From Lachnospiraceae bacterium (GTDB lineage: Bacteria; Bacillota; Clostridia; Lachnospirales; Lachnospiraceae): a stretch of 55,386 bases of DNA. The notes beneath the pieces were generated by a model, which was not told the origin of the DNA, did no database searches, and was given only the letters and a program-made list of their open reading frames with translations. Shown here piece after piece: positions 1-55,386 of the stretch. A program made the position numbers and the translations under genes. The stretch spans positions 1 through 55,386 of the forward strand of contig JAFQIE010000016.1 of the NCBI GenBank assembly GCA_017397645.1. Reading direction: 5' to 3'. How positions within the stretch are numbered: the first letter of the stretch is position 1; every line of letters begins with the position of its first letter.

Positions 1-1
1 G

Positions 2-457
2 GTGTATGTGAAGTGGAATAAGAAACTAACCACACTCTCTTCCTCTGCATTGAGTTTACTTCGTATAGCATTCCTTATTGCAACGACTGTTTCGTTCGCG
101 CTTTTGATTGCTACCAAGCCTAACATCAATACCCTTACCTGGCAAAGACCGCTCATATGGGGCGGAGTTGGCTTCCTGCTTGTTTTGATTTTCTTTATCA
201 TAGAGTTATGTGGCATCAAAGCTCCGCAAGCCGCCATACAGTTAGGAAATGCCAGTTTCTCTCTCTATCTGTTGCACTACTATCCGGTAATGCTGTTAGA
301 TCGTATGGTGTTCCATTTTGAACATCTGACTCTTTTTACTTTGACAGGCGCATGCTTTGCTATCGCCGTAAGTGTAATTATCGCCCTTCTCTCACACGAA
401 TGGGTTGAGAAAAGGTTCTCTGACCGGTTGAAAAATAGGCTTATAAAAAGTTCCTAA
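2..457 (+). CDS. Acyltransferase-3 family membrane protein, C-terminal part
   Basis: This is the 3' end of a gene that begins outside the window, so the first codon here is not its start. The visible 151 residues hold about four hydrophobic segments. Near residue 80 is the stretch LGNASFSLYLLH, and the protein ends in a charged tail starting EKRF. That layout matches the C-terminus of acyltransferase-3 (OafA/YrhL-type) integral membrane proteins, which transfer acetyl or other acyl groups to surface glycans. The catalytic N-terminal half is not visible, so the acceptor cannot be guessed. The tRNA-Gly promoter follows 17 bp after the stop codon. Confidence 0.75.
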   Translation: MYVKWNKKLTTLSSSALSLLRIAFLIATTVSFALLIATKPNINTLTWQRPLIWGGVGFLLVLIFFIIELCGIKAPQAAIQLGNASFSLYLLHYYPVMLLDRMVFHFEHLTLFTLTGACFAIAVSVIIALLSHEWVEKRFSDRLKNRLIKSS

Positions 458-474
458 AGAAATAAAAATAATGC

Positions 475-503
475 TTGACTTTTGAAGTTGGTTTGTGTAA
501 AAT
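475..503 (+). promoter_or_regulatory. Sigma-A promoter of tRNA-Gly
   Basis: A -35 box TTGACT (475-480) and a -10 box TAAAAT (498-503) are separated by 17 bp. The tRNA starts 21 bp beyond the -10 box, the expected arrangement for a single-gene tRNA unit. Confidence 0.7.
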
Positions 504-523
504 CTACTTTGTCGTTAAGATAT

Positions 524-595
<72 letters not shown>

Positions 596-602
596 CTACA
601 CT

Positions 603-637
603 AAAGAGGATGATATCGATTGGTATTATCCTCTTTT
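603..637 (+). terminator. Rho-independent terminator of tRNA-Gly
   Basis: The stem AAAGAGGAT (603-611) pairs with ATCCTCTTT (628-636) and runs into a short T tract. It lies just after the tRNA 3' end. Confidence 0.75.
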
Positions 638-773
638 CTATGTATTCATTCCTTTCTATTTATCACTGTTTTATTACCCTGTAAAACTCCTGTCGTAATA
701 CAGTATCCTTATCCGGGTAGTCGGGGGATGCGCTTTCACTCGTTCCGAATCCTGTCGGAAGGAGGTGATTATT

Positions 774-857
774 ATGTCCAGTTACGAAGAGATGAGTTTA
801 TTGATAAGCATTGCTTTCTTAATACTTTCTATTCTAACATATGCACATAAGAAATAG
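774..857 (+). CDS. Small holin-like hydrophobic toxin (type I TA candidate)
   Basis: This 27-residue ORF starts with ATG behind a near-perfect Shine-Dalgarno, GGAGGTG (761-767). The peptide begins MSSYEEMSLLIS, continues as one uninterrupted hydrophobic helix and ends AHKK. This is the layout of the TxpA/BsrG-like and 'putative holin-like toxin' peptides of Bacillota: a short polar start with Y-E-x-M/L-S-L, one membrane helix and a basic tail. Such peptides insert into the membrane and are silenced by an antisense RNA. A hairpin TTCCGA/TCGGAA (743-760) ends exactly where the Shine-Dalgarno begins, and the stop codon lies inside the terminator stem. A convergent promoter lies about 100 bp downstream. 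No toxin promoter was convincingly found. The family call rests on motif recognition only. Confidence 0.75.
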   Translation: MSSYEEMSLLISIAFLILSILTYAHKK

Positions 858-893
858 CCATCCCGCTCTCTGAAAGTCGGATGGCTATTTCTT
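852..893. terminator. Bidirectional terminator at the toxin 3' end
   Basis: The 12-bp stem AAATAGCCATCC (852-863) pairs with GGATGGCTATTT (879-890) and is followed by TTTCTT on the plus strand. The left arm contains the toxin stop codon. Read on the minus strand, the same stem is followed by TTTCTTAT, so it could also end the antisense RNA. Confidence 0.75.
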
Positions 894-950
894 AGTCAAC
901 TTATTTTTGTCAGGACGGGGAAGGTAGGCTTCCCTTCCGACTATCCTGAT
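852..950 (-). ncRNA. Candidate antisense antitoxin RNA
   Basis: This transcript is inferred from the strong minus-strand promoter at 957-985, which would start RNA near position 950. It would open with a long hairpin: outer arms 910-915 with 944-949, inner arms 919-924 with 933-938. It then crosses the shared terminator stem and overlaps the 3' end of the toxin mRNA. That matches the geometry of TxpA/RatA-type modules, where toxin and antitoxin RNAs converge and overlap tail to tail. The 3' end is uncertain: it may stop at the shared stem or run into the toxin frame. Confidence 0.55.
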
Positions 951-956
951 AAGTAT

Positions 957-985
957 ATTGTACGCTATAGAATTTAGGATTGCAA
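957..985 (-). promoter_or_regulatory. Minus-strand sigma-A promoter facing the toxin gene
   Basis: On the minus strand a -35 box TTGCAA (980-985) and a -10 box TACAAT (957-962) are separated by 17 bp. The only downstream feature in that direction is the toxin gene, in antisense. Confidence 0.7.
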
Positions 986-997
986 GCAGTATTTCGT

Positions 998-3343
998 TTA
1001 TTTCCTATACCCACTACAAGTAAAATACACCACCTGATACTTCTGTGCAATTGTCCCAAGAAGTGCTTTTGCCATTTCCATTTTGGTGTCATCCAAATTG
1101 GTGAACGGGTCGTCCATAATAATCATAGGAGCTTCCTCTGTGTACATGGCATCTACTAAAGCGATACGTAGGCAAATATGGACTAAATCCTGATATCCTT
1201 GACTCAAATAGGCGAGGTCTCGCAACTGCCCCTGTTCCTGCACTTCCATCTTTACATTGGCGTCCAAACGAAAACGTTCACCCGCTTCTCCCACAATTTG
1301 TTGAAAGTATTCATCAAAGGAAGCCTTAATTGGTGCAGTATATTTGAGAGTAATAGCCTCCTTGGCCTGTTTCAGGAAGTCCGCCGCACGTTCTACATTT
1401 TGATACATGCTCAGTTCTTCAGCCTGCGTCTGTTTCAACTCCTCCAAAAGTTCCTTATCCGTCTCCCACTGGTCATATTTTTCATGCAGTTCATCCAAAC
1501 CGGATATATAGGTGTTTATTCTGTCTTTGATGGATTCCAACTCATCCGTCAGTTTGCGCGTACGCTCCGTCAATTCTCCTATGGTTGGAATTTTCTCTAT
1601 TCCTTGCTGTGCCAAAGACAGCATCTCCTGTTGCTGCTCAAACTGCGATAATTCCGCCTTTGCTTTGATTAAATCATCTTCCTTCTTTTTCAGATCAAAG
1701 TATTTCTTGCGGTTTTCACGTAGTGCAAACAAACGCTCCAAATATGAGTTTGCGGCATCCACAGTCCCCGTGTACAACGGCTGCTTTGCTACCTGATAAT
1801 AGGTAGTAAAAAACGCCTCAATCTCCTGTTCCAGTTTGAGTAATACTTCCTCTTTTTGGGTGTTTTCCGCAGCAACCGCCTTCTTGCATAGGCCATGGTA
1901 TTCCATCTCTTCTGCTGCAATAACATGCAATTGACTGACTACATTGTCTTCCTCATACTCTCTGCCACAGCCATACAAATAATCGCAAATTTGCTGTTCT
2001 ATCTCGGCAATTTCAGCCCGTATGTCTACCAAGGACCGTCTCATCTCAAGTAATGATGCTTCATCTGCAGAAATGCCGGACTTTTTAAACTTAAATACTA
2101 AGCCGAGAATAAACAGTATCACTCCCACTGCCATAACCACAAAGCCTATGGATGTGGCATACATAGCGGAAACACAGCCACACAGTAACAGTACCAGCCC
2201 CACCGCAAGCAGGATTCCCGCCTTGGAACGTTTCTTCTTTTCCTGTGCTATAGAAGCTTCCATTGCAGCCAAATGCGCCTCTTGAGCCGGCATAGAAAGT
2301 TGTTTCGCTTCCCTTTGACTCCAAAGAGCCACCATGTCTTGCGCTGTGGATTCACTGTTTTCAAAACAGGAAGCCAGATTGGACAATCTCTCCTGTTCTT
2401 CAGACGTCAACCTGGATGCATCTCGTTCTCTCTTTGTCGCCGTATATTCTTCTATCTGACGACGCATGTGTTCCAGTGCTTCATCCGTAGGGGCGTTTTG
2501 AGCGAACTGCCGCTTCAGCACTTCATAGTCAGCGTTTTCTTGTTCACTGAAGGTGTAGGTTTCTATCCTTCCACCAAGTTGGGCTTTCTTGTTGTCCCAC
2601 ACACTCAGTGTTTCCGCCAGATGAGACCATCTCTCCATTTCTTTCTTGGTCTCTTCGTACGCTTTTCTTTCATCCTCTAAAAGTTTTTGCTGGGCGGCGA
2701 TGCTCTCGGAAATACTCTCCCCATTTTTCACACGCCGTTCTATAGTGGCAATCTCGTCTTTTCTTTGATTGATAGAGCCCTTCTTGTATTTCGGCGTAAG
2801 CCGATTCATCAACGCTGTCAATCTATCCGATGCCGCCTCATAGCGATTCATGTCCCCGGTATCTTCCGTCAGATTGCCAATTTTAGCATTGATATCATCT
2901 GTGGTGCCGGAACCACAATCATTTTGCCCAATAAATAGGGTACGCAGAAAGGACTCCCTGTTAATTTTGAAAATTTCCTCCCCCAGATTAGCGGAATAGT
3001 CCCTAGAGACTAAGTTCGTCTTAGCATCCCTCAATTCAAATACATCTTCTGCCTCTTTATTGCCAAAACTCCTTGTGACAAGATATTCTTTCCCTTCCAC
3101 CTCGAACACAAGTTGTCCGCCGTAGGCTCCCCCTTGCCAGGGTTTGAAACGGGCTCTTTCCTTCTCTATATTGCTCCGTTTTCCTTCTCCCATGAAACCA
3201 TAAAACATCACACGCAGAAAGGCTGCAAAAGTACTCTTTCCCCAACCATTCTCCTGACAGAGTACATTCACTCCTTGTGTAAAATCCATAGATATATTTT
3301 GCAGTTTACCGAAGTTCTCTATATGACATGAAATCAATTTCAT
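998..3343 (-). CDS. yhaN: YhaN-like AAA ATPase (SbcC/RecN-type, membrane segment in the coil)
   Basis: This 781-residue protein starts MKLISCHIENFG and shows an N-terminal ATPase half with Walker A ENGWGKST around residue 36. Long charged coiled-coil arms follow, interrupted near the middle by two adjacent hydrophobic helices. A C-terminal half carries an ABC-type signature (YLSQGYQD) and Walker B (MIIMDDPFTNLDD). SbcC/Rad50-type ATPases use this split head and coil to act on DNA ends; the membrane hairpin is typical of YhaN. The start at 3343 is preferred because the family begins MKL. The gene lies 4 bp after yhaO, so the two are probably translated together and act as a nuclease/ATPase pair. 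No T-rich terminator follows, so its transcript may run into the antisense side of the toxin locus. Confidence 0.85.
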   Translation of the reverse strand: MKLISCHIENFGKLQNISMDFTQGVNVLCQENGWGKSTFAAFLRVMFYGFMGEGKRSNIEKERARFKPWQGGAYGGQLVFEVEGKEYLVTRSFGNKEAEDVFELRDAKTNLVSRDYSANLGEEIFKINRESFLRTLFIGQNDCGSGTTDDINAKIGNLTEDTGDMNRYEAASDRLTALMNRLTPKYKKGSINQRKDEIATIERRVKNGESISESIAAQQKLLEDERKAYEETKKEMERWSHLAETLSVWDNKKAQLGGRIETYTFSEQENADYEVLKRQFAQNAPTDEALEHMRRQIEEYTATKRERDASRLTSEEQERLSNLASCFENSESTAQDMVALWSQREAKQLSMPAQEAHLAAMEASIAQEKKKRSKAGILLAVGLVLLLCGCVSAMYATSIGFVVMAVGVILFILGLVFKFKKSGISADEASLLEMRRSLVDIRAEIAEIEQQICDYLYGCGREYEEDNVVSQLHVIAAEEMEYHGLCKKAVAAENTQKEEVLLKLEQEIEAFFTTYYQVAKQPLYTGTVDAANSYLERLFALRENRKKYFDLKKKEDDLIKAKAELSQFEQQQEMLSLAQQGIEKIPTIGELTERTRKLTDELESIKDRINTYISGLDELHEKYDQWETDKELLEELKQTQAEELSMYQNVERAADFLKQAKEAITLKYTAPIKASFDEYFQQIVGEAGERFRLDANVKMEVQEQGQLRDLAYLSQGYQDLVHICLRIALVDAMYTEEAPMIIMDDPFTNLDDTKMEMAKALLGTIAQKYQVVYFTCSGYRK

Positions 3344-3347
3344 AGTT

Positions 3348-4445
3348 TTAACATACCTCCTCTCCGGCAAGTGCCTGCAAGCCATAACGGATAATAGCTC
3401 CTTTTTCGTTCTCAGAAAGGTCATTCTGTGCCATCACCATTCGGACAAATTCTCCCTTTAGGGTTTTATCCAGCATATAATCTTCCTGTCTCACAGAAAG
3501 TGAAGTTTCATCATAGACCTTTGCAAAATAAAACCGGTCTGCAAGCATAGTCGCCAGATAGGTAATGTCCTTCTCACATTCCACATCCACACTTCCGGTC
3601 AGAACCACTTTTAACAGGCTATTCCTGTCATACTGTTTTTCATCAAGTATCTCTTGCATTCGAGCAGACATTTCGGCTGTGCTCCCAAGTCCAGTCACAT
3701 CCGCTTCCAGGGTATACAATTTACGGAATGCAAAAGGCACAAACGTATGGGTAAACTCTCCTGTTTCCTCATTAATATCCAGAAGTACAAAGCCGTGCTC
3801 TCCACATTCATCAAAGCCACGCCCCTCTAAACAACCGGGATAGCAATAGAACCCACGTGCATCCAAAGCTTCCTTTTGATAAGCATGCACATGCCCTAAC
3901 GCCAGATAATCGATTCCTTTGTTACGAAAACCCTTGAGGTTAATGTTCTCTGCTCTATGCTTCGAATCTCCATCCGCCTGCTGACCGTGTAGCATCACGA
4001 TATTGAATTTACTGACATCAGGGGTATACGTATGAGCCGCCGAACCGCTGTTTTCCGAATGCAACTCCATACCGGAAATCACGATTCTACCATCCGCCTC
4101 AGTATATGTAGTCCACTTGTCATCAAACATTTTTAAATTCTCAAGATGGTCCTGCTCTGTCAGGAAATTATCACTGTCATGGTTCCCTTTTAAATAATAG
4201 AAATTGATATCGGGATGACGCATAATTTGAGAAAGAACCGTATTTTTAACAGTTGCTGATATATTTTTCGTATCAAACATATCGCCTGCTATCAGAATAC
4301 CACGCACATGATTTTCCACCGCAAACTGAACCAGACGAACGAAACTATGCAGCACCTCTGCCTTGCGCTCCTTCGCCTTCTCTTTATCTAAATTAGCACT
4401 CAACTTGGAATCTAAATGTAAATCTGCACAATGGATGAATTTCAC
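3348..4445 (-). CDS. yhaO: YhaO-like metallophosphoesterase, DNA repair exonuclease family
   Basis: This 365-residue protein carries the calcineurin-like phosphoesterase motifs in order: CADLHLD near residue 7, GDMFD around 56, GNHDS near 85, LHGQ around 150 and LGHVH near 190. These residues bind two metal ions, usually manganese, in SbcD/Mre11-type nucleases. The C-terminal cap domain is less conserved. The start is GTG at 4445, with GGAGG six bases upstream. The partner ATPase gene yhaN follows directly, so the pair probably processes DNA ends; the precise substrate is not deducible. The 115-bp region upstream is shared with a divergent acetyltransferase gene. Confidence 0.85.
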   Translation of the reverse strand: MKFIHCADLHLDSKLSANLDKEKAKERKAEVLHSFVRLVQFAVENHVRGILIAGDMFDTKNISATVKNTVLSQIMRHPDINFYYLKGNHDSDNFLTEQDHLENLKMFDDKWTTYTEADGRIVISGMELHSENSGSAAHTYTPDVSKFNIVMLHGQQADGDSKHRAENINLKGFRNKGIDYLALGHVHAYQKEALDARGFYCYPGCLEGRGFDECGEHGFVLLDINEETGEFTHTFVPFAFRKLYTLEADVTGLGSTAEMSARMQEILDEKQYDRNSLLKVVLTGSVDVECEKDITYLATMLADRFYFAKVYDETSLSVRQEDYMLDKTLKGEFVRMVMAQNDLSENEKGAIIRYGLQALAGEEVC

Positions 4446-4520
4446 GGTGCACCTCCATACTTTTGATATATTAAGTATCGCAAATCTGCAAACATTTTAC
4501 AACTGTAAATTATTTTTACG

Positions 4521-4549
4521 TAGACGCAACTAACGCCTCATGTTATAAT
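4521..4549 (+). promoter_or_regulatory. Promoter of the GNAT gene
   Basis: An extended -10 element, TGT then TATAAT (4544-4549), lies 17 bp after a TAGACG -35 box (4521-4526). Confidence 0.6.
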
Positions 4550-4584
4550 CTCAAATAGATTTGATACAACAAGGAGAATATCTG

Positions 4585-5064
4585 ATGAACTACACGATAC
4601 GCCCTATAGAAAAAAAAGATGATTTGGCAGTTGAAAAAGTGATTCGCAGTTGCCTGATAGAATTTGGTGCCAATCACGAGGGAACCGCTTGGGCAGATCC
4701 TTATTTGAATCGCTTTTCAGAAATATATAACTCCCCCGGCAATCAGTACTGGGTAGTTGAGGACGAACAGGGCAATATTGTTGGTGGAGCAGGCATTGGA
4801 TATCACACAGATGATATTTGCGAGTTACAAAAAATGTACTGCCTCCCCGAGGTGCGAGGCACCGGCGCCTCCCATGAATTAATGCGCCTTTGTTTAGACT
4901 ATGCCAAAGATTACTATAAAACCTGTTTTCTCGAAACTATGGAAAATATGGTTGCAGCAAATAAATTCTATCTTAAGTCAGGCTTCCAAAGAATCGATAA
5001 ATCCCCTGCAAATACAGGGCATTACGGATGTGATGTGCCGTATATTTTACACCTACAGAAATAA
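4585..5064 (+). CDS. GNAT family N-acetyltransferase
   Basis: This 159-residue protein has the GNAT fold pattern. The central strand VVEDEQGNIVGGAGI is followed by LQKMYCLPEVRGTGASHELM, in which R-G-T-G-A is the acetyl-CoA pyrophosphate loop. The tail has YYKTCFLETM and NKFYLKSGF, the usual motif B. These enzymes move acetyl groups from acetyl-CoA to amines; the acceptor is unknown. The start is placed at ATG 4585 because AAGGAG sits eight bases upstream; a TTG 24 bp earlier overlaps that site. The gene has its own promoter and shares a bidirectional terminator with the convergent gene pair. Confidence 0.85.
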   Translation: MNYTIRPIEKKDDLAVEKVIRSCLIEFGANHEGTAWADPYLNRFSEIYNSPGNQYWVVEDEQGNIVGGAGIGYHTDDICELQKMYCLPEVRGTGASHELMRLCLDYAKDYYKTCFLETMENMVAANKFYLKSGFQRIDKSPANTGHYGCDVPYILHLQK

Positions 5065-5068
5065 AAAC

Positions 5069-5108
5069 AAAGCGCTCAAAATGTTATAAAACATCTTGAA
5101 CGCTTTTT
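5069..5108. terminator. Bidirectional terminator
   Basis: The imperfect stem AAAGCG...ATGTT / AACAT...CGCTTT is followed by T-runs on both strands. It sits between the convergent GNAT gene and the DUF2442-HTH gene. Confidence 0.75.
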
Positions 5109-5111
5109 ATT

Positions 5112-5570
5112 TTAATTTATCTCAATATTTAGTTTTAATCCCAATCCCTTTGCCAATCTGCTCAATGTGGATATTGATGGATTTGCAATTCCTCTCTCTA
5201 TTCTACTTATATCCGCTTGACAGATTCCGGTGATTTCGGAAAGCTGCACTTGTGTAATACCGCATTTACGTCGTGCTCTCACCAATGTTACGGCGACCAT
5301 ATCATTCGCGCTTATCTCAGTTTTTCCTACTTCGATACCTTTTTCCCATATATCTCTGGCATCCAAATCAATATCATCATTCCATATAATGCCTTGACCG
5401 CTTATATCCACCCTTACTTTTTCAAACAAACCTTTTGTCCTTTGTAATTCCTTAAACGCAGGGAAAATTGAAAAAAGCTGTTTCACATCATACTCCTTAA
5501 TTATGCCATTTTGAAATGTTGCAGACAGTATTAAGTTTTCTTTTGCTTTGACAGTCTTAATCGTATACAT
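5112..5570 (-). CDS. DUF2442 domain protein fused to an XRE-type helix-turn-helix
   Basis: This 152-residue protein has two parts. Residues 1-85 resemble DUF2442: a small beta fold with LSATFQNGIIKEYDVK, a phenylalanine-rich middle and GIIWNDDIDLDARDIW. Residues 95-150 form a Cro/C1-type helix-turn-helix, with GITQVQLSEITG and the recognition helix QADISRIERG. It follows the DUF4160 gene by 9 bp and clearly shares its promoter. DUF4160/DUF2442 pairs are recurrent in bacteria and often listed as putative toxin-antitoxin modules without much experiment. The DNA-binding domain suggests this partner autoregulates the operon. Confidence 0.8.
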   Translation of the reverse strand: MYTIKTVKAKENLILSATFQNGIIKEYDVKQLFSIFPAFKELQRTKGLFEKVRVDISGQGIIWNDDIDLDARDIWEKGIEVGKTEISANDMVAVTLVRARRKCGITQVQLSEITGICQADISRIERGIANPSISTLSRLAKGLGLKLNIEIN

Positions 5571-5579
5571 AATTCCCTC

Positions 5580-5834
5580 CTATTCAACTGACGGCAACAT
5601 AGCATAATCCTGTTTATCCCACATCTGTAGTAACCTATCTCTGTGATGTCTTATAAACTCTTCCACAAGTTGTTGCCCTTTCAATGGCATATCCCCCTGA
5701 TACATTTTACCATCTTCAATCCTAAACACACCGTAGTATTCCCCATATATTGCATGGACATGTGGGGGATTATGTTCTGTTTGTCTATAAAACATTTTTA
5801 CTGTGATACCATAAAATCTTCCTATGACAGGCAT
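5580..5834 (-). CDS. DUF4160 domain protein
   Basis: This 84-residue protein has the DUF4160 hallmarks: start MPVIGRFYGI, then HNPPHVHAIYGEY, in which P-P-H-V-H is the most conserved part, then FRIEDGKMYQGDMP. The function of the family is unknown. It is the first gene of a two-gene operon with the DUF2442-HTH gene 9 bp downstream and has a strong AAAGGAGG ribosome site. A role as the toxin of a TA pair is inference from family context. The PPHVH cluster hints at a metal site, but nothing here proves that. Confidence 0.8.
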   Translation of the reverse strand: MPVIGRFYGITVKMFYRQTEHNPPHVHAIYGEYYGVFRIEDGKMYQGDMPLKGQQLVEEFIRHHRDRLLQMWDKQDYAMLPSVE

Positions 5835-5848
5835 CTCTTTCCTCCTTT

Positions 5849-5877
5849 ATATTATATGTTATATCCTATATTGTCAA
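5849..5877 (-). promoter_or_regulatory. Promoter of the DUF4160/DUF2442 operon
   Basis: On the minus strand a consensus -35 TTGACA (5872-5877) and a -10 TAATAT (5849-5854) are 17 bp apart. The -10 lies almost on the ribosome site, so the leader is very short. Confidence 0.65.
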
Positions 5878-5980
5878 TGTAAAAAATGTATTTTTATACT
5901 TTTCAATCAACGGCATCACCTCCACTTTTTTCACATCTTTTGGATTTACTGTTAAGAGACCCTTAACATAGATAAATAGA

Positions 5981-6011
5981 AAGAACACGCAACAGAAAAT
6001 TGCGTGTTCTT
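5981..6011 (-). terminator. Terminator of the maltodextrin operon
   Basis: The 12-bp perfect stem AAGAACACGCAA (5981-5992) / TTGCGTGTTCTT (6000-6011) has a T-rich flank on the minus strand. It lies 45 bp after malQ. Confidence 0.75.
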
Positions 6012-6056
6012 ATAATAGCACTATGAAACCAATATGGTCAATCCCTACTTGGATTA

Positions 6057-7544
6057 TTATCTTTTATACAACCACATCTTCTCTCTGATGCGGTCCGCCA
6101 ATTCCCAACTAAATGCACCGGGCCATGCTCTCCAAGTCCAGTTACCCACGGTGGATGGCGTGTTCATACGGCCTTCACTTCCAAGTCCCAGAAGATCTTG
6201 AGCCTGCACAATAGCAGTATCTGCCACAGTTGCCCACAGAGCATCCATCATTGCCCAGTTCAACTCTTCTCCTTCTGCGATACGAAGATATCTTTTTGCA
6301 TAATAGGTATCTGAAGGATCCGCTTCACGGAACCATCCATTGATGGTATCGTTGTCATGGGTACCTGCATAGGCAATGCAGTTCTTTACAAAATTATGAG
6401 GCAAATACTCATTTCCGTTCGCATCCCTACTGTCAAACGCAAACTCCAGCACCTTCATTCCCGGGAATCCACTGTCCTTCAAAAGTTGCCGTACAGAATC
6501 TGTCAAATGGCCCAAGTCCTCCGCGATAATCGGCTGTCTGCCTATTCTGTCCTCAATGGCACGGAACAGTTTCATGCCGGGGCCTTCTTTCCAATGACCG
6601 TTCTTTGCGGTATCATCCCCATAGGGAATCGCATAGTATGCATCAAATGCCCGGAAATGATCTATTCTCAAAGTATCATAAACACGGCATAGATATTGAA
6701 TTCTTTCAATCCACCAAGCATAGCCTGTGGTCTCCATATAATCCCAATCATACAAAGGATTGCCCCACAGCTGACCATCGGCAGAAAACCCATCGGGCGG
6801 ACAGCCTGCCACTTCCTTGGGCACCTTGTTTTCGTCTAACTGGAATAATTCCGGGTGAGCCCATGCGTCCACGCTATCCAATGATACGTAAATGGGCAAA
6901 TCGCCAATCATCTGGATTCCTTTTTCATTCGCATAGGTTTTCAGATGATACCATTGACGGAAAAAGAAAAACTGTACTACCTTCCAGAACAGAATGCTGT
7001 CCTTGTTTTCTACTACCGCCTGTGCAAGAGCTTCTTCATCTCTATTGCGGAGCGTCTCACTCCACATACTCCAAGGAGCTCCCTGATGCACGTCCTTCAG
7101 TGCCATAAACAGCGCATAGTCCTCCAACCACGCCTTGTTTTCTTCACAAAATCTATCATACTCTTCCCATGGATTCTCACTGTGCAGTTCCAAGAATCTA
7201 TCGACTGCTTTATGCAAAATGGGGTATCTCTTAAAATACATTGCCCCATAGTTTACATGGGTAACATCCGATTCCCAATCCACGTGAATATAGTCTTCTT
7301 TATTGAGTACCCCCCAATCTGACAAAAAATCCAAATCTATAAAATATGGATTGCCAGCGTAGGTAGAATAAGACTGATACGGAGAATCCCCATAACTGGT
7401 AGGACAAATAGGCAGCAACTGCCAGTACTTTTGCCCTGCCGCATGCAGAAAATCCACAAACTCATATGCCGCTCTGCCCATGGTTCCGATACCATAAGGA
7501 GAAGGCAATGAGGAAATATGCATTAACACTCCACTTTTTCTCAA
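6057..7544 (-). CDS. malQ: 4-alpha-glucanotransferase (amylomaltase, GH77)
   Basis: MalQ transfers alpha-1,4-glucan segments between maltodextrins and frees glucose. The 495-residue protein starts RKSGVLMHISSLPSPYGIG, the family's usual N-terminus. It shows DLPIYVSLDSVDAWAHPELF, LRIDHFRAFD (catalytic nucleophile Asp in the second motif), IIAEDLG (acid/base Glu) and GTHDNDT. I place the start at TTG 7544: AAAGGAG lies 11 bp upstream, and a longer reading from ATG 7568 would put that site inside the gene. It is the last gene of a five-gene operon with a binding protein, two permeases and a LacI regulator, so its substrate is most likely imported malto-oligosaccharide. Confidence 0.93.
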   Translation of the reverse strand: MRKSGVLMHISSLPSPYGIGTMGRAAYEFVDFLHAAGQKYWQLLPICPTSYGDSPYQSYSTYAGNPYFIDLDFLSDWGVLNKEDYIHVDWESDVTHVNYGAMYFKRYPILHKAVDRFLELHSENPWEEYDRFCEENKAWLEDYALFMALKDVHQGAPWSMWSETLRNRDEEALAQAVVENKDSILFWKVVQFFFFRQWYHLKTYANEKGIQMIGDLPIYVSLDSVDAWAHPELFQLDENKVPKEVAGCPPDGFSADGQLWGNPLYDWDYMETTGYAWWIERIQYLCRVYDTLRIDHFRAFDAYYAIPYGDDTAKNGHWKEGPGMKLFRAIEDRIGRQPIIAEDLGHLTDSVRQLLKDSGFPGMKVLEFAFDSRDANGNEYLPHNFVKNCIAYAGTHDNDTINGWFREADPSDTYYAKRYLRIAEGEELNWAMMDALWATVADTAIVQAQDLLGLGSEGRMNTPSTVGNWTWRAWPGAFSWELADRIREKMWLYKR

Positions 7545-7569
7545 AACGAAACACACTCCTTTATGCATG

Positions 7570-8580
7570 TTATTTCCGTATTTCGATGGTACTCTCTCCG
7601 ACGTTTAGTTCAAATGGTACGGTCATCCGAACCGCCGTTTTTTCTTTACCGATTGCTTGCAGAAGCAATGTAATACACATCTGCGCAATCTGCTCCCCAG
7701 GTTGGCTGATGGTCGTGAGCTTTGGAACCATATATTGCCCCATTTCGATTCCATCATATCCAATAACGGAAATATCTTCAGGGACACGATATCCTTGATC
7801 CTTAGCGGCGCGGATTGCACCGATTGCCGTCACGTCTGACATAGCAAATACCGCCGTCAAATCCTTGGATTGGTTTAGGAGTTTCGTCATGGCATGGTAG
7901 CCACCTTCCACAGTAAAGTAAGAATTTGCATAATGAGTTGCGGGATCAAAGCAGATTCCATGCTTTTCAAATGCTTCCAAACATCCTTTGTATCTACTCT
8001 TTGCGGGGTTAGAATGCTCCATCTCTCCCCCTAGGATACCGATTTTCTCATGTCCCAAGGATATCAAATATTCCACTGCGCAAAACGCCGCCTGACAATC
8101 GTCTACAGCAACACTGGAAAGATTATCAAACTCCAAATCATCCGCGGAATTCGTCACAAGCACACAGGGTACATCCACATAGGAAAACAATTCCCGGAAG
8201 TTCTCTTTATTGCTTCCCAAGAAAAGAATTCCCAAGGGTGAACGCTCAATACTGGCCTGAATGGCCTGTTCCACTTCATGCTCATCCTCAGTAATGTAAT
8301 AGATGACAGAAGTATAGCCACTTTCCCTAATCTGGCGCTGTAATGTTACTAACAGCGACGCAAACAGTAAATTTTTCGTTCCCTTAACAATAATTGCAAC
8401 GTCGTTATTGGTCTGCTGTTTCAGTAACTTTGCTGCGTTATTTAATCGGAAATGATGCTTTTCCACCACTTCCAAAATTCTTTTCCGTGCCTTTTCAGAC
8501 ACGCCCGGGCTATTATTTAATACTCGGGACACAGTGCCAACACCGTATCCCGATTCTTTTGCAATATCTTTTATCGTCAT
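7570..8580 (-). CDS. LacI-family transcriptional regulator of the maltodextrin operon
   Basis: This 336-residue protein starts with the LacI helix-turn-helix MTIKDIAKESGYGVGTVSRVLNN (positions 1-23) and a hinge region near residues 45-60. The C-terminal periplasmic-binding-like sensor contains VIGYDGIEMG and LTTISQP. The gene starts 3 bp after the downstream-type permease gene and is followed 25 bp later by malQ, so it lies within the operon it probably controls. The operator at 11811-11824 has the CG-centred symmetry that LacI family members bind. A maltodextrin ligand is inferred from the neighbours. Confidence 0.88.
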   Translation of the reverse strand: MTIKDIAKESGYGVGTVSRVLNNSPGVSEKARKRILEVVEKHHFRLNNAAKLLKQQTNNDVAIIVKGTKNLLFASLLVTLQRQIRESGYTSVIYYITEDEHEVEQAIQASIERSPLGILFLGSNKENFRELFSYVDVPCVLVTNSADDLEFDNLSSVAVDDCQAAFCAVEYLISLGHEKIGILGGEMEHSNPAKSRYKGCLEAFEKHGICFDPATHYANSYFTVEGGYHAMTKLLNQSKDLTAVFAMSDVTAIGAIRAAKDQGYRVPEDISVIGYDGIEMGQYMVPKLTTISQPGEQIAQMCITLLLQAIGKEKTAVRMTVPFELNVGESTIEIRK

Positions 8581-8583
8581 TCT

Positions 8584-9429
8584 TTATCCTTTAACAGCAC
8601 CTGCTGCAACGCCCTTGATAATATACTTTTGGCAGAACAGATATACAATAATAACGGGCAAAATACTCAACATAATAATTGCCATGGTAGCACCCAAATC
8701 TACAGTGCCATAGCTTCCCTTCAGGTATTGTACCAAAATAGGAATCGTCATATATTCCGTACGGTCAAGCACCAGATAAGGAAGCAAATAATCGTTCCAA
8801 ACCCACATCACTTCCAATACACCTACGGAAATCATGATGGATTTCAACATAGGGAATACTACTCTGAAGAATGTTGCAAAGGGATTACACCCGTCGATTG
8901 CTGCCGCTTCCTCAATGCCTATGGGTATACTCTTGATAAAACCTGTAAACATAAACACCGCAAGACCTGCACCAAATCCCAAATAAATAATGGGAATCGT
9001 CCATGGGGTGTTTAATTTCAGTTTGTCAGCCGTCATGGACAGAGTAAACATTACCATCTGGAAAGGTACAATCATGGAGAATACACAGAGGAAATACAAC
9101 CCCTTTGACAACACATCATTCACACGAATGATGTACCATGCTGCCATGGATGTGCACACCAGTATCAATGCCGTAGACAGTACTGTAATCAACAAACTGT
9201 AGAACGCCGCCAAAAAGAACGGATAGTTACCAAATGTCACACCTTTTACATAGTTTGCAAATCCCATATAGCTCTCTGCGTTAGGCAAAGCAAAGGGATC
9301 CATGTTTACGAAGGAATTCTCCTTAAAGGAGTTAATCAGAACTGCAATAATCGGAAGGATATATATCACACTTACCACAGAAAAGATTACTGTAAGCAGC
9401 TTATTACCAAAACTTCTCTTTTCTTTCAT
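8584..9429 (-). CDS. Carbohydrate ABC transporter permease, MalG type
   Basis: This 281-residue membrane protein has six hydrophobic segments and the EAA loop EEAAAIDGCNPFATFFRVVFPML around residue 180, which docks the ATPase. The end is FCQKYIIKGVAAGAVKG, the usual MalG-type C-terminus. Its ATG overlaps the stop of the preceding permease gene (TAATG), so the two are translationally coupled. Together they form the membrane channel of the importer. No ATPase gene is present in the operon. Confidence 0.9.
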   Translation of the reverse strand: MKEKRSFGNKLLTVIFSVVSVIYILPIIAVLINSFKENSFVNMDPFALPNAESYMGFANYVKGVTFGNYPFFLAAFYSLLITVLSTALILVCTSMAAWYIIRVNDVLSKGLYFLCVFSMIVPFQMVMFTLSMTADKLKLNTPWTIPIIYLGFGAGLAVFMFTGFIKSIPIGIEEAAAIDGCNPFATFFRVVFPMLKSIMISVGVLEVMWVWNDYLLPYLVLDRTEYMTIPILVQYLKGSYGTVDLGATMAIIMLSILPVIIVYLFCQKYIIKGVAAGAVKG

Positions 9430-10346
9430 TATGACTGTACCTCCTTCTCACGGGTAAATTTCAACTGCAGTAGTGACAATGCCGCTACCAGCAGGAAGAA
9501 TACCACAGATTTTGCCTGCGCTACGCCACGGCTGTTCGCACCTGTATAGAAGGTATTGAAAATATTCAGTGCCAACATTTCAGTGGTGTTGACCATACTT
9601 CCGTCCGGTTGGAATGCCACCGGCATACCACCTGTCAAAGCAAGGTTCTGATCGAACAACTTGAAGGAATTGGTCATGGTCAGGAAGATACAAATGGTAA
9701 AGGAAGACATCACGTTGGGAATGGTAATCCTAAACAAGGTCTGCACCTTATTTGCACCATCTATTTTTGCCGCCTCCATAATATCTTCAGACACACTCTG
9801 GATGCCTGCAATATAAATAATCATCATATAACCTACCTGTTGCCAGCACATCAAAATGAGCAGGCCCCAGAAGCCATATTCTGTTTTTGCCAAAAGGAAA
9901 GTTCCGTATTTACGCAAGATTCCGTCAAAAATCATAGACCAGATATATCCCAACACGATACCGCCAATCAGGTTTGGCATAAAGAATACGGTGCGGAATA
10001 AATTCGCGCCCTTAATATTCTGTGTCAGAAAATAAGCGACGGAAAATGCGATTACATTAATTACTATGATAGATACAATCGCAAAAGCTGCCGTGTAAAA
10101 AAAGGAATATAAGAAACCGGGATCCCGGAATACTTTCGCATAATTCTGAAAAGCCACAAATTTAGCATTCTGAGGAATCGTAAATTTGCAGAAAGACAAG
10201 TAAATACCTTGTGCAAATGGCCAGATGAAGCCGATACAGAACGCAATAAATGTGGGTAATACAAACAGAGGAAAACACCTCTGAATCGGTCTTGAAATCA
10301 ACCTGCTATTCATGACTGCCGCATTATTTTTCTTCTTTTTACTCAT
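9429..10346 (-). CDS. Carbohydrate ABC transporter permease, MalF type
   Basis: This 305-residue protein has a basic N-terminus (SKKKKNN), six hydrophobic segments and the EAA loop EDIMEAAKIDGANKVQTLFR near residue 200. I chose ATG 10346 because TTAGGTG sits six bases upstream; an in-frame GTG at 10355 overlaps that site. It follows the binding-protein gene by about 110 bp and overlaps the next permease gene by 1 bp. The partner is the MalG-type permease, and the pair needs a shared ATPase such as MsmX encoded elsewhere. Confidence 0.88.
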   Translation of the reverse strand: MSKKKKNNAAVMNSRLISRPIQRCFPLFVLPTFIAFCIGFIWPFAQGIYLSFCKFTIPQNAKFVAFQNYAKVFRDPGFLYSFFYTAAFAIVSIIVINVIAFSVAYFLTQNIKGANLFRTVFFMPNLIGGIVLGYIWSMIFDGILRKYGTFLLAKTEYGFWGLLILMCWQQVGYMMIIYIAGIQSVSEDIMEAAKIDGANKVQTLFRITIPNVMSSFTICIFLTMTNSFKLFDQNLALTGGMPVAFQPDGSMVNTTEMLALNIFNTFYTGANSRGVAQAKSVVFFLLVAALSLLQLKFTREKEVQS

Positions 10347-10457
10347 GATTTTCACCTAATACATTTTGTAGTCAATTTTTTCAAATAAGGTCTTTTCGTA
10401 GTTCTTTTTAGAAAAAAAGGGGAGTGGTAAAATACCGCTCCCCACTAATAAATCTAA

Positions 10458-11777
10458 TTACTGATTCTGATACTGAGTAGCCCAACCATTTACATATGCG
10501 GTAACTACATCGTCCCAGCTTCCGCCGTTTGCGGAGTACTGCTGCAATGCAGAAACAACACCGGTTCTCCATGCGTCTACGTTAGGAGTATAGTTGAATG
10601 CCCAAGTTACAACATACTTACCATCAGCGATAAGATCATTTGCTGCGGTAAAGAATACGTTCTCAGAAGCCTTTGCTGCCTTGAAGGGAATAGGTCCGAA
10701 CTGTTCAGCCATCATCTGAGTACCTGCATCAGAAGTAACAACCCACTTCATGAAGTCCAAAGTAGCCTTCTGGTCTGCTTCGGAAGCCTGGCTGTTAACA
10801 GCCCAGCAGTTCTCGGTACCACAGCAAAGTGCAGCGTTCTCTTCGCCCTCTACACCACAGTAGATAGGAAGCATGGTCAAATCATCTTTATTCATCAAGA
10901 AGCCCTTGGTCTCATCGGTTACAAGGTTAGCATACTCCCAAGTACCATTCTGGAAGAATACTGCTTCACCCTTACCAAATTCTGCCTCAGACTGGTCACC
11001 GGTTGCGGTAGCAAGTGCTGCTACGTCAACAGTAGAATTGTTGATATACAAATCCCAAATAGCCTTGAAGTTATCCAGATATGCACCGGTTACTTCAGCG
11101 GGCTGAGAGGTTACATTGTCATCGCGGAACTCGTAGAACAAAGGCATGTTAGCCAAGTGTCCGGAGAATCTCCAAGAAGAAGATCCGTCAAGACCTGCGG
11201 AAGAGAATGCAGAGAAGCCAAGCTCGTCTTTTCTTGCAGTAATGTCTTCAACAATTGTCTTCAAAGAAGCAAAATCTTTGATATCCTCTACGGAATATCC
11301 TGCTTTTGCCAACAACGCCTTATTGGTAATCAAACCAAAAGCTTCGTAGCAGTATCCGATAGCATAAGTACCACCGTCTTCACCCTTGATGTTGAAATCT
11401 TCGGTAGTCATCTCGTTGAATACTTCAGTACCGGTCAAATCCAAGCAATAATCCTGCCATGTAGCAAGAGCATTCTGGTTACCAACCTGGAACATTGTAG
11501 GTGCACTGGACTTAGCCATCTCAGTGGTCAAAGTAGCCTCATACTCGCCGCTTGCAGCGGTAACAACCTTAACCTCTACACCGGTTTCCTCGGTGTACTG
11601 TTTTGCAAGTGCCTGCCAAGCTGCATCTGCTTCGGGCTTAAAGTTCAAGTAATAAACTTTACCGGTTTCAGCATTTGCCTGCTCACCACTTGCAGGAGTC
11701 TCTTCCTTACCACAGCCGGTTGCCATTGCGCAAACCATAACTGCAGAAAGCAAAAGTGCCAATAATTTCTTTCCCAT
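10458..11777 (-). CDS. ABC transporter substrate-binding lipoprotein, maltodextrin type
   Basis: This 439-residue protein starts MGKKLLALLLSAVMVCAMATG and then has the lipid-anchored Cys-20, so it is an exported lipoprotein. The body is a family-1 (MalE-like) binding protein, with FQVGNQNALATW and WRFSGHLANMP. ATG 11777 is used because GGAGGGAAC lies just upstream; an earlier ATG is not preceded by a ribosome site. It is the first gene of the operon, behind the promoter and LacI-type operator. The ligand is inferred to be alpha-glucan oligosaccharide from malQ downstream. Confidence 0.88.
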   Translation of the reverse strand: MGKKLLALLLSAVMVCAMATGCGKEETPASGEQANAETGKVYYLNFKPEADAAWQALAKQYTEETGVEVKVVTAASGEYEATLTTEMAKSSAPTMFQVGNQNALATWQDYCLDLTGTEVFNEMTTEDFNIKGEDGGTYAIGYCYEAFGLITNKALLAKAGYSVEDIKDFASLKTIVEDITARKDELGFSAFSSAGLDGSSSWRFSGHLANMPLFYEFRDDNVTSQPAEVTGAYLDNFKAIWDLYINNSTVDVAALATATGDQSEAEFGKGEAVFFQNGTWEYANLVTDETKGFLMNKDDLTMLPIYCGVEGEENAALCCGTENCWAVNSQASEADQKATLDFMKWVVTSDAGTQMMAEQFGPIPFKAAKASENVFFTAANDLIADGKYVVTWAFNYTPNVDAWRTGVVSALQQYSANGGSWDDVVTAYVNGWATQYQNQ

Positions 11778-11810
11778 ATTTAGTTCCCTCCTATTTAGAA
11801 ATTGTGTTTT

Positions 11811-11824
11811 TGGAAACGATTCCA
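11811..11824 (-). promoter_or_regulatory. LacI-type operator
   Basis: The site TGGAAACGATTCCA is nearly palindromic around a central CG. It also matches 12 of 14 positions of a CcpA cre site, so catabolite control is an alternative. It lies roughly +7 to +20 from the predicted start of transcription, where bound repressor would block RNA polymerase. Confidence 0.7.
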
Positions 11825-11837
11825 TTTCCTATTTCCA

Positions 11838-11866
11838 ATAATATATCTAAATATATTATTGTGCAA
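11838..11866 (-). promoter_or_regulatory. Sigma-A promoter of the maltodextrin operon
   Basis: On the minus strand -35 TTGCAC (11861-11866) and -10 TATTAT (11838-11843) are 17 bp apart, just upstream of the operator. Confidence 0.7.
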
Positions 11867-11991
11867 GACGTTTTTTGAATATTATGAACAATTTGTATAA
11901 ATTTTATAATATCACTCTTCCATTTTTGTGCATTTTGACGTCATCTTTTAATAATACGTATTTATACTTATCTCTATACAGAAAAATAAAA

Positions 11992-12034
11992 AATTCCCAA
12001 ATAATCAGAAGAATCTTCTAACTACTTGGGAATT
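11992..12034 (-). terminator. Terminator after the TRAP permease gene
   Basis: The stem AATTCCCAA (11992-12000) / TTGGGAATT (12026-12034) is followed by a TTTTTTATTTTT run on the minus strand, 22 bp past the permease stop codon. Confidence 0.75.
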
Positions 12035-12055
12035 CATAAGCGCTTCACTAAAATA

Positions 12056-13999
12056 TTACTGTAATTGTTGCTTCCTAGTAATAAACTGCACTGCTGCTAC
12101 CGCACCAACCAAACCTACTCCCACAAGGTCAGTGACAATACCGGGGTAAATCAGTGCAAGACCACCTGCCAGGCAAACGATACGCTGCCATACCGGCATA
12201 TGGTGGAGAAGCCAGCCTTCTAATGATGCTGACACCGCAAAAATACCAACGATAGATGTGATACAAATCAATACCACCTCTCCCACCCCGGACGTATTAA
12301 TAAACAACATCGCCGGATTCAAGGCAAACACATAAGGTACAATGAATGCACCAATTGCCAATTTAGTGGCAGTGAATGCGGTCTTCATAGGATTTGCCTG
12401 GGCAATTGCCGCACCTGCGTATGCCGCCAGTGCTACCGGAGGCGTCAAATCCGCCACAATACCAAAATAGAACACGAAGAAATGTGCTGCTAACTGAGGC
12501 ACACCCATTCTCACCAAAATAGGTGCACAGGTTGCCGCCATAATACAGTAGTTTGCCGTGGTAGGTACACCCATACCAAGCACAATACAACACAGCATGG
12601 TTAAGAACAAAGCGATAATTACATGGTTTCCTGCCAATGTTACAATGCCGTTAATCATTATATTAGCTAAGCCCGTCATGGTCAGGGTACCGGCAATAAT
12701 TCCCGCCACACCACAGGCAGCCGCCACGGTAATCATGCCCTTTCCGCCTGCCGCCAAAGCTTCGAAAAGCCGCTTAGGGGTCATACGGGTTTCTTTGTTG
12801 AACATACTCACCACAATTGCCGCCACAATGGCCAAGGCAGCCGCATACTGAATGGACTTTTGACTGGTTCCAACAAGATAAATCAAAAGTGCCAAGGGAA
12901 TCAGCAGATACAACTGCTTCAACAACGGTTTCAAACGAGGCAATTCTTCTCTTGTCAAGCCGCGAAGCCCTTCTTTTTTGGCCTCTAAATGCACGGTAAT
13001 GAACACACCTGCGAAATACAACACTGCAGGCAAAATCGCGCGCACCACGATATTGCTATATGGCACACCAACATAATCCGCCATCAAAAATGCTGCCGCT
13101 CCCATAATAGGAGGCATAATCTGCCCACCTGTAGATGCTGCCGCTTCCGCCGCTGCTGCAAACTCCGGTTTGTATCCGGTCTTCTTCATCAAAGGAATGG
13201 TCACAGAACCGGAACCTACAGTATTCGCAACAGAGGAACCGGAAACAGTTCCCTCCAACGCACTGGCAACAACTGCCACCTTTGCAGGTCCACCGGAAAA
13301 ACCACCCACAATAGAATTGGAAATCTTGATAAAGAAATCTGCTATTCCGGTACGCTCCAGAAATGCACCAAAGATAATAAACACAACAATAAATTTAGAA
13401 CATACATTGATGGGCGTGGACAAAATACCTTCTTTTCCGTAGAACAGATAACGGACAGAATAATTCAATTTTCCCCAAAGGCTGGGGTTGCTCAGTCCCC
13501 ATCCCAATGCATATACCAAAAATGCGCTTGCCACGATAAGAATGGGAAGACCCACACTTCGGCGGCACACCTCCATCAAAGAAAGGATACCGACGATACC
13601 AATGACAATCTGATACCATTCGAAGATACTACCCTGCTGTATGATACTACGGGCATTGAATGCAAAGTACAAAAATGCTCCCGAGCCGCATACCATCAAA
13701 ATCACGTCATACCAGGGAATATAATTGATTCTTTGATGTCCCTTTCTTGCCGGGAACACCAAATAGCCCATAAACACGATAAAAGCCACAAATGTAGTCA
13801 GTCTAAGTTCCTCCAACCAAGTGGCAAATAAAGTTACGTAAATACAGAACAATGAAAATATGGCAAGCACCGCATTTACTGCGATCTGTGCTTTACCCTC
13901 CCAGATTCTCACATTGGATTCCTGATCATATTTTTTCATAACCGCATCTAAATCCATGGGTTCCTGTATTTGAGGTTGTTTTTTCTTAAAAAAAGCCAT
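12056..13999 (-). CDS. TRAP transporter fused permease (DctQ-DctM type)
   Basis: This 647-residue protein has about 16-18 hydrophobic segments. The first four match the small DctQ-like subunit; the rest is the large DctM-like channel, with GGFSGGPAKVAVVASALEGT and GMGVPTTANY as the most conserved stretches. TAXI-type TRAP systems use such fused permeases with a TAXI binding protein and are driven by an ion gradient. The start at ATG 13999 has AGGAG upstream. The gene follows the TAXI binding-protein gene, with a hairpin between them. The solute is unknown. Confidence 0.9.
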   Translation of the reverse strand: MAFFKKKQPQIQEPMDLDAVMKKYDQESNVRIWEGKAQIAVNAVLAIFSLFCIYVTLFATWLEELRLTTFVAFIVFMGYLVFPARKGHQRINYIPWYDVILMVCGSGAFLYFAFNARSIIQQGSIFEWYQIVIGIVGILSLMEVCRRSVGLPILIVASAFLVYALGWGLSNPSLWGKLNYSVRYLFYGKEGILSTPINVCSKFIVVFIIFGAFLERTGIADFFIKISNSIVGGFSGGPAKVAVVASALEGTVSGSSVANTVGSGSVTIPLMKKTGYKPEFAAAAEAAASTGGQIMPPIMGAAAFLMADYVGVPYSNIVVRAILPAVLYFAGVFITVHLEAKKEGLRGLTREELPRLKPLLKQLYLLIPLALLIYLVGTSQKSIQYAAALAIVAAIVVSMFNKETRMTPKRLFEALAAGGKGMITVAAACGVAGIIAGTLTMTGLANIMINGIVTLAGNHVIIALFLTMLCCIVLGMGVPTTANYCIMAATCAPILVRMGVPQLAAHFFVFYFGIVADLTPPVALAAYAGAAIAQANPMKTAFTATKLAIGAFIVPYVFALNPAMLFINTSGVGEVVLICITSIVGIFAVSASLEGWLLHHMPVWQRIVCLAGGLALIYPGIVTDLVGVGLVGAVAAVQFITRKQQLQ

Positions 14000-14023
14000 A
14001 TACTCACTCCTACACAAAAATAT

Positions 14024-14052
14024 GGCTGCGACGCATTTTTAACATCGCAGCC
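14024..14052 (-). terminator. Intercistronic hairpin between TAXI protein and TRAP permease
   Basis: The 8-bp perfect stem GGCTGCGA / TCGCAGCC is followed by ATATTTTTG on the minus strand. It probably stops a fraction of transcripts, giving more binding protein than permease. Confidence 0.6.
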
Positions 14053-14105
14053 TTTATTTGAAACTGCTTAAAACAAAGCCATTCTGCTTGTCGGATGGAC
14101 CGTGA

Positions 14106-15092
14106 TTATTCTGTCTCTACGGTAACACCTTTCTCTGCAAAATACTTTGCTGCACCTGCGTGGAAAGGTGCTGTCATACCGCTGGTAGCGTTTTCGATGC
14201 TAAGTTCTGCACCTTTAGCGTTCTCAGCAGTGATTCCTTCGATATTATCAAAAATAGCTGCTGTCAGGTTATAAACATCTTCTTCAGATGCGGAAGCAGA
14301 TACAATCAATGTTGCCTTAACGGTAACTGTGGTTACATCCTCTTCCTGACCTGCATAGGTACCTGCGGGTACATCATACAGGGTATAGAAAGGACAATCT
14401 GCCATCAACTTCTCTGCAACTTCACCATCAATGGGAACAAGGTATGCATCATTGGTGGTGCAAAGCTCGGTAATTGCGGGTGTAGGTGCACCTGCAACGA
14501 TGAATGCAGCATCAATCTTGCCGTCCTTTAAAGCATCTGCAGAATCAGCAAAGGACTGATACTGTGCCTGGATATCTTCTTCGGTGAGACCTGCTGCTGT
14601 CAACACATCGATTGCGTTGAAGTAAACACCGGAACCGGGAGCACCGATGGAAACAGATTTACCTGCCAAATCAGCTACACTCTTAATTTCAGGATCCATG
14701 GTAACAAGCTGCAATGCCTCTGCATACAAACCTGCTACAACACGGAATGCATCTACCTTGCCACCTTCCTCGAAGGAACGGGTACCTTCCCAAGCATAAG
14801 CCATAACGTCAGACTGAACAGTACCCAACTGATAATCGCCTGCCTGAATGCCCTGGATATTCGCCTTGGAACCATCCGTAGAAACAACTGTTACGTCGAT
14901 ACCTGCATGATTCTTGATGTACTGACCAAGAACGCCGCCGTATCCATAATAAGTACCGCTGGTACCGCCTGTACCCATAGTCAACTTTGTAGCGGGCTTA
15001 GCTGCGCTTTCGCCATCAGCTGCCGGAGCACCACAAGCTACCATGGACAGAGCCATTACTGCTACTAATACTACAGAAAGTAATTTCTTCAT
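14106..15092 (-). CDS. TAXI family TRAP transporter solute-binding lipoprotein
   Basis: This 328-residue protein begins MKKLLSVVLVAVMALSMVAC, a lipoprotein signal with the lipid-anchored Cys at residue 20. The mature part starts with the TAXI hallmark TMGTGGTSGTYYGYG, then shows GSKANIQGIQAGDYQLG and SIGAPGSGVYFNA. It captures an organic solute outside the cell and passes it to the fused permease encoded next. ATG 15092 has GGAGG eight bases upstream. The promoter at 15142-15170 abuts a long palindrome. The ligand is unknown; TAXI proteins elsewhere bind small acids such as glutamate. Confidence 0.9.
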   Translation of the reverse strand: MKKLLSVVLVAVMALSMVACGAPAADGESAAKPATKLTMGTGGTSGTYYGYGGVLGQYIKNHAGIDVTVVSTDGSKANIQGIQAGDYQLGTVQSDVMAYAWEGTRSFEEGGKVDAFRVVAGLYAEALQLVTMDPEIKSVADLAGKSVSIGAPGSGVYFNAIDVLTAAGLTEEDIQAQYQSFADSADALKDGKIDAAFIVAGAPTPAITELCTTNDAYLVPIDGEVAEKLMADCPFYTLYDVPAGTYAGQEEDVTTVTVKATLIVSASASEEDVYNLTAAIFDNIEGITAENAKGAELSIENATSGMTAPFHAGAAKYFAEKGVTVETE

Positions 15093-15141
15093 TATGAAGC
15101 CCTCCATTTATAAATATTTTTCAAAACAAAAATTTAAAACC

Positions 15142-15170
15142 ATTATACATTGTTTTTTTTCAATTTACAA
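15142..15170 (-). promoter_or_regulatory. Promoter of the TAXI-TRAP operon
   Basis: On the minus strand -35 TTGTAA (15165-15170) and -10 TATAAT (15142-15147) are separated by 17 bp. Confidence 0.7.
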
Positions 15171-15212
15171 GAGGAATTTATCACTTTACTATAGTAAATT
15201 GACAAATTCCTC
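15171..15212. promoter_or_regulatory. 42-bp palindrome abutting the TRAP promoter
   Basis: Arms GAGGAATTT (15171-15179) and AAATTCCTC (15204-15212) flank five unpaired bases on each side. Inside is a perfect 14-bp palindrome, TTTACTATAGTAAA (15185-15198). The element ends at the base before the -35 box, so it looks like an activator or repressor site. There is no T-run on either side to make it a terminator. Confidence 0.55.
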
Positions 15213-15226
15213 AAATAGATTGCATT

Positions 15227-16060
15227 TTATTGAAGTAGTTGATTGAAATACTCCATTTTTTCCTTTGAAGGCACGCTAAATTCCTTCTTTTCCATATCCA
15301 AAGCAGAATACTTATGCTCTCCCATTGCGTGGTAGGGTAACAGTTCTATTTTCTCAGGTATTGTCTTTTGCTTTCCCAGAAACTCCTTCAGCGCGAGTAT
15401 CTCTTCTTCGGAATCATTGACTCCGCCAATCACCGGCATGCGAATCCACACCTTCGCTCCCTCATCCAATAATTTAGACAAATTTTCTAAAATCAGTTCG
15501 TTGCCAACTCCCACATATTCCTTATGGACCCGGGAATTCATCGACTTCACATCGTAAAGGAACAAATCCGTAAAGGAAAGCACTTGTTCAAATTTATCCC
15601 AGCTAACATGCCCTGCCGTGTCCACTGCCGTATGTAAACCTGCATCCTTGCAGGCCTTTAGGATTTCCACCAAAAAGGACGTCTGTAGCATACATTCCCC
15701 GCCGGAAAACGTCACACCACCACCGGAATGCTCATAAAAACTCTTATCCTTCAGCACTTCCTTCAGCACTTCTTCTACCGTGTAGGTCTTACCACAAATC
15801 TTTCTGGCATCTGCCATGCAATACATTTCACAGATTCCGCAGAGCGTACAGGACTCCAGATGATTGGGGCACTTTGCCTTACACATGCCGCAACCTTTGC
15901 ATTTATCCTTATAAAACATCATCTGCGGATTCGGATTTTGACTTTCCGGATTGTGGCACCAGGCACAACGCAAATTACAGCCCTTAAAAAAGACCGTCGT
16001 ACGGATGCCCGGTCCGTCCACAAATGAATTTCTCGTTATATCAAAAATGACTGCGTCCAT
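15227..16060 (-). CDS. Glycyl radical enzyme activating enzyme (radical SAM), no partner nearby
   Basis: This 277-residue protein is a pyruvate-formate-lyase-activase-type radical SAM enzyme. It starts with DGPGIRTTVFFKGCNLRCAWC, where C-x3-C-x2-C binds the SAM-cleaving 4Fe-4S cluster. A ferredoxin-like insert with eight Cys follows (CKGCGMCKAKCP and CTLCGICEMYC), then SGGGVTFSGGECM, which holds SAM. It installs a glycyl radical on a partner enzyme under anaerobic conditions. The family usually sits beside its glycyl radical enzyme, but none is seen between the TRAP and ABC operons. It has its own promoter and AGAGGAG ribosome site, so it is probably expressed alone. Confidence 0.9.
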   Translation of the reverse strand: MDAVIFDITRNSFVDGPGIRTTVFFKGCNLRCAWCHNPESQNPNPQMMFYKDKCKGCGMCKAKCPNHLESCTLCGICEMYCMADARKICGKTYTVEEVLKEVLKDKSFYEHSGGGVTFSGGECMLQTSFLVEILKACKDAGLHTAVDTAGHVSWDKFEQVLSFTDLFLYDVKSMNSRVHKEYVGVGNELILENLSKLLDEGAKVWIRMPVIGGVNDSEEEILALKEFLGKQKTIPEKIELLPYHAMGEHKYSALDMEKKEFSVPSKEKMEYFNQLLQ

Positions 16061-16088
16061 CGATCACACTCCTCTGTTTGCTGACAAT

Positions 16089-16094
16089 ATTATA
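16089..16094 (-). promoter_or_regulatory. Extended -10 promoter of the activase gene
   Basis: TGA immediately before TATAAT on the minus strand makes an extended -10 element. No good -35 is seen. It lies after the ABC operon terminator, 29 bp before the start codon. Confidence 0.55.
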
Positions 16095-16124
16095 TCACAT
16101 TCTTGACTGCACGAAAAGAAAAAA

Positions 16125-16142
16125 AGAATCCCTACGGATTCT
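16125..16142 (-). terminator. Terminator of the Lpl-type ABC operon
   Basis: Stem AGAATCC / GGATTCT with a tight loop is followed by a run of seven T on the minus strand. Confidence 0.8.
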
Positions 16143-16153
16143 CTTTTTATATA

Positions 16154-16254
16154 GGAAAGTATAGGCCCCATCCTTTAGCCCGTCACACCACGAGTGTATG
16201 TATGTAGAAGGGATTTTCGCGGAATTTCAGGTGCCAGGCTGTGGCCTATCTTCC
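16154..16254 (-). other. Structured 3'-untranslated RNA of unknown kind
   Basis: About 100 nt between the last permease gene and the terminator fold into a closed structure. The outer stem pairs GGAAG-ATAGGCC with GGCCTAT-a-CTTTCC. An inner stem pairs AGCCT with GGGCT and GCACC with GGTGT across a small internal loop. It starts 22 nt after the stop codon, which leaves no room for a separate promoter, so it is part of the operon's 3' end. I do not recognise a known riboswitch or ribozyme in it. Confidence 0.4.
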
Positions 16255-16275
16255 AAGCATATTTAGGTGGGTGTC

Positions 16276-17145
16276 TTAGCCCTTTACAGAGCCCATCAAT
16301 ACACCCTTGGTGAAGTACTTCTGCAAAAACGGATAAATAGCAATTACCGGTGCAGAAGTTACTACGATGATACCATACTTCATCAACTGTGCGTGCTTAG
16401 ATGCCACGAAGTCTCCTGCAAACTTAGAGTCTGACTCCAACAGCTGTTTCACTGCCAGCTGCAGCGGGAACTTCCCTCTGTCACGCAGATAGATGGATGC
16501 GGAGAACCATGCATTCCAGTGACCCAGTGCATAGTAAAGTACCAACACCGCGATGGTTGCCTTAGACAAAGGCAACATAATACGGAACATAATCTGTAAA
16601 TAACTTGCGCCGTCCAACAGTGCAGATTCCGTCAAACTATCGGGAATCGCCTGGAAGGAGGTCTTTAAGATAATCAGGTTGGTTACACCAATCAGACCGG
16701 GCAGGATAATCGCCCATCTGGTATCCATCAAGCCTAAGTTCTTTACCAGCATATAGCTGGGTACCAATCCACCGCCAAAGTACATGGTGATGATAATCAT
16801 CACTGCTACCACGCCCTTTAACATGGGGCCCTTCTGGCTCATAAAGAAGGCACCCAGGGAAGTAAACAGGATGTTCAGCGCCGTACCGCCAACTACAATG
16901 ATAACCGTATTCATAAAACCGGAAATCAGAAGCGGGTGATTGAAAATGTCTCTGTAAGCACCCCACTCGTAAGGAGCATACGCCTTCAACAAAAATCCGG
17001 AATGTGCCGCCAACTGATATGGTTCACTGAAGGATGCCACTACTACGTGGTACATGGGATAAACCGTAATCAAAACGATAAACAGCATAAACAACGTATT
17101 AAACACTTCAAACGCTATTCTTGCGGGTGATTTCTTAATCTTCAT
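16276..17145 (-). CDS. ABC transporter permease, LplC/YtcP type
   Basis: This 289-residue membrane protein has six hydrophobic segments and the EAA loop TESALLDGASYLQIMFRIMLPL near residue 190. It ends FLQKYFTKGVLMGSVKG, typical of the LplC branch of sugar permeases. It lies 13 bp after the LplB-type permease gene and forms a heterodimer with it. Spacing, order and paralogy to YtcP/YesQ systems suggest uptake of a plant- or host-derived oligosaccharide. No ATPase gene accompanies the operon. Confidence 0.9.
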   Translation of the reverse strand: MKIKKSPARIAFEVFNTLFMLFIVLITVYPMYHVVVASFSEPYQLAAHSGFLLKAYAPYEWGAYRDIFNHPLLISGFMNTVIIVVGGTALNILFTSLGAFFMSQKGPMLKGVVAVMIIITMYFGGGLVPSYMLVKNLGLMDTRWAIILPGLIGVTNLIILKTSFQAIPDSLTESALLDGASYLQIMFRIMLPLSKATIAVLVLYYALGHWNAWFSASIYLRDRGKFPLQLAVKQLLESDSKFAGDFVASKHAQLMKYGIIVVTSAPVIAIYPFLQKYFTKGVLMGSVKG

Positions 17146-17158
17146 ACGTTTCTCCTCC

Positions 17159-18070
17159 TTACCACAGACTTACTTCAGATACCTTCGCGGATATCTTGTT
17201 TGCCACCATAATCAACGCAAAGTTGATCACAGAGTTAAACAGACCTACCGCCGTACTGAAGCTGTACTCTCCACTTACCAGACCTTTTCGGTATACATAG
17301 GTGGAGATAACGTCGCTTGTTTCATAAATGGCTTCATTGTACAACAGAATGATTTTCTCATGGCCTACACCCATGATACCACCGATTGCCAAAAGCAACT
17401 TGATGATTACCGTAGGTGCGATACCGGGCAGGGTCACATGGAGTACCTGCTTAAATCTTCCTGCGCCGTCGATTGCCGCAGCGTCATACAAAGCCATATC
17501 TATTCCACTCAGTGCTGCCAGATATATGATGGAACCGAAACCGATCTCAGCCCAGATTCCCGAGATGACATGCACGGGTACATAGTAATCCTTATTGATC
17601 AGCAACGATACTTTTTCAATGTTAAACCAGTCTACCAAGAACTGTGTTACGAAACCGTTTGTGGATACGAATTCCTTTACCATGGCACAAAGGATAACCA
17701 TGGAGATAAAGTGAGGCAGATAAGAACAGGTCTGCACAAACTTCTTAAAATACTTATTATTGATTTCATTAATCAGTAATGCCAAAATCACCGGCGCCGG
17801 GAAACCGAAAATCAGGTTGGTCAAGCTGATTCGCAGGGTATTTCTGATCAGTCTCCAAATATCATAGGATTTGAAGAAGGTGATGAAATTCTGCAAACCT
17901 ACCCAGTCACTCTTAAATATTCCTCGACGAGGCACGAAGTCCTCGAATGCCATCAGCACTCCGCCCATGGGAATGTAATGGAAGATTATGTAATATACTA
18001 CGACCGGGATTACCAGCAGATACAGTCCACCGTACCGGGAGAAATCTTTTTTGATTCTCTTTTTTAACAT
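17159..18070 (-). CDS. ABC transporter permease, LplB/YtcO type
   Basis: This 303-residue protein has a short basic N-terminus (LKKRIKKDF), six hydrophobic segments and the EAA-like loop LYDAAAIDGAGRFKQVLHVTLP near residue 210. The ending, VVANKISAKVSEVSLW, is the usual LplB-type tail. It sits between the binding-protein gene, about 110 bp upstream, and the second permease gene. It forms half of the membrane channel of the importer. Confidence 0.9.
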   Translation of the reverse strand: MLKKRIKKDFSRYGGLYLLVIPVVVYYIIFHYIPMGGVLMAFEDFVPRRGIFKSDWVGLQNFITFFKSYDIWRLIRNTLRISLTNLIFGFPAPVILALLINEINNKYFKKFVQTCSYLPHFISMVILCAMVKEFVSTNGFVTQFLVDWFNIEKVSLLINKDYYVPVHVISGIWAEIGFGSIIYLAALSGIDMALYDAAAIDGAGRFKQVLHVTLPGIAPTVIIKLLLAIGGIMGVGHEKIILLYNEAIYETSDVISTYVYRKGLVSGEYSFSTAVGLFNSVINFALIMVANKISAKVSEVSLW

Positions 18071-18178
18071 AGTATAATCTCCTTTCCAAGAAAACAGGCG
18101 GCACCCGGCATACCGCTAGGTGCCGCCCATCTCTAAAAGTCATTTCATAAAACTACTTTTGTAATTACCTTGTACAAA

Positions 18179-19807
18179 TTACTGTGCGTTGAACTTGTCA
18201 AGTGCTTTCTGCTTCATTTCGATCAGAGTCTCAACGCCTCTGTCCTTCAGTCCCTGGATGTAGTTGTCGAATTCAGCATCGATATCTACTTCACCGGAAA
18301 CGAATTTAGCTCTCATCTCAGACTGATAGGTAGAAACGTCAGTGCTGATTCTGGAGTACTCAGCCATATCTTCCTCTGCAATTTCGATCTCAGGCATCTT
18401 ATAAAGCAATCTATCGTTTGCATCCCATGCTTCTACAGCTGCTCTCTGCTCAGGCAAAGAGGTGTTCTGTACGAAGTACTCATACATAGGCAACCAAGGC
18501 CAGAAGGAACCTGCACGAGCATACTGATGGCACATCTGTCCCATAGTGAACTGAGGATCGTTGGTGATCAATTCAGTATAAGTAGGAACGCCGTCTACCA
18601 TCTCATAGGATACGCCTTCGGTACCGAAGCTCATGAAGAGCTGACCTTCAGGAGTATAACCATAGTTCAAAACCTTCATTGCCAATTCCTTGTTCTCACA
18701 AGCAGTGGTGATGATACCCTGGAAAGAACCGATGGTTCCTTCAGTAGCACCATAGAAGGGCTTCTCACCATTAGGACCGGGCAGGGAAGGAATACCACGA
18801 AGCTCTGCATCGGGATTTACTTCTGCCATAGCAGGTACATAAGAACCAAGACCTGCGATTACAGACTGCTGTACCACACCGGTACGTCCGTCATAGAGCA
18901 TACCGTCAACGGTAGTCTGCTCAAGAGTCAGGTAGTCAGGGTTAATGAGACCTTCTTCGTACATAGTATGGAAGAGTTTCAAATAATCCTTGTATGCAGG
19001 CTGCATATAGCCAAGTTCATACTTGCCATCTACATGATATTCACCACCATTGATCAAACCATAAGGGCTGGAGAAGAATCCGTAAGAGAACAACAGATTC
19101 ATTCTGTGAGCGGTCAAAGCCATAGGATACTCAGCACCCTTCTCGTTCTTGAATGCACGGAGCATGTCAAGGAACTCATCGGGAGTAGTAGGAGCTTCCA
19201 AGCCAAGGTCATCCAACCAGTCACCACGAACGATCATACCGTTGGTAGCACTCATTCTGATATCAGAACTCCAGTTACCGAAACCTACGATTTCACCATT
19301 TTCCATGGTCAACAGTTTTCTAGCAACATCATTTGCTGCAAGTGCTGCTGCATAGTCAGGAGCCCAGTTTGCGAGTTCTTCATCAGAAAGGGTAACGATG
19401 ATTTCATCAGCCAACATACCTTCTCTACCACCGTTGGTAAGTACAGGACCCCACATGATGATGTCAGGAAGGTCGCCACCAGCCAGCATCAGGTTGAAAG
19501 CATCTTCTGTTTCAAACATTTCAACTTCCAAATTAACACCTACATTCTTTTTGTACTGCTCCCAAAAAGGAGTGTCAGCGATGTTGGTGCAGTCGCCGGC
19601 AATCTTGAAGTTGTAAGACATCATAGCGATCTTGATGGTCTCATCATCAGCGCCGAGAGGATATACTACCTCGCCTGCTTCTGCTACATCAGATTCTACT
19701 ACAGCATCACTTGCTACAGAAGAATCAACTACTTCTGCCTGGCCACATGCGGTTACGGAAAGAACAATCACTGCAGCAAGCAGCATAGAAATCAGCTTCT
19801 TTTTCAT
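18179..19807 (-). CDS. Extracellular sugar-binding lipoprotein, LipO/LplA type
   Basis: This 542-residue protein starts MKKKLISMLLAAVIVLSVTAC, a lipoprotein signal with the lipidated Cys at residue 21. Its length and motifs (LGADDETIKIAMMSYNFK, MLAGGDLPDIIMWG and GTEGVSYEMVDG) fit the large family-1 binding proteins of Lpl-type systems. ATG 19807 has AAGGAGG upstream. The gene is followed by two permease genes and preceded by a membrane-bound AraC regulator, the standard set for oligosaccharide uptake in clostridia. The ligand cannot be read from sequence. Confidence 0.88.
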   Translation of the reverse strand: MKKKLISMLLAAVIVLSVTACGQAEVVDSSVASDAVVESDVAEAGEVVYPLGADDETIKIAMMSYNFKIAGDCTNIADTPFWEQYKKNVGVNLEVEMFETEDAFNLMLAGGDLPDIIMWGPVLTNGGREGMLADEIIVTLSDEELANWAPDYAAALAANDVARKLLTMENGEIVGFGNWSSDIRMSATNGMIVRGDWLDDLGLEAPTTPDEFLDMLRAFKNEKGAEYPMALTAHRMNLLFSYGFFSSPYGLINGGEYHVDGKYELGYMQPAYKDYLKLFHTMYEEGLINPDYLTLEQTTVDGMLYDGRTGVVQQSVIAGLGSYVPAMAEVNPDAELRGIPSLPGPNGEKPFYGATEGTIGSFQGIITTACENKELAMKVLNYGYTPEGQLFMSFGTEGVSYEMVDGVPTYTELITNDPQFTMGQMCHQYARAGSFWPWLPMYEYFVQNTSLPEQRAAVEAWDANDRLLYKMPEIEIAEEDMAEYSRISTDVSTYQSEMRAKFVSGEVDIDAEFDNYIQGLKDRGVETLIEMKQKALDKFNAQ

Positions 19808-19938
19808 ATTAAATCCTCCTTTAAATATTTTTTGCGACCCGCAATCATCTGCGAGCCGTGAAGCCACTTAAATCTTACCATGTATATCATTATATGTACA
19901 ACAACCAAAAAAAGACATTTTTTGCAAAAAGCGTACTT

Positions 19939-22140
19939 TTAGTTACTAAAATTCTCGGGTGATTCCCCTTTTACCTTCTCAAACGCATTGCGGAATGCTC
20001 TCATATTGGTATAACCAACCATTTGCGCCACTTCCTGTAGAGTGTAGGTTCTGGTCATCATCAGTTCCCTGGCCTTTTCCACCCGCACTTCATTGATATA
20101 ATACAGGATGCTTACACCAGTCTGCTCTGTAAAAGCTCTGGAAACATATCTGGAGTTTTTGCCCAGTCCATCAGCTATGTAATTCAAGTTTAGATTACTG
20201 TCGTTATAATGCTCCTGCACATAGCGGATAACCTTGGATACTATTCCCTTGCCTTCTCCGGCATGATTTCTGAAAACCGCCTGCATTTGGAATTTCAATA
20301 GTTCCTCAAACTCATCACGCATTTCATAGATGGATCTGGCACGAACCAATCCTTCCATATAGTTGAATGCCGTTTCCCGTACAGAAACTCCGTTCACAAA
20401 CTCTCTAAATACATCCATAGCCACGCCAAACGCTTCATAAACTCGCATTTTCGCTACAGCCAGACTCTTGTTTGCAACATCTTCTTCTGCAAAGAGTTGT
20501 TCCAGGGTATCCTGTAACAGTTCTTTATCATTTTCCTCAAACAACTGGCGGAACCGCTGGTCCAAATGTTGACGCAGCAGATGAAACTCATCATACTGAG
20601 GCAATAATTTCACGTCAATGACGCCACTGCCTCCTACCAATTCCCCGTATTCAAATGCCGCTTTCACGTTCTGGTACAAATATCTCAGTACAGAAAGATC
20701 TTCGCCATTTTCGCCCATAACAGCAACCACCGGCAATTTCCAATTGTCATAGATAATTTTACACAGGTAGTCCATTCTCTCCATTGTGAGAACTCGCCAC
20801 TCCTCCGGAGAGCGTTCTCCCAAATCGCAAATGTAATAGACAAACCCGCCGTCCTCTACGCGGAAGATGTTTTCTCCCTCCATCAGTTCAGAGAAAATAT
20901 TATCCAATACGAAGAAATACAAATCCACTTCCTTTTCCTTCGTATCCGGGTGAATGGGAATAAAAAATCCCAACAGTGCCACTCTGCCCTTAGGTAAACT
21001 TTCCAACAGTTCTGTATCTGCAGACTCCGCCAGCTTACTGCCGCGCCCCTTCATCAGCATAAGTAAGCGGGAACTGCTAAGTTCCTTCTTCTGCTGTTCT
21101 ATCAATCGCTGAGTGGTCTGTTTTTCCTTATTCAGTCGGACAAAAGTACCTTTCAAACGTTCAAACTCGTTGCCTTCTGTTCCATCGTCACCCTCCCCGA
21201 TTTCTGCAATCACAGAGCGGATGGGCCGGTAATTGAATCGAAGCAGTGCAATCATACAACCCACAGCCAGCATGATGGTAAGCGTTAGATTCATCCAGAA
21301 ATTAGTGCGCACGCCGCGAAAAGCATCCTCTACGCTTTGCTCAGTAAACACCAATTCGTATGCCACATTGGATTCGGCGGATTCCTTTTCCATACGGATA
21401 AAATATTTTTCTTTTTCCACCCAAGCAGGAGGTTGCGTTACTTTTCCATTGCTGATTGCCACAGTCTCTTCATCATTTAGACGTACCAAAAGCCATGCAT
21501 CCCGCATCATATATCGGGTGGCTTCTTCGATTCTCGTCATGGGAATGCTGACGAATATATTGTGGGCACCTCTGGGAGTTCTTCTGACGGTATTGGCATA
21601 GACCAGACAGGGTTCCTTGGTCCACCAGTTCAGTCCCTTGGCAACCATATAATCTCCTCTGTAGTCACCGGTTAGGACGTCCTTCCACGCATTGTAATCC
21701 ATCTCCGGGTCTGCCTGATTCGGAAGTCCTCTAAAATACAGTGTAGAGGAACAGGAATTCATCCCTGTCACCATATAATCAATATCATTGAAATAGATAA
21801 TAGGAAAAATATTGTCCGGCCCGATACAGTACTGATACAATTCTTCCTGCAATTGACTGGTCAGCTGATAAAACTGACCGTCCATCTTCTTATGCCCCTG
21901 CAGCGTGGCCGTGTTCTTATTCAGCAGGGTGTAGGCGTAGTTTTCCTGCATCTGTTTCATGTATGTATCAATGGTGTCCGCTGCATTATGAAACGTCAGT
22001 TCATTAGCGCTGATGATTTCTTCCTTAAGGGCAACGACACTCCTCTGATAATTGATGAAAACCATGGTCAGAAATATTAAAAATATGACAATATAGGAAC
22101 ATGTCCATGTCCATAATACACTCTTTTTTCTGAGGCGCAT
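19939..22140 (-). CDS. Membrane-anchored AraC-family regulator with extracellular sensor
   Basis: This 733-residue protein has a transmembrane helix at residues ~10-28, a large outside-facing domain up to ~280 and a second helix (FWMNLTLTIMLAVGCMIAL). A cytoplasmic linker follows. The last ~100 residues are an AraC helix-turn-helix pair, with LNLNYIADGLGKNSRYVSRAF and LQEVAQMVGYTNMRAFRNAF. It resembles YtdP/YesS, in which the outer domain senses a sugar and the inner domain activates the neighbouring importer operon directly. The importer gene follows 131 bp downstream, with only a weak -35 box before it, which suits activation. Confidence 0.88.
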   Translation of the reverse strand: MRLRKKSVLWTWTCSYIVIFLIFLTMVFINYQRSVVALKEEIISANELTFHNAADTIDTYMKQMQENYAYTLLNKNTATLQGHKKMDGQFYQLTSQLQEELYQYCIGPDNIFPIIYFNDIDYMVTGMNSCSSTLYFRGLPNQADPEMDYNAWKDVLTGDYRGDYMVAKGLNWWTKEPCLVYANTVRRTPRGAHNIFVSIPMTRIEEATRYMMRDAWLLVRLNDEETVAISNGKVTQPPAWVEKEKYFIRMEKESAESNVAYELVFTEQSVEDAFRGVRTNFWMNLTLTIMLAVGCMIALLRFNYRPIRSVIAEIGEGDDGTEGNEFERLKGTFVRLNKEKQTTQRLIEQQKKELSSSRLLMLMKGRGSKLAESADTELLESLPKGRVALLGFFIPIHPDTKEKEVDLYFFVLDNIFSELMEGENIFRVEDGGFVYYICDLGERSPEEWRVLTMERMDYLCKIIYDNWKLPVVAVMGENGEDLSVLRYLYQNVKAAFEYGELVGGSGVIDVKLLPQYDEFHLLRQHLDQRFRQLFEENDKELLQDTLEQLFAEEDVANKSLAVAKMRVYEAFGVAMDVFREFVNGVSVRETAFNYMEGLVRARSIYEMRDEFEELLKFQMQAVFRNHAGEGKGIVSKVIRYVQEHYNDSNLNLNYIADGLGKNSRYVSRAFTEQTGVSILYYINEVRVEKARELMMTRTYTLQEVAQMVGYTNMRAFRNAFEKVKGESPENFSN

Positions 22141-22303
22141 ATCATACCTGCTCCTTTGATTAATTTAACCGATAAAGTAATTATACTTCTTTTCGGCATT
22201 TATGTCACTAATTTATATAAATTTTCTAATTTTTTAATTGCTATTCTATTCAAAATGTGCTAAAGATATTTTATTGAAATTACGTCTGTCAGAGGTGTTG
22301 TAG

Positions 22304-23107
22304 TTGAAATCTAAATCAAAGAAAAAATCCGTATTATTTCATATTATTAAATACTTCGTACGGCTATTCTCACCCAAAATGCATATAGAATCAGAAAAAC
22401 TCCTCCCGAAAGAGCCAACCATTATTGTAGCAAACCACGCGCAGATGTACGGTCCCATCGCCTGTGAGCTTTATCTTCCGGATAACTATACCATATGGTG
22501 CGCGGGTGAAATGATGAAGTTCAAGGAAGTTCCGGCGTATGCGTATCAGGATTTCTGGTCGCAGAAACCTGCTTGGGCCCGTCCTTTCTATAAGTTACTG
22601 TCCTATTTGATTGCGCCGCTTTCTGTTTTAGTCTTCAGTAATGCCCGAACCATTGCCGTGTATAAGGATGGGCGTCTGAAAAATACCTTCCGTGATTCTT
22701 TGGATGAGTTGTTAAAAGGCAACAGTATTGTAGTTTTTCCGGAGCACTATGTAACACATAATTCTATTGTATATGAGTTTCAGGAAGGCTTCGTGGATAT
22801 CGCAAGACTTTACCACAAGCGGACCGGTAAAGCGATTCGGTTTGTTCCTATGTACATATGCTCCGCACTTGGGAAGATGTGTTTAGGAGAATCCGTACAG
22901 TACTCTGCCGGCGCACCTGCCCACGGAGAGCGCAACCGGATTTGTAACTACTTAATGCAGGAAATTACGCAACTTGCACAGGCATTACCCCGTCACCGGG
23001 TAGTGCCCTATCCGAATATATCCAAAAAACTGTATCCTATGAGTGATGAGATTACAAAAGATGCTGTAACTGTAGACGTGCATACTTTAGATAAGGAGTC
23101 CCTATGA
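22304..23107 (+). CDS. PlsC-like acyltransferase with altered catalytic motif
   Basis: This 267-residue protein has the shape of 1-acyl-glycerol-3-phosphate acyltransferases, with PTIIVANHAQMYGPIACELY near residue 45 and SIVVFPEHYVTHN near 145. The family's catalytic NH-x4-D is changed here: NHAQMY is followed by Gly instead of Asp. FPEG is also FPEH. So it may be inactive, or act on another acyl acceptor or donor. The start is TTG 22304, with AGAGGTG a few bases upstream. It overlaps the next gene, a PAP2-like protein, by 4 bp, which suggests a joint role in membrane lipid synthesis. Confidence 0.75.
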   Translation: MKSKSKKKSVLFHIIKYFVRLFSPKMHIESEKLLPKEPTIIVANHAQMYGPIACELYLPDNYTIWCAGEMMKFKEVPAYAYQDFWSQKPAWARPFYKLLSYLIAPLSVLVFSNARTIAVYKDGRLKNTFRDSLDELLKGNSIVVFPEHYVTHNSIVYEFQEGFVDIARLYHKRTGKAIRFVPMYICSALGKMCLGESVQYSAGAPAHGERNRICNYLMQEITQLAQALPRHRVVPYPNISKKLYPMSDEITKDAVTVDVHTLDKESL

Positions 23108-23766
23108 AAAAACCCACTGTAGACTATAGCGGTTTTCGTCTTTCCAAATTAACAGAACCACGCTTTTCCCACCTTTTACTGTTACTGGGATGGGTGGTGT
23201 ATTTTGCATTGTATTTTTTAACCGAGAATCTGATTCCTGTAGAAAACTGCCATGTGATACACAGCAAATTAGACGACATCATACCTTTTTGTGAGTGGTT
23301 TCTGTTGCCCTATGTGTTCTGGTATTTGCTGATTGTTATTTCACTGGGATATTTTGCTCTATATGATGTAGATAGTTTTAAAAAACTTCAAGTATTTATT
23401 ATGATTACGCAGGCTCTTGCCATGATAGTCTACATCGTCTATCCCAATTGCCAGAACTTACGCCCCAAAGTTTTCCCCAGAGAAAATTTCCTGACGGACT
23501 GCATCGGTTTGATTTATTCTTTCGACACCAATACCGGAGTTTGTCCCTCCCTGCACTGTGCCTACTCCATCGGTATCGCCTCAGTATGGCTGAAGGCCAA
23601 GGATGTTTCCAAATGGTGGAAGGCTTTCGTCGTATTTGCAGTGACTATGATATGCTTGTCCACGATGTTTATCAAACAGCATTCTGCAGTGGATTTCTTC
23701 GCCGCATTACCGGTCTGCGTGATTGCTGAGATATTGGTGTTTAAGGTGTTCTATAAAAACGCGTAA
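23104..23766 (+). CDS. PAP2-superfamily membrane phosphatase / phosphotransferase
   Basis: This 220-residue protein has five or six hydrophobic segments. Late in the sequence it carries the PAP2 active-site pattern CPSLHCAYS and STMFIKQHSAVDF, which supply the two His and one Asp of the catalytic site. This spacing is seen in PAP2_3 members related to phosphatidic acid phosphatase and sphingolipid-type head-group transferases. Its ATG overlaps the stop of the PlsC-like gene (ATGA), so the two proteins are made together. The substrate is unknown, but a lipid phosphate is likely. Confidence 0.85.
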   Translation: MKKPTVDYSGFRLSKLTEPRFSHLLLLLGWVVYFALYFLTENLIPVENCHVIHSKLDDIIPFCEWFLLPYVFWYLLIVISLGYFALYDVDSFKKLQVFIMITQALAMIVYIVYPNCQNLRPKVFPRENFLTDCIGLIYSFDTNTGVCPSLHCAYSIGIASVWLKAKDVSKWWKAFVVFAVTMICLSTMFIKQHSAVDFFAALPVCVIAEILVFKVFYKNA

Positions 23767-23773
23767 GTAAAAT

Positions 23774-23793
23774 GGCGGGAAATTCTTCCCGCC
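23774..23793. repeat. Perfect 8-bp inverted repeat
   Basis: GGCGGGAA / TTCCCGCC with a 4-base loop lies 8 bp after the PAP2 stop codon. There is no T-run on the plus strand; on the minus strand ATTTTACTT follows, so it might terminate transcripts from the right. Confidence 0.55.
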
Positions 23794-23825
23794 TTCGGTG
23801 GTCCAAAGAGCTCGCGCCCAGACCG

Positions 23826-23848
23826 AACTGTAATGCAATACAGTTTTT
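23826..23848 (+). terminator. Terminator of the plsC-like/PAP2 operon
   Basis: Stem AACTGTA (23826-23832) / TACAGTT (23839-23845) runs into TTTTT. Confidence 0.65.
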
Positions 23849-23940
23849 CTCATTAGTATTAGATGAGCAAATCAACTGCTCGTTTATATTGTATGTGATT
23901 TTTCGTTATTATGCAACAACATGCTTTTTTCTAATCAGTA

Positions 23941-24240
23941 TCATGTTGTCAACAAATAGCTTGCTACACACAATAGCGTGCTTCCTATCATAAATCTATC
24001 TAATGAAATCTTCTCTCCATACTTGCCATATAGGGTGCGAGCAGTCCCCATCAACACCGCAAAAGTTAGCGGACCGGCCAAATCTCCCGCGGTTTTTGAT
24101 ATGCCCAGCCCTACTTCTGCAAAGGCTGACGCCCACTGGCTCACAGCCTGTTCTGATGCACCGGAACATACCATCATAATCACAAACATCCAAAACAACC
24201 TGTTTTTGCACAACTGCACACAGAAATTAATCGTAACCAA
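23941..24240 (-). pseudogene. Fragment of an MFS transporter gene
   Basis: About 100 residues match the middle of an MFS sugar permease: NRLFWMFVIMMVCSGASEQA, then SQWASAFAEVGLG, TKTAGDLAGP-like and FAVLMGTARTLYGKYGEK. Such transporters have about 400 residues and 12 helices, so both ends are missing. The upstream side abuts the stop codon of the glycosidase-like gene without an intact start. The downstream side stops after SYLLTT, where intact members continue into helix 9. It is most likely a deletion remnant of a sugar transporter that once belonged to the adjacent operon. Confidence 0.7.
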
Positions 24241-24245
24241 AAGCG

Positions 24246-26267
24246 TTATCCGGGCCAGCGGAATATGGTATGAGACGCATAATACAATGCCCAATCCTGG
24301 TCATTTGACCATGCATCATATCTTTTTCCATAATCCTTCTGCGGCTTCAAATACTTTTTCTCCGCACCAGGCACGGAAGAATATAATTCTACTTTATACG
24401 GGTACAAGTAATTATTGTATGCGCTTCCGTCCTCGTTATAGACGCATAAGTTTCCGGACAGATTCCGTTCTATGACAGAAGCATATTCCTGCGTATTTCT
24501 CGCTTTGTCATACCATGCGTATGCCCAGCCGGTGAGTGCGCTCCAGTACTGCGGGAACACATCTCCATAGCAAGCATACTTCCCAAACCAAAAATTATCC
24601 CAATACCTGACAGGAATACAGTTCATATGAAAATCCGGTTGATAGGCAAAAAAGGCTTGAGACATCTTATCATAGGCTTCTGCCTGATTCAAATATCTTT
24701 CATCCAAACTCAAAATGTATGCCTGTGCACAGTAACAAAGGATGCTGGCAGGAATTTCACTGCACCAGGAACACTCCATATGCCCTGACGGGGAGCTAAT
24801 ACCATGTGCGCCGTCAAGATTCTCTACATACTTCAAGAATTTAGCCAAAAACTCTTCCGCTAATCCGTTGATTTCTTCTTCCTTCAGTGCGCTATAAATC
24901 CTGACCGCTTCAATGCATTGCGCTGAATTGGTCATATTCGCAAGCTCAAGGAAATGCAAAATAATTCTCGCTGCATTCTCAATGCATTTTCTCTCTTTGG
25001 TCAGGCAATACCATTCCAGGTAATATGTGGATAACCATGGATAATTGAAAATTCTCACACTATCGCTCCGTCTCCCCACATCACCGTAAACTGTCGACGT
25101 CTCTTCATCATAGAGTTCCCGTTCGATAAATGCGCGGTGCTTTTTCAAAGAGTTCATCAGACTTTCATCATACTTCTCCTGTAACGCCTTACACACCACT
25201 ACGCCAAGGCCTACACGTTCGCGACCGGCATTGTGGTCATTATCTCCGGCTTCATAATAACAGGATTTCGTTTCGTTGTCATAAATCAAATATGCTCCGT
25301 CAATAGGGCTGCCTGCGCAATGATATTGCTGTTTTTCTGCAATAAAATGCGCCCTTTTCTCTAGTATTTCAGAAACAGGTTCACTTACCTTTACAAAAGC
25401 TCTCGTCTTCTTGCCATTCACTTTTGCAATGATTTCTTTTTCCCCTAAGGTGACGAAGCTGACACGGCATTTGATTGTACCATCCTCCTCGTATACGGGC
25501 AGTTCCTCGTCTCCAAGGCAAATGGATACAGTATCCACTTCTTCGGCACATTCCAATGTAAAGGTGACTTCTTCATTTTTCACAACGGTGTATTTATCCG
25601 CGGAGAATCGGATTTCACCCTCATTTTTCATAGGTGCAAATTCCGGTCTTTCATCGCTGAATTGATACAAAAAACGATAAGTTGCCGTTTCATTTATCGC
25701 CAATACCTGTTCTCTGGGCAAAAGAACGATTGCTCCCCTATAGTAGGAACCATTCATTGTCCTGGAAATATCATATTTGATGCTGTAATCGTCAATGGCT
25801 CCTTCCAGAGTATTCATCACAAGGTATGGTTTTTCGCCATTTGACCTTATAGAATATAACCACGCACCATCTCCGCCACACCAAACATGGTTGACACAGC
25901 TTTCGTTCATAACTTTAGACATATCTGAATAATTGCAGGCATATGGAACAGGTATGCCGATTTTTTCTTTCGTCAGAAAGAATTCTGCATGTCCGCAATT
26001 TGTTATATAATAGGTCTCAAAATACCCTTCATCTGTCATTTCCTTTTCAATTTTGATAGATAACATCATGGGTTTATGTACTGCCGCAACAGTGATTATA
26101 TTACCTTCCTTAGTAACACTCTCCGTTCGGAATCCTTCTATCAATCCCCAGTCTGAATTCTCCAAAACCCAATTCATCTTGTAGGCATCATTCAGTGCAT
26201 AAATTCCTGATGTTGCCCCTGTTCGCCGGTCTACCTCTATTAACATCTTAGAGTTTTTAAGTTCCAT
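24246..26267 (-). CDS. Glycosidase-like protein of unknown specificity
   Basis: This 673-residue cytoplasmic protein has no signal peptide. The first ~230 residues look like a beta-sandwich domain of the galactose-mutarotase type. A small Ig-like domain follows at ~235-300, then a helical region rich in Trp and Tyr that looks like an (alpha/alpha) toroid, with GDVGRRSDSVRIFNYPWLSTYY and SNDQDWALYYASH. That domain order occurs in glycoside hydrolases and polysaccharide lyases, but I cannot assign a family. The start at 26267 has GGAGGATTC upstream. It lies 37 bp after the activase gene and before the broken MFS gene. The C-terminus may be shortened by the same deletion. Confidence 0.6.
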   Translation of the reverse strand: MELKNSKMLIEVDRRTGATSGIYALNDAYKMNWVLENSDWGLIEGFRTESVTKEGNIITVAAVHKPMMLSIKIEKEMTDEGYFETYYITNCGHAEFFLTKEKIGIPVPYACNYSDMSKVMNESCVNHVWCGGDGAWLYSIRSNGEKPYLVMNTLEGAIDDYSIKYDISRTMNGSYYRGAIVLLPREQVLAINETATYRFLYQFSDERPEFAPMKNEGEIRFSADKYTVVKNEEVTFTLECAEEVDTVSICLGDEELPVYEEDGTIKCRVSFVTLGEKEIIAKVNGKKTRAFVKVSEPVSEILEKRAHFIAEKQQYHCAGSPIDGAYLIYDNETKSCYYEAGDNDHNAGRERVGLGVVVCKALQEKYDESLMNSLKKHRAFIERELYDEETSTVYGDVGRRSDSVRIFNYPWLSTYYLEWYCLTKERKCIENAARIILHFLELANMTNSAQCIEAVRIYSALKEEEINGLAEEFLAKFLKYVENLDGAHGISSPSGHMECSWCSEIPASILCYCAQAYILSLDERYLNQAEAYDKMSQAFFAYQPDFHMNCIPVRYWDNFWFGKYACYGDVFPQYWSALTGWAYAWYDKARNTQEYASVIERNLSGNLCVYNEDGSAYNNYLYPYKVELYSSVPGAEKKYLKPQKDYGKRYDAWSNDQDWALYYASHTIFRWPG

Positions 26268-26304
26268 GGTGAATCCTCCGCTGCAAAGTTATTATAATTA
26301 TAAT

Positions 26305-27081
26305 TCATTGATAGTATTTAACACAACTACTTTTATACTTCAGGCAACGTGTTTTCATACCAAGCGCCTCATATTTTGCCCCGGCAAAATTGTGATAGGG
26401 TAAAACCTTCACCGCTTTTACATTCTTTAATGCCGACAAAAACTCCTCAATTCTTCCAATTTGGTTGTCGTTTATGTTTGGAACACATGGAATTCTGATT
26501 TCAATGTTTTTACCATACGAATCAATATATTTCAGATTTTCCAAGATTCGTTTGTTGGATTGACCTGTACATTTCACATGCACCTCTTCGTCCATGGCTT
26601 TTATATCATATAAAAAGATATCCGTATATGGTAAAACCTTGTCGATGGCCTCCACCGGTACGAAGCCACAGGTGTCCACCGCCGTGTGAATACCGAATTC
26701 CTTTAGTTTTTTTAATAATTCAGCGCAAAAATCAGCCTGGCAAAGGCACTCGCCGCCGGAAAGGGTCACTCCACCGCCACTGGTTTCATAGAAGTCCTTA
26801 TCCTCTAATAGTTTAGGCAATAGTTCTTCCACCGTCACTTCCCTGCCATATAACACTCTCGCTTCACCCAAACAATCTTCTGTGACGAACCCCTCCTTCT
26901 CACATTCGCCACATCCAATACACTTGTTTTTGTAAAATGCCATCTGCGGCTTGAAAGAAATACTTTCCGGATTATGGCACCATACACATTTCAAAGGACA
27001 TCCCTTAAAAAAAACCGTTGTTCTGATTCCGTCGCCGTCATGTACAGCAAACCTTTTGATGTCACTAATAATTCCTTTCAT
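26305..27081 (-). CDS. Glycyl radical enzyme activating enzyme, probably decaying
   Basis: This 258-residue radical SAM protein has HDGDGIRTTVFFKGCPLKCVWC with the C-x3-C-x2-C cluster motif, and SGGGVTLSGGECL. The accessory cluster insert is short, with only four Cys (C-x2-C-x2-C-x9-C). Its ATG lies 1 bp after the stop of a glycyl radical enzyme remnant, which was surely its partner. Near the end the reading GAKYEALGM continues as KTRCLKYK. One base to the side the DNA reads ENTLPEV, which fits activase tails, so a 1-bp loss at about 26355 is likely. The protein may be non-functional or lack a target. Confidence 0.8.
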   Translation of the reverse strand: MKGIISDIKRFAVHDGDGIRTTVFFKGCPLKCVWCHNPESISFKPQMAFYKNKCIGCGECEKEGFVTEDCLGEARVLYGREVTVEELLPKLLEDKDFYETSGGGVTLSGGECLCQADFCAELLKKLKEFGIHTAVDTCGFVPVEAIDKVLPYTDIFLYDIKAMDEEVHVKCTGQSNKRILENLKYIDSYGKNIEIRIPCVPNINDNQIGRIEEFLSALKNVKAVKVLPYHNFAGAKYEALGMKTRCLKYKSSCVKYYQ

Positions 27082-27082
27082 T

Positions 27083-27205
27083 TTACACTAGCCCTTCCGC
27101 CTGACGGATAAATCCGTCCTGTTCTTCTCTGTTGATATTGTTAAATAATACATTCCATCCACAAACTCTGATTTGTAAATCCTGATATGGGTGCTGGGCA
27201 ATTAA
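27083..27205 (-). pseudogene. C-terminal remnant of a glycyl radical enzyme
   Basis: The last 40 or so codons of a glycyl radical enzyme gene survive. They read HPYQDLQIRVCGWNVLFNN and then NREEQDGFIRQAEGLV before a TAA stop. R-V-C-G-W is the glycyl radical loop; the Gly carries the radical. Intact enzymes have about 750-850 residues with a catalytic Cys near the middle, and all of that is missing. Homology ends at about 27200, where the AraC remnant begins on the other strand. The activase gene starts 1 bp downstream. The subclass (dehydratase, lyase, decarboxylase) cannot be decided from so short a piece. Confidence 0.8.
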
Positions 27206-27722
27206 CTTTGATTTGCTGGAGAATATAAATGAAGCACCCTTTAACATAAGCTTTAGAAATCACGAATCCATTTTAAAAGATTTTAAGGATGCTGTTGCCG
27301 CTTGGGATGAAAAGCCTGAGTTTCACAATGCGTTGATTCGCAAATGTATTTACTCCATCATCCTAAAAATAAAAAAGGAGTATAATAAAACTTATACTCC
27401 AAATAAAAAAGAACGGTTGATTCAGCCGGCCATTGAAACCATCCTCTGTGATTATAAGAACTGTGATTTGTCTGTGAAAGATTTATCTGCGCTTTGCGGC
27501 ATCAGCGAGGCGTATTTTCGACGAATATTTATGGACAAGTTTTCTATTAGTCCCAAGGAATACATCATAAGTTTAAGAATCGAGCAGGCGAAACGTTTGC
27601 TTGAAAGCGGCCAGTTTTCTGTGACCGAAGCCGCTCAAATGTCTGGTTATAATGAGCCGTGCCATTTTTCTCGGGAATTCAAAAAAATTGTAGGAAAGTC
27701 ACCAAAGGAATATGCGAAATAA
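27195..27722 (+). pseudogene. 3' half of an AraC-family regulator gene
   Basis: The frame is open from 27186 and reads INFDLLENINEAPFNISF, like the end of the cupin-type sensor domain of AraC regulators. A linker and a complete double helix-turn-helix follow: LSVKDLSALCGISEAYFRRIF and VTEAAQMSGYNEPCHFSREF, ending KSPKEYAK. The normal N-terminal ~130 residues and start codon are absent. A TTG at 27213 could give a 169-residue protein, but no Shine-Dalgarno precedes it. In the intact locus it would have faced away from the glycyl radical enzyme gene, whose remnant it now touches. Confidence 0.75.
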
Positions 27723-27778
27723 AAAGATTCATTAAGATCGAATACCATTAAGGGCATTATTTTAGGCATAAGTCCCTC

Positions 27779-27828
27779 TCCATAATATGGGTTCTTAATG
27801 GATGTCCATAATATGGGTTCTTAATGGA
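27779..27828. repeat. Two identical 24-bp direct repeats, 26-bp period
   Basis: A 24-bp unit occurs at 27779-27802 and again at 27805-27828 without a mismatch, with TG between. Each unit begins TCCAT and ends ATGGA, so it is itself a short inverted repeat. It lies between the AraC remnant and the nuclease-like gene; the rest of 27723-27994 is AT-rich with nothing else recognised. Confidence 0.85.
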
Positions 27829-27997
27829 CTGTTTGACAAAAATTTCGCCTTAAATTATAATAGTTTTTGCAAAAGTCTTTTTTATACTTATTCTCATATT
27901 TTTTCTTACTTATTTTTTCAAATTGTATCTTTGTTTATCTTTCATCTAAACTATTATCCCTTTTAATTATTAATTGTTAGAAAGCAGGTGATCTATT

Positions 27998-28777
27998 ATT
28001 TTCATTCAAAAATTACATAAACAAAGTTTACTATTACGAGAAAAGATTGAAGAACAAAAGAAGAAACTATCAACTTATCCAAATGGGCATCTTGTAATCT
28101 CCCACACAGGTCCATACTCTAAATGGTATAAAAGCGACGGCAAATCATCTGTCTACATCCCCAAAAAAGAAAAGGAATTAGCCGTACAATTGGCAAACAA
28201 AAAATATGAAACCTGTGTACTCGAAGAGTATATCCAAGAACTTTCACAAATAGAAAACTTCTTATCAAAATATCATCCGCCCAAAAGTAAAACGGAAGCT
28301 CTATTAGAAGACGAAGCTTTTTTCAAACTTTTTTCCTTAAATTATAATATAACGGACGAAGATTTGAAGAATTGGACAGACGAAAAATATATCAAAAACC
28401 CTAAGTATCCCGACCAACTACAACACAAATGTCTCTCGGGAGAATATGTCCGTTCAAAATCAGAAGTAATTATTGCAAATATGCTATTTACAAATCATAT
28501 TCCGTATCGATATGAATGTCTTTTAACTCTAGGTAACACTTCTTTTTATCCCGATTTTACTATTCTCAACCCATCAACCCATCAAATCATCTACTGGGAG
28601 CATTTCGGAATGATGGATGTACCTACATATAGCGACAATGCTTTTAATAAACTAAAGCAATTCAGTTATTATGGCATCATTCCCGGTATCAACTTGATTA
28701 CCACCTATGAAACCAGACAAAATCCCATTGATTCCGAAAAAATAATGCAACTTGTTAACAATCATTTCAATATATAG
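27998..28777 (+). CDS. Uncharacterised protein, PD-(D/E)XK-nuclease-like motifs, non-standard start
   Basis: An intact frame of about 260 codons runs from just after a TGA at 27989 to TAG at 28777. No ATG, GTG or TTG occurs before 28190, yet the frame clearly codes upstream (QKLHKQSLLLREKIEEQKKK, then LVISHTGPYSKWYK). ATT codons at 27995 and 27998 follow AGGTG at a suitable distance, so I place the start at 27998 (ATT). The C-terminal half has RSKSEVIIANML (~150), YPDFTI (~185) and YWEHFG (~199), a Glu/Asp/Glu-His spacing like PD-(D/E)XK nucleases. I know similar proteins only as hypothetical ones in clostridia. Function is unproven. Confidence 0.65.
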   Translation: MFIQKLHKQSLLLREKIEEQKKKLSTYPNGHLVISHTGPYSKWYKSDGKSSVYIPKKEKELAVQLANKKYETCVLEEYIQELSQIENFLSKYHPPKSKTEALLEDEAFFKLFSLNYNITDEDLKNWTDEKYIKNPKYPDQLQHKCLSGEYVRSKSEVIIANMLFTNHIPYRYECLLTLGNTSFYPDFTILNPSTHQIIYWEHFGMMDVPTYSDNAFNKLKQFSYYGIIPGINLITTYETRQNPIDSEKIMQLVNNHFNI

Positions 28778-28852
28778 TTTTCAGGTTATGGGCTTCAGAT
28801 AATGTTTTCAGGTTATGGGTTTCAGATGATGTTCTCAGATTAGAGGTTTGAG
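28778..28852. repeat. 27-bp tandem repeat, about 2.8 copies
   Basis: Copies at 28778-28804 and 28805-28831 differ at two positions; a third, degenerate copy runs to about 28852. Each contains TTTTCAGGTTATGGG. The block starts immediately after the stop codon of the nuclease-like gene. Confidence 0.75.
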
Positions 28853-28923
28853 TATTAGTATTTCGCCACTTAACTTTTAGCTTATAACTATTAATTTAGA
28901 CTTTTAAGCATTGGCGATATAAA

Positions 28924-29221
28924 CTTTTAGGTATTGGGACTAATCTTTTTACTCCAATACCTAATTTTCATCCTTAAAGCTTTCTTTTAGGTATTCAAGC
29001 TTATTTTTACATCCTACTGCCTAATCTCTACCCTTAATACTTACTTTTTAGGTATTTGCACTATTTTTTTCATCCTACTGCCTAATTTTGGCTCAAATAC
29101 ACTAATATTTAGGTATTGAATAGAAAACTCCACCTCAAATACCTAAATGCTTAATTTAATTAATGCGTTTTAGGGAAAATTAGGTATTAGCAAGGCTTCC
29201 TATGGCTTCAATACCTAATTT
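28924..29221. repeat. Array A of palindromic repeats, 60-bp period
   Basis: Five units have left arms TTTTAGGTATT and right arms AATACCTAATTTT around a ~20-bp variable AT-rich loop. Left arms start near 28925, 28985, 29045, 29107 and 29177. The arm pairs 28927-28936/28955-28964, 29107-29117/29138-29148 and 29177-29188/29210-29221 are perfect over 10, 11 and 12 bp; two units are imperfect. The same family recurs at 54845-55130. No coding region is seen between 28853 and 29357 besides this array. Confidence 0.8.
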
Positions 29222-29296
29222 CCCCGCCGCACGGCATGCAGAATTCGCTTCACCGCGCCTCGCTCATGTGCGGCATTCGCCAAATTGTCCACTCGC

Positions 29297-29338
29297 AAAA
29301 AAGAGGCTCATACAAGCAAGCTTGCATCGCCTCTTTTT
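29297..29338 (-). terminator. Terminator of spoIVB
   Basis: Stem AAAAGAGGC (29299-29307) / GCCTCTTTT (29329-29337) has a second short stem, GCAAGC/GCTTGC, in its loop and runs into T on the minus strand, about 20 bp after spoIVB. Confidence 0.8.
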
Positions 29339-29357
29339 ACTTCCGGCCAGGTTGGGT

Positions 29358-30707
29358 TCAATGCTGAAGCATGTTCTCTATAAAAATTCCATACCCCCGC
29401 GTGGGATCATTTACCAAAACATGGGTCACGGCTCCCACGATTTTGCCATTTTGCAAAATGGGGCTGCCACTCATTCCCTGCACAATTCCCCCGGTGATAT
29501 TTAGCAGATTATCATCGACAACGGTCAGTTCGATTCCGCGGTTCACATTGCTATGATTTAAGTTGATGTCTGTAATTTCGATGTCATAATATTTGGGCGC
29601 GCCATCCACGGTGCATATAATCCTAGCCGGGCCCTTGACAATCTCCTGCTTTAGCCCGATGGGAACCGGGCTTTCCCGAAATTTCTCACTGGCCTTGGTG
29701 TTGCAGTGACCAAAGATTCCTCTCTCACAATTATTGTAGATGTCTCCTAGAATTCTATCGTTGGAATAGACGATAAGCCCCGTCATCTCGCCGGGATTCC
29801 CTACAGCCCCTTTTTTGATTTCCATCACTTCTGCCATATAAAGTGTGCCGTCGTCCATAGACATCAAATCACTGGTATCCACGTCCGCAATACCATGCCC
29901 CAAAGCGCCGAAATTTCCTTCCCCATCCATGTAGGTCATGGTGCCGATACCCTGGGCTGAGTCCCTAACCCACAGGCCAATTTTATATTCGCCGGATACA
30001 TCCTTTTCCGGTTGAACAGTCTGCTCCATCTGTTTACCATCTCTAATGATAGTCATACAAAGAGGCTTGCCCGCACATCCCCGCACCCTTTTCATAAAAT
30101 CATCTTTATCCGAAACAGTTATACCATTCATATCCAAGATATAGTCCCCCGATTTCAGCACTCCTTTGGAGGGGGATAGTTTTTCTCCTCTCATACTTTG
30201 GAACTCACCGGTGCCGATTACCATGACACCCTTTGTCTTGACATAGATTCCCACCGGCATCCCCACCGGAATCAACTCTTGGTCCTCGATCACACGTAAG
30301 TCTATCTCTTTGAAATTAATAAATCCGAACAATTTTACCTGCAGGCTATAATTGTCCGCCGCAGCAGCCTTTAGGGTAACCGGTCTGCTCAAATCGATAT
30401 CTATCGAATCCGCGGGAATATTGCTGACACCCTGTTTGCTGACACTGACCACATGGGCCTTTGCCGGGATGCTTAAATCCAATAATTCTTCTTTGCCTGC
30501 CCGCACATTGATAATCGAAGGCAGACGATTGTCTATCTGATAGTATAAAAGACCTGCCAAAATGGTACAGCTAATCAATATCGCCACTAACAGCCAACTG
30601 CGATATACATTCCTTCTATGTTTTCTCTGCTTTACCCGATCCAAAAACACAATGACATCCTGACCGGATTGTTGCTGTACCCTATGTCTCATCTCATCTC
30701 TGTTCAT
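29358..30707 (-). CDS. spoIVB: SpoIVB peptidase
   Basis: SpoIVB is a secreted serine peptidase made in the forespore. It cleaves SpoIVFA so that pro-sigma-K is processed in the mother cell. The 449-residue protein has a cytoplasmic start, one membrane helix (WLLVAILISCTILAGLLYY, ~40-58), a PDZ domain (~170-250; GDYILDMNGITVSDKDDF) and the S55 peptidase domain. FGALGHGIADVD holds the catalytic His and GMSGSPILQNGKIVGA the catalytic Ser. ATG 30707 follows GGAGGTG. It is the last gene of the cluster, downstream of recN, and a 9-bp-stem hairpin (30729-30754) precedes its ribosome site. Confidence 0.95.
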   Translation of the reverse strand: MNRDEMRHRVQQQSGQDVIVFLDRVKQRKHRRNVYRSWLLVAILISCTILAGLLYYQIDNRLPSIINVRAGKEELLDLSIPAKAHVVSVSKQGVSNIPADSIDIDLSRPVTLKAAAADNYSLQVKLFGFINFKEIDLRVIEDQELIPVGMPVGIYVKTKGVMVIGTGEFQSMRGEKLSPSKGVLKSGDYILDMNGITVSDKDDFMKRVRGCAGKPLCMTIIRDGKQMEQTVQPEKDVSGEYKIGLWVRDSAQGIGTMTYMDGEGNFGALGHGIADVDTSDLMSMDDGTLYMAEVMEIKKGAVGNPGEMTGLIVYSNDRILGDIYNNCERGIFGHCNTKASEKFRESPVPIGLKQEIVKGPARIICTVDGAPKYYDIEITDINLNHSNVNRGIELTVVDDNLLNITGGIVQGMSGSPILQNGKIVGAVTHVLVNDPTRGYGIFIENMLQH

Positions 30708-30728
30708 TCCACACCTCCATATGATAAA

Positions 30729-30754
30729 GAGAAACAAATTCATTCTTGTTTCTC
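30729..30754 (-). promoter_or_regulatory. Leader hairpin of spoIVB
   Basis: The 9-bp perfect stem GAGAAACAA / TTGTTTCTC lies between the recN terminator and the spoIVB ribosome site. It could affect spoIVB translation or form a regulator site. No clear sigma-G promoter was identified. Confidence 0.4.
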
Positions 30755-30771
30755 GAAATTGCATCAAAAAA

Positions 30772-30794
30772 AGAGTTCCCGTGATAGGAACTCT
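30772..30794 (-). terminator. Terminator after recN
   Basis: Stem AGAGTTCC / GGAACTCT is followed by a run of seven T on the minus strand. Confidence 0.8.
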
Positions 30795-30873
30795 CTTCTA
30801 CTCTATTATGTGTGGTTCTTTCGGTTTCATACCGAAATATTTTTGAAATTTGAACTAAAAAATGCTGTATAGT

Positions 30874-32559
30874 TTACTGCCTTTTCTTATAAACCAATGC
30901 CTGATTTCTCATTGCCATAGCATTGGAAATTGCTTCCCCGGTAAGAGCATCACTTCCCAACAATCTGGCCACTTCCCCAAGGCTTTCCTCTGTATCCATC
31001 AAGCGGATATTCGTGATGGTATGATTCTGCATTTGGTTCTTTTCAATCACAAAATGCCGGTCTGCCATAGAAGCAATTTGGGGCAGGTGGGTGATGCAGA
31101 TGACCTGATGTTTTTTGGCCACAACATCCAATTGTTCCGATACTTTCCAAGCAGTCTTACCGCTGATGCCGGCATCAATCTCATCAAAAATCAAGGTATC
31201 AATGGCATCCGTCTCTGCCAACACTGTCTTGATGCCCAACATAATACGGGACAATTCACCGCCACTGGCCACATGTTGCAGCGGCTTCATGCTTTCCCCG
31301 GGATTGGTGGAAATCAAAAACTCCACATCATCATAACCGTTCTTCGTGATGGTCTGCTCACTTTGAATCTGAATTTTAAATTGCACCGTCAGGAAATTCA
31401 ACTGCTCCAACGCCTCAGTCAACTGCCGTTCTAATTGGGCTGCATTTTGCTGACGCAGGATTGAAAGGTCGGCACAATGGCCCTGCAATTCTTCTTCCGC
31501 TTCTTTTAGTTGAAGCCGGAGATTTTCCATATAAGTATCATAATCTGAAATACGGTTCAAAAACGCCTGTCTTTCCCCGTAATAATTCTGTATCTCTTCG
31601 ATGGTAGAGCCATATTTATCTTTGAGGCGGTTGATGAGATTCAGTCTGGATTCTACCATCTCAAAGTCCTGTGCATCAAAACGGCTCTCATCCATATAGC
31701 CTGCCATATCCCGTGCACAATCAGTTAACAAATTCTCTATTTCAAAAAGTTGCGTCTCCATCTCCGCCAAAGCTAAATCATATGCAGCCACGCTTCGAAT
31801 AGCGCGTAGTGCGCGGCTCATCGACGAACCTGCGCCATGGTCCGAATCATTTCCTACATATTGATGGGCCTCATAGAGGCTCTCCATAATTCTTTTGCTG
31901 TTCACCATTTTGCGGTAGCGTTCCTCTAATACTTCATCCTCTCCCGCTTTTAAATCAGCTTCTTCAATTTCCTTGCATTCAAATTCTGCCAACGCCTGTT
32001 CTCTTGCTTTTGTCCCTTCATCCATGCGGGAGTTTTCCAATTGCTCTTGCAATTCTTTCCACTTTAGATAACTTGTGCCTACTGTACTTTTCTTGTCTGC
32101 ACATTCCATGCCACCAAATTCATCTAAAATTTCCAGGTGCTTTGCCTTTTTCAAAAGGGACTGGTGTTCGTGCTGTCCATGAATATCCAGCAGTTCTTCT
32201 GCCAGTTCTTTCACTTGCTTTGCGGTCACCATCTCGCCATTAATTTTGCAGACGCTTTTTCCCGGTTGCATTTTCCGGCTGATAATGACACTGTCGCAAT
32301 CCGCATCCAACTCCATCTGCGCCAGTTTGTTGCGAACATTCTCGTCCTCAATAGAAAACTGCAGTTCCACCAACGCACTCTCTGCATCCTTGCGCAACAT
32401 TTCTTTATCAAATTTTGCTCCCAGCGCTAAGTTGATGCTACCCAACAGCAGAGACTTTCCCGCTCCGGTTTCTCCGGTCAGGATATTCAATCCCCTACCG
32501 AATTCCACTTCTGTCTCTTCAATCAGCGCCAAATTCTTCACATGTAAATTCTGTAACAT
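30874..32559 (-). CDS. recN: DNA repair protein RecN
   Basis: RecN is an SMC-like ATPase that gathers at double-strand breaks and helps recombination. The 561-residue protein starts MLQNLHVKNLALIEETEVEF with Walker A GETGAGKS around residue 33. Coiled-coil arms flank a central zone, and the C-terminal half has the signature ASGGELSRIMLGIK and Walker B DTLIFDEIDAGISG. ATG 32559 is used because AAGGAG lies seven bases upstream. Its place between argR and spoIVB is the classical clostridial order. Confidence 0.95.
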   Translation of the reverse strand: MLQNLHVKNLALIEETEVEFGRGLNILTGETGAGKSLLLGSINLALGAKFDKEMLRKDAESALVELQFSIEDENVRNKLAQMELDADCDSVIISRKMQPGKSVCKINGEMVTAKQVKELAEELLDIHGQHEHQSLLKKAKHLEILDEFGGMECADKKSTVGTSYLKWKELQEQLENSRMDEGTKAREQALAEFECKEIEEADLKAGEDEVLEERYRKMVNSKRIMESLYEAHQYVGNDSDHGAGSSMSRALRAIRSVAAYDLALAEMETQLFEIENLLTDCARDMAGYMDESRFDAQDFEMVESRLNLINRLKDKYGSTIEEIQNYYGERQAFLNRISDYDTYMENLRLQLKEAEEELQGHCADLSILRQQNAAQLERQLTEALEQLNFLTVQFKIQIQSEQTITKNGYDDVEFLISTNPGESMKPLQHVASGGELSRIMLGIKTVLAETDAIDTLIFDEIDAGISGKTAWKVSEQLDVVAKKHQVICITHLPQIASMADRHFVIEKNQMQNHTITNIRLMDTEESLGEVARLLGSDALTGEAISNAMAMRNQALVYKKRQ

Positions 32560-32639
32560 ATTTCTTCTCCTTATGTCCTTCTCCGACATATGGTTGCGAA
32601 ATTACCCGTTTGACAATGTTTCGTATCACCTCGTGATAC

Positions 32640-33089
32640 TTATCCCGCCATTTCGCGAATTCTTATCTTAAGTCGTTCCGCTTCTTCCGTGGTATGAGCT
32701 GCCACAAAAATTGTGTCATCTCCGGCAATACAACCTACCACCTCATTGAAGTTTAGGGCATCTAACGCTGCTGCCGCTGCCATAGCCATGCCGGGCACAG
32801 TTTTTAACACCAGCAAATTCTGCGCATTTTCCGCAGAAGAAAAAGAGTCCCGAAGTACACGGACATACTTTTCGTTGTTGCTCTTTTCCTCTCTTTTGAA
32901 TGCCACGTACTTTTGGCCGCCACTTGCCACAGGCACCTTGGTCAGGTGCAACTCTCTGATGTCGCGGGAGACCGTAGCCTGCGTCACGTTATAACCGGCA
33001 TCCCGTAAACTCTGCGCCAACTCCTCTTGGGTCTCAATTTCTCTCTTTTGTATAATTTCAAGAATCATACCATGTCTTGATTTTTTCAT
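32640..33089 (-). CDS. argR: Arginine repressor ArgR
   Basis: ArgR binds arginine and DNA as a hexamer and controls arginine metabolism genes. The 149-residue protein has an N-terminal winged helix (TQEELAQSLRDAGYNVTQAT, then SRDIRELHLTKV) and a C-terminal arginine-binding domain with AAALDALN and GCIAGDDTIFVA. The GDD motif binds the ligand. I place the start at ATG 33089, with AGGGTGG just before it; a GTG at 33098 overlaps that site. The gene lies between nadK and recN in the cluster. Confidence 0.93.
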   Translation of the reverse strand: MKKSRHGMILEIIQKREIETQEELAQSLRDAGYNVTQATVSRDIRELHLTKVPVASGGQKYVAFKREEKSNNEKYVRVLRDSFSSAENAQNLLVLKTVPGMAMAAAAALDALNFNEVVGCIAGDDTIFVAAHTTEEAERLKIRIREMAG

Positions 33090-33172
33090 ATCTGCCACCC
33101 TTTTACACTTTCATGCTTTTGCATATTACCAATGCATGTATTATTGCGTCCCATAACATTTCGTTTCTTTGT

Positions 33173-34051
33173 CTATTCACCCATCTTTTTATGTAGTACT
33201 TCCAAAAAGCTTACTTTATTCAATCGGATAAACGTAATGGTCCTGGAAGATTTACACACGCGGATGCGGTCTCCGGCCTGCATCTTCATCATATGACTGC
33301 CGTCAAAGCTGACCTCCACGGTCTGATTCCCCCCATCCTTTCCCTCCGGAATCTCTATCTCGATTACATCTTTAGAGGATAATACAATACTCCTTTGATT
33401 CAAAGAATGAGGACAAATAGGTGTCATCATAATTAGGTCTGCTCCGGGGTCCACCAGGGGGCCTCCCGCCGACAGGTTATAGCCCGTTGAACCCGTAGGT
33501 GTGGTTACTATCATTCCGTCTGCATTGTAACTATTTAAGAACTGACCGTTCACATAGATATTATAACGGATAATCTGCAAGGAACCGCTTCTGGATATCA
33601 CCACATCGTTCAGTGCCCATTCTTCTTCCTTCGTATCGTCCGCATACGCCACAGTGCCTTCCAGCATAAGGCGCTTTTCTGTGAAGTAATCATCTGTCAG
33701 GAGCCGCTGCAATGCATCCTCTAATCCGTTCAACTCCACTTCGGTCAAATAACCTAAGGTGCCAAGATTAATGCCTAAAATAGGGATATCCGCCCGGGCA
33801 ATGGTGCGGGCTGCACGCAGTACCGTGCCGTCTCCGCCTAATACCAGCATGCAATGAACTTCTCCCATGCCACCTGCTACGGATTCTCCACTATTTCGCT
33901 CTTTTATCGGAATCATCTGTTCTGAATTCATGCCCCCATCAGTAATCACCGATACGGTTTGGCCCTTCTTTTCCAGAAATGTCCTGATTCGATTCGTTGT
34001 CTCTAAGTTTTTATCTTTTTGTTGATTCGTGTAAATCAGATAATGTTTCAT
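33173..34051 (-). CDS. nadK: NAD kinase
   Basis: NadK phosphorylates NAD to NADP. The 292-residue protein has the family motifs LGGDGTVLRAAR (~70), GINLGTLGYLTEVE (~92), NDVVISR (~145) and TPTGSTGYNLSAGGP (~185), which make the nucleotide site. It begins MKHYLIYTN and overlaps the 3' end of tlyA by 41 bp in another frame, indicating tight translational coupling. Confidence 0.95.
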   Translation of the reverse strand: MKHYLIYTNQQKDKNLETTNRIRTFLEKKGQTVSVITDGGMNSEQMIPIKERNSGESVAGGMGEVHCMLVLGGDGTVLRAARTIARADIPILGINLGTLGYLTEVELNGLEDALQRLLTDDYFTEKRLMLEGTVAYADDTKEEEWALNDVVISRSGSLQIIRYNIYVNGQFLNSYNADGMIVTTPTGSTGYNLSAGGPLVDPGADLIMMTPICPHSLNQRSIVLSSKDVIEIEIPEGKDGGNQTVEVSFDGSHMMKMQAGDRIRVCKSSRTITFIRLNKVSFLEVLHKKMGE

Positions 34052-34922
34052 GTGATGCCTCTACTGTTGCCTTGATTAACTGCTTCCATACTTCGTCGTG
34101 GGATGCACCTGTTTTGTTCTCAATCAATTCTTTTAATGCACCTTCCGCTTCCGACTCCGTCATGGCCAACACTTCTTCTGCAGGTTCCTTCTCTTTCGTA
34201 ATGTGAATCAAATACTCAATATTGCCCTCCGGTCCTTTGATGGGGGAATACTCCAAATCTTCCACCACAAATCCTACCATGGTAGCAAAGTCCACAATCT
34301 TTCCAATCACTTCCTGGTGAATAGATTTTTCCCTTACCACTCCATTCTTTCCCACCTTATCCTTGCCTGCTTCAAATTGAGGCTTAATCAGGCAAACCAT
34401 ATGTCCACCAACCTTCAGCAGGTTTCTGGCAGGAATCAAAATCTTCGTCAAAGAAATAAAGGATACGTCAACACTGGCAAAATCCAAATCATCTTGAATA
34501 TCCTCCCTCACCACATAGCGGAAATTGGTCTGCTCCATGCACACCACTTTGGGATCATTACGTAGTTTCCACGCCAACTGTCCATGTCCCACATCCACAG
34601 CGTACACTTTAGCTGCTCCGTTTTGGAGCATACAGTCCGTAAAGCCTCCCGTAGATGCACCAATGTCCATGCAAACCTTATCTTCCAAAAGGAATTGCCA
34701 TTTTTCCATGGCCTTTTCCAACTTCAGCCCTCCGCGGCTCACATATTTGAGATTACTTCCACGGACCTCTAATTGTATCTTGGCAGGGTCAAAGGCAGTC
34801 CCTGCTTTATCCTCTTTTTGACCATTCACATACACATTACCGGACATGATAATGGCCTTAGCTTTCTCCCTGGAGGGCGCATAGCCTTGACTAACCAGTA
34901 AAACGTCTAATCTTTCTTTCAT
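34011..34922 (-). CDS. tlyA: TlyA-family rRNA 2'-O-methyltransferase
   Basis: This 303-residue protein pairs an S4 RNA-binding domain (residues 1-60; RLDVLLVSQGYAPSREKAKA) with an FtsJ-like SAM methyltransferase domain. The latter has CMDIGASTGGFTDCMLQNGA for SAM binding and LIKPQFEAGKDKVGK with the catalytic Lys. TlyA homologues methylate cytidines in 16S and 23S rRNA; some were earlier called haemolysins. It lies between dxs and nadK and overlaps the latter by 41 bp. Confidence 0.92.
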   Translation of the reverse strand: MKERLDVLLVSQGYAPSREKAKAIIMSGNVYVNGQKEDKAGTAFDPAKIQLEVRGSNLKYVSRGGLKLEKAMEKWQFLLEDKVCMDIGASTGGFTDCMLQNGAAKVYAVDVGHGQLAWKLRNDPKVVCMEQTNFRYVVREDIQDDLDFASVDVSFISLTKILIPARNLLKVGGHMVCLIKPQFEAGKDKVGKNGVVREKSIHQEVIGKIVDFATMVGFVVEDLEYSPIKGPEGNIEYLIHITKEKEPAEEVLAMTESEAEGALKELIENKTGASHDEVWKQLIKATVEASHETLSDLHESTKR

Positions 34923-35016
34923 TTTCGCACTTTCTTATCACCCATAGTTCGTCTTTCCCTCTACCTAATTCAACTGCAGATGGAAATTTCGCTATTGGTT
35001 TTTTCTGCTTTATCTT

Positions 35017-36870
35017 CTACAAAATCTCCTCAATTCTTCTTACAACAGAGGCCGCATCAATGCCAATTTCTTCTTTCAAAATCTCAGGATTACCATGCTC
35101 TACGTAGGCATCCGGGATGCTGATATTGAGGAAGCGGTTTTGATGTCCATGAATACTCATATGCTCTAATACTTTTTCCCCGTATCCGCCATTTGCCACA
35201 TTCTCTTCCATGGTGACAATCAGGGTATGATTTGCACAAGCCTCATCCACCGCTTGGGTATCTATAGGTTTGACGAAACGGGCATTGACCAGACTGACTT
35301 TCCTGCCCTTTGCCTTCAGCTCCTCGCGAACCTTCTCTGCCGTCTTTACCATGCTTCCCACAGCAAACAGTGCAATTTCTTCTTCCCGATAAATCCATTC
35401 CGCCCGTCCCAACGCAATAGGCTCTCTAAAGTCCTTTAAGCCAACATAGGCATTGCCCCTGGGATAACGGACCGCTATGGGTGCGCCTAAATTCACTGCA
35501 AATTTCATCATATCAGACAATTCCCATTTGTTCTTGGGTGCGCAGATATGCATGTTGGGAATGCCTGAAAGGTAACTCAAATCAAAAATACCCTGGTGGG
35601 TTTCACCATCACTTCCCACAATACCTGCTCTGTCAATGGCAAACACCACAGGCAGATTCTGTATACACACATCGTGAAGAATCTGATCATAGGCTCTCTG
35701 TAAAAAAGAAGAATACACTGCCACAACGGGTTTTAACCCGCCTGCCGCAAGTCCCGCCGCAAAGGTAACAGCGTGCTGCTCAGCGATTCCCACATCAAAG
35801 AATCTATCCGGATACATATTGCGGAATCTCTTTAGCCCGGTGCCGTCAGGCATGGCGGCCGTGATAGCAACCACCTTTTCATCTCTTTGTCCTAATTTAC
35901 ACATCACTGTGGAAAATATATCCGTGTAGTTCGCAACTGTTCTGGGTTTTCTGGGCAAGCCCGTCTCCACTTCAAATGGTTCTGCACCATGGAATCTTGC
36001 AGGATGCCGTTCTGCGGGAGCATAGCCCTTGCCCTTCTCTGTGCGCACATGTACCAGCACCGCACCTTCCACACGCTTGGCCTCGTTTAACACTTTTACC
36101 AAACCATTGATATTGTGCCCATCCACGGGTCCTAAGTAAGTAACGCCCATATCCTCAAAAAACATGCCCGGTATAACAATTTGTTTGAGCACATTTTTTA
36201 CCCGCCTGACACTATCAATGACATCATCACCCACCTTAGAGCCAAGCAGGGCGTTGTAAATCCCTTTTTTCAATCCCTGATAGCTGTTAGCGGTACGAAT
36301 CTTGTTCAAATATTTGGATACGCCACCCACATTTTCTGAGATGGACATATTATTGTCGTTCAGTACAATAATAAAGTTTTTTGTCAATTTAGAGGCATTG
36401 TTCAATGCTTCATAAGCCATACCGCCGGTCAGAGAACCATCTCCAATGACGGAAACTATGGTTTCCTCGCCACCCAGTATATCTCTGGCTTTGACTAATC
36501 CAAGGCCTGCAGAAATAGAAGTGGAACTATGCCCTGTATTAAAAGCATCACACTCACTTTCCTTCTGCTTGGGGAAACCACTCATACCGTGGTATTGTCG
36601 CAAGGTGTCAAACCCTTCCATTCTACCGGTCAGCAGCTTATGGGTATAGGCTTGGTGCCCTACATCCCAAATAATCTTGTCCTTGGGCAAATCCAATACC
36701 AGATGCAGTGCCATAGTCAATTCTACAGCACCCAAATTAGACCCTAAATGGCCACCGGTCTGACTGATTTTGTCAATCAGGAACTGTCGGATTTCGGCTG
36801 CCAATTCCTTTCTGTTTTTGGGGTCTATCTTCTTTATATCGTTGGCTTGTTGTATGGTCTCTAAATACAT
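35017..36870 (-). CDS. dxs: 1-deoxy-D-xylulose-5-phosphate synthase
   Basis: Dxs joins pyruvate and glyceraldehyde 3-phosphate to start the MEP route to isoprenoids. The 617-residue protein has GGHLGSNLGAVELT, DVGHQAYTHKLL, the thiamine-diphosphate motif GDGSLTGGMAYEALNNA, and DRAGIVGSDGETHQG in the transketolase-like middle domain. I place the start at ATG 36870 (MYLETIQ); an earlier GTG lies directly on the ribosome site. The stop of ispA is 28 bp upstream, so both steps of the pathway are made together. Confidence 0.96.
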   Translation of the reverse strand: MYLETIQQANDIKKIDPKNRKELAAEIRQFLIDKISQTGGHLGSNLGAVELTMALHLVLDLPKDKIIWDVGHQAYTHKLLTGRMEGFDTLRQYHGMSGFPKQKESECDAFNTGHSSTSISAGLGLVKARDILGGEETIVSVIGDGSLTGGMAYEALNNASKLTKNFIIVLNDNNMSISENVGGVSKYLNKIRTANSYQGLKKGIYNALLGSKVGDDVIDSVRRVKNVLKQIVIPGMFFEDMGVTYLGPVDGHNINGLVKVLNEAKRVEGAVLVHVRTEKGKGYAPAERHPARFHGAEPFEVETGLPRKPRTVANYTDIFSTVMCKLGQRDEKVVAITAAMPDGTGLKRFRNMYPDRFFDVGIAEQHAVTFAAGLAAGGLKPVVAVYSSFLQRAYDQILHDVCIQNLPVVFAIDRAGIVGSDGETHQGIFDLSYLSGIPNMHICAPKNKWELSDMMKFAVNLGAPIAVRYPRGNAYVGLKDFREPIALGRAEWIYREEEIALFAVGSMVKTAEKVREELKAKGRKVSLVNARFVKPIDTQAVDEACANHTLIVTMEENVANGGYGEKVLEHMSIHGHQNRFLNISIPDAYVEHGNPEILKEEIGIDAASVVRRIEEIL

Positions 36871-36898
36871 TGTAAAAACCACGCCTTTCTCTACACAG

Positions 36899-37864
36899 TT
36901 ATTTGGTCCTGTGAATCAAAGTAAAAATCAATTGTGCCAGGAAGGAATCCTCTCCCGTGAGACCTCCTACCAAAGCAATGGCTTCCCTGGAGAGCTGCTC
37001 TACGTGAAGTTTTGCCACTTCCAGTCCCTTTAAAGTCACATAAGTCTGCTTATGGTTCTGTTCATCGCTCCCCACCGGCTTTCCAAGTTCTTTGCTATCA
37101 CCGATAACATCCAGAATATCGTCCTGAATTTGAAAAGCCAGTCCGATATTGTAGGCACATGTTTCGATGTTCTTGATATCTTCCTCTTTTGCCCCTGCAA
37201 GAATCGCTCCAATCATCATCGACGCCTGAATCAATGCTGCTGTTTTATGGGCATGGATGAAAATCAACTGTTCTTCGCTGATGGGTTGCTCCTGTTTCTC
37301 CGCTTCGATATCAGCCGTCTGTCCACCAATCATTCCATAGATGCCGGCCTTCTGCGCAAGTACCTTCAGTGCACGGGATACACGTTGTACCTTTTCCAGC
37401 ACTTCCTCTGTTGCAGGTTCTTCCTCCCCATGATGCTCAAAGCACAAATCCAAAGCGCTTACGGCTGTCTCGAATGCCAAATTTAATAGTCCATCGCCCG
37501 CCAAAATACCGAAATCGTCACCATATACTGCCCAGGTGGTCTTTTTGCCCCTGCGGTATTCATCGTTATCCATAGCCGGTAAATCATCATGTACAAGGGA
37601 ATAATTGTGTATCATCTCTACTGCTGCCATAAAAGGCTCAATGTCAGTGGTATCCTTTCCCCCGAACAGCAAATAGGTCTCCCTCATCAATACCGGACGT
37701 AAACGCTTTCCACCTGCCGTGACACTATAATTCATAGCCTCAATGACCTTTTTCTGGAAGCCTTTTTCTTTAGGCAAATGCCGCAGTAACACTTCCTCCG
37801 CATAGGCCACTTTATCCCTTAATTTTTTTTCAAAAAGGTCCTTGTCAAAGTGTTCCACTGTCAT
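36899..37864 (-). CDS. ispA: Polyprenyl diphosphate synthase (farnesyl/geranylgeranyl type)
   Basis: This 321-residue protein condenses isopentenyl diphosphate with allylic diphosphates. It has GGKRLRPVLM, the first Asp-rich motif DDLPAMDND (~97), GQTADIEAE, and the second, DDILD (~240). Its ATG lies 20 bp inside the end of xseB. Neighbours xseB and dxs and the length point to IspA, the farnesyl diphosphate synthase. Compared with most, it has a longer loop after the first motif (LCFEHHGEEEPATEEVLEKV). Confidence 0.93.
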   Translation of the reverse strand: MTVEHFDKDLFEKKLRDKVAYAEEVLLRHLPKEKGFQKKVIEAMNYSVTAGGKRLRPVLMRETYLLFGGKDTTDIEPFMAAVEMIHNYSLVHDDLPAMDNDEYRRGKKTTWAVYGDDFGILAGDGLLNLAFETAVSALDLCFEHHGEEEPATEEVLEKVQRVSRALKVLAQKAGIYGMIGGQTADIEAEKQEQPISEEQLIFIHAHKTAALIQASMMIGAILAGAKEEDIKNIETCAYNIGLAFQIQDDILDVIGDSKELGKPVGSDEQNHKQTYVTLKGLEVAKLHVEQLSREAIALVGGLTGEDSFLAQLIFTLIHRTK

Positions 37865-38081
37865 GTTGGAATTCCTCCAATTGTCCGCTTTCTGTCAACT
37901 TTAATACCTGTTTCTCTACTCTGTCTATTTGGGCATTGCATTCCTTCAACAGAGCCATACCCTGACTATACGCTGCGAATGCGTCCTCCAAAGAGAGATT
38001 CTCGTCTTCCAAATGTTCTATAATGCCCTCTAACTTCTGAAAATTCTCTTCCAGACCCGGGGTCTTCTTTTCTTCACTCAT
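37845..38081 (-). CDS. xseB: Exodeoxyribonuclease VII small subunit
   Basis: This 78-residue helical protein has the family pattern FQKLEGIIEHLEDENLSLED and YSQGMALLKECNAQIDRVEKQV. Several copies wrap the large subunit XseA and control its nuclease activity. I start it at ATG 38081 (MSEEKK), with AGGTGAC in front, 4 bp after the xseA stop. A longer frame upstream overlaps xseA and lacks similarity. Confidence 0.9.
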   Translation of the reverse strand: MSEEKKTPGLEENFQKLEGIIEHLEDENLSLEDAFAAYSQGMALLKECNAQIDRVEKQVLKLTESGQLEEFQHDSGTL

Positions 38082-38085
38082 CCTG

Positions 38086-39327
38086 TCACCTCTCGCCGGG
38101 CTTGTCTCCCCGGAATCCTCTTGCTTTTTCCGTAGACAGCACCTTTGTCCGGGCGGTACCATCCTTCATATGAATGGTAAGAACCTGTCCCTCCCGCACC
38201 TGACTGATGCTTCTAATATTTTTCTCTTCTTCATCCGCTACATAGGAAAAACCGCTGTTTAGTTTTTCCAAAGGAGAAAGTCCTTTCATCCGCTCTACAT
38301 AAATCGCCATGCGATGGCGCTTGTCCTGCAAAAGTCCGCGCATTCTGTTGTGCAACTGTTCCTCCAGGGATAGCGCATACATCTTTTGCTCTCTGATACG
38401 GGCCCCCGGACTGACCAGTTGTAAGCGAAGTTTCTTCTGTGCCAGTTTTTGTCTGTTGTCACGAATACGCTGTTCCATCCCCTGTTGCAGTCGCTGGGCT
38501 GTGAGTGCAAGGCCCGACAAAATATCTCTCATATCCGTCACCGCCAATTCTGCTGCCGCAGATGGTGTCGGCGCCCTCATATCAGCAACATAATCGATGA
38601 TGGTGGTATCTGTTTCGTGGCCCACCGCAGAGATGACCGGCACGGTACAATCAAACACCGCCTGCGCCACTTCTCTTTCATTGAAGGCCCACAAATCCTC
38701 TATAGAGCCGCCGCCCCGTCCTACAATCATCACGTCCACGCCCATGGCTTCCAACGCATGGATACCATTGACTATGCTTGCCGCCGCCGCGTCGCCCTGC
38801 ACAATAGCAGGATACAGAATAATTTGTATATAGGGATTCCTGCGGCTTGCCACTTGAATAATATCCCTTACTGCTGCGCCTGTGGCGGCTGTCACAACGC
38901 CCAATGTATTGATATATTTAGGAATGGGACGCTTGTACTCCTGACTAAACATACCCAGTTCCAATAGTTCACGCTTTAACTGTTCAAACTTCTCGTACAA
39001 CAACCCGCTGCCGTCCAACATGATCTCCTTGGCATAAAGCTGGTACTTTCCGTCTCTTTCGTAGACATCCACCGTACCGCCAACAATCACCTGTTGTCCT
39101 TCTGATATACGAAAAGAGAGACCTGCACGGTTGCCTGCAAACATCACGCAACTGATGGTCCCCTTTACATCCTTCAAAGTGAAATATATATGTCCCGAGG
39201 AGTGATATTTGCAATTACTCACCTCACCCTTCACATAGAGGTGTTGCAGTAAATAATCCTGCGTAAACATATTCTTAATATATGCATTTAATTGTCCTAC
39301 AGAATATATGTTTTTAATATCACTCAC
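38086..39327 (-). CDS. xseA: Exodeoxyribonuclease VII large subunit
   Basis: XseA degrades single-stranded DNA from both ends. The 413-residue protein has an N-terminal OB fold (QHLYVKGEVSNCKYHSSGHI), then the catalytic core with GRGGGSIEDLWAFNER and VGHETDTTIIDYVADMRAPTPSAAAE, and a coiled-coil C-terminus that binds XseB. It overlaps nusB by 8 bp and is followed by xseB after 4 bp. Confidence 0.95.
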   Translation of the reverse strand: MSDIKNIYSVGQLNAYIKNMFTQDYLLQHLYVKGEVSNCKYHSSGHIYFTLKDVKGTISCVMFAGNRAGLSFRISEGQQVIVGGTVDVYERDGKYQLYAKEIMLDGSGLLYEKFEQLKRELLELGMFSQEYKRPIPKYINTLGVVTAATGAAVRDIIQVASRRNPYIQIILYPAIVQGDAAAASIVNGIHALEAMGVDVMIVGRGGGSIEDLWAFNEREVAQAVFDCTVPVISAVGHETDTTIIDYVADMRAPTPSAAAELAVTDMRDILSGLALTAQRLQQGMEQRIRDNRQKLAQKKLRLQLVSPGARIREQKMYALSLEEQLHNRMRGLLQDKRHRMAIYVERMKGLSPLEKLNSGFSYVADEEEKNIRSISQVREGQVLTIHMKDGTARTKVLSTEKARGFRGDKPGER

Positions 39328-39730
39328 CCAGTTTCGAAATCTTTCCTAAAATCGCATTGACAAATCCGCCGGAATTATCCTGTCCATACTTCTTGGCAAT
39401 CTCTACTGCCTCATTAATTGCTACGGCTGCAGGAATCTCCTCATCATAGCACATCTCATAGACTGCCAGACGAAGAATGGTAAGTTCCACCTTACCCATA
39501 CGGGTGGTATCCCATTTCTCGGTGTTCTCATTAATCAGTTTGTCAATCTCGGGAATTCTCTCGCGGATACTCTTACATCTGTTTTCGATGTAATCTGCAT
39601 TTTCCACCGTGGGAATATCTTCATTCCCTTCCAAAAAAAGCCGCATCTGCTTGGGCATATCCTCCGTTGTGTGGAATTCTACCTGGAATAACAGGCGGAA
39701 GACCTGTTCCCTTTGCTCTCTTCGTCCCAT
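39320..39730 (-). CDS. nusB: Transcription antitermination protein NusB
   Basis: This 136-residue all-helical protein has the NusB pattern MGRREQREQVFRLLFQVEF near the start, then KVELTILRLAVYEMCYDEE and AVEIAKKYGQDNSGGFVNAIL. With NusE it binds boxA in rRNA leaders and prevents early termination. It sits after the Asp23 gene and overlaps xseA by 8 bp. Confidence 0.95.
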   Translation of the reverse strand: MGRREQREQVFRLLFQVEFHTTEDMPKQMRLFLEGNEDIPTVENADYIENRCKSIRERIPEIDKLINENTEKWDTTRMGKVELTILRLAVYEMCYDEEIPAAVAINEAVEIAKKYGQDNSGGFVNAILGKISKLGE

Positions 39731-39793
39731 AAGTGTCTATCCTTTTATCCGTTGATTTGTAAGTCTGCCTAACAGAGGATTCAAACTTCTGTC

Positions 39794-40171
39794 TTACAGA
39801 TTGTGTACTGCTACGATGCGCACATTCACATCCGTACATTCTAACCCCGTCATATTCTCTACGGTGGCCTTTACCTTTTTTTGCACCTTTGCGCAGGTAG
39901 CGGGGATATTCAATCCGTAAGCCACTGTAATGGCGATGTGAATCTGCACCTTGCCTTCTACCATATCTACTCTGATGCCCTTGGTAAGCTTTCCAACGCC
40001 TACTTTACTCATCAATTCATTGGTAATATTTCCTGCAGGTACTTCTACCCCCTGAATCTCGGAAGCTGCCAAGGAGGCAATCATTGCAACAACATCATCT
40101 GCAATCTGCACAGAACCGTTTTCTTCATCATTTTTTAACATCAAAGACCTTCTTAAAATCTCTTTTTCCAC
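39794..40171 (-). CDS. Asp23/Gls24 family envelope stress protein
   Basis: This 125-residue protein has the Asp23/Gls24 pattern: GSVQIADDVVAMIASLAASE, GVEVPAGN, VDMVEGKVQIHIAITVAYG and NMTGLECTDVNVRIVAV. Asp23 of staphylococci is a membrane-associated stress protein. In clostridia the gene often precedes nusB, as here. I prefer GTG 40171 as the start because AGGAGG lies eight bases upstream; upstream ATGs at 40210 and 40201 have no such site. Confidence 0.88.
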   Translation of the reverse strand: MEKEILRRSLMLKNDEENGSVQIADDVVAMIASLAASEIQGVEVPAGNITNELMSKVGVGKLTKGIRVDMVEGKVQIHIAITVAYGLNIPATCAKVQKKVKATVENMTGLECTDVNVRIVAVHNL

Positions 40172-40214
40172 CTGACATTCCTCCTGTATACTTTCCTGCA
40201 TAATATGCATAAAT

Positions 40215-40244
40215 ATTATATCACACTGCGCTTTAGTTTGTCAT
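40215..40244 (-). promoter_or_regulatory. Promoter of the asp23-nusB-xse-ispA-dxs cluster
   Basis: On the minus strand -35 ATGACA (40239-40244) and -10 TATAAT (40215-40220), with TGA before it, are 18 bp apart. Confidence 0.65.
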
Positions 40245-40287
40245 CCTAAAAGTCGCACAATTTATATGTGTTGGCATCTTTTTTCGA

Positions 40288-41883
40288 CTAATTTCTGCTA
40301 AATTCGCTGAGTACCAGTCCCTTATTTCTGTCCAGGGTCATGCCTATGCTCCAGGAATTCACAAACAGGAGCAGCGGATTACCCTTCATATCCTTCACCT
40401 TTTTCATATCGGAAGTGCCTGTCAGTTTGTCAATGTCCACTTCTTCTTTGTTCTCAATCCAGCGGATATGCTCGTAGGGCAGATTTTCCAAACGAATCTC
40501 CACATTATATTCGTTTTCCAAACGATACTTTAACACATCGAACTGCAATACGCCGACCACGCCCACGATAATTTCTTCCAGTCCTGTGTTGAATTCTTGA
40601 AAAATCTGAATTGCACCCTCCTGGGCAATCTGTTCGATACCTTTTACAAATTGCTTTCTTTTCATAGTATCCATCTGGCGCACTCTGGCAAAATGCTCCG
40701 GTGCAAAGGTGGGAATACCCTCATACTTGAACTTTTCTTTTGGCATGCAAATCGTATCACCGATAGAGAATATACCGGGGTCGAACACGCCGATGATATC
40801 TCCCGCATAGGCTTCCGTTAGAATTTTTCTCTCGTCCGCCATGATCTGCTGGGGCTGGGAAAGGCGCATCACTTTATTGCCTTGTACATGGCGCACTTCC
40901 ATATTCGCGTCAAATTTGCCGGAGCAAATACGCATAAACGCGATTCGATCCCTGTGTGCCTTGTTCATATTCGCCTGAATTTTAAACACAAAGGCGCTGA
41001 AATCGTTCTCTGCAGGCGCAATCACTCCAATGTCTGCCTTGCGTGGCAGGGGTGTGGTGGTCATCTTCAGGAAATGCTTTAAGAAGATTTCCACACCAAA
41101 GTTGGTAAGTGCAGACCCAAAGCAAACCGGTGTCAAATCACCGGCCTGTACTGCGTCTAAGTCAAATTCTGCACTGGCACCATCCAAAAGTTCTACTTCC
41201 TCTAACAACTTGTCCGCAGCAGAATCACCTATCAAAGCTCGCAGTGTTCCCTCATCCTCCACGGAAACTTCCGTGGCTGTACCTTCCTTGGTACCCTTCT
41301 CCGTGTCAGAATAGGAAATCACGGTCTTTGTCTCTCTGTCATACACGCCCTTAAACTCCTTACCTGAACCAATGGGCCAGTTGAGAGGGCAGGTTGCGAT
41401 TCCCAATTCTTTTTCTATCTCATCCAGCAAATCGAATGTATCATTGGCATCTCTGTCCAGTTTGTTGATGAAAGTAAAGATGGGAATCTTTCTCATCACA
41501 CAAACCTTGAATAGTTTTCTGGTCTGTGCCTCCACACCCTTGGACGCATCAATCACCATCACCGCAGAGTCCGCTGCCATCAGAGTACGATAGGTATCCT
41601 CGGAGAAGTCCTGATGTCCCGGGGTATCCAAAATATTGATGCAATATCCATCATATTCAAACTGCAGCACGGAGCTGGTAACGGAAATACCTCTTTCCTT
41701 CTCTATGCCCATCCAGTCGGATACTGCATGCCTTGCCGTGGCCTTACCCTTAACGCTTCCCGCCAGATTGATGGCTCCTCCATAGAGCAGAAATTTCTCT
41801 GTCAATGTGGTTTTACCCGCATCCGGGTGGGAAATAATCGCAAATGTACGGCGGCGATTGATTTCTTCTGTATAGTTATTCAT
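40288..41883 (-). CDS. prfC: Peptide chain release factor 3
   Basis: RF3 is a GTPase that removes RF1/RF2 from the ribosome after termination. The 531-residue protein has G1 SHPDAGKTTLTEK, G2 around RGISVTSS, G3 LDTPGHQDFSEDTYR and G4 INKLDRD, then the RF3-specific middle and C-terminal domains. I start it at ATG 41883 (MNNYTEEIN). The preceding codons contain the GGAGG ribosome site, and the start overlaps the end of deoB by 8 bp. Confidence 0.95.
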   Translation of the reverse strand: MNNYTEEINRRRTFAIISHPDAGKTTLTEKFLLYGGAINLAGSVKGKATARHAVSDWMGIEKERGISVTSSVLQFEYDGYCINILDTPGHQDFSEDTYRTLMAADSAVMVIDASKGVEAQTRKLFKVCVMRKIPIFTFINKLDRDANDTFDLLDEIEKELGIATCPLNWPIGSGKEFKGVYDRETKTVISYSDTEKGTKEGTATEVSVEDEGTLRALIGDSAADKLLEEVELLDGASAEFDLDAVQAGDLTPVCFGSALTNFGVEIFLKHFLKMTTTPLPRKADIGVIAPAENDFSAFVFKIQANMNKAHRDRIAFMRICSGKFDANMEVRHVQGNKVMRLSQPQQIMADERKILTEAYAGDIIGVFDPGIFSIGDTICMPKEKFKYEGIPTFAPEHFARVRQMDTMKRKQFVKGIEQIAQEGAIQIFQEFNTGLEEIIVGVVGVLQFDVLKYRLENEYNVEIRLENLPYEHIRWIENKEEVDIDKLTGTSDMKKVKDMKGNPLLLFVNSWSIGMTLDRNKGLVLSEFSRN

Positions 41884-43075
41884 GTTTATGAAAGCCTCCA
41901 AAATTTAGTTTCATCACCCCGCCCTCAAATACGGGACGGATACCGAAGTATTGTAACACAGTTGCCCCTATATCTGCAAAGGTTTTTCGTGTTCCAAAAT
42001 CGGTGGGAATCAAGTTCTTACCATATATCAACAAGGGCACATATTCCCTGGTATGATCGGTGCTTTCCGTATACCCGGGATCACATCCGTGGTCCGCCGT
42101 AATCATCAGCACATCTTCGGGACGCATTTTGTCCATAATATCAGGCAGTATGCGGTCGAACGCATTAAGCGCACGGGCGTATCCCGGGATGTCTCTGCGG
42201 TGTCCGTATACAGAGTCAAACTCTACAAGATTCACAAAGGCAAGTCCTTCAAAATCCCTTTCTAATAGTCCCAGGGTGACGTTCATACCTTCCTCATTAT
42301 TCTTCGTAGGAATGCTCTCCGTCAGTCCCTTCCCAGCGAATATATCGGATATTTTTCCAACTCCTATAACATCCTTCCCCGCCGCCTTCATCTGATCCAG
42401 CATGGTGTCTGCGGGAGGCAGAATGGAATAGTCATGTCGATTTCCGGTGCGTTTGAAAGTGGCTGCACTTTCCCCCACGAAGGGTCTTGCAATCACACGG
42501 CCCACACCTTCCTCGCCCTGCAATAATTCTCTGGCAATCCTGCAGTATGCATATAGTTCATCCAACGGAACCTTCTCTTCATGAGCAGCAATTTGAAATA
42601 CACTATCCGCCGAAGTATAAACAATCAGATCTCCGGTTCTCAAATGCTCTTCCCCATAATCACGGATGACCTCTGTACCGGAGTAGGGTTTGTTGCAAAG
42701 AACACCCCGACCGGTCAATCGCGAGAACTCCTCAATCACCTTTTTCGGGAATCCGTCGGGATATGTGGGCAAAGGATGCGCAGAATAGATGCCTGCAATC
42801 TCCCAATGTCCTACTGTAGTATCCTTGCCGCGGGAGCGTTCCTTTAGTCTGGCATAGGAAGCAATGGGGGACAAAAGTTTGTTTCTGTCCAACGCCAAAG
42901 CCTCCGCCACGCCACTTATCGAATACAATCCCATTTTTTCCATGTTGGGAATCTTTAACTCTCCGGATTGAAATACAGAGCGCAAAGTGTTCACATTCAC
43001 ATCTCCATATTCACAGGAATCTTCCATGGCTCCTATTCCAAAACTATCAAGCACAATCAAAAATACTCTTTTCAT
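41876..43075 (-). CDS. deoB: Phosphopentomutase
   Basis: DeoB interconverts ribose 1- and 5-phosphate, and the deoxyribose forms, in nucleoside salvage. The 399-residue protein is an alkaline-phosphatase-superfamily enzyme: VLDSFGIGAMEDS at the start binds metals, GKDTTVGHWEIAG holds the catalytic Thr, and ITADHGCDPGYTESTDHTREYVP supplies further metal ligands. It overlaps prfC by 8 bp; the coupling of a salvage gene to RF3 has no evident functional reason. Confidence 0.95.
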   Translation of the reverse strand: MKRVFLIVLDSFGIGAMEDSCEYGDVNVNTLRSVFQSGELKIPNMEKMGLYSISGVAEALALDRNKLLSPIASYARLKERSRGKDTTVGHWEIAGIYSAHPLPTYPDGFPKKVIEEFSRLTGRGVLCNKPYSGTEVIRDYGEEHLRTGDLIVYTSADSVFQIAAHEEKVPLDELYAYCRIARELLQGEEGVGRVIARPFVGESAATFKRTGNRHDYSILPPADTMLDQMKAAGKDVIGVGKISDIFAGKGLTESIPTKNNEEGMNVTLGLLERDFEGLAFVNLVEFDSVYGHRRDIPGYARALNAFDRILPDIMDKMRPEDVLMITADHGCDPGYTESTDHTREYVPLLIYGKNLIPTDFGTRKTFADIGATVLQYFGIRPVFEGGVMKLNFGGFHKHE

Positions 43076-43118
43076 CTTCTGCCCTTCCTATTTCCTTAGA
43101 AGTATACCACACTTTCCA

Positions 43119-43901
43119 TTATGGTACAACTGTACTGATGATGACATTCTGCGGCTGTATTTCTGTCTTTCTCACCACAATATCCTCTATTTGCGCCCGC
43201 ATAATATCGTCCAAAGTTGGCTCATTTACCACTACATCCACAGAGTCCCCATTGATGCTGACCACAATATCGGAATATCCCTTGGCTTCCAACAGAATCT
43301 CTGCTGCCGCCTCTTTTTCTGCGACCTGTGTCATTTCTACCATGGCGTCCACAGCGTCCTGTTTATGTGCATCGGTCAGTTCCGCACTATTGATGATTTC
43401 CAGCAGAGTCTCTTTGTTTCTGGCTCTGGTCTGCTCCTTCAATAGTTTTGCCTCCGATAGGACAGCCTGTGCGTTAGCCGCAGTAAAAATGGCCTCACCC
43501 GGGATTTCACCTGCTTCAGGCGTCTTCTGCACGAGTTGCGTATTTTCTGCTATCCCGGTTCCCTCTGCTGTCAATGTATCGCCACTTTCCAATGTACCAT
43601 CCGCCACCGTAGTGTCAGTGGCAGACAAATCCATTCCAACGTCCAGATAATCATCTACAATGAAGTTCATATCCGTGTCCAAACTTTCTATCTGCTCAAA
43701 CTTACCCAGCAAATCTTCATCCGAAATATCCATTAATTCTTCCGCTGTATAGTTTTCCGTGAGAATGTCATCTGAATTCACTTCCTTTGTACCTATCTCG
43801 TCTTCCAGGCTGGGTCCTGCAAATTGTAAATACCCTGCAATCGCTATCATTATGGCCAAAGCACTTATCATAAGTTGATTTTTTTTAATTAAAGTTTTCA
43901 C
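43119..43901 (-). CDS. spoIIIAH: Stage III sporulation protein AH
   Basis: SpoIIIAH is anchored in the outer forespore membrane by one N-terminal helix (LMISALAIMIAIAGYLQFAG, residues ~10-30). It projects a domain into the intermembrane space that pairs with a forespore partner. The 260-residue protein has the conserved part LKEQTRARNKETLLEIINS and EAAAEILLEAKGYSDIVVSI, a ring-building fold. A long acidic, Thr-rich linker (~35-135) is poorly conserved. It is the last spoIIIA gene, about 43 bp before deoB. Confidence 0.93.
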   Translation of the reverse strand: MKTLIKKNQLMISALAIMIAIAGYLQFAGPSLEDEIGTKEVNSDDILTENYTAEELMDISDEDLLGKFEQIESLDTDMNFIVDDYLDVGMDLSATDTTVADGTLESGDTLTAEGTGIAENTQLVQKTPEAGEIPGEAIFTAANAQAVLSEAKLLKEQTRARNKETLLEIINSAELTDAHKQDAVDAMVEMTQVAEKEAAAEILLEAKGYSDIVVSINGDSVDVVVNEPTLDDIMRAQIEDIVVRKTEIQPQNVIISTVVP

Positions 43902-43955
43902 ATTGCATCTCCTCTTTGCGTTTTACTATTTTATTGTATGAACATACTTGTTTCA

Positions 43956-44603
43956 TTATTCCATTTTTACTACCTTCACCTTGTGTGCTTCCAGCCCAAA
44001 TAAAGCCTGCACAATCTCCACTATGGTACGGTTCACGTTACCGGCTCCGGCTCCCTTGGCCACCACCAGCACACCCTGCACTTTGGGTAAAATGGTTTTT
44101 ACCACTATGGGGTGTTTCTCGCTGCCGTTGCTTGCATACACGGTATTTTCCTGTGTGGTTTGTTCGCTCACTGTACGCTTCCCGCCCCCAGCGTCAGCTT
44201 CACTTGTGGTATTCTTTTGCGAGGATTGTTCTTTTTCTACCACCAGTTCTTCCGTAGCCGTGACGGAAATCATGACCTCCACTGCTCCCACACCGTGGAT
44301 TTTCGACAGTCGCTCTGCCAATCTTTTTTCCAAATCAGCTATATACTCTGTGGTATATTTTTGCGGGTTATTCCCGTATCCGACCTGTGCCTGTATCTGC
44401 TCTGTGACATTTTCTTTTGTACCTCCCGAAGCAATTCCAAGGGTGCTTGAATTGCTTGCTTTTTGTCCGGGCAAAAAACCATTCCCATTTGCAGGAGACG
44501 CAATCATAAATAACAGCACTCCACAAAGAATCATAATAATGAGTTTTTGCTTATCCTTTCCGCCTGATTCACCCTGTAGCAGTTCTTTCCAACCTTTTCC
44601 CAT
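43956..44603 (-). CDS. spoIIIAG: Stage III sporulation protein AG
   Basis: SpoIIIAG forms a large ring in the channel between mother cell and forespore. The 215-residue protein has one membrane helix (~24-42; LIIMILCGVLLFMIA) and a long outside-facing region. It carries YIADLEKRLAERLSKIHGVG and AVEVMISVTATEELV, then a final ring-building part, PIVVKTILPKVQGVLVVAKGAG. It follows spoIIIAF by 8 bp. Confidence 0.93.
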   Translation of the reverse strand: MGKGWKELLQGESGGKDKQKLIIMILCGVLLFMIASPANGNGFLPGQKASNSSTLGIASGGTKENVTEQIQAQVGYGNNPQKYTTEYIADLEKRLAERLSKIHGVGAVEVMISVTATEELVVEKEQSSQKNTTSEADAGGGKRTVSEQTTQENTVYASNGSEKHPIVVKTILPKVQGVLVVAKGAGAGNVNRTIVEIVQALFGLEAHKVKVVKME

Positions 44604-44611
44604 GCTCCCCC

Positions 44612-45004
44612 CTAATCTCCCAGTGATATTTCCTCAACAGGGTCGATGACGATATCTTCTTTCTCCCACCCGCCGGCATGTTCCGATTGCTCTCCCCCGG
44701 TTAATAGGTTATTCATCACCTCCTGCAGAGATAAACTGCTCTCTTCTCCCCATTCCTGTCCACTATCCGGAATCTGCTTCTCGTTTAGGATTGACTCAAT
44801 CTCCTCCCATCCATAGTCCGGAGCAAAAGGAACATATTCTGTCACGCCGCCGAGAGGGGATATCAAATAGAGCAAAATCATAATGCTGACCAAAAGTTTC
44901 ATGTACTTTTCATCGGATTCCTTGGGTCTGAAATGTACAATCATACGGGCGCATATAAGAAATACTCCCATCCTTCCCAAGGTATGAATAAAGCCATCCA
45001 ACAT
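44612..45004 (-). CDS. spoIIIAF: Stage III sporulation protein AF
   Basis: This 130-residue protein has two N-terminal membrane helices (residues ~8-20 and 35-52) separated by HFRPKESDEKYMKLL, then an outside domain that ends in an acidic tail. The order and first 60 residues match SpoIIIAF. The soluble domain is shorter than in Bacillus. It lies between AE and AG with gaps of 12 and 8 bp. Confidence 0.9.
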   Translation of the reverse strand: MLDGFIHTLGRMGVFLICARMIVHFRPKESDEKYMKLLVSIMILLYLISPLGGVTEYVPFAPDYGWEEIESILNEKQIPDSGQEWGEESSLSLQEVMNNLLTGGEQSEHAGGWEKEDIVIDPVEEISLGD

Positions 45005-45016
45005 AACCCTTCCTCC

Positions 45017-46075
45017 CTAAACCACGCGCCCACTTAACGCAGTCGTCACAGCTATCACAATGAGAAAAAGCAGCATCGCCGTAGCTGTGGTACGAAGCAG
45101 CAGTATGCCTGCTTCCCCCACTTTATCGGTACAGGTCGTCAATCGTTTGTCACTAACCACCCCCATAAACGCAGCTGCGCATTTTAAAACTATGGTTATC
45201 AAACCGATTTTAAGCAGAGGCACCATACATAAAAACAGCAAGAGAAGTAAAAGCACAATTCCAATGCTGTTTCTGAGCAAAACTGCCGAGCCCAACACTA
45301 ATTCCACTGCTCCCCCGGCAGCATTTCCAATCCCCGGAATAGCATTCACCAAATTGTGCATGGCAGACATCTTGGCATAATCCAATAACGGTGCTATCAA
45401 CGACTGGAAAACACTCATTCCCGTCACCACCCACAATGCAATTTTTAATATCCACCCTATCACCTTGGAAATTAGTTCAATCAGCAAAGACAGTTTTTCT
45501 TCCACCCAAACACCATTCAAAACCACCATTAGACTATATCCGGTAATCAAGGGTAACACAACTCCCACTAGCACGTACTCTACTCCGTAAACAGCCAAAA
45601 GCATCATCTGGTAAGACACCGCTGCAGTAATAGTGCCACCACACACTCCCAAAGCCAGGACATACGCAGGTGCTAACAGTTTCACAAACAATCGGATATG
45701 CTCCAATGCCTGCCCGGCTGTGCCATACATTTGATGAAAACTTTCCATCAGCACAGAAATAAATAGTAAGTACATAAAATAAAAACTTAGGTCTGCCACA
45801 TGGCTGCGGTCAAACATTTCTACAAAATGAGATACTACCGAAGATAGGATTCCCAGCACTAACAACCAAAGGAACAGCCCTTTCAGCCCTGCCAGCTGCC
45901 CCATTACATTTTCCTGCAGTTGCGACCACAGGGACGTTACTGCTACAGTGAAATCCCCACTAATGATTTGATTTAAGATTTGCGGAAGGTCGATATTCTC
46001 CCCCGGGAAGAGTGCAGCGATTCCTTTTTCAATTTCATCTAATCCGTAGGCATCCCACACCAGATTGTAATCCAC
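45017..46075 (-). CDS. spoIIIAE: Stage III sporulation protein AE
   Basis: SpoIIIAE is the large multi-spanning membrane part of the feeding channel. The 352-residue protein has about eight hydrophobic segments and the conserved MHNLVNAIPGIGNAAGGAVE and KCAAAFMGVVSDKRL. The start is GTG 46075, seven bases after GAGGGGGTG. Unlike Bacillus SpoIIIAE, which has a cleaved signal peptide and about 400 residues, this form starts with the soluble N-terminal part and lacks the signal sequence. Confidence 0.92.
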   Translation of the reverse strand: MDYNLVWDAYGLDEIEKGIAALFPGENIDLPQILNQIISGDFTVAVTSLWSQLQENVMGQLAGLKGLFLWLLVLGILSSVVSHFVEMFDRSHVADLSFYFMYLLFISVLMESFHQMYGTAGQALEHIRLFVKLLAPAYVLALGVCGGTITAAVSYQMMLLAVYGVEYVLVGVVLPLITGYSLMVVLNGVWVEEKLSLLIELISKVIGWILKIALWVVTGMSVFQSLIAPLLDYAKMSAMHNLVNAIPGIGNAAGGAVELVLGSAVLLRNSIGIVLLLLLLFLCMVPLLKIGLITIVLKCAAAFMGVVSDKRLTTCTDKVGEAGILLLRTTATAMLLFLIVIAVTTALSGRVV

Positions 46076-46089
46076 TTGTGTTCACCCCC

Positions 46090-46476
46090 TCAGAGTAACT
46101 GTTGTATCTTCTCAATGGTGGCAAACAGTATGGGAATTCCTGCAAACATTACGGACACTTTCCCCAAAAGTTCGATTTGTCCCGCCACAGACTGGTATCC
46201 TGCATCCCGACATACCCCGGCACTAAATTCGCAGATATAGGTGATTCCAATTACTTTTAATAATATTGCCAAATATTCTTCTGCTCCACCCAGGTATTCT
46301 TTCACTCTTGCAAACTGATATAGCAAAGCCCCCACCTGACGCAGAATAAACGCAAATATAATCAAACTGACAGCCAGTCCCACATAAGTGGCGTATTCCG
46401 GTTTTACACTTTTGAACTGAATGGCCACAAGCACACCCACAATTCCCAGAAATGCTATTTTTATCAATTCCGACAT
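46090..46476 (-). CDS. spoIIIAD: Stage III sporulation protein AD
   Basis: This 128-residue protein has four hydrophobic helices. The conserved part is KEYLGGAEEYLAILLKVIGI, then YICEFSAGVCRDAGYQSVAG and EKIQQLL at the end. With SpoIIIAC it forms the membrane part of the channel near the ATPase. It lies 13 bp after spoIIIAC. Confidence 0.93.
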   Translation of the reverse strand: MSELIKIAFLGIVGVLVAIQFKSVKPEYATYVGLAVSLIIFAFILRQVGALLYQFARVKEYLGGAEEYLAILLKVIGITYICEFSAGVCRDAGYQSVAGQIELLGKVSVMFAGIPILFATIEKIQQLL

Positions 46477-46489
46477 TTACCCCTCCGTC

Positions 46490-46684
46490 TCAAAAGGAAA
46501 ACAGTGCCTCTATCGTCTCAAACAACTCGTATATGTACGGAACTATCCATGTCAATACCAAAATAAGTCCCGCTAAACTGATGATAAAGGAATGCTCCTC
46601 TCGACCGCTGTGCTTTAACACTTGACATAGGATTGTCACCAAAATTCCAACTGCCGCTATCTTAAATATCAGGCCCACACCCAT
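46490..46684 (-). CDS. spoIIIAC: Stage III sporulation protein AC
   Basis: This 64-residue protein is almost entirely two membrane helices, starting MGVGLIFKIAAVGILVTILC and continuing VLKHSGREEHSF. The length and order are those of SpoIIIAC, a partner of SpoIIIAD. It starts 21 bp after spoIIIAB. Confidence 0.93.
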   Translation of the reverse strand: MGVGLIFKIAAVGILVTILCQVLKHSGREEHSFIISLAGLILVLTWIVPYIYELFETIEALFSF

Positions 46685-46705
46685 ACAGCCCGCCTCCCCG
46701 CATTT

Positions 46706-47224
46706 TTACCACAATATCAACACAAGCAGCAGACCGCTCATTAAACTGAGCCCGGTAACTACTCTGCTCTTATCCCTCTCTTCCTCGTATAGCCGCTGCC
46801 GTTCTTGCTGTAACTTCTCAATACTTCTTTTGATGGTTCGTACCTGCGCTTCACTGTCAGCAAAGCCTGTCTTTTGGCTAAAGGCATAAAAATCCTCTAT
46901 ATCTTCAGTTTTTAATGGATACGCGGTCAAAGTCTCAATGGTCTCCTGCCGGAACACTTCTCCAAAATTCTCACCTTCATTGTTCTTCATCCGTTTCGCA
47001 ACATTTTTCAGTTTTTCTGAAAAAGGCGGTCTGATATGCTCCGCAACCCGTTCGCAACATTGTGGTAGAGAAGATTTTTCATAAGCAATTACTCCCATCA
47101 ACAGTTCTAAAATCTCTGATAAATCCTGTAACGCATGCATCCTTCCCCGAAAGACGTCCAAAAATCTTTTTCCTATTCCGACGCAACCATAAACGATCAA
47201 TCCCGCACCTGCAAACTTCAACAT
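46706..47224 (-). CDS. spoIIIAB: Stage III sporulation protein AB
   Basis: This 172-residue protein has a helix at each end and a helical soluble body. Motifs AGLIVYGCVGIGKRF, LLMGVIAYEKSSLPQCCERV and GLSLMSGLLLVLILW match SpoIIIAB, which resembles the GspF family and is thought to link the ATPase SpoIIIAA to the membrane. Its ATG follows the spoIIIAA stop by 4 bp. Confidence 0.93.
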   Translation of the reverse strand: MLKFAGAGLIVYGCVGIGKRFLDVFRGRMHALQDLSEILELLMGVIAYEKSSLPQCCERVAEHIRPPFSEKLKNVAKRMKNNEGENFGEVFRQETIETLTAYPLKTEDIEDFYAFSQKTGFADSEAQVRTIKRSIEKLQQERQRLYEEERDKSRVVTGLSLMSGLLLVLILW

Positions 47225-47228
47225 CTAT

Positions 47229-48152
47229 CTATCCTGTTTTCTCAATTTTTTCTACAACGCAGTTACCGTTTTTACGGCATAAATAGATCAAAAGCCGAAA
47301 CACCTTTTCCAGTTCTCCGGCAGAAAACCCGAATCTTCTTTCCACATCTTTTCTGTCTACGCCATGAGCCGTGGCAATGATGTTACACCCGCACACAGAA
47401 GCCACTTGCAAAGCCTGAAGTTCTTCCGCGCTACCCAGTTCATCAATGGCAATCACCCTTGGTGACATGGATCGCAAAAGCATCAACATCCCTAATTGTT
47501 TTGGGCATCCATCCAGCACATCCGTCCGAACTCCCATATCATTTTGTGGTATTCCCATATAGCACCCCGCTAACTCTGACCGTTCATCCACAACTCCCAC
47601 AGTCAATCCTTCAGAATACCCATTGCCATCGGAAACCTGCCGAATCATATCCCGAAGAAGTGTCGTCTTGCCACATCCCGGCGGGGAAATGATTAAAGTA
47701 TTCTGCAACACCCCCCGCTCATATAACAAAGGTACAATGTCATCTGCCGCACCTTTTATCTGATGTGCAATCCGGATATTCAATGCGGACACATTTTTAA
47801 CGGTACGTATTTCTCCGCCACTCATTACCGTTTCTCCAACGATGCCTACTCTATGTCCGCCCGCCAAGGTCATGTACCCTCTGCGCAATTCGTCTTCGTA
47901 TGCATAAGGAGAGTAATCACAAATATGTTTTAAGACTGCCCGAACTTCTTTTGAGGATGCACACCTTGCCTTCTGAATATCCCCTGTCCACTCCCCCTGT
48001 CCTGTAACAAACCATTCCTTTCCTCTCAGGAGAACAGCTACCGGCTTTTCCGCCCGAAGCCTTATCTCTTGCAGGTGTTCCTGCGCACCACAAACCCGTC
48101 CCCAAAGTCCACGGTACTCCCGGGGAAACAATTCCATCAATTCACTTCCCAT
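47229..48152 (-). CDS. spoIIIAA: Stage III sporulation protein AA (ATPase)
   Basis: SpoIIIAA is the cytoplasmic ATPase of the feeding channel, related to secretion ATPases. The 307-residue protein has LQEIRLRAEKPVAVLLRGKE near the start, Walker A ISPPGCGKTTLLRDMIRQ (~148-165), and Walker B VIAIDELGSAEE. I place the start at ATG 48152 (MGSELME), with GGAGG just upstream. It is the first gene of the operon and follows a sigma-E-like promoter. Confidence 0.95.
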   Translation of the reverse strand: MGSELMELFPREYRGLWGRVCGAQEHLQEIRLRAEKPVAVLLRGKEWFVTGQGEWTGDIQKARCASSKEVRAVLKHICDYSPYAYEDELRRGYMTLAGGHRVGIVGETVMSGGEIRTVKNVSALNIRIAHQIKGAADDIVPLLYERGVLQNTLIISPPGCGKTTLLRDMIRQVSDGNGYSEGLTVGVVDERSELAGCYMGIPQNDMGVRTDVLDGCPKQLGMLMLLRSMSPRVIAIDELGSAEELQALQVASVCGCNIIATAHGVDRKDVERRFGFSAGELEKVFRLLIYLCRKNGNCVVEKIEKTG

Positions 48153-48173
48153 AACATGTCCTCCCCTTTCTCC

Positions 48174-48202
48174 AATATATGAGCACCTTCCGAGAAAATG
48201 AC
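48174..48202 (-). promoter_or_regulatory. Sigma-E-like promoter of the spoIIIA operon
   Basis: On the minus strand GTCATTTT (48195-48202) and CATATATT (48174-48181) are 13 bp apart. They are close to the mother-cell sigma-E pattern GTCATATT and CATAyAmT. spoIIIA is a sigma-E operon in Bacillus, which supports the call. The site lies within 50 bp of the start codon. Confidence 0.7.
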
Positions 48203-48203
48203 A

Positions 48204-48236
48204 CAAAAAAAGAATCCTTCACAGGATTCTTTTTTA
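48204..48236 (-). terminator. Terminator of ddh
   Basis: Twelve-bp stem AAAAAAGAATCC / GGATTCTTTTTT with a 7-base loop, T-rich on both strands, between ddh and spoIIIAA. Confidence 0.85.
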
Positions 48237-48274
48237 TCAGACTATTCTAAATTTCATCTTTCTTAATATGTCTC

Positions 48275-49258
48275 TTATAACATGGTTGCTCTCAATTCTT
48301 CTCCACTCTTTGAACTTAAATAAGCAGGAGGAATATCAAACACGGTTTTACAGCCCTTTGCGCCCTCTACACCTAGACGGTATGCCGCTCTGGCGTAAGC
48401 AACAATAACAGAAGATGTGAACTCCGGATTGGAGTCCAGCTTCAAACTATATTCGATGATATGACTGTTTTCTTTATTCCATCCCGTTTTACCGCTACGA
48501 ATCACAAAACCGCCATGAGGGATGCCACTGTGGTCCCTTGCCAATTCTTCTGCAGAAATGAAATGCACGGTGGTATCATAATCTGCAAAATAATTAGGCA
48601 TGGTTTTAATCTCTGTCTCAATACGTGCCAAATCTGCACCTTCAGACGCCACTACAAAGCATTCCCGCGTGTGTTTCTGTCTGGTGGTGAGTTCAGGTTC
48701 TGCGCCACTGCGCACCGCCGCAAGCGCCTCCTCTACCGGTATGGTATACTGTCTTGCATCCAATACGCCATCTATACGGCGAATGGCATCCGAATGTCCT
48801 TGGCTGACACCTTTTCCCCAGAAGGTGTAATCTGCTCCTTCCGGTAACACCGCAGACGCATAAAGGCGATTCAAAGAAAACATGCCCGGATCCCAGCCGG
48901 TGGAAATCACAGCCACCTTACCACTTTCCTTTGCAGCCTTGTCCACGCGATCAAAATGCTCAGGAATCTTTGCATGGGTATCAAAACTGTCTACCACATG
49001 AAAATAGGATGCATACTCCGCTGTCTGCTTGGGTAAATCAGTTGCACTACCACCGCAAAGAATCAAGACATCAATCTCATCCTTCTTGGCAGGTGCCTCT
49101 TCTGCACGATATACGGGCACACCTTCCGTCAATATCTTTACAGTTGCAGGATCGCGGCGAGTGAACACAGCCTTTAACTCCATATCCGGATTTTGTCTGA
49201 TGGCACACTCAATGCCACGGCCCAAATTACCATATCCCATAATACCAATTCGTATCAT
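48275..49258 (-). CDS. ddh: meso-diaminopimelate dehydrogenase
   Basis: Ddh makes meso-diaminopimelate from tetrahydrodipicolinate, ammonia and NADPH in one step, feeding lysine and peptidoglycan synthesis. The 327-residue protein has the N-terminal Rossmann site GIMGYGNLGRGIECAIR and LCGGSATDLPKQTAEYASYF, plus STGWDPGMFSLNRLYA and HGGFVIRSG, which match Ddh. The start at ATG 49258 has AAAGGTGG upstream. It lies about 30 bp after the DUF47 gene, so it may be co-transcribed. Confidence 0.94.
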   Translation of the reverse strand: MIRIGIMGYGNLGRGIECAIRQNPDMELKAVFTRRDPATVKILTEGVPVYRAEEAPAKKDEIDVLILCGGSATDLPKQTAEYASYFHVVDSFDTHAKIPEHFDRVDKAAKESGKVAVISTGWDPGMFSLNRLYASAVLPEGADYTFWGKGVSQGHSDAIRRIDGVLDARQYTIPVEEALAAVRSGAEPELTTRQKHTRECFVVASEGADLARIETEIKTMPNYFADYDTTVHFISAEELARDHSGIPHGGFVIRSGKTGWNKENSHIIEYSLKLDSNPEFTSSVIVAYARAAYRLGVEGAKGCKTVFDIPPAYLSSKSGEELRATML

Positions 49259-49289
49259 TCTCTTAAACCACCTTTGATTGTTTTTATAA

Positions 49290-49913
49290 TTAACTATTCT
49301 TCATAACCACCAAATCAATACAATCTCCCACATGCTCGCAAGCGTCTGCACAAGCCTCCAGACGGTCAAAAATCTTACGCCATGAAATGATGTCTAATAC
49401 ATCCGTAAATCTGGAATTCAACAGTTGCGTGTAGTCCACATAGAGAATATCGCATTCCTCCTCTACACGATTCAGGTCTACCACCATCTTTAAAAGTTTT
49501 TCCGGCTTCTTAAAATTAGAAAACTCCGCAACCATCGCATTCATCAGAGCGCAGCATTCTACAATTTTCTTGGCAAACGTAACTGCCTCCGGAAGCATTT
49601 CCTTAACATTATACATATAAAACACCTGCAACACTTCTTCAATAGCGTCAGAAACCTCATCAATACTCTGACTAATCAAGGATAAATCCTCTCTGTCCAC
49701 AGGAGTCACAAATGCTTTTGCCAATGCAGAAGTCATCTCGTGCTTTTTAAGGTCTCCACTATGTTCAAATTCATGCATGATTTGGAGCATTCCTCTTAAA
49801 CCTTCAAACTTATAATCAGACAGGCATTTTACCAAATAATCAGCCGCCTTGCAGGAATACTCTGTTGCCTGGGTCAAATTTTCAAAATAAAAACGATCTG
49901 CTTTAGATGCCAT
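49290..49913 (-). CDS. DUF47 (PhoU-like) accessory protein of the Pit transporter
   Basis: This 207-residue all-helical protein has the DUF47 pattern: VDREDLSLISQSIDEVSDAI near the middle, then NRVEEECDILY and WRKIFDRLEACADACEHVGD. It resembles PhoU, whose helical bundles carry metal clusters. Such genes regularly sit beside Pit-type phosphate transporters and probably limit their activity. It is 53 bp after the pit gene. Confidence 0.88.
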   Translation of the reverse strand: MASKADRFYFENLTQATEYSCKAADYLVKCLSDYKFEGLRGMLQIMHEFEHSGDLKKHEMTSALAKAFVTPVDREDLSLISQSIDEVSDAIEEVLQVFYMYNVKEMLPEAVTFAKKIVECCALMNAMVAEFSNFKKPEKLLKMVVDLNRVEEECDILYVDYTQLLNSRFTDVLDIISWRKIFDRLEACADACEHVGDCIDLVVMKNS

Positions 49914-49966
49914 TTTTTCTTTCTCCTCGTCTTATACAAAAATTGATGGGAAATATTTCTATCCCT

Positions 49967-51019
49967 TTAGAAAATCCACATAAACAGTTTTGTCATCAAA
50001 AATCCAATCAATCCGCATCCGGGGAAGGTCAACACCCATGTGAGGCACATTTCCTTCACCACTCCTAAATTGATAGCCTTAATACTCTTCACTGCACCAA
50101 CGCCCATAATCGCCGTGGTCTTTGCGTGTGTGGTAGATACCGGCAAACTTAACAAAGAACAGAGCAGCAAGGAAGTAGACGCTGATAAATCCGCCGAGAA
50201 TCCCTGATACTTTTCCAGTTTTACCATATCCATACCCACAGATTTGATAATCTTCTTTCCGCCGATGGCCGTACCAACGGCCATGATTACGGCACACATC
50301 ACCATAATCCAAGTTTCCGGATGCAAGTCCTTAGGAATACTCTGCCCCTGAGACATAAACAGGCACAGAATAATGATACCCATAAACTTCTGTCCATCCT
50401 GAGCACCATGCATAAACGCCGAGTAAGCCGCGCCAAAAATCTGTGCATATTTAAAGACAGGCTCCGTTTTTCTTCTTTCTACACGATAAAAGGCTTTGGT
50501 CACCAGCTTACAAACCAGCCAACCAAATCCAAATCCAAGGGTTACGGAAACCACGATACCATATAACACCTTCACCCATTCTGCGCCATTGACACCTTGC
50601 ATACTACCGTGTAATGCAATGGCACTGCCGGAAAGCCCTGCAATTAAAGCGTGGCTTTCACTGGTAGGAATCCCAAAAAAGAAAGCAGCCGTAGCCCAGG
50701 TCACAATGGCAAACATCGCTGCGCTCAACGCTATGGTTGCCGTCCTGGGATCATTTCCAAAATTCACCATCTTTGTAATGGTCTCTGCCACCTTAGGGCT
50801 AAGTAAAGTCATGACATAGACCCCTAAGAAATTAAACACAGCCGCCATCACAATAGCAGCTCTGGCAGACATACACCTGGTAACCACGCAAGTTGCAATG
50901 GCATTCGGTGCATCTGTCCAACCATTCACAAGGATTACTCCCAAGGTTAGGAAAACAGCCACCATAAGTAAGGGATTTGCTACCATCTGTCCCCAAAAGT
51001 AAGACAATGATAAATCCAT
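49967..51019 (-). CDS. Inorganic phosphate transporter, Pit family
   Basis: This 350-residue protein has about ten membrane segments and two inverted repeats with the Pit signatures: GWTDAPNAIATCVVT in the first half and LPVSTTHAKTTAIMGVGA in the second. Pit proteins take up metal-phosphate with protons. ATG 51019 has GGAGGTGAG upstream. An inverted repeat overlaps the likely promoter upstream, so phosphate or metal control is possible. The DUF47 partner gene follows. Confidence 0.92.
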   Translation of the reverse strand: MDLSLSYFWGQMVANPLLMVAVFLTLGVILVNGWTDAPNAIATCVVTRCMSARAAIVMAAVFNFLGVYVMTLLSPKVAETITKMVNFGNDPRTATIALSAAMFAIVTWATAAFFFGIPTSESHALIAGLSGSAIALHGSMQGVNGAEWVKVLYGIVVSVTLGFGFGWLVCKLVTKAFYRVERRKTEPVFKYAQIFGAAYSAFMHGAQDGQKFMGIIILCLFMSQGQSIPKDLHPETWIMVMCAVIMAVGTAIGGKKIIKSVGMDMVKLEKYQGFSADLSASTSLLLCSLLSLPVSTTHAKTTAIMGVGAVKSIKAINLGVVKEMCLTWVLTFPGCGLIGFLMTKLFMWIF

Positions 51020-51052
51020 GTTTCTCACCTCCAAAAATTTTACTCCCACGTT

Positions 51053-51094
51053 AGTATATCATACAAATTTCAACATACACAAGAAATTTGTATT
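51053..51094 (-). promoter_or_regulatory. Pit promoter region with 11-bp perfect inverted repeat
   Basis: ATACAAATTTC (51062-51072) and GAAATTTGTAT (51084-51094) are perfect arms around 11 bp, giving a 22-bp centre-to-centre spacing on one face of the helix. A TATACT -10 box preceded by TGA (minus strand, 51053-51058) lies beside it, so a bound regulator would cover the -35 region. The rest of the ~220-bp pit/mntP interval holds only the two promoters. Confidence 0.5.
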
Positions 51095-51174
51095 TCAATC
51101 TTCTCTTTTTTTATTCTGATGCCAACATATGATTCCATTTTCCGTTTTATTTAACCAAACACTTCCCCTCGTCC

Positions 51175-51203
51175 TTGCATTCTTCGCCACAATATACTAT
51201 AAT
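51175..51203 (+). promoter_or_regulatory. Sigma-A promoter of mntP
   Basis: -35 TTGCAT (51175-51180) and -10 TATAAT (51198-51203), 17 bp apart. I see no yybP-ykoY manganese riboswitch between it and the gene. Confidence 0.75.
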
Positions 51204-51242
51204 AGTCCTCAATTTGACATCTCTGTATAGGGAGGAGGATTT

Positions 51243-51818
51243 ATGGTTATTACAGAACTATTAGTATTGGCCATCGGCTTAAGCATGGACGCCTTTGCCG
51301 TTTCGATTTGTAAAGGTCTTTCCACAACCAAAACAAGCGTTTCCCATATGGCCAAATGTGGCATTTGGTTCGGTGGATTTCAGGCGTTGATGCCTCTCCT
51401 TGGTTATTACCTTGGGAATATGTTTTCTGTCTATATTAAAGCCGTGGACCACTGGATTGCTTTTCTGCTACTGGCTCTGATTGGAACCAATATGCTCAAA
51501 GATGCATTTTCGAATGAGTGCGACTGTTGCAATGAAGGTAATGCCGATTTTTCTATAAAAACCATGTTTACCATGGCCGTAGCAACCTCCATTGACGCAT
51601 TGATGGTTGGTGTTTCCCTGGCAATGGCCGGAAATGTCAATATCTGGGCTGCTGTCGCATTGATTGGCATAGTCACTTGTCTTCTCTCCGCTTTCGGCGT
51701 AAACGCCGGCAGCATCTTCGGAAATCGCTTTGGTGCAAAAGCACAGATTGCGGGTGGTGTCATACTGATTCTTATCGGATTAAAAATACTGTTGGAGCAT
51801 TTGGGCATCATAAAATAA
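51243..51818 (+). CDS. mntP: Manganese efflux pump MntP
   Basis: This 191-residue protein has six membrane helices built from two repeats, each with a conserved Asp in a helix: LAIGLSMDAFAVS (~10-23) and VATSIDALMVGVSLA (~115-128). This is the pattern of MntP (YebN), which exports manganese. A cytoplasmic loop has a cluster of acidic residues and Cys (ECDCC). ATG 51243 has GGGAGGAGG upstream. The gene is monocistronic with its own promoter and terminator and is the only plus-strand gene in 29-55 kb. Confidence 0.9.
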   Translation: MVITELLVLAIGLSMDAFAVSICKGLSTTKTSVSHMAKCGIWFGGFQALMPLLGYYLGNMFSVYIKAVDHWIAFLLLALIGTNMLKDAFSNECDCCNEGNADFSIKTMFTMAVATSIDALMVGVSLAMAGNVNIWAAVALIGIVTCLLSAFGVNAGSIFGNRFGAKAQIAGGVILILIGLKILLEHLGIIK

Positions 51819-51842
51819 GGATACAAACAAAAATCACACCAA

Positions 51843-51878
51843 AAAACCTCGATTCAAATTCTTTTGAACCGAGGTTTT
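51843..51878. terminator. Bidirectional terminator after mntP
   Basis: Stem AAAACCTCG...TTCAAA / TTTGAA...CGAGGTTTT, with T-runs on both sides, serves mntP and the convergent small membrane protein gene. Confidence 0.85.
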
Positions 51879-51908
51879 CATTTACTTTAATTTAATTCAT
51901 TGTAGAAT

Positions 51909-52397
51909 TTATTTGGATAATTTCTTCTTAATAGTCATCACCAAAGAAGTAACAGATACTGCCACAAGCACAACGCTCAATGCTAAGCTTATGTACCACA
52001 TATTACCCATCTGCATTACCTTCTGCGTCAAGAATTGCAGAATACCAATGATACCTGTCGCTAACGGGAAGAAAATCATCCATTCATTCTTAAAGATCAA
52101 AATCATAATAACGGAAACCACTCCAAGAACCAAAACAAGAGCAGCCTCTGTAATGAAATCATTTACCTTGGGTTTCGCAATGTCAAGAGCCTCACCAAAA
52201 TCCTTAGTCAATTCTCTACACTCAAAAGGTAACCAAACATATTTTGCAATAGAAGCGGTAGCCTCTACTGTAGTCTCAACACCGTCTACCTTCTCTTCTT
52301 TCTGGTAAGACCAGAAAGGAACAAACTGAAGTGCCACCAAAACAACGACCAATACGATAGCCGCTAAATTAAAAACTTTCACATGATTCTTCAACAT
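51909..52397 (-). CDS. Uncharacterised membrane protein with four helices
   Basis: This 162-residue protein has helices at ~9-27, 82-100, 105-122 and 135-155. Between helices 1 and 2 is an outside loop of about 55 residues, with VEATASIAKYVWLPFECRE. I do not recognise a family. It has a sigma-A promoter 60 bp upstream and its own terminator, so it is a single-gene unit. AGGAGG-type ribosome site and ATG agree. Confidence 0.8.
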   Translation of the reverse strand: MLKNHVKVFNLAAIVLVVVLVALQFVPFWSYQKEEKVDGVETTVEATASIAKYVWLPFECRELTKDFGEALDIAKPKVNDFITEAALVLVLGVVSVIMILIFKNEWMIFFPLATGIIGILQFLTQKVMQMGNMWYISLALSVVLVAVSVTSLVMTIKKKLSK

Positions 52398-52457
52398 ATC
52401 CGTACTTCCTCCAATAATTAAATATTCATCGTAATAATAAGTTAGAACACTTAATAC

Positions 52458-52487
52458 ATAATACCCCTAATTTCACCGAACTGTCAA
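52458..52487 (-). promoter_or_regulatory. Promoter of the small membrane protein gene
   Basis: Minus strand: -35 TTGACA (52482-52487) and -10 TATTAT (52458-52463), 18 bp apart. Confidence 0.65.
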
Positions 52488-52529
52488 TACCTTATAGGAA
52501 CTTTTATGCACAAACCCGCCAACAAAAAA

Positions 52530-52557
52530 ATCCCGGATGCCCATAGACACCCGGGAT
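52530..52557 (-). terminator. Terminator of the uracil/xanthine permease gene
   Basis: Stem ATCCCGG / CCGGGAT with inner pairs runs into seven T on the minus strand. Confidence 0.85.
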
Positions 52558-52578
52558 AAATTCATTTTCGAAGATTTC

Positions 52579-53898
52579 TTACTCTTCTTTTGCCTTACCT
52601 ACTACAAGGTTTACGATAATACCAAGTATCAAAGCACATGCGATGGAGGTCAAGGTCACCTTACCAAAGGATACGCTCAATCCGCCGATACCGGTAATGA
52701 GGATGGTAGAAACAACGAACAGATTCTTGCTCTGTCCCAAATCCACCTTCTGAACCATCTTCAAACCGCTAACTGCGATAAATCCGTACAACGCAGTACA
52801 AACACCGCCCATGACACAGTTAGGAATGGAAGCCAAGAAGGTTACAAAGGGACCAAAGAAGGAAATCACCATACACATAATTGCTGCAGTGGTAATAGTG
52901 ATTACGGAAGCATTACGGGTGATAGCCACACAACCAACGGACTCGCCGTATGTGGTGTTAGGACATCCACCGAAGAATGCACCTGCCATAGAACCAACAC
53001 CATCACCCAGCAATGTACGATGCAAACCGGGCTCTTCCAACAAATCCTTGCCGATGATACTGGACAGGTTCTTGTGGTCAGCAATGTGCTCAGCAAACAC
53101 TACGAAAGCAACGGGCACATAAGCCACTGCTACTGTTGCAATGAACGCAGGATCCACTGCCTGAATGCCCTCTCCCAACTGCAGGAAAGTGTATTCCGGC
53201 ATCTTAAGAATCGTCATATTGGCAAATACAGAGAAGTCAATCACCTGCAAAGCAGCATTGTCAGTAAAAATACCAATCACGGTAAAAATGGTAGCAACAA
53301 CATAACCTACCAGGATACCAAGCACAAAAGGAATCAGCTTCATCATCTTCTTGCCATATACGGAAAACATGATAACTGCAAACAAAGTGATTAAACCACA
53401 AATCAATGCAACATAGGGGCTACAACCTACCACTCTACCAGTCTTCAAATCACCAACAGCGTTACCTGCCAAAGAAAGACCGATAATCGCAACGGTGGGT
53501 CCGATTACTACAGGAGGCATCAATTTGTTTACCCACTGTACGCCAACCAACTTGATGATGATAGCGATAATTACATAAACAAGACCTGCCATAAAAGCAC
53601 CGATAATCAAACCAACGTGGCCGGCTGCGGCAGAAGTTGCGCCTGCAAAAGCAGCGCTCATAGAACCTAAGAAAGCAAAGGATGAACCCAGGTAAACAGG
53701 GCTCTTAAAACGGGTAAACAACTGATAAACAAGTGTACCCACACCGGCACCGAACAGCGCGGCGGACTGACTCATGCCATTTCCGATAATTGTGGGAACG
53801 GCAATCGTTGCTGCCAAAATTGCCAACACCTGCTGGAATGCAAAAACAAGCAGCTGAGGAAACTTTGGTTTGTCTTGGATGTTGTAAACCAAATTCAT
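52579..53898 (-). CDS. uraA: Uracil/xanthine permease (NCS2 family)
   Basis: This 439-residue protein has about 14 membrane segments. Motifs include FQQVLAILAATIAVPTI (first helix), SPVYLGSSFAFLGSM, VGPTVAIIGLSLAGNA, the substrate-contact stretch VFAEHIADHKNLSSI with its key Glu, and FFGGCPNTTYGES. These agree with UraA, the proton-driven uracil carrier; xanthine carriers are close, so the substrate is a likely guess. It has its own promoter, and no PyrR-type leader attenuator is seen in the 30-bp leader. Confidence 0.9.
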   Translation of the reverse strand: MNLVYNIQDKPKFPQLLVFAFQQVLAILAATIAVPTIIGNGMSQSAALFGAGVGTLVYQLFTRFKSPVYLGSSFAFLGSMSAAFAGATSAAAGHVGLIIGAFMAGLVYVIIAIIIKLVGVQWVNKLMPPVVIGPTVAIIGLSLAGNAVGDLKTGRVVGCSPYVALICGLITLFAVIMFSVYGKKMMKLIPFVLGILVGYVVATIFTVIGIFTDNAALQVIDFSVFANMTILKMPEYTFLQLGEGIQAVDPAFIATVAVAYVPVAFVVFAEHIADHKNLSSIIGKDLLEEPGLHRTLLGDGVGSMAGAFFGGCPNTTYGESVGCVAITRNASVITITTAAIMCMVISFFGPFVTFLASIPNCVMGGVCTALYGFIAVSGLKMVQKVDLGQSKNLFVVSTILITGIGGLSVSFGKVTLTSIACALILGIIVNLVVGKAKEE

Positions 53899-53928
53899 AG
53901 AACACCTCCGTAAAGTATATTTTGTCTA

Positions 53929-53957
53929 ATTATAGCACCCGCTTTGTATAAAATCAA
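53929..53957 (-). promoter_or_regulatory. Promoter of the uracil/xanthine permease gene
   Basis: Minus strand: -35 TTGATT (53952-53957) and -10 TATAAT (53929-53934), 17 bp apart. Confidence 0.7.
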
Positions 53958-54005
53958 TATAAAATAATCGTAAAATACCTATATCTTGTGTTTAATTACA
54001 AAAAT

Positions 54006-54032
54006 AACCCCCACCAATAGTGATAGGAGTTA
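54006..54032 (-). terminator. Terminator of the alpha/beta hydrolase gene
   Basis: The stem AACTCC / GGGGTT with inner CAC/GTG pairs runs into ATTTTTG on the minus strand. Confidence 0.6.
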
Positions 54033-54037
54033 CAGTC

Positions 54038-54781
54038 TCAAATATTCAAAAATGCTTTTGTCAGGTTAACAATCGTTTGCATTTCTCCCTCTTTTTTGAA
54101 ACGATGGTCTGCACCGGGCATTGTTTTTAAGCAAACTCTGTTCTGCGACTCTACAAAGGCATCAATGTCAGAAGGCGGAACGATATCGTCACAATCACCA
54201 TGTATAACAAGAATAGGTTGAAGAATTTGCCTGTTTCCAATCGCTTCTTGGGACATTAAATCTTCATAAAAAGAATAAGGCAGGTTGATGGGGCGCTCAA
54301 ACCCGCATTTTATATAATTCATTTTTTTGAAATCGTCGGCACTTATCTCAAGCACATTTTCAAGCAGAATTTTAGGCATTGTAACCGCAGGAGCTCTTAA
54401 CACAATTGGAATATCAGGAAGTTTACGGGCACTAAGCAACGTGATATATCCGCCAAAGCTGGTGGCAAAGATACTTTTACCTGCACTCGGATATTGATTC
54501 GAAACATATTCGACCACCGTACATAAATCATTTATACAATTATGGACAGTGAGCATCTCCTCACCTACAGGACTATCCCCGTGAGCCGGGAAATCAAAAG
54601 AAATAACAAAGCTGTTGGACAAGCAAAATGTTGCCGCTAACTTTTCAATCATCGAGCTTTCTTTATCTCCCGCAAAACCGTGCACACCGATTATAACGTT
54701 GTCTATACATCCATCATCCGGCATAAAGGTTTTACATCTTATTTTGTATTGTTTTTTAATGGAAAAATATTCTGTTTTCAT
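54038..54781 (-). CDS. Alpha/beta hydrolase, likely esterase/lipase-type
   Basis: This 247-residue protein has the alpha/beta-hydrolase pattern: GVHGFAGDKESS (oxyanion region), FDFPAHGDS, the nucleophile elbow FATSFGGYIT (S-F-G-G; Ser is catalytic), LVIHGDCDDIVPP (catalytic Asp) and GADHRF (His). Small proteins of this kind are esterases or peptidases; the substrate is open. ATG 54781 (MKTEYFS) has GGAG in front. It lies at the edge of the second palindrome array. Confidence 0.85.
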   Translation of the reverse strand: MKTEYFSIKKQYKIRCKTFMPDDGCIDNVIIGVHGFAGDKESSMIEKLAATFCLSNSFVISFDFPAHGDSPVGEEMLTVHNCINDLCTVVEYVSNQYPSAGKSIFATSFGGYITLLSARKLPDIPIVLRAPAVTMPKILLENVLEISADDFKKMNYIKCGFERPINLPYSFYEDLMSQEAIGNRQILQPILVIHGDCDDIVPPSDIDAFVESQNRVCLKTMPGADHRFKKEGEMQTIVNLTKAFLNI

Positions 54782-54844
54782 GGCTCCACTTCTCACATTT
54801 GCAAATTTATTCTCAGCAAACGCACTGGGCTACTGAAGTTCTCT

Positions 54845-55130
54845 CTTTTAGGCGGTGGCAAGACATTATTGCCCTCAATGCCTAATTTTTGACCCTTCAT
54901 TACCAATTTTAGGTGATAGCGACACTTTTTAGCTTCCAACGCCTAATTTTGGGCGCTTCGTTGCCGATTTTAGACAATAACGACACTTTTTAGCTTCCAA
55001 CGCCTAATTTTGGGCGCTTCGTTGCTGATTTTAGGCAATAGCAGCGCTTTTTAGCTTCCAATACCTAATTTTTATCTTTTTGTTTTCACTTTTAGGTAAC
55101 AGCCGGAGTTTTCCGACTCTAACACCTAAG
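54845..55130. repeat. Array B of palindromic repeats, 61-bp period
   Basis: Five units, beginning near 54846, 54907, 54969, 55030 and 55090, have left arms like TTTTAGGT/C and right arms like CCTAATTTT, with GC-richer loops than array A (GCGACACTTTTTAGCTTCC in two of them). The stretch GGGCGCTTCGTTGC between units is repeated exactly once more. In the 54782-55228 interval I see no gene. Confidence 0.8.
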
Positions 55131-55143
55131 AAATGCAGCAAAA

Positions 55144-55172
55144 CAGGCCCAGCATCAAACTTACCGGGCCTG
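55144..55172 (-). terminator. Terminator of the gene at the right edge
   Basis: Stem CAGGCCC (55144-55150) / GGGCCTG (55166-55172) is followed by TTTT on the minus strand, about 57 bp after the stop codon at 55229. Confidence 0.7.
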
Positions 55173-55228
55173 TAACTGTTTTACGAACACCTAATGTTAT
55201 TCTAAGGGAATAACTCTACTTAATAAAC

Positions 55229-55386
55229 CTAATTATTTAGAAGCAATTGCAGCCTGTGCAGTATAGCATCAAGGGATGACTTTTTACCACACTTACCAAC
55301 GGTTGTGATTATACCATTCTGATTTTCGTTTTTCAATAGGTTCGGGAAATATTGTTGTAATTCAGTCAAACCGATTACATCCCCGA
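55229..55386 (-). CDS. C-terminal end of an unidentified protein
   Basis: A frame is open from the window edge to TAG at 55229-55231, 52 codons, and reads GDVIGLTELQQYFPNLLK, then GIITTVGKCGKKSSLDAI, ending LHRLQLLLNN. Amino-acid make-up is ordinary and the terminator follows, so it is probably real. I do not recognise it. The start lies outside the window. Confidence 0.5.
   Translation of the reverse strand, partial: GDVIGLTELQQYFPNLLKNENQNGIITTVGKCGKKSSLDAILHRLQLLLNN

Follow-up and report, generated by a model that had tools for sequence, protein, structure and literature searches.

Remnants of an AraC, glycyl radical enzyme and activase locus in a Lachnospiraceae bacterium, probably left by a single deletion

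Accessory glycyl radical enzyme loci and their counterpart in the window

In accessory glycyl radical enzyme (GRE) loci of Clostridia, such as those in L008, L023 and L043, an AraC-type gene and the GRE gene are divergent, and the GRE and its activase gene overlap or lie adjacent to one another. The window, by which we mean the whole stretch of DNA analysed (55,386 nucleotides, from a Lachnospiraceae bacterium), holds the same three gene families in the same orientation, with GRE and activase likewise adjacent, and the GRE tails of these three loci are 85-88% identical to the tail found here. The three loci are complete, however, whereas the window lacks about 2.5 kb, the DNA that would lie between the remaining 3' portions of its AraC and GRE genes. 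Four full-length relatives match most of the length of the PFL2-3 subfamily model TIGR01774 (also HypD, NF043068), but at 283-315 bits, below the cut-off of 678, so that no substrate is assigned to the GRE. The GrcA/YfiD spare-part proteins, which are free-standing GRE C-termini, resemble the remnant in the window. The latter is shorter, and it scores far below their models: these have 78-126 positions, and the tail reaches 20.8 bits versus a GrcA3 cut-off of 158. Among the matches listed in literature searches on GREs with activating enzymes and gene loss, and on GRE genomic context, no title dealt with such a locus.

Two truncated genes at one junction

On the minus strand, 27083-27187, lies the C-terminus of a GRE with its RVCGW radical loop, recognised by alignment to 38 relatives and by tblastn. 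It consists of 34 codons (27086-27187), which read YQDLQIRVCGWNVLFNNINREEQDGFIRQAEGLV, and a stop codon (27083-27085), and one base separates it from the activase gene (26305-27081, minus strand). The GREs of the 38 relatives, of which one query (L035) is a partial frame, score up to 70.5 bits by tblastn in this region, and the best of 20 codon-triplet shuffles of the window gave 30.8 bits. Against Pfam Gly_radical the tail stays at 12.5 bits, below the cut-off of 22.2, and such weak scores with general models are expected because only 34 codons are left. The GRE of L017 is 94% identical over these 34 residues. A 41-residue tail query found matches in only 2 of 99 genomes, the source genome and one at 42% identity, and no close relative with an intact locus was found.

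On the plus strand, an AraC-family regulator remnant of 177 codons plus stop (27189-27722) retains its helix-turn-helix (PF12833, 1.2e-21) and is missing its N-terminal part. In alignments to full-length AraCs the homology starts at GCWAINF, at base 27189, and the mechanically called ORF start at 27213 is slightly off. The AraCs of the 38 relatives have 74-111 residues ahead of this column, counted from the first start codon of each frame and hence overestimated in some. The twelve best-scoring GRE-facing AraCs reach 126-183 bits against the remnant, with the AraC that faces the L008 GRE at the top. Among AraCs that were not assigned to the GRE of the query itself, the highest score is 107 bits (L011, 11243-12025), and this AraC too faces a GRE, another one of the L011 locus (12151-14283). 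In a search of 138 genus genomes, the highest score other than in the source genome was 89.9 bits, a value from another program that scored only part of the candidates in some genomes. Judged by these similarities, the remnant appears to belong with the GRE-facing AraCs. The closest AraC is 50% identical, and for this reason the deletion end points are not comparable base by base.

Both genes have thus lost their facing ends, and the remnants abut. In the alignment to the 38 relatives the GRE homology stops at the tyrosine (27185-27187) before QDLQIRVCGW, which places the junction at 27187-27189 with an uncertainty of about 12 bases, since the opening AraC codons spell the GRE-like AQHP in the reverse direction. 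The two truncations, together with this abutment, mean that one deletion is enough. The stretch absent from the window measures 2,389-3,161 bp in the 38 relatives (median 2,480), falls within 2,389-2,570 bp in 35 of them (L020, L051 and L054 lie above) and amounts to 2,459 bp in L008, the best AraC match. The preliminary description had seen about 40 GRE codons with RVCGW leading into the activase, the 3' half of an AraC gene, a junction near 27200 and a single deletion of about 3 kb. The order of tail and activase, and the truncation of AraC at the GRE remnant stand, and the single deletion is supported, while the tail is shortened to 34 codons, the AraC loss to about the first third, the junction shifts slightly, to about 27187/27189, and the size comes nearer to 2.5 kb.

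The junction DNA occurs once in the assembly, the rest of the genome containing only partial matches of 19 and 24 bases to it; a search of the remaining assembly revealed neither a second copy of the locus nor a full GRE of the same type. Recombination between repeats was considered as an origin of the junction and rejected, there being just short repeats near 27187.

The activase adjoining the junction is a radical SAM protein with its CxxxCxxC motif present (TIGR02494, 301 bits, cut-off 174), and after about residue 240 its frame differs from that of relatives. Its nearest relative is that of L004, at 81% identity, and the GRE tail of L004 is only 55% identical. For the first 240 residues, the nonsynonymous difference from five relatives is 0.12-0.19, compared with 0.07-0.21 among those five themselves. 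Saturation of synonymous sites, in the comparison with each of the five, leaves only the absence of an amino-acid excess usable for dating; as the activase, its end apart, has no such excess, the loss of the GRE looks recent. On this comparison the activase seems to have been under constraint until recently.

Two further features lie beyond the AraC gene. A 24-base sequence occurs twice at 27779-27828, the copies 26 bases apart and the first beginning 57 bases past the gene; its inner 22 bases have no other occurrence in the genome within 3 mismatches, and 11 of its bases resemble the junction (27185-27195) with one mismatch. At about 28000-28777 there is an A+T-rich ORF (33% GC) for which neither Pfam nor NCBIfam gave a match above the cut-off, and whose frame, by eye, opens upstream of the listed TTG, perhaps at an ATT that follows a ribosome-binding-site-like sequence.

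The intact arrangement and further scars

A search of genome contigs with the activase gave 130 stretches with a pattern match, 114 of them encoding a relative, and the best 80 of the 114 were kept. We looked for a GRE on the activase strand ending at most 3.5 kb upstream and for an opposite-strand AraC-type gene at most 1.2 kb from the GRE start, and this order, AraC(-)/GRE(+)/activase(+), was present in 38 of the 80. Three of the 38 are loose members: L054, where AraC is cut by the contig end and gives no match to the window AraC (gap 581 bp); L051 (gap 893 bp); and L035, whose GRE is in two frames, of which the second alone was taken, giving a gap of 678 bp. The remaining 42 were without the arrangement as searched: in 13 of them the 3.5 kb upstream showed no GRE, and in 29 a GRE was present but no divergent AraC was found. 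Several of the 29 sit at a contig edge (L005, L009, L018, L032, L055, L056 and L082), and in 7 of the 13 the GRE comes after the activase (L060, L063, L065, L066, L068, L069 and L074). That the intact AraC and GRE genes are divergent had been proposed beforehand, and the proposal survived the comparison with relatives that was meant to refute it.

At about 8600-10810 of L007, only the C-terminal part of a GRE remains, with a complete activase and another ORF between the two, so that GRE loss is not unique to the source genome. Matches to PF02901 occur in 128 of the 138 genus genomes, 1-6 in each. We infer that the AraC-GRE-activase locus of the window is an accessory unit of sporadic occurrence, which transfer may have brought in.

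Downstream of the activase, on the minus strand, lie a 673-residue ORF (24246-26267) and a probable MFS transporter fragment (23941-24294). The former owes the name glycosidase-like to the preliminary description, has no family match and is connected with the GRE locus solely by where it lies; the latter scores 20.1 bits (cut-off 33.4) over positions 198-283 of the 347-position profile, and the MFS gene is probably damaged. It had been suggested that relatives would show the order AraC, GRE, activase, glycosidase-like and MFS. The first three are borne out by the 38 loci, the last two are not: neither gene was found beside an activase among the listed matches at the 80 loci (at most nine per locus, many loci being short), and the MFS fragment had no match at E 1 to the ORFs of these loci. 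Conversely, no activase match turned up at five loci, 2.0-4.0 kb each, that carry relatives of the glycosidase-like ORF from the same taxonomic order. A longer ancestral operon was rejected, given that neither gene was seen beside the activases of relatives in these listings.

Elsewhere in the source genome there is a second scar, a GRE tail and a complete activase without a GRE, all three new here. The scar is on contig C31 (L124, about 2985-4646), where a frame-changed AraC gene faces an activase that is without about its first 66 residues, starting near the position of residue 67 in the L022 relative, to which it is 68% identical. No GRE was found in the roughly 215 bp between the two genes, and the counterpart interval of L022 holds a 733-residue GRE with an AraC gene facing it. 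The L022 AraC is not among the listed best matches of the C31 AraC; all 8 matches listed for the first piece of the latter, and 6 of the 8 listed for the second, are AraCs divergent from GREs. The tail, a GRE C-terminal stump with RVTGYS in a 45-codon open frame, lies on the minus strand of contig C23 (L122, about 4291-4428), with no GRE body or activase found near it. The apparently complete second activase is in the window itself (15227-16060, minus strand); it is 65% identical to the activase of the second GRE pair in L008, no GRE was found beside it, and its neighbour presumably is a TRAP-type transporter.

The only PF02901 match of the source genome (G000) is on contig C27. At 3534-6919 of this contig (L123), there is a split pyruvate formate-lyase (PFL), with a 679-residue core corresponding to TIGR01255 positions 2-664, then a separate 80-residue protein corresponding to positions 664-744 (GrcA3 162.9 bits, cut-off 158), and then an activase. 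Split PFLs also occur in other genomes of the genus, e.g., on contig C11 of G057 and C22 of G367, with PFL frames of 688-689 residues and a radical-domain ORF of 87-104 residues about 650 bp further on. No paper naming grcA3 was found in the literature searched.

Origin and meaning of the remnants

We favour, with a probability of roughly 0.84, the explanation that one deletion in an AraC-GRE-activase locus gave rise to the remnants. An ancestor would have carried the common accessory locus, with an AraC gene facing a GRE of about 740 residues and the activase just downstream. A single event of about 2.5 kb would have taken out the GRE gene up to a point close to its 3' end, the control region that the two genes shared and the front of the AraC gene, joining the ends without a long repeat. 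Of the GRE it would have spared the 34-codon tail alone, and it would have deprived the activase of its enzyme and the AraC gene of its start. The activase would presumably have lost its promoter along with the control region, and what is left may best be regarded as a decaying locus with no expected function. The observation behind the preliminary description is confirmed, and its interpretation is largely supported.

An assembly artefact joining the two ends of an intact locus, with the GRE really present, is unlikely. The assembly is a draft in 46 contigs at 74% completeness, which leaves some room for such an error, but no GRE body of the same type turned up elsewhere in it and the junction DNA recurs only as the short partial matches given above. 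Moreover, the adjoining end of the activase is damaged independently, and the damage to another GRE locus, on C31, takes a different form. Further damage nearby, as well as the 24-base repeat past the AraC gene with its 11-base likeness to the junction, could speak for several steps, for example insertion of a mobile element with imprecise loss or two smaller deletions; as the remnants meet to within about 12 bases, which leaves no space for the remnant of an element, and a single event suffices, we regard this course as very improbable. It is also conceivable in principle that the remnants function, with a small, independent glycyl radical protein made from the tail and a short activator from the AraC remnant: the radical motif is retained in the tail, which weakly matches GrcA3, and neither remnant contains a stop codon. 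With 34 homologous tail codons set against the 78 positions of the GrcA3 model, and no matching enzyme core found in the assembly, the chance of this is close to nil, and a functional tail was rejected on its 20.8 bits versus the cut-off of 158.

A broader reading is that the lineage is losing the whole class of accessory GREs in repeated, separate events, with activases outliving their enzymes and orphans perhaps being kept to act in trans, in a genus where a small separate protein often supplies the radical domain of PFL. We hold this to be improbable.

The probable single deletion is a case of ordinary gene decay, clearly resolved. It illustrates neatly the death of an accessory anaerobic enzyme locus, in which two divergent genes are cut at once and the activase outlasts the enzyme. 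An annotated GRE activase or AraC regulator is consequently no proof that a GRE is present.
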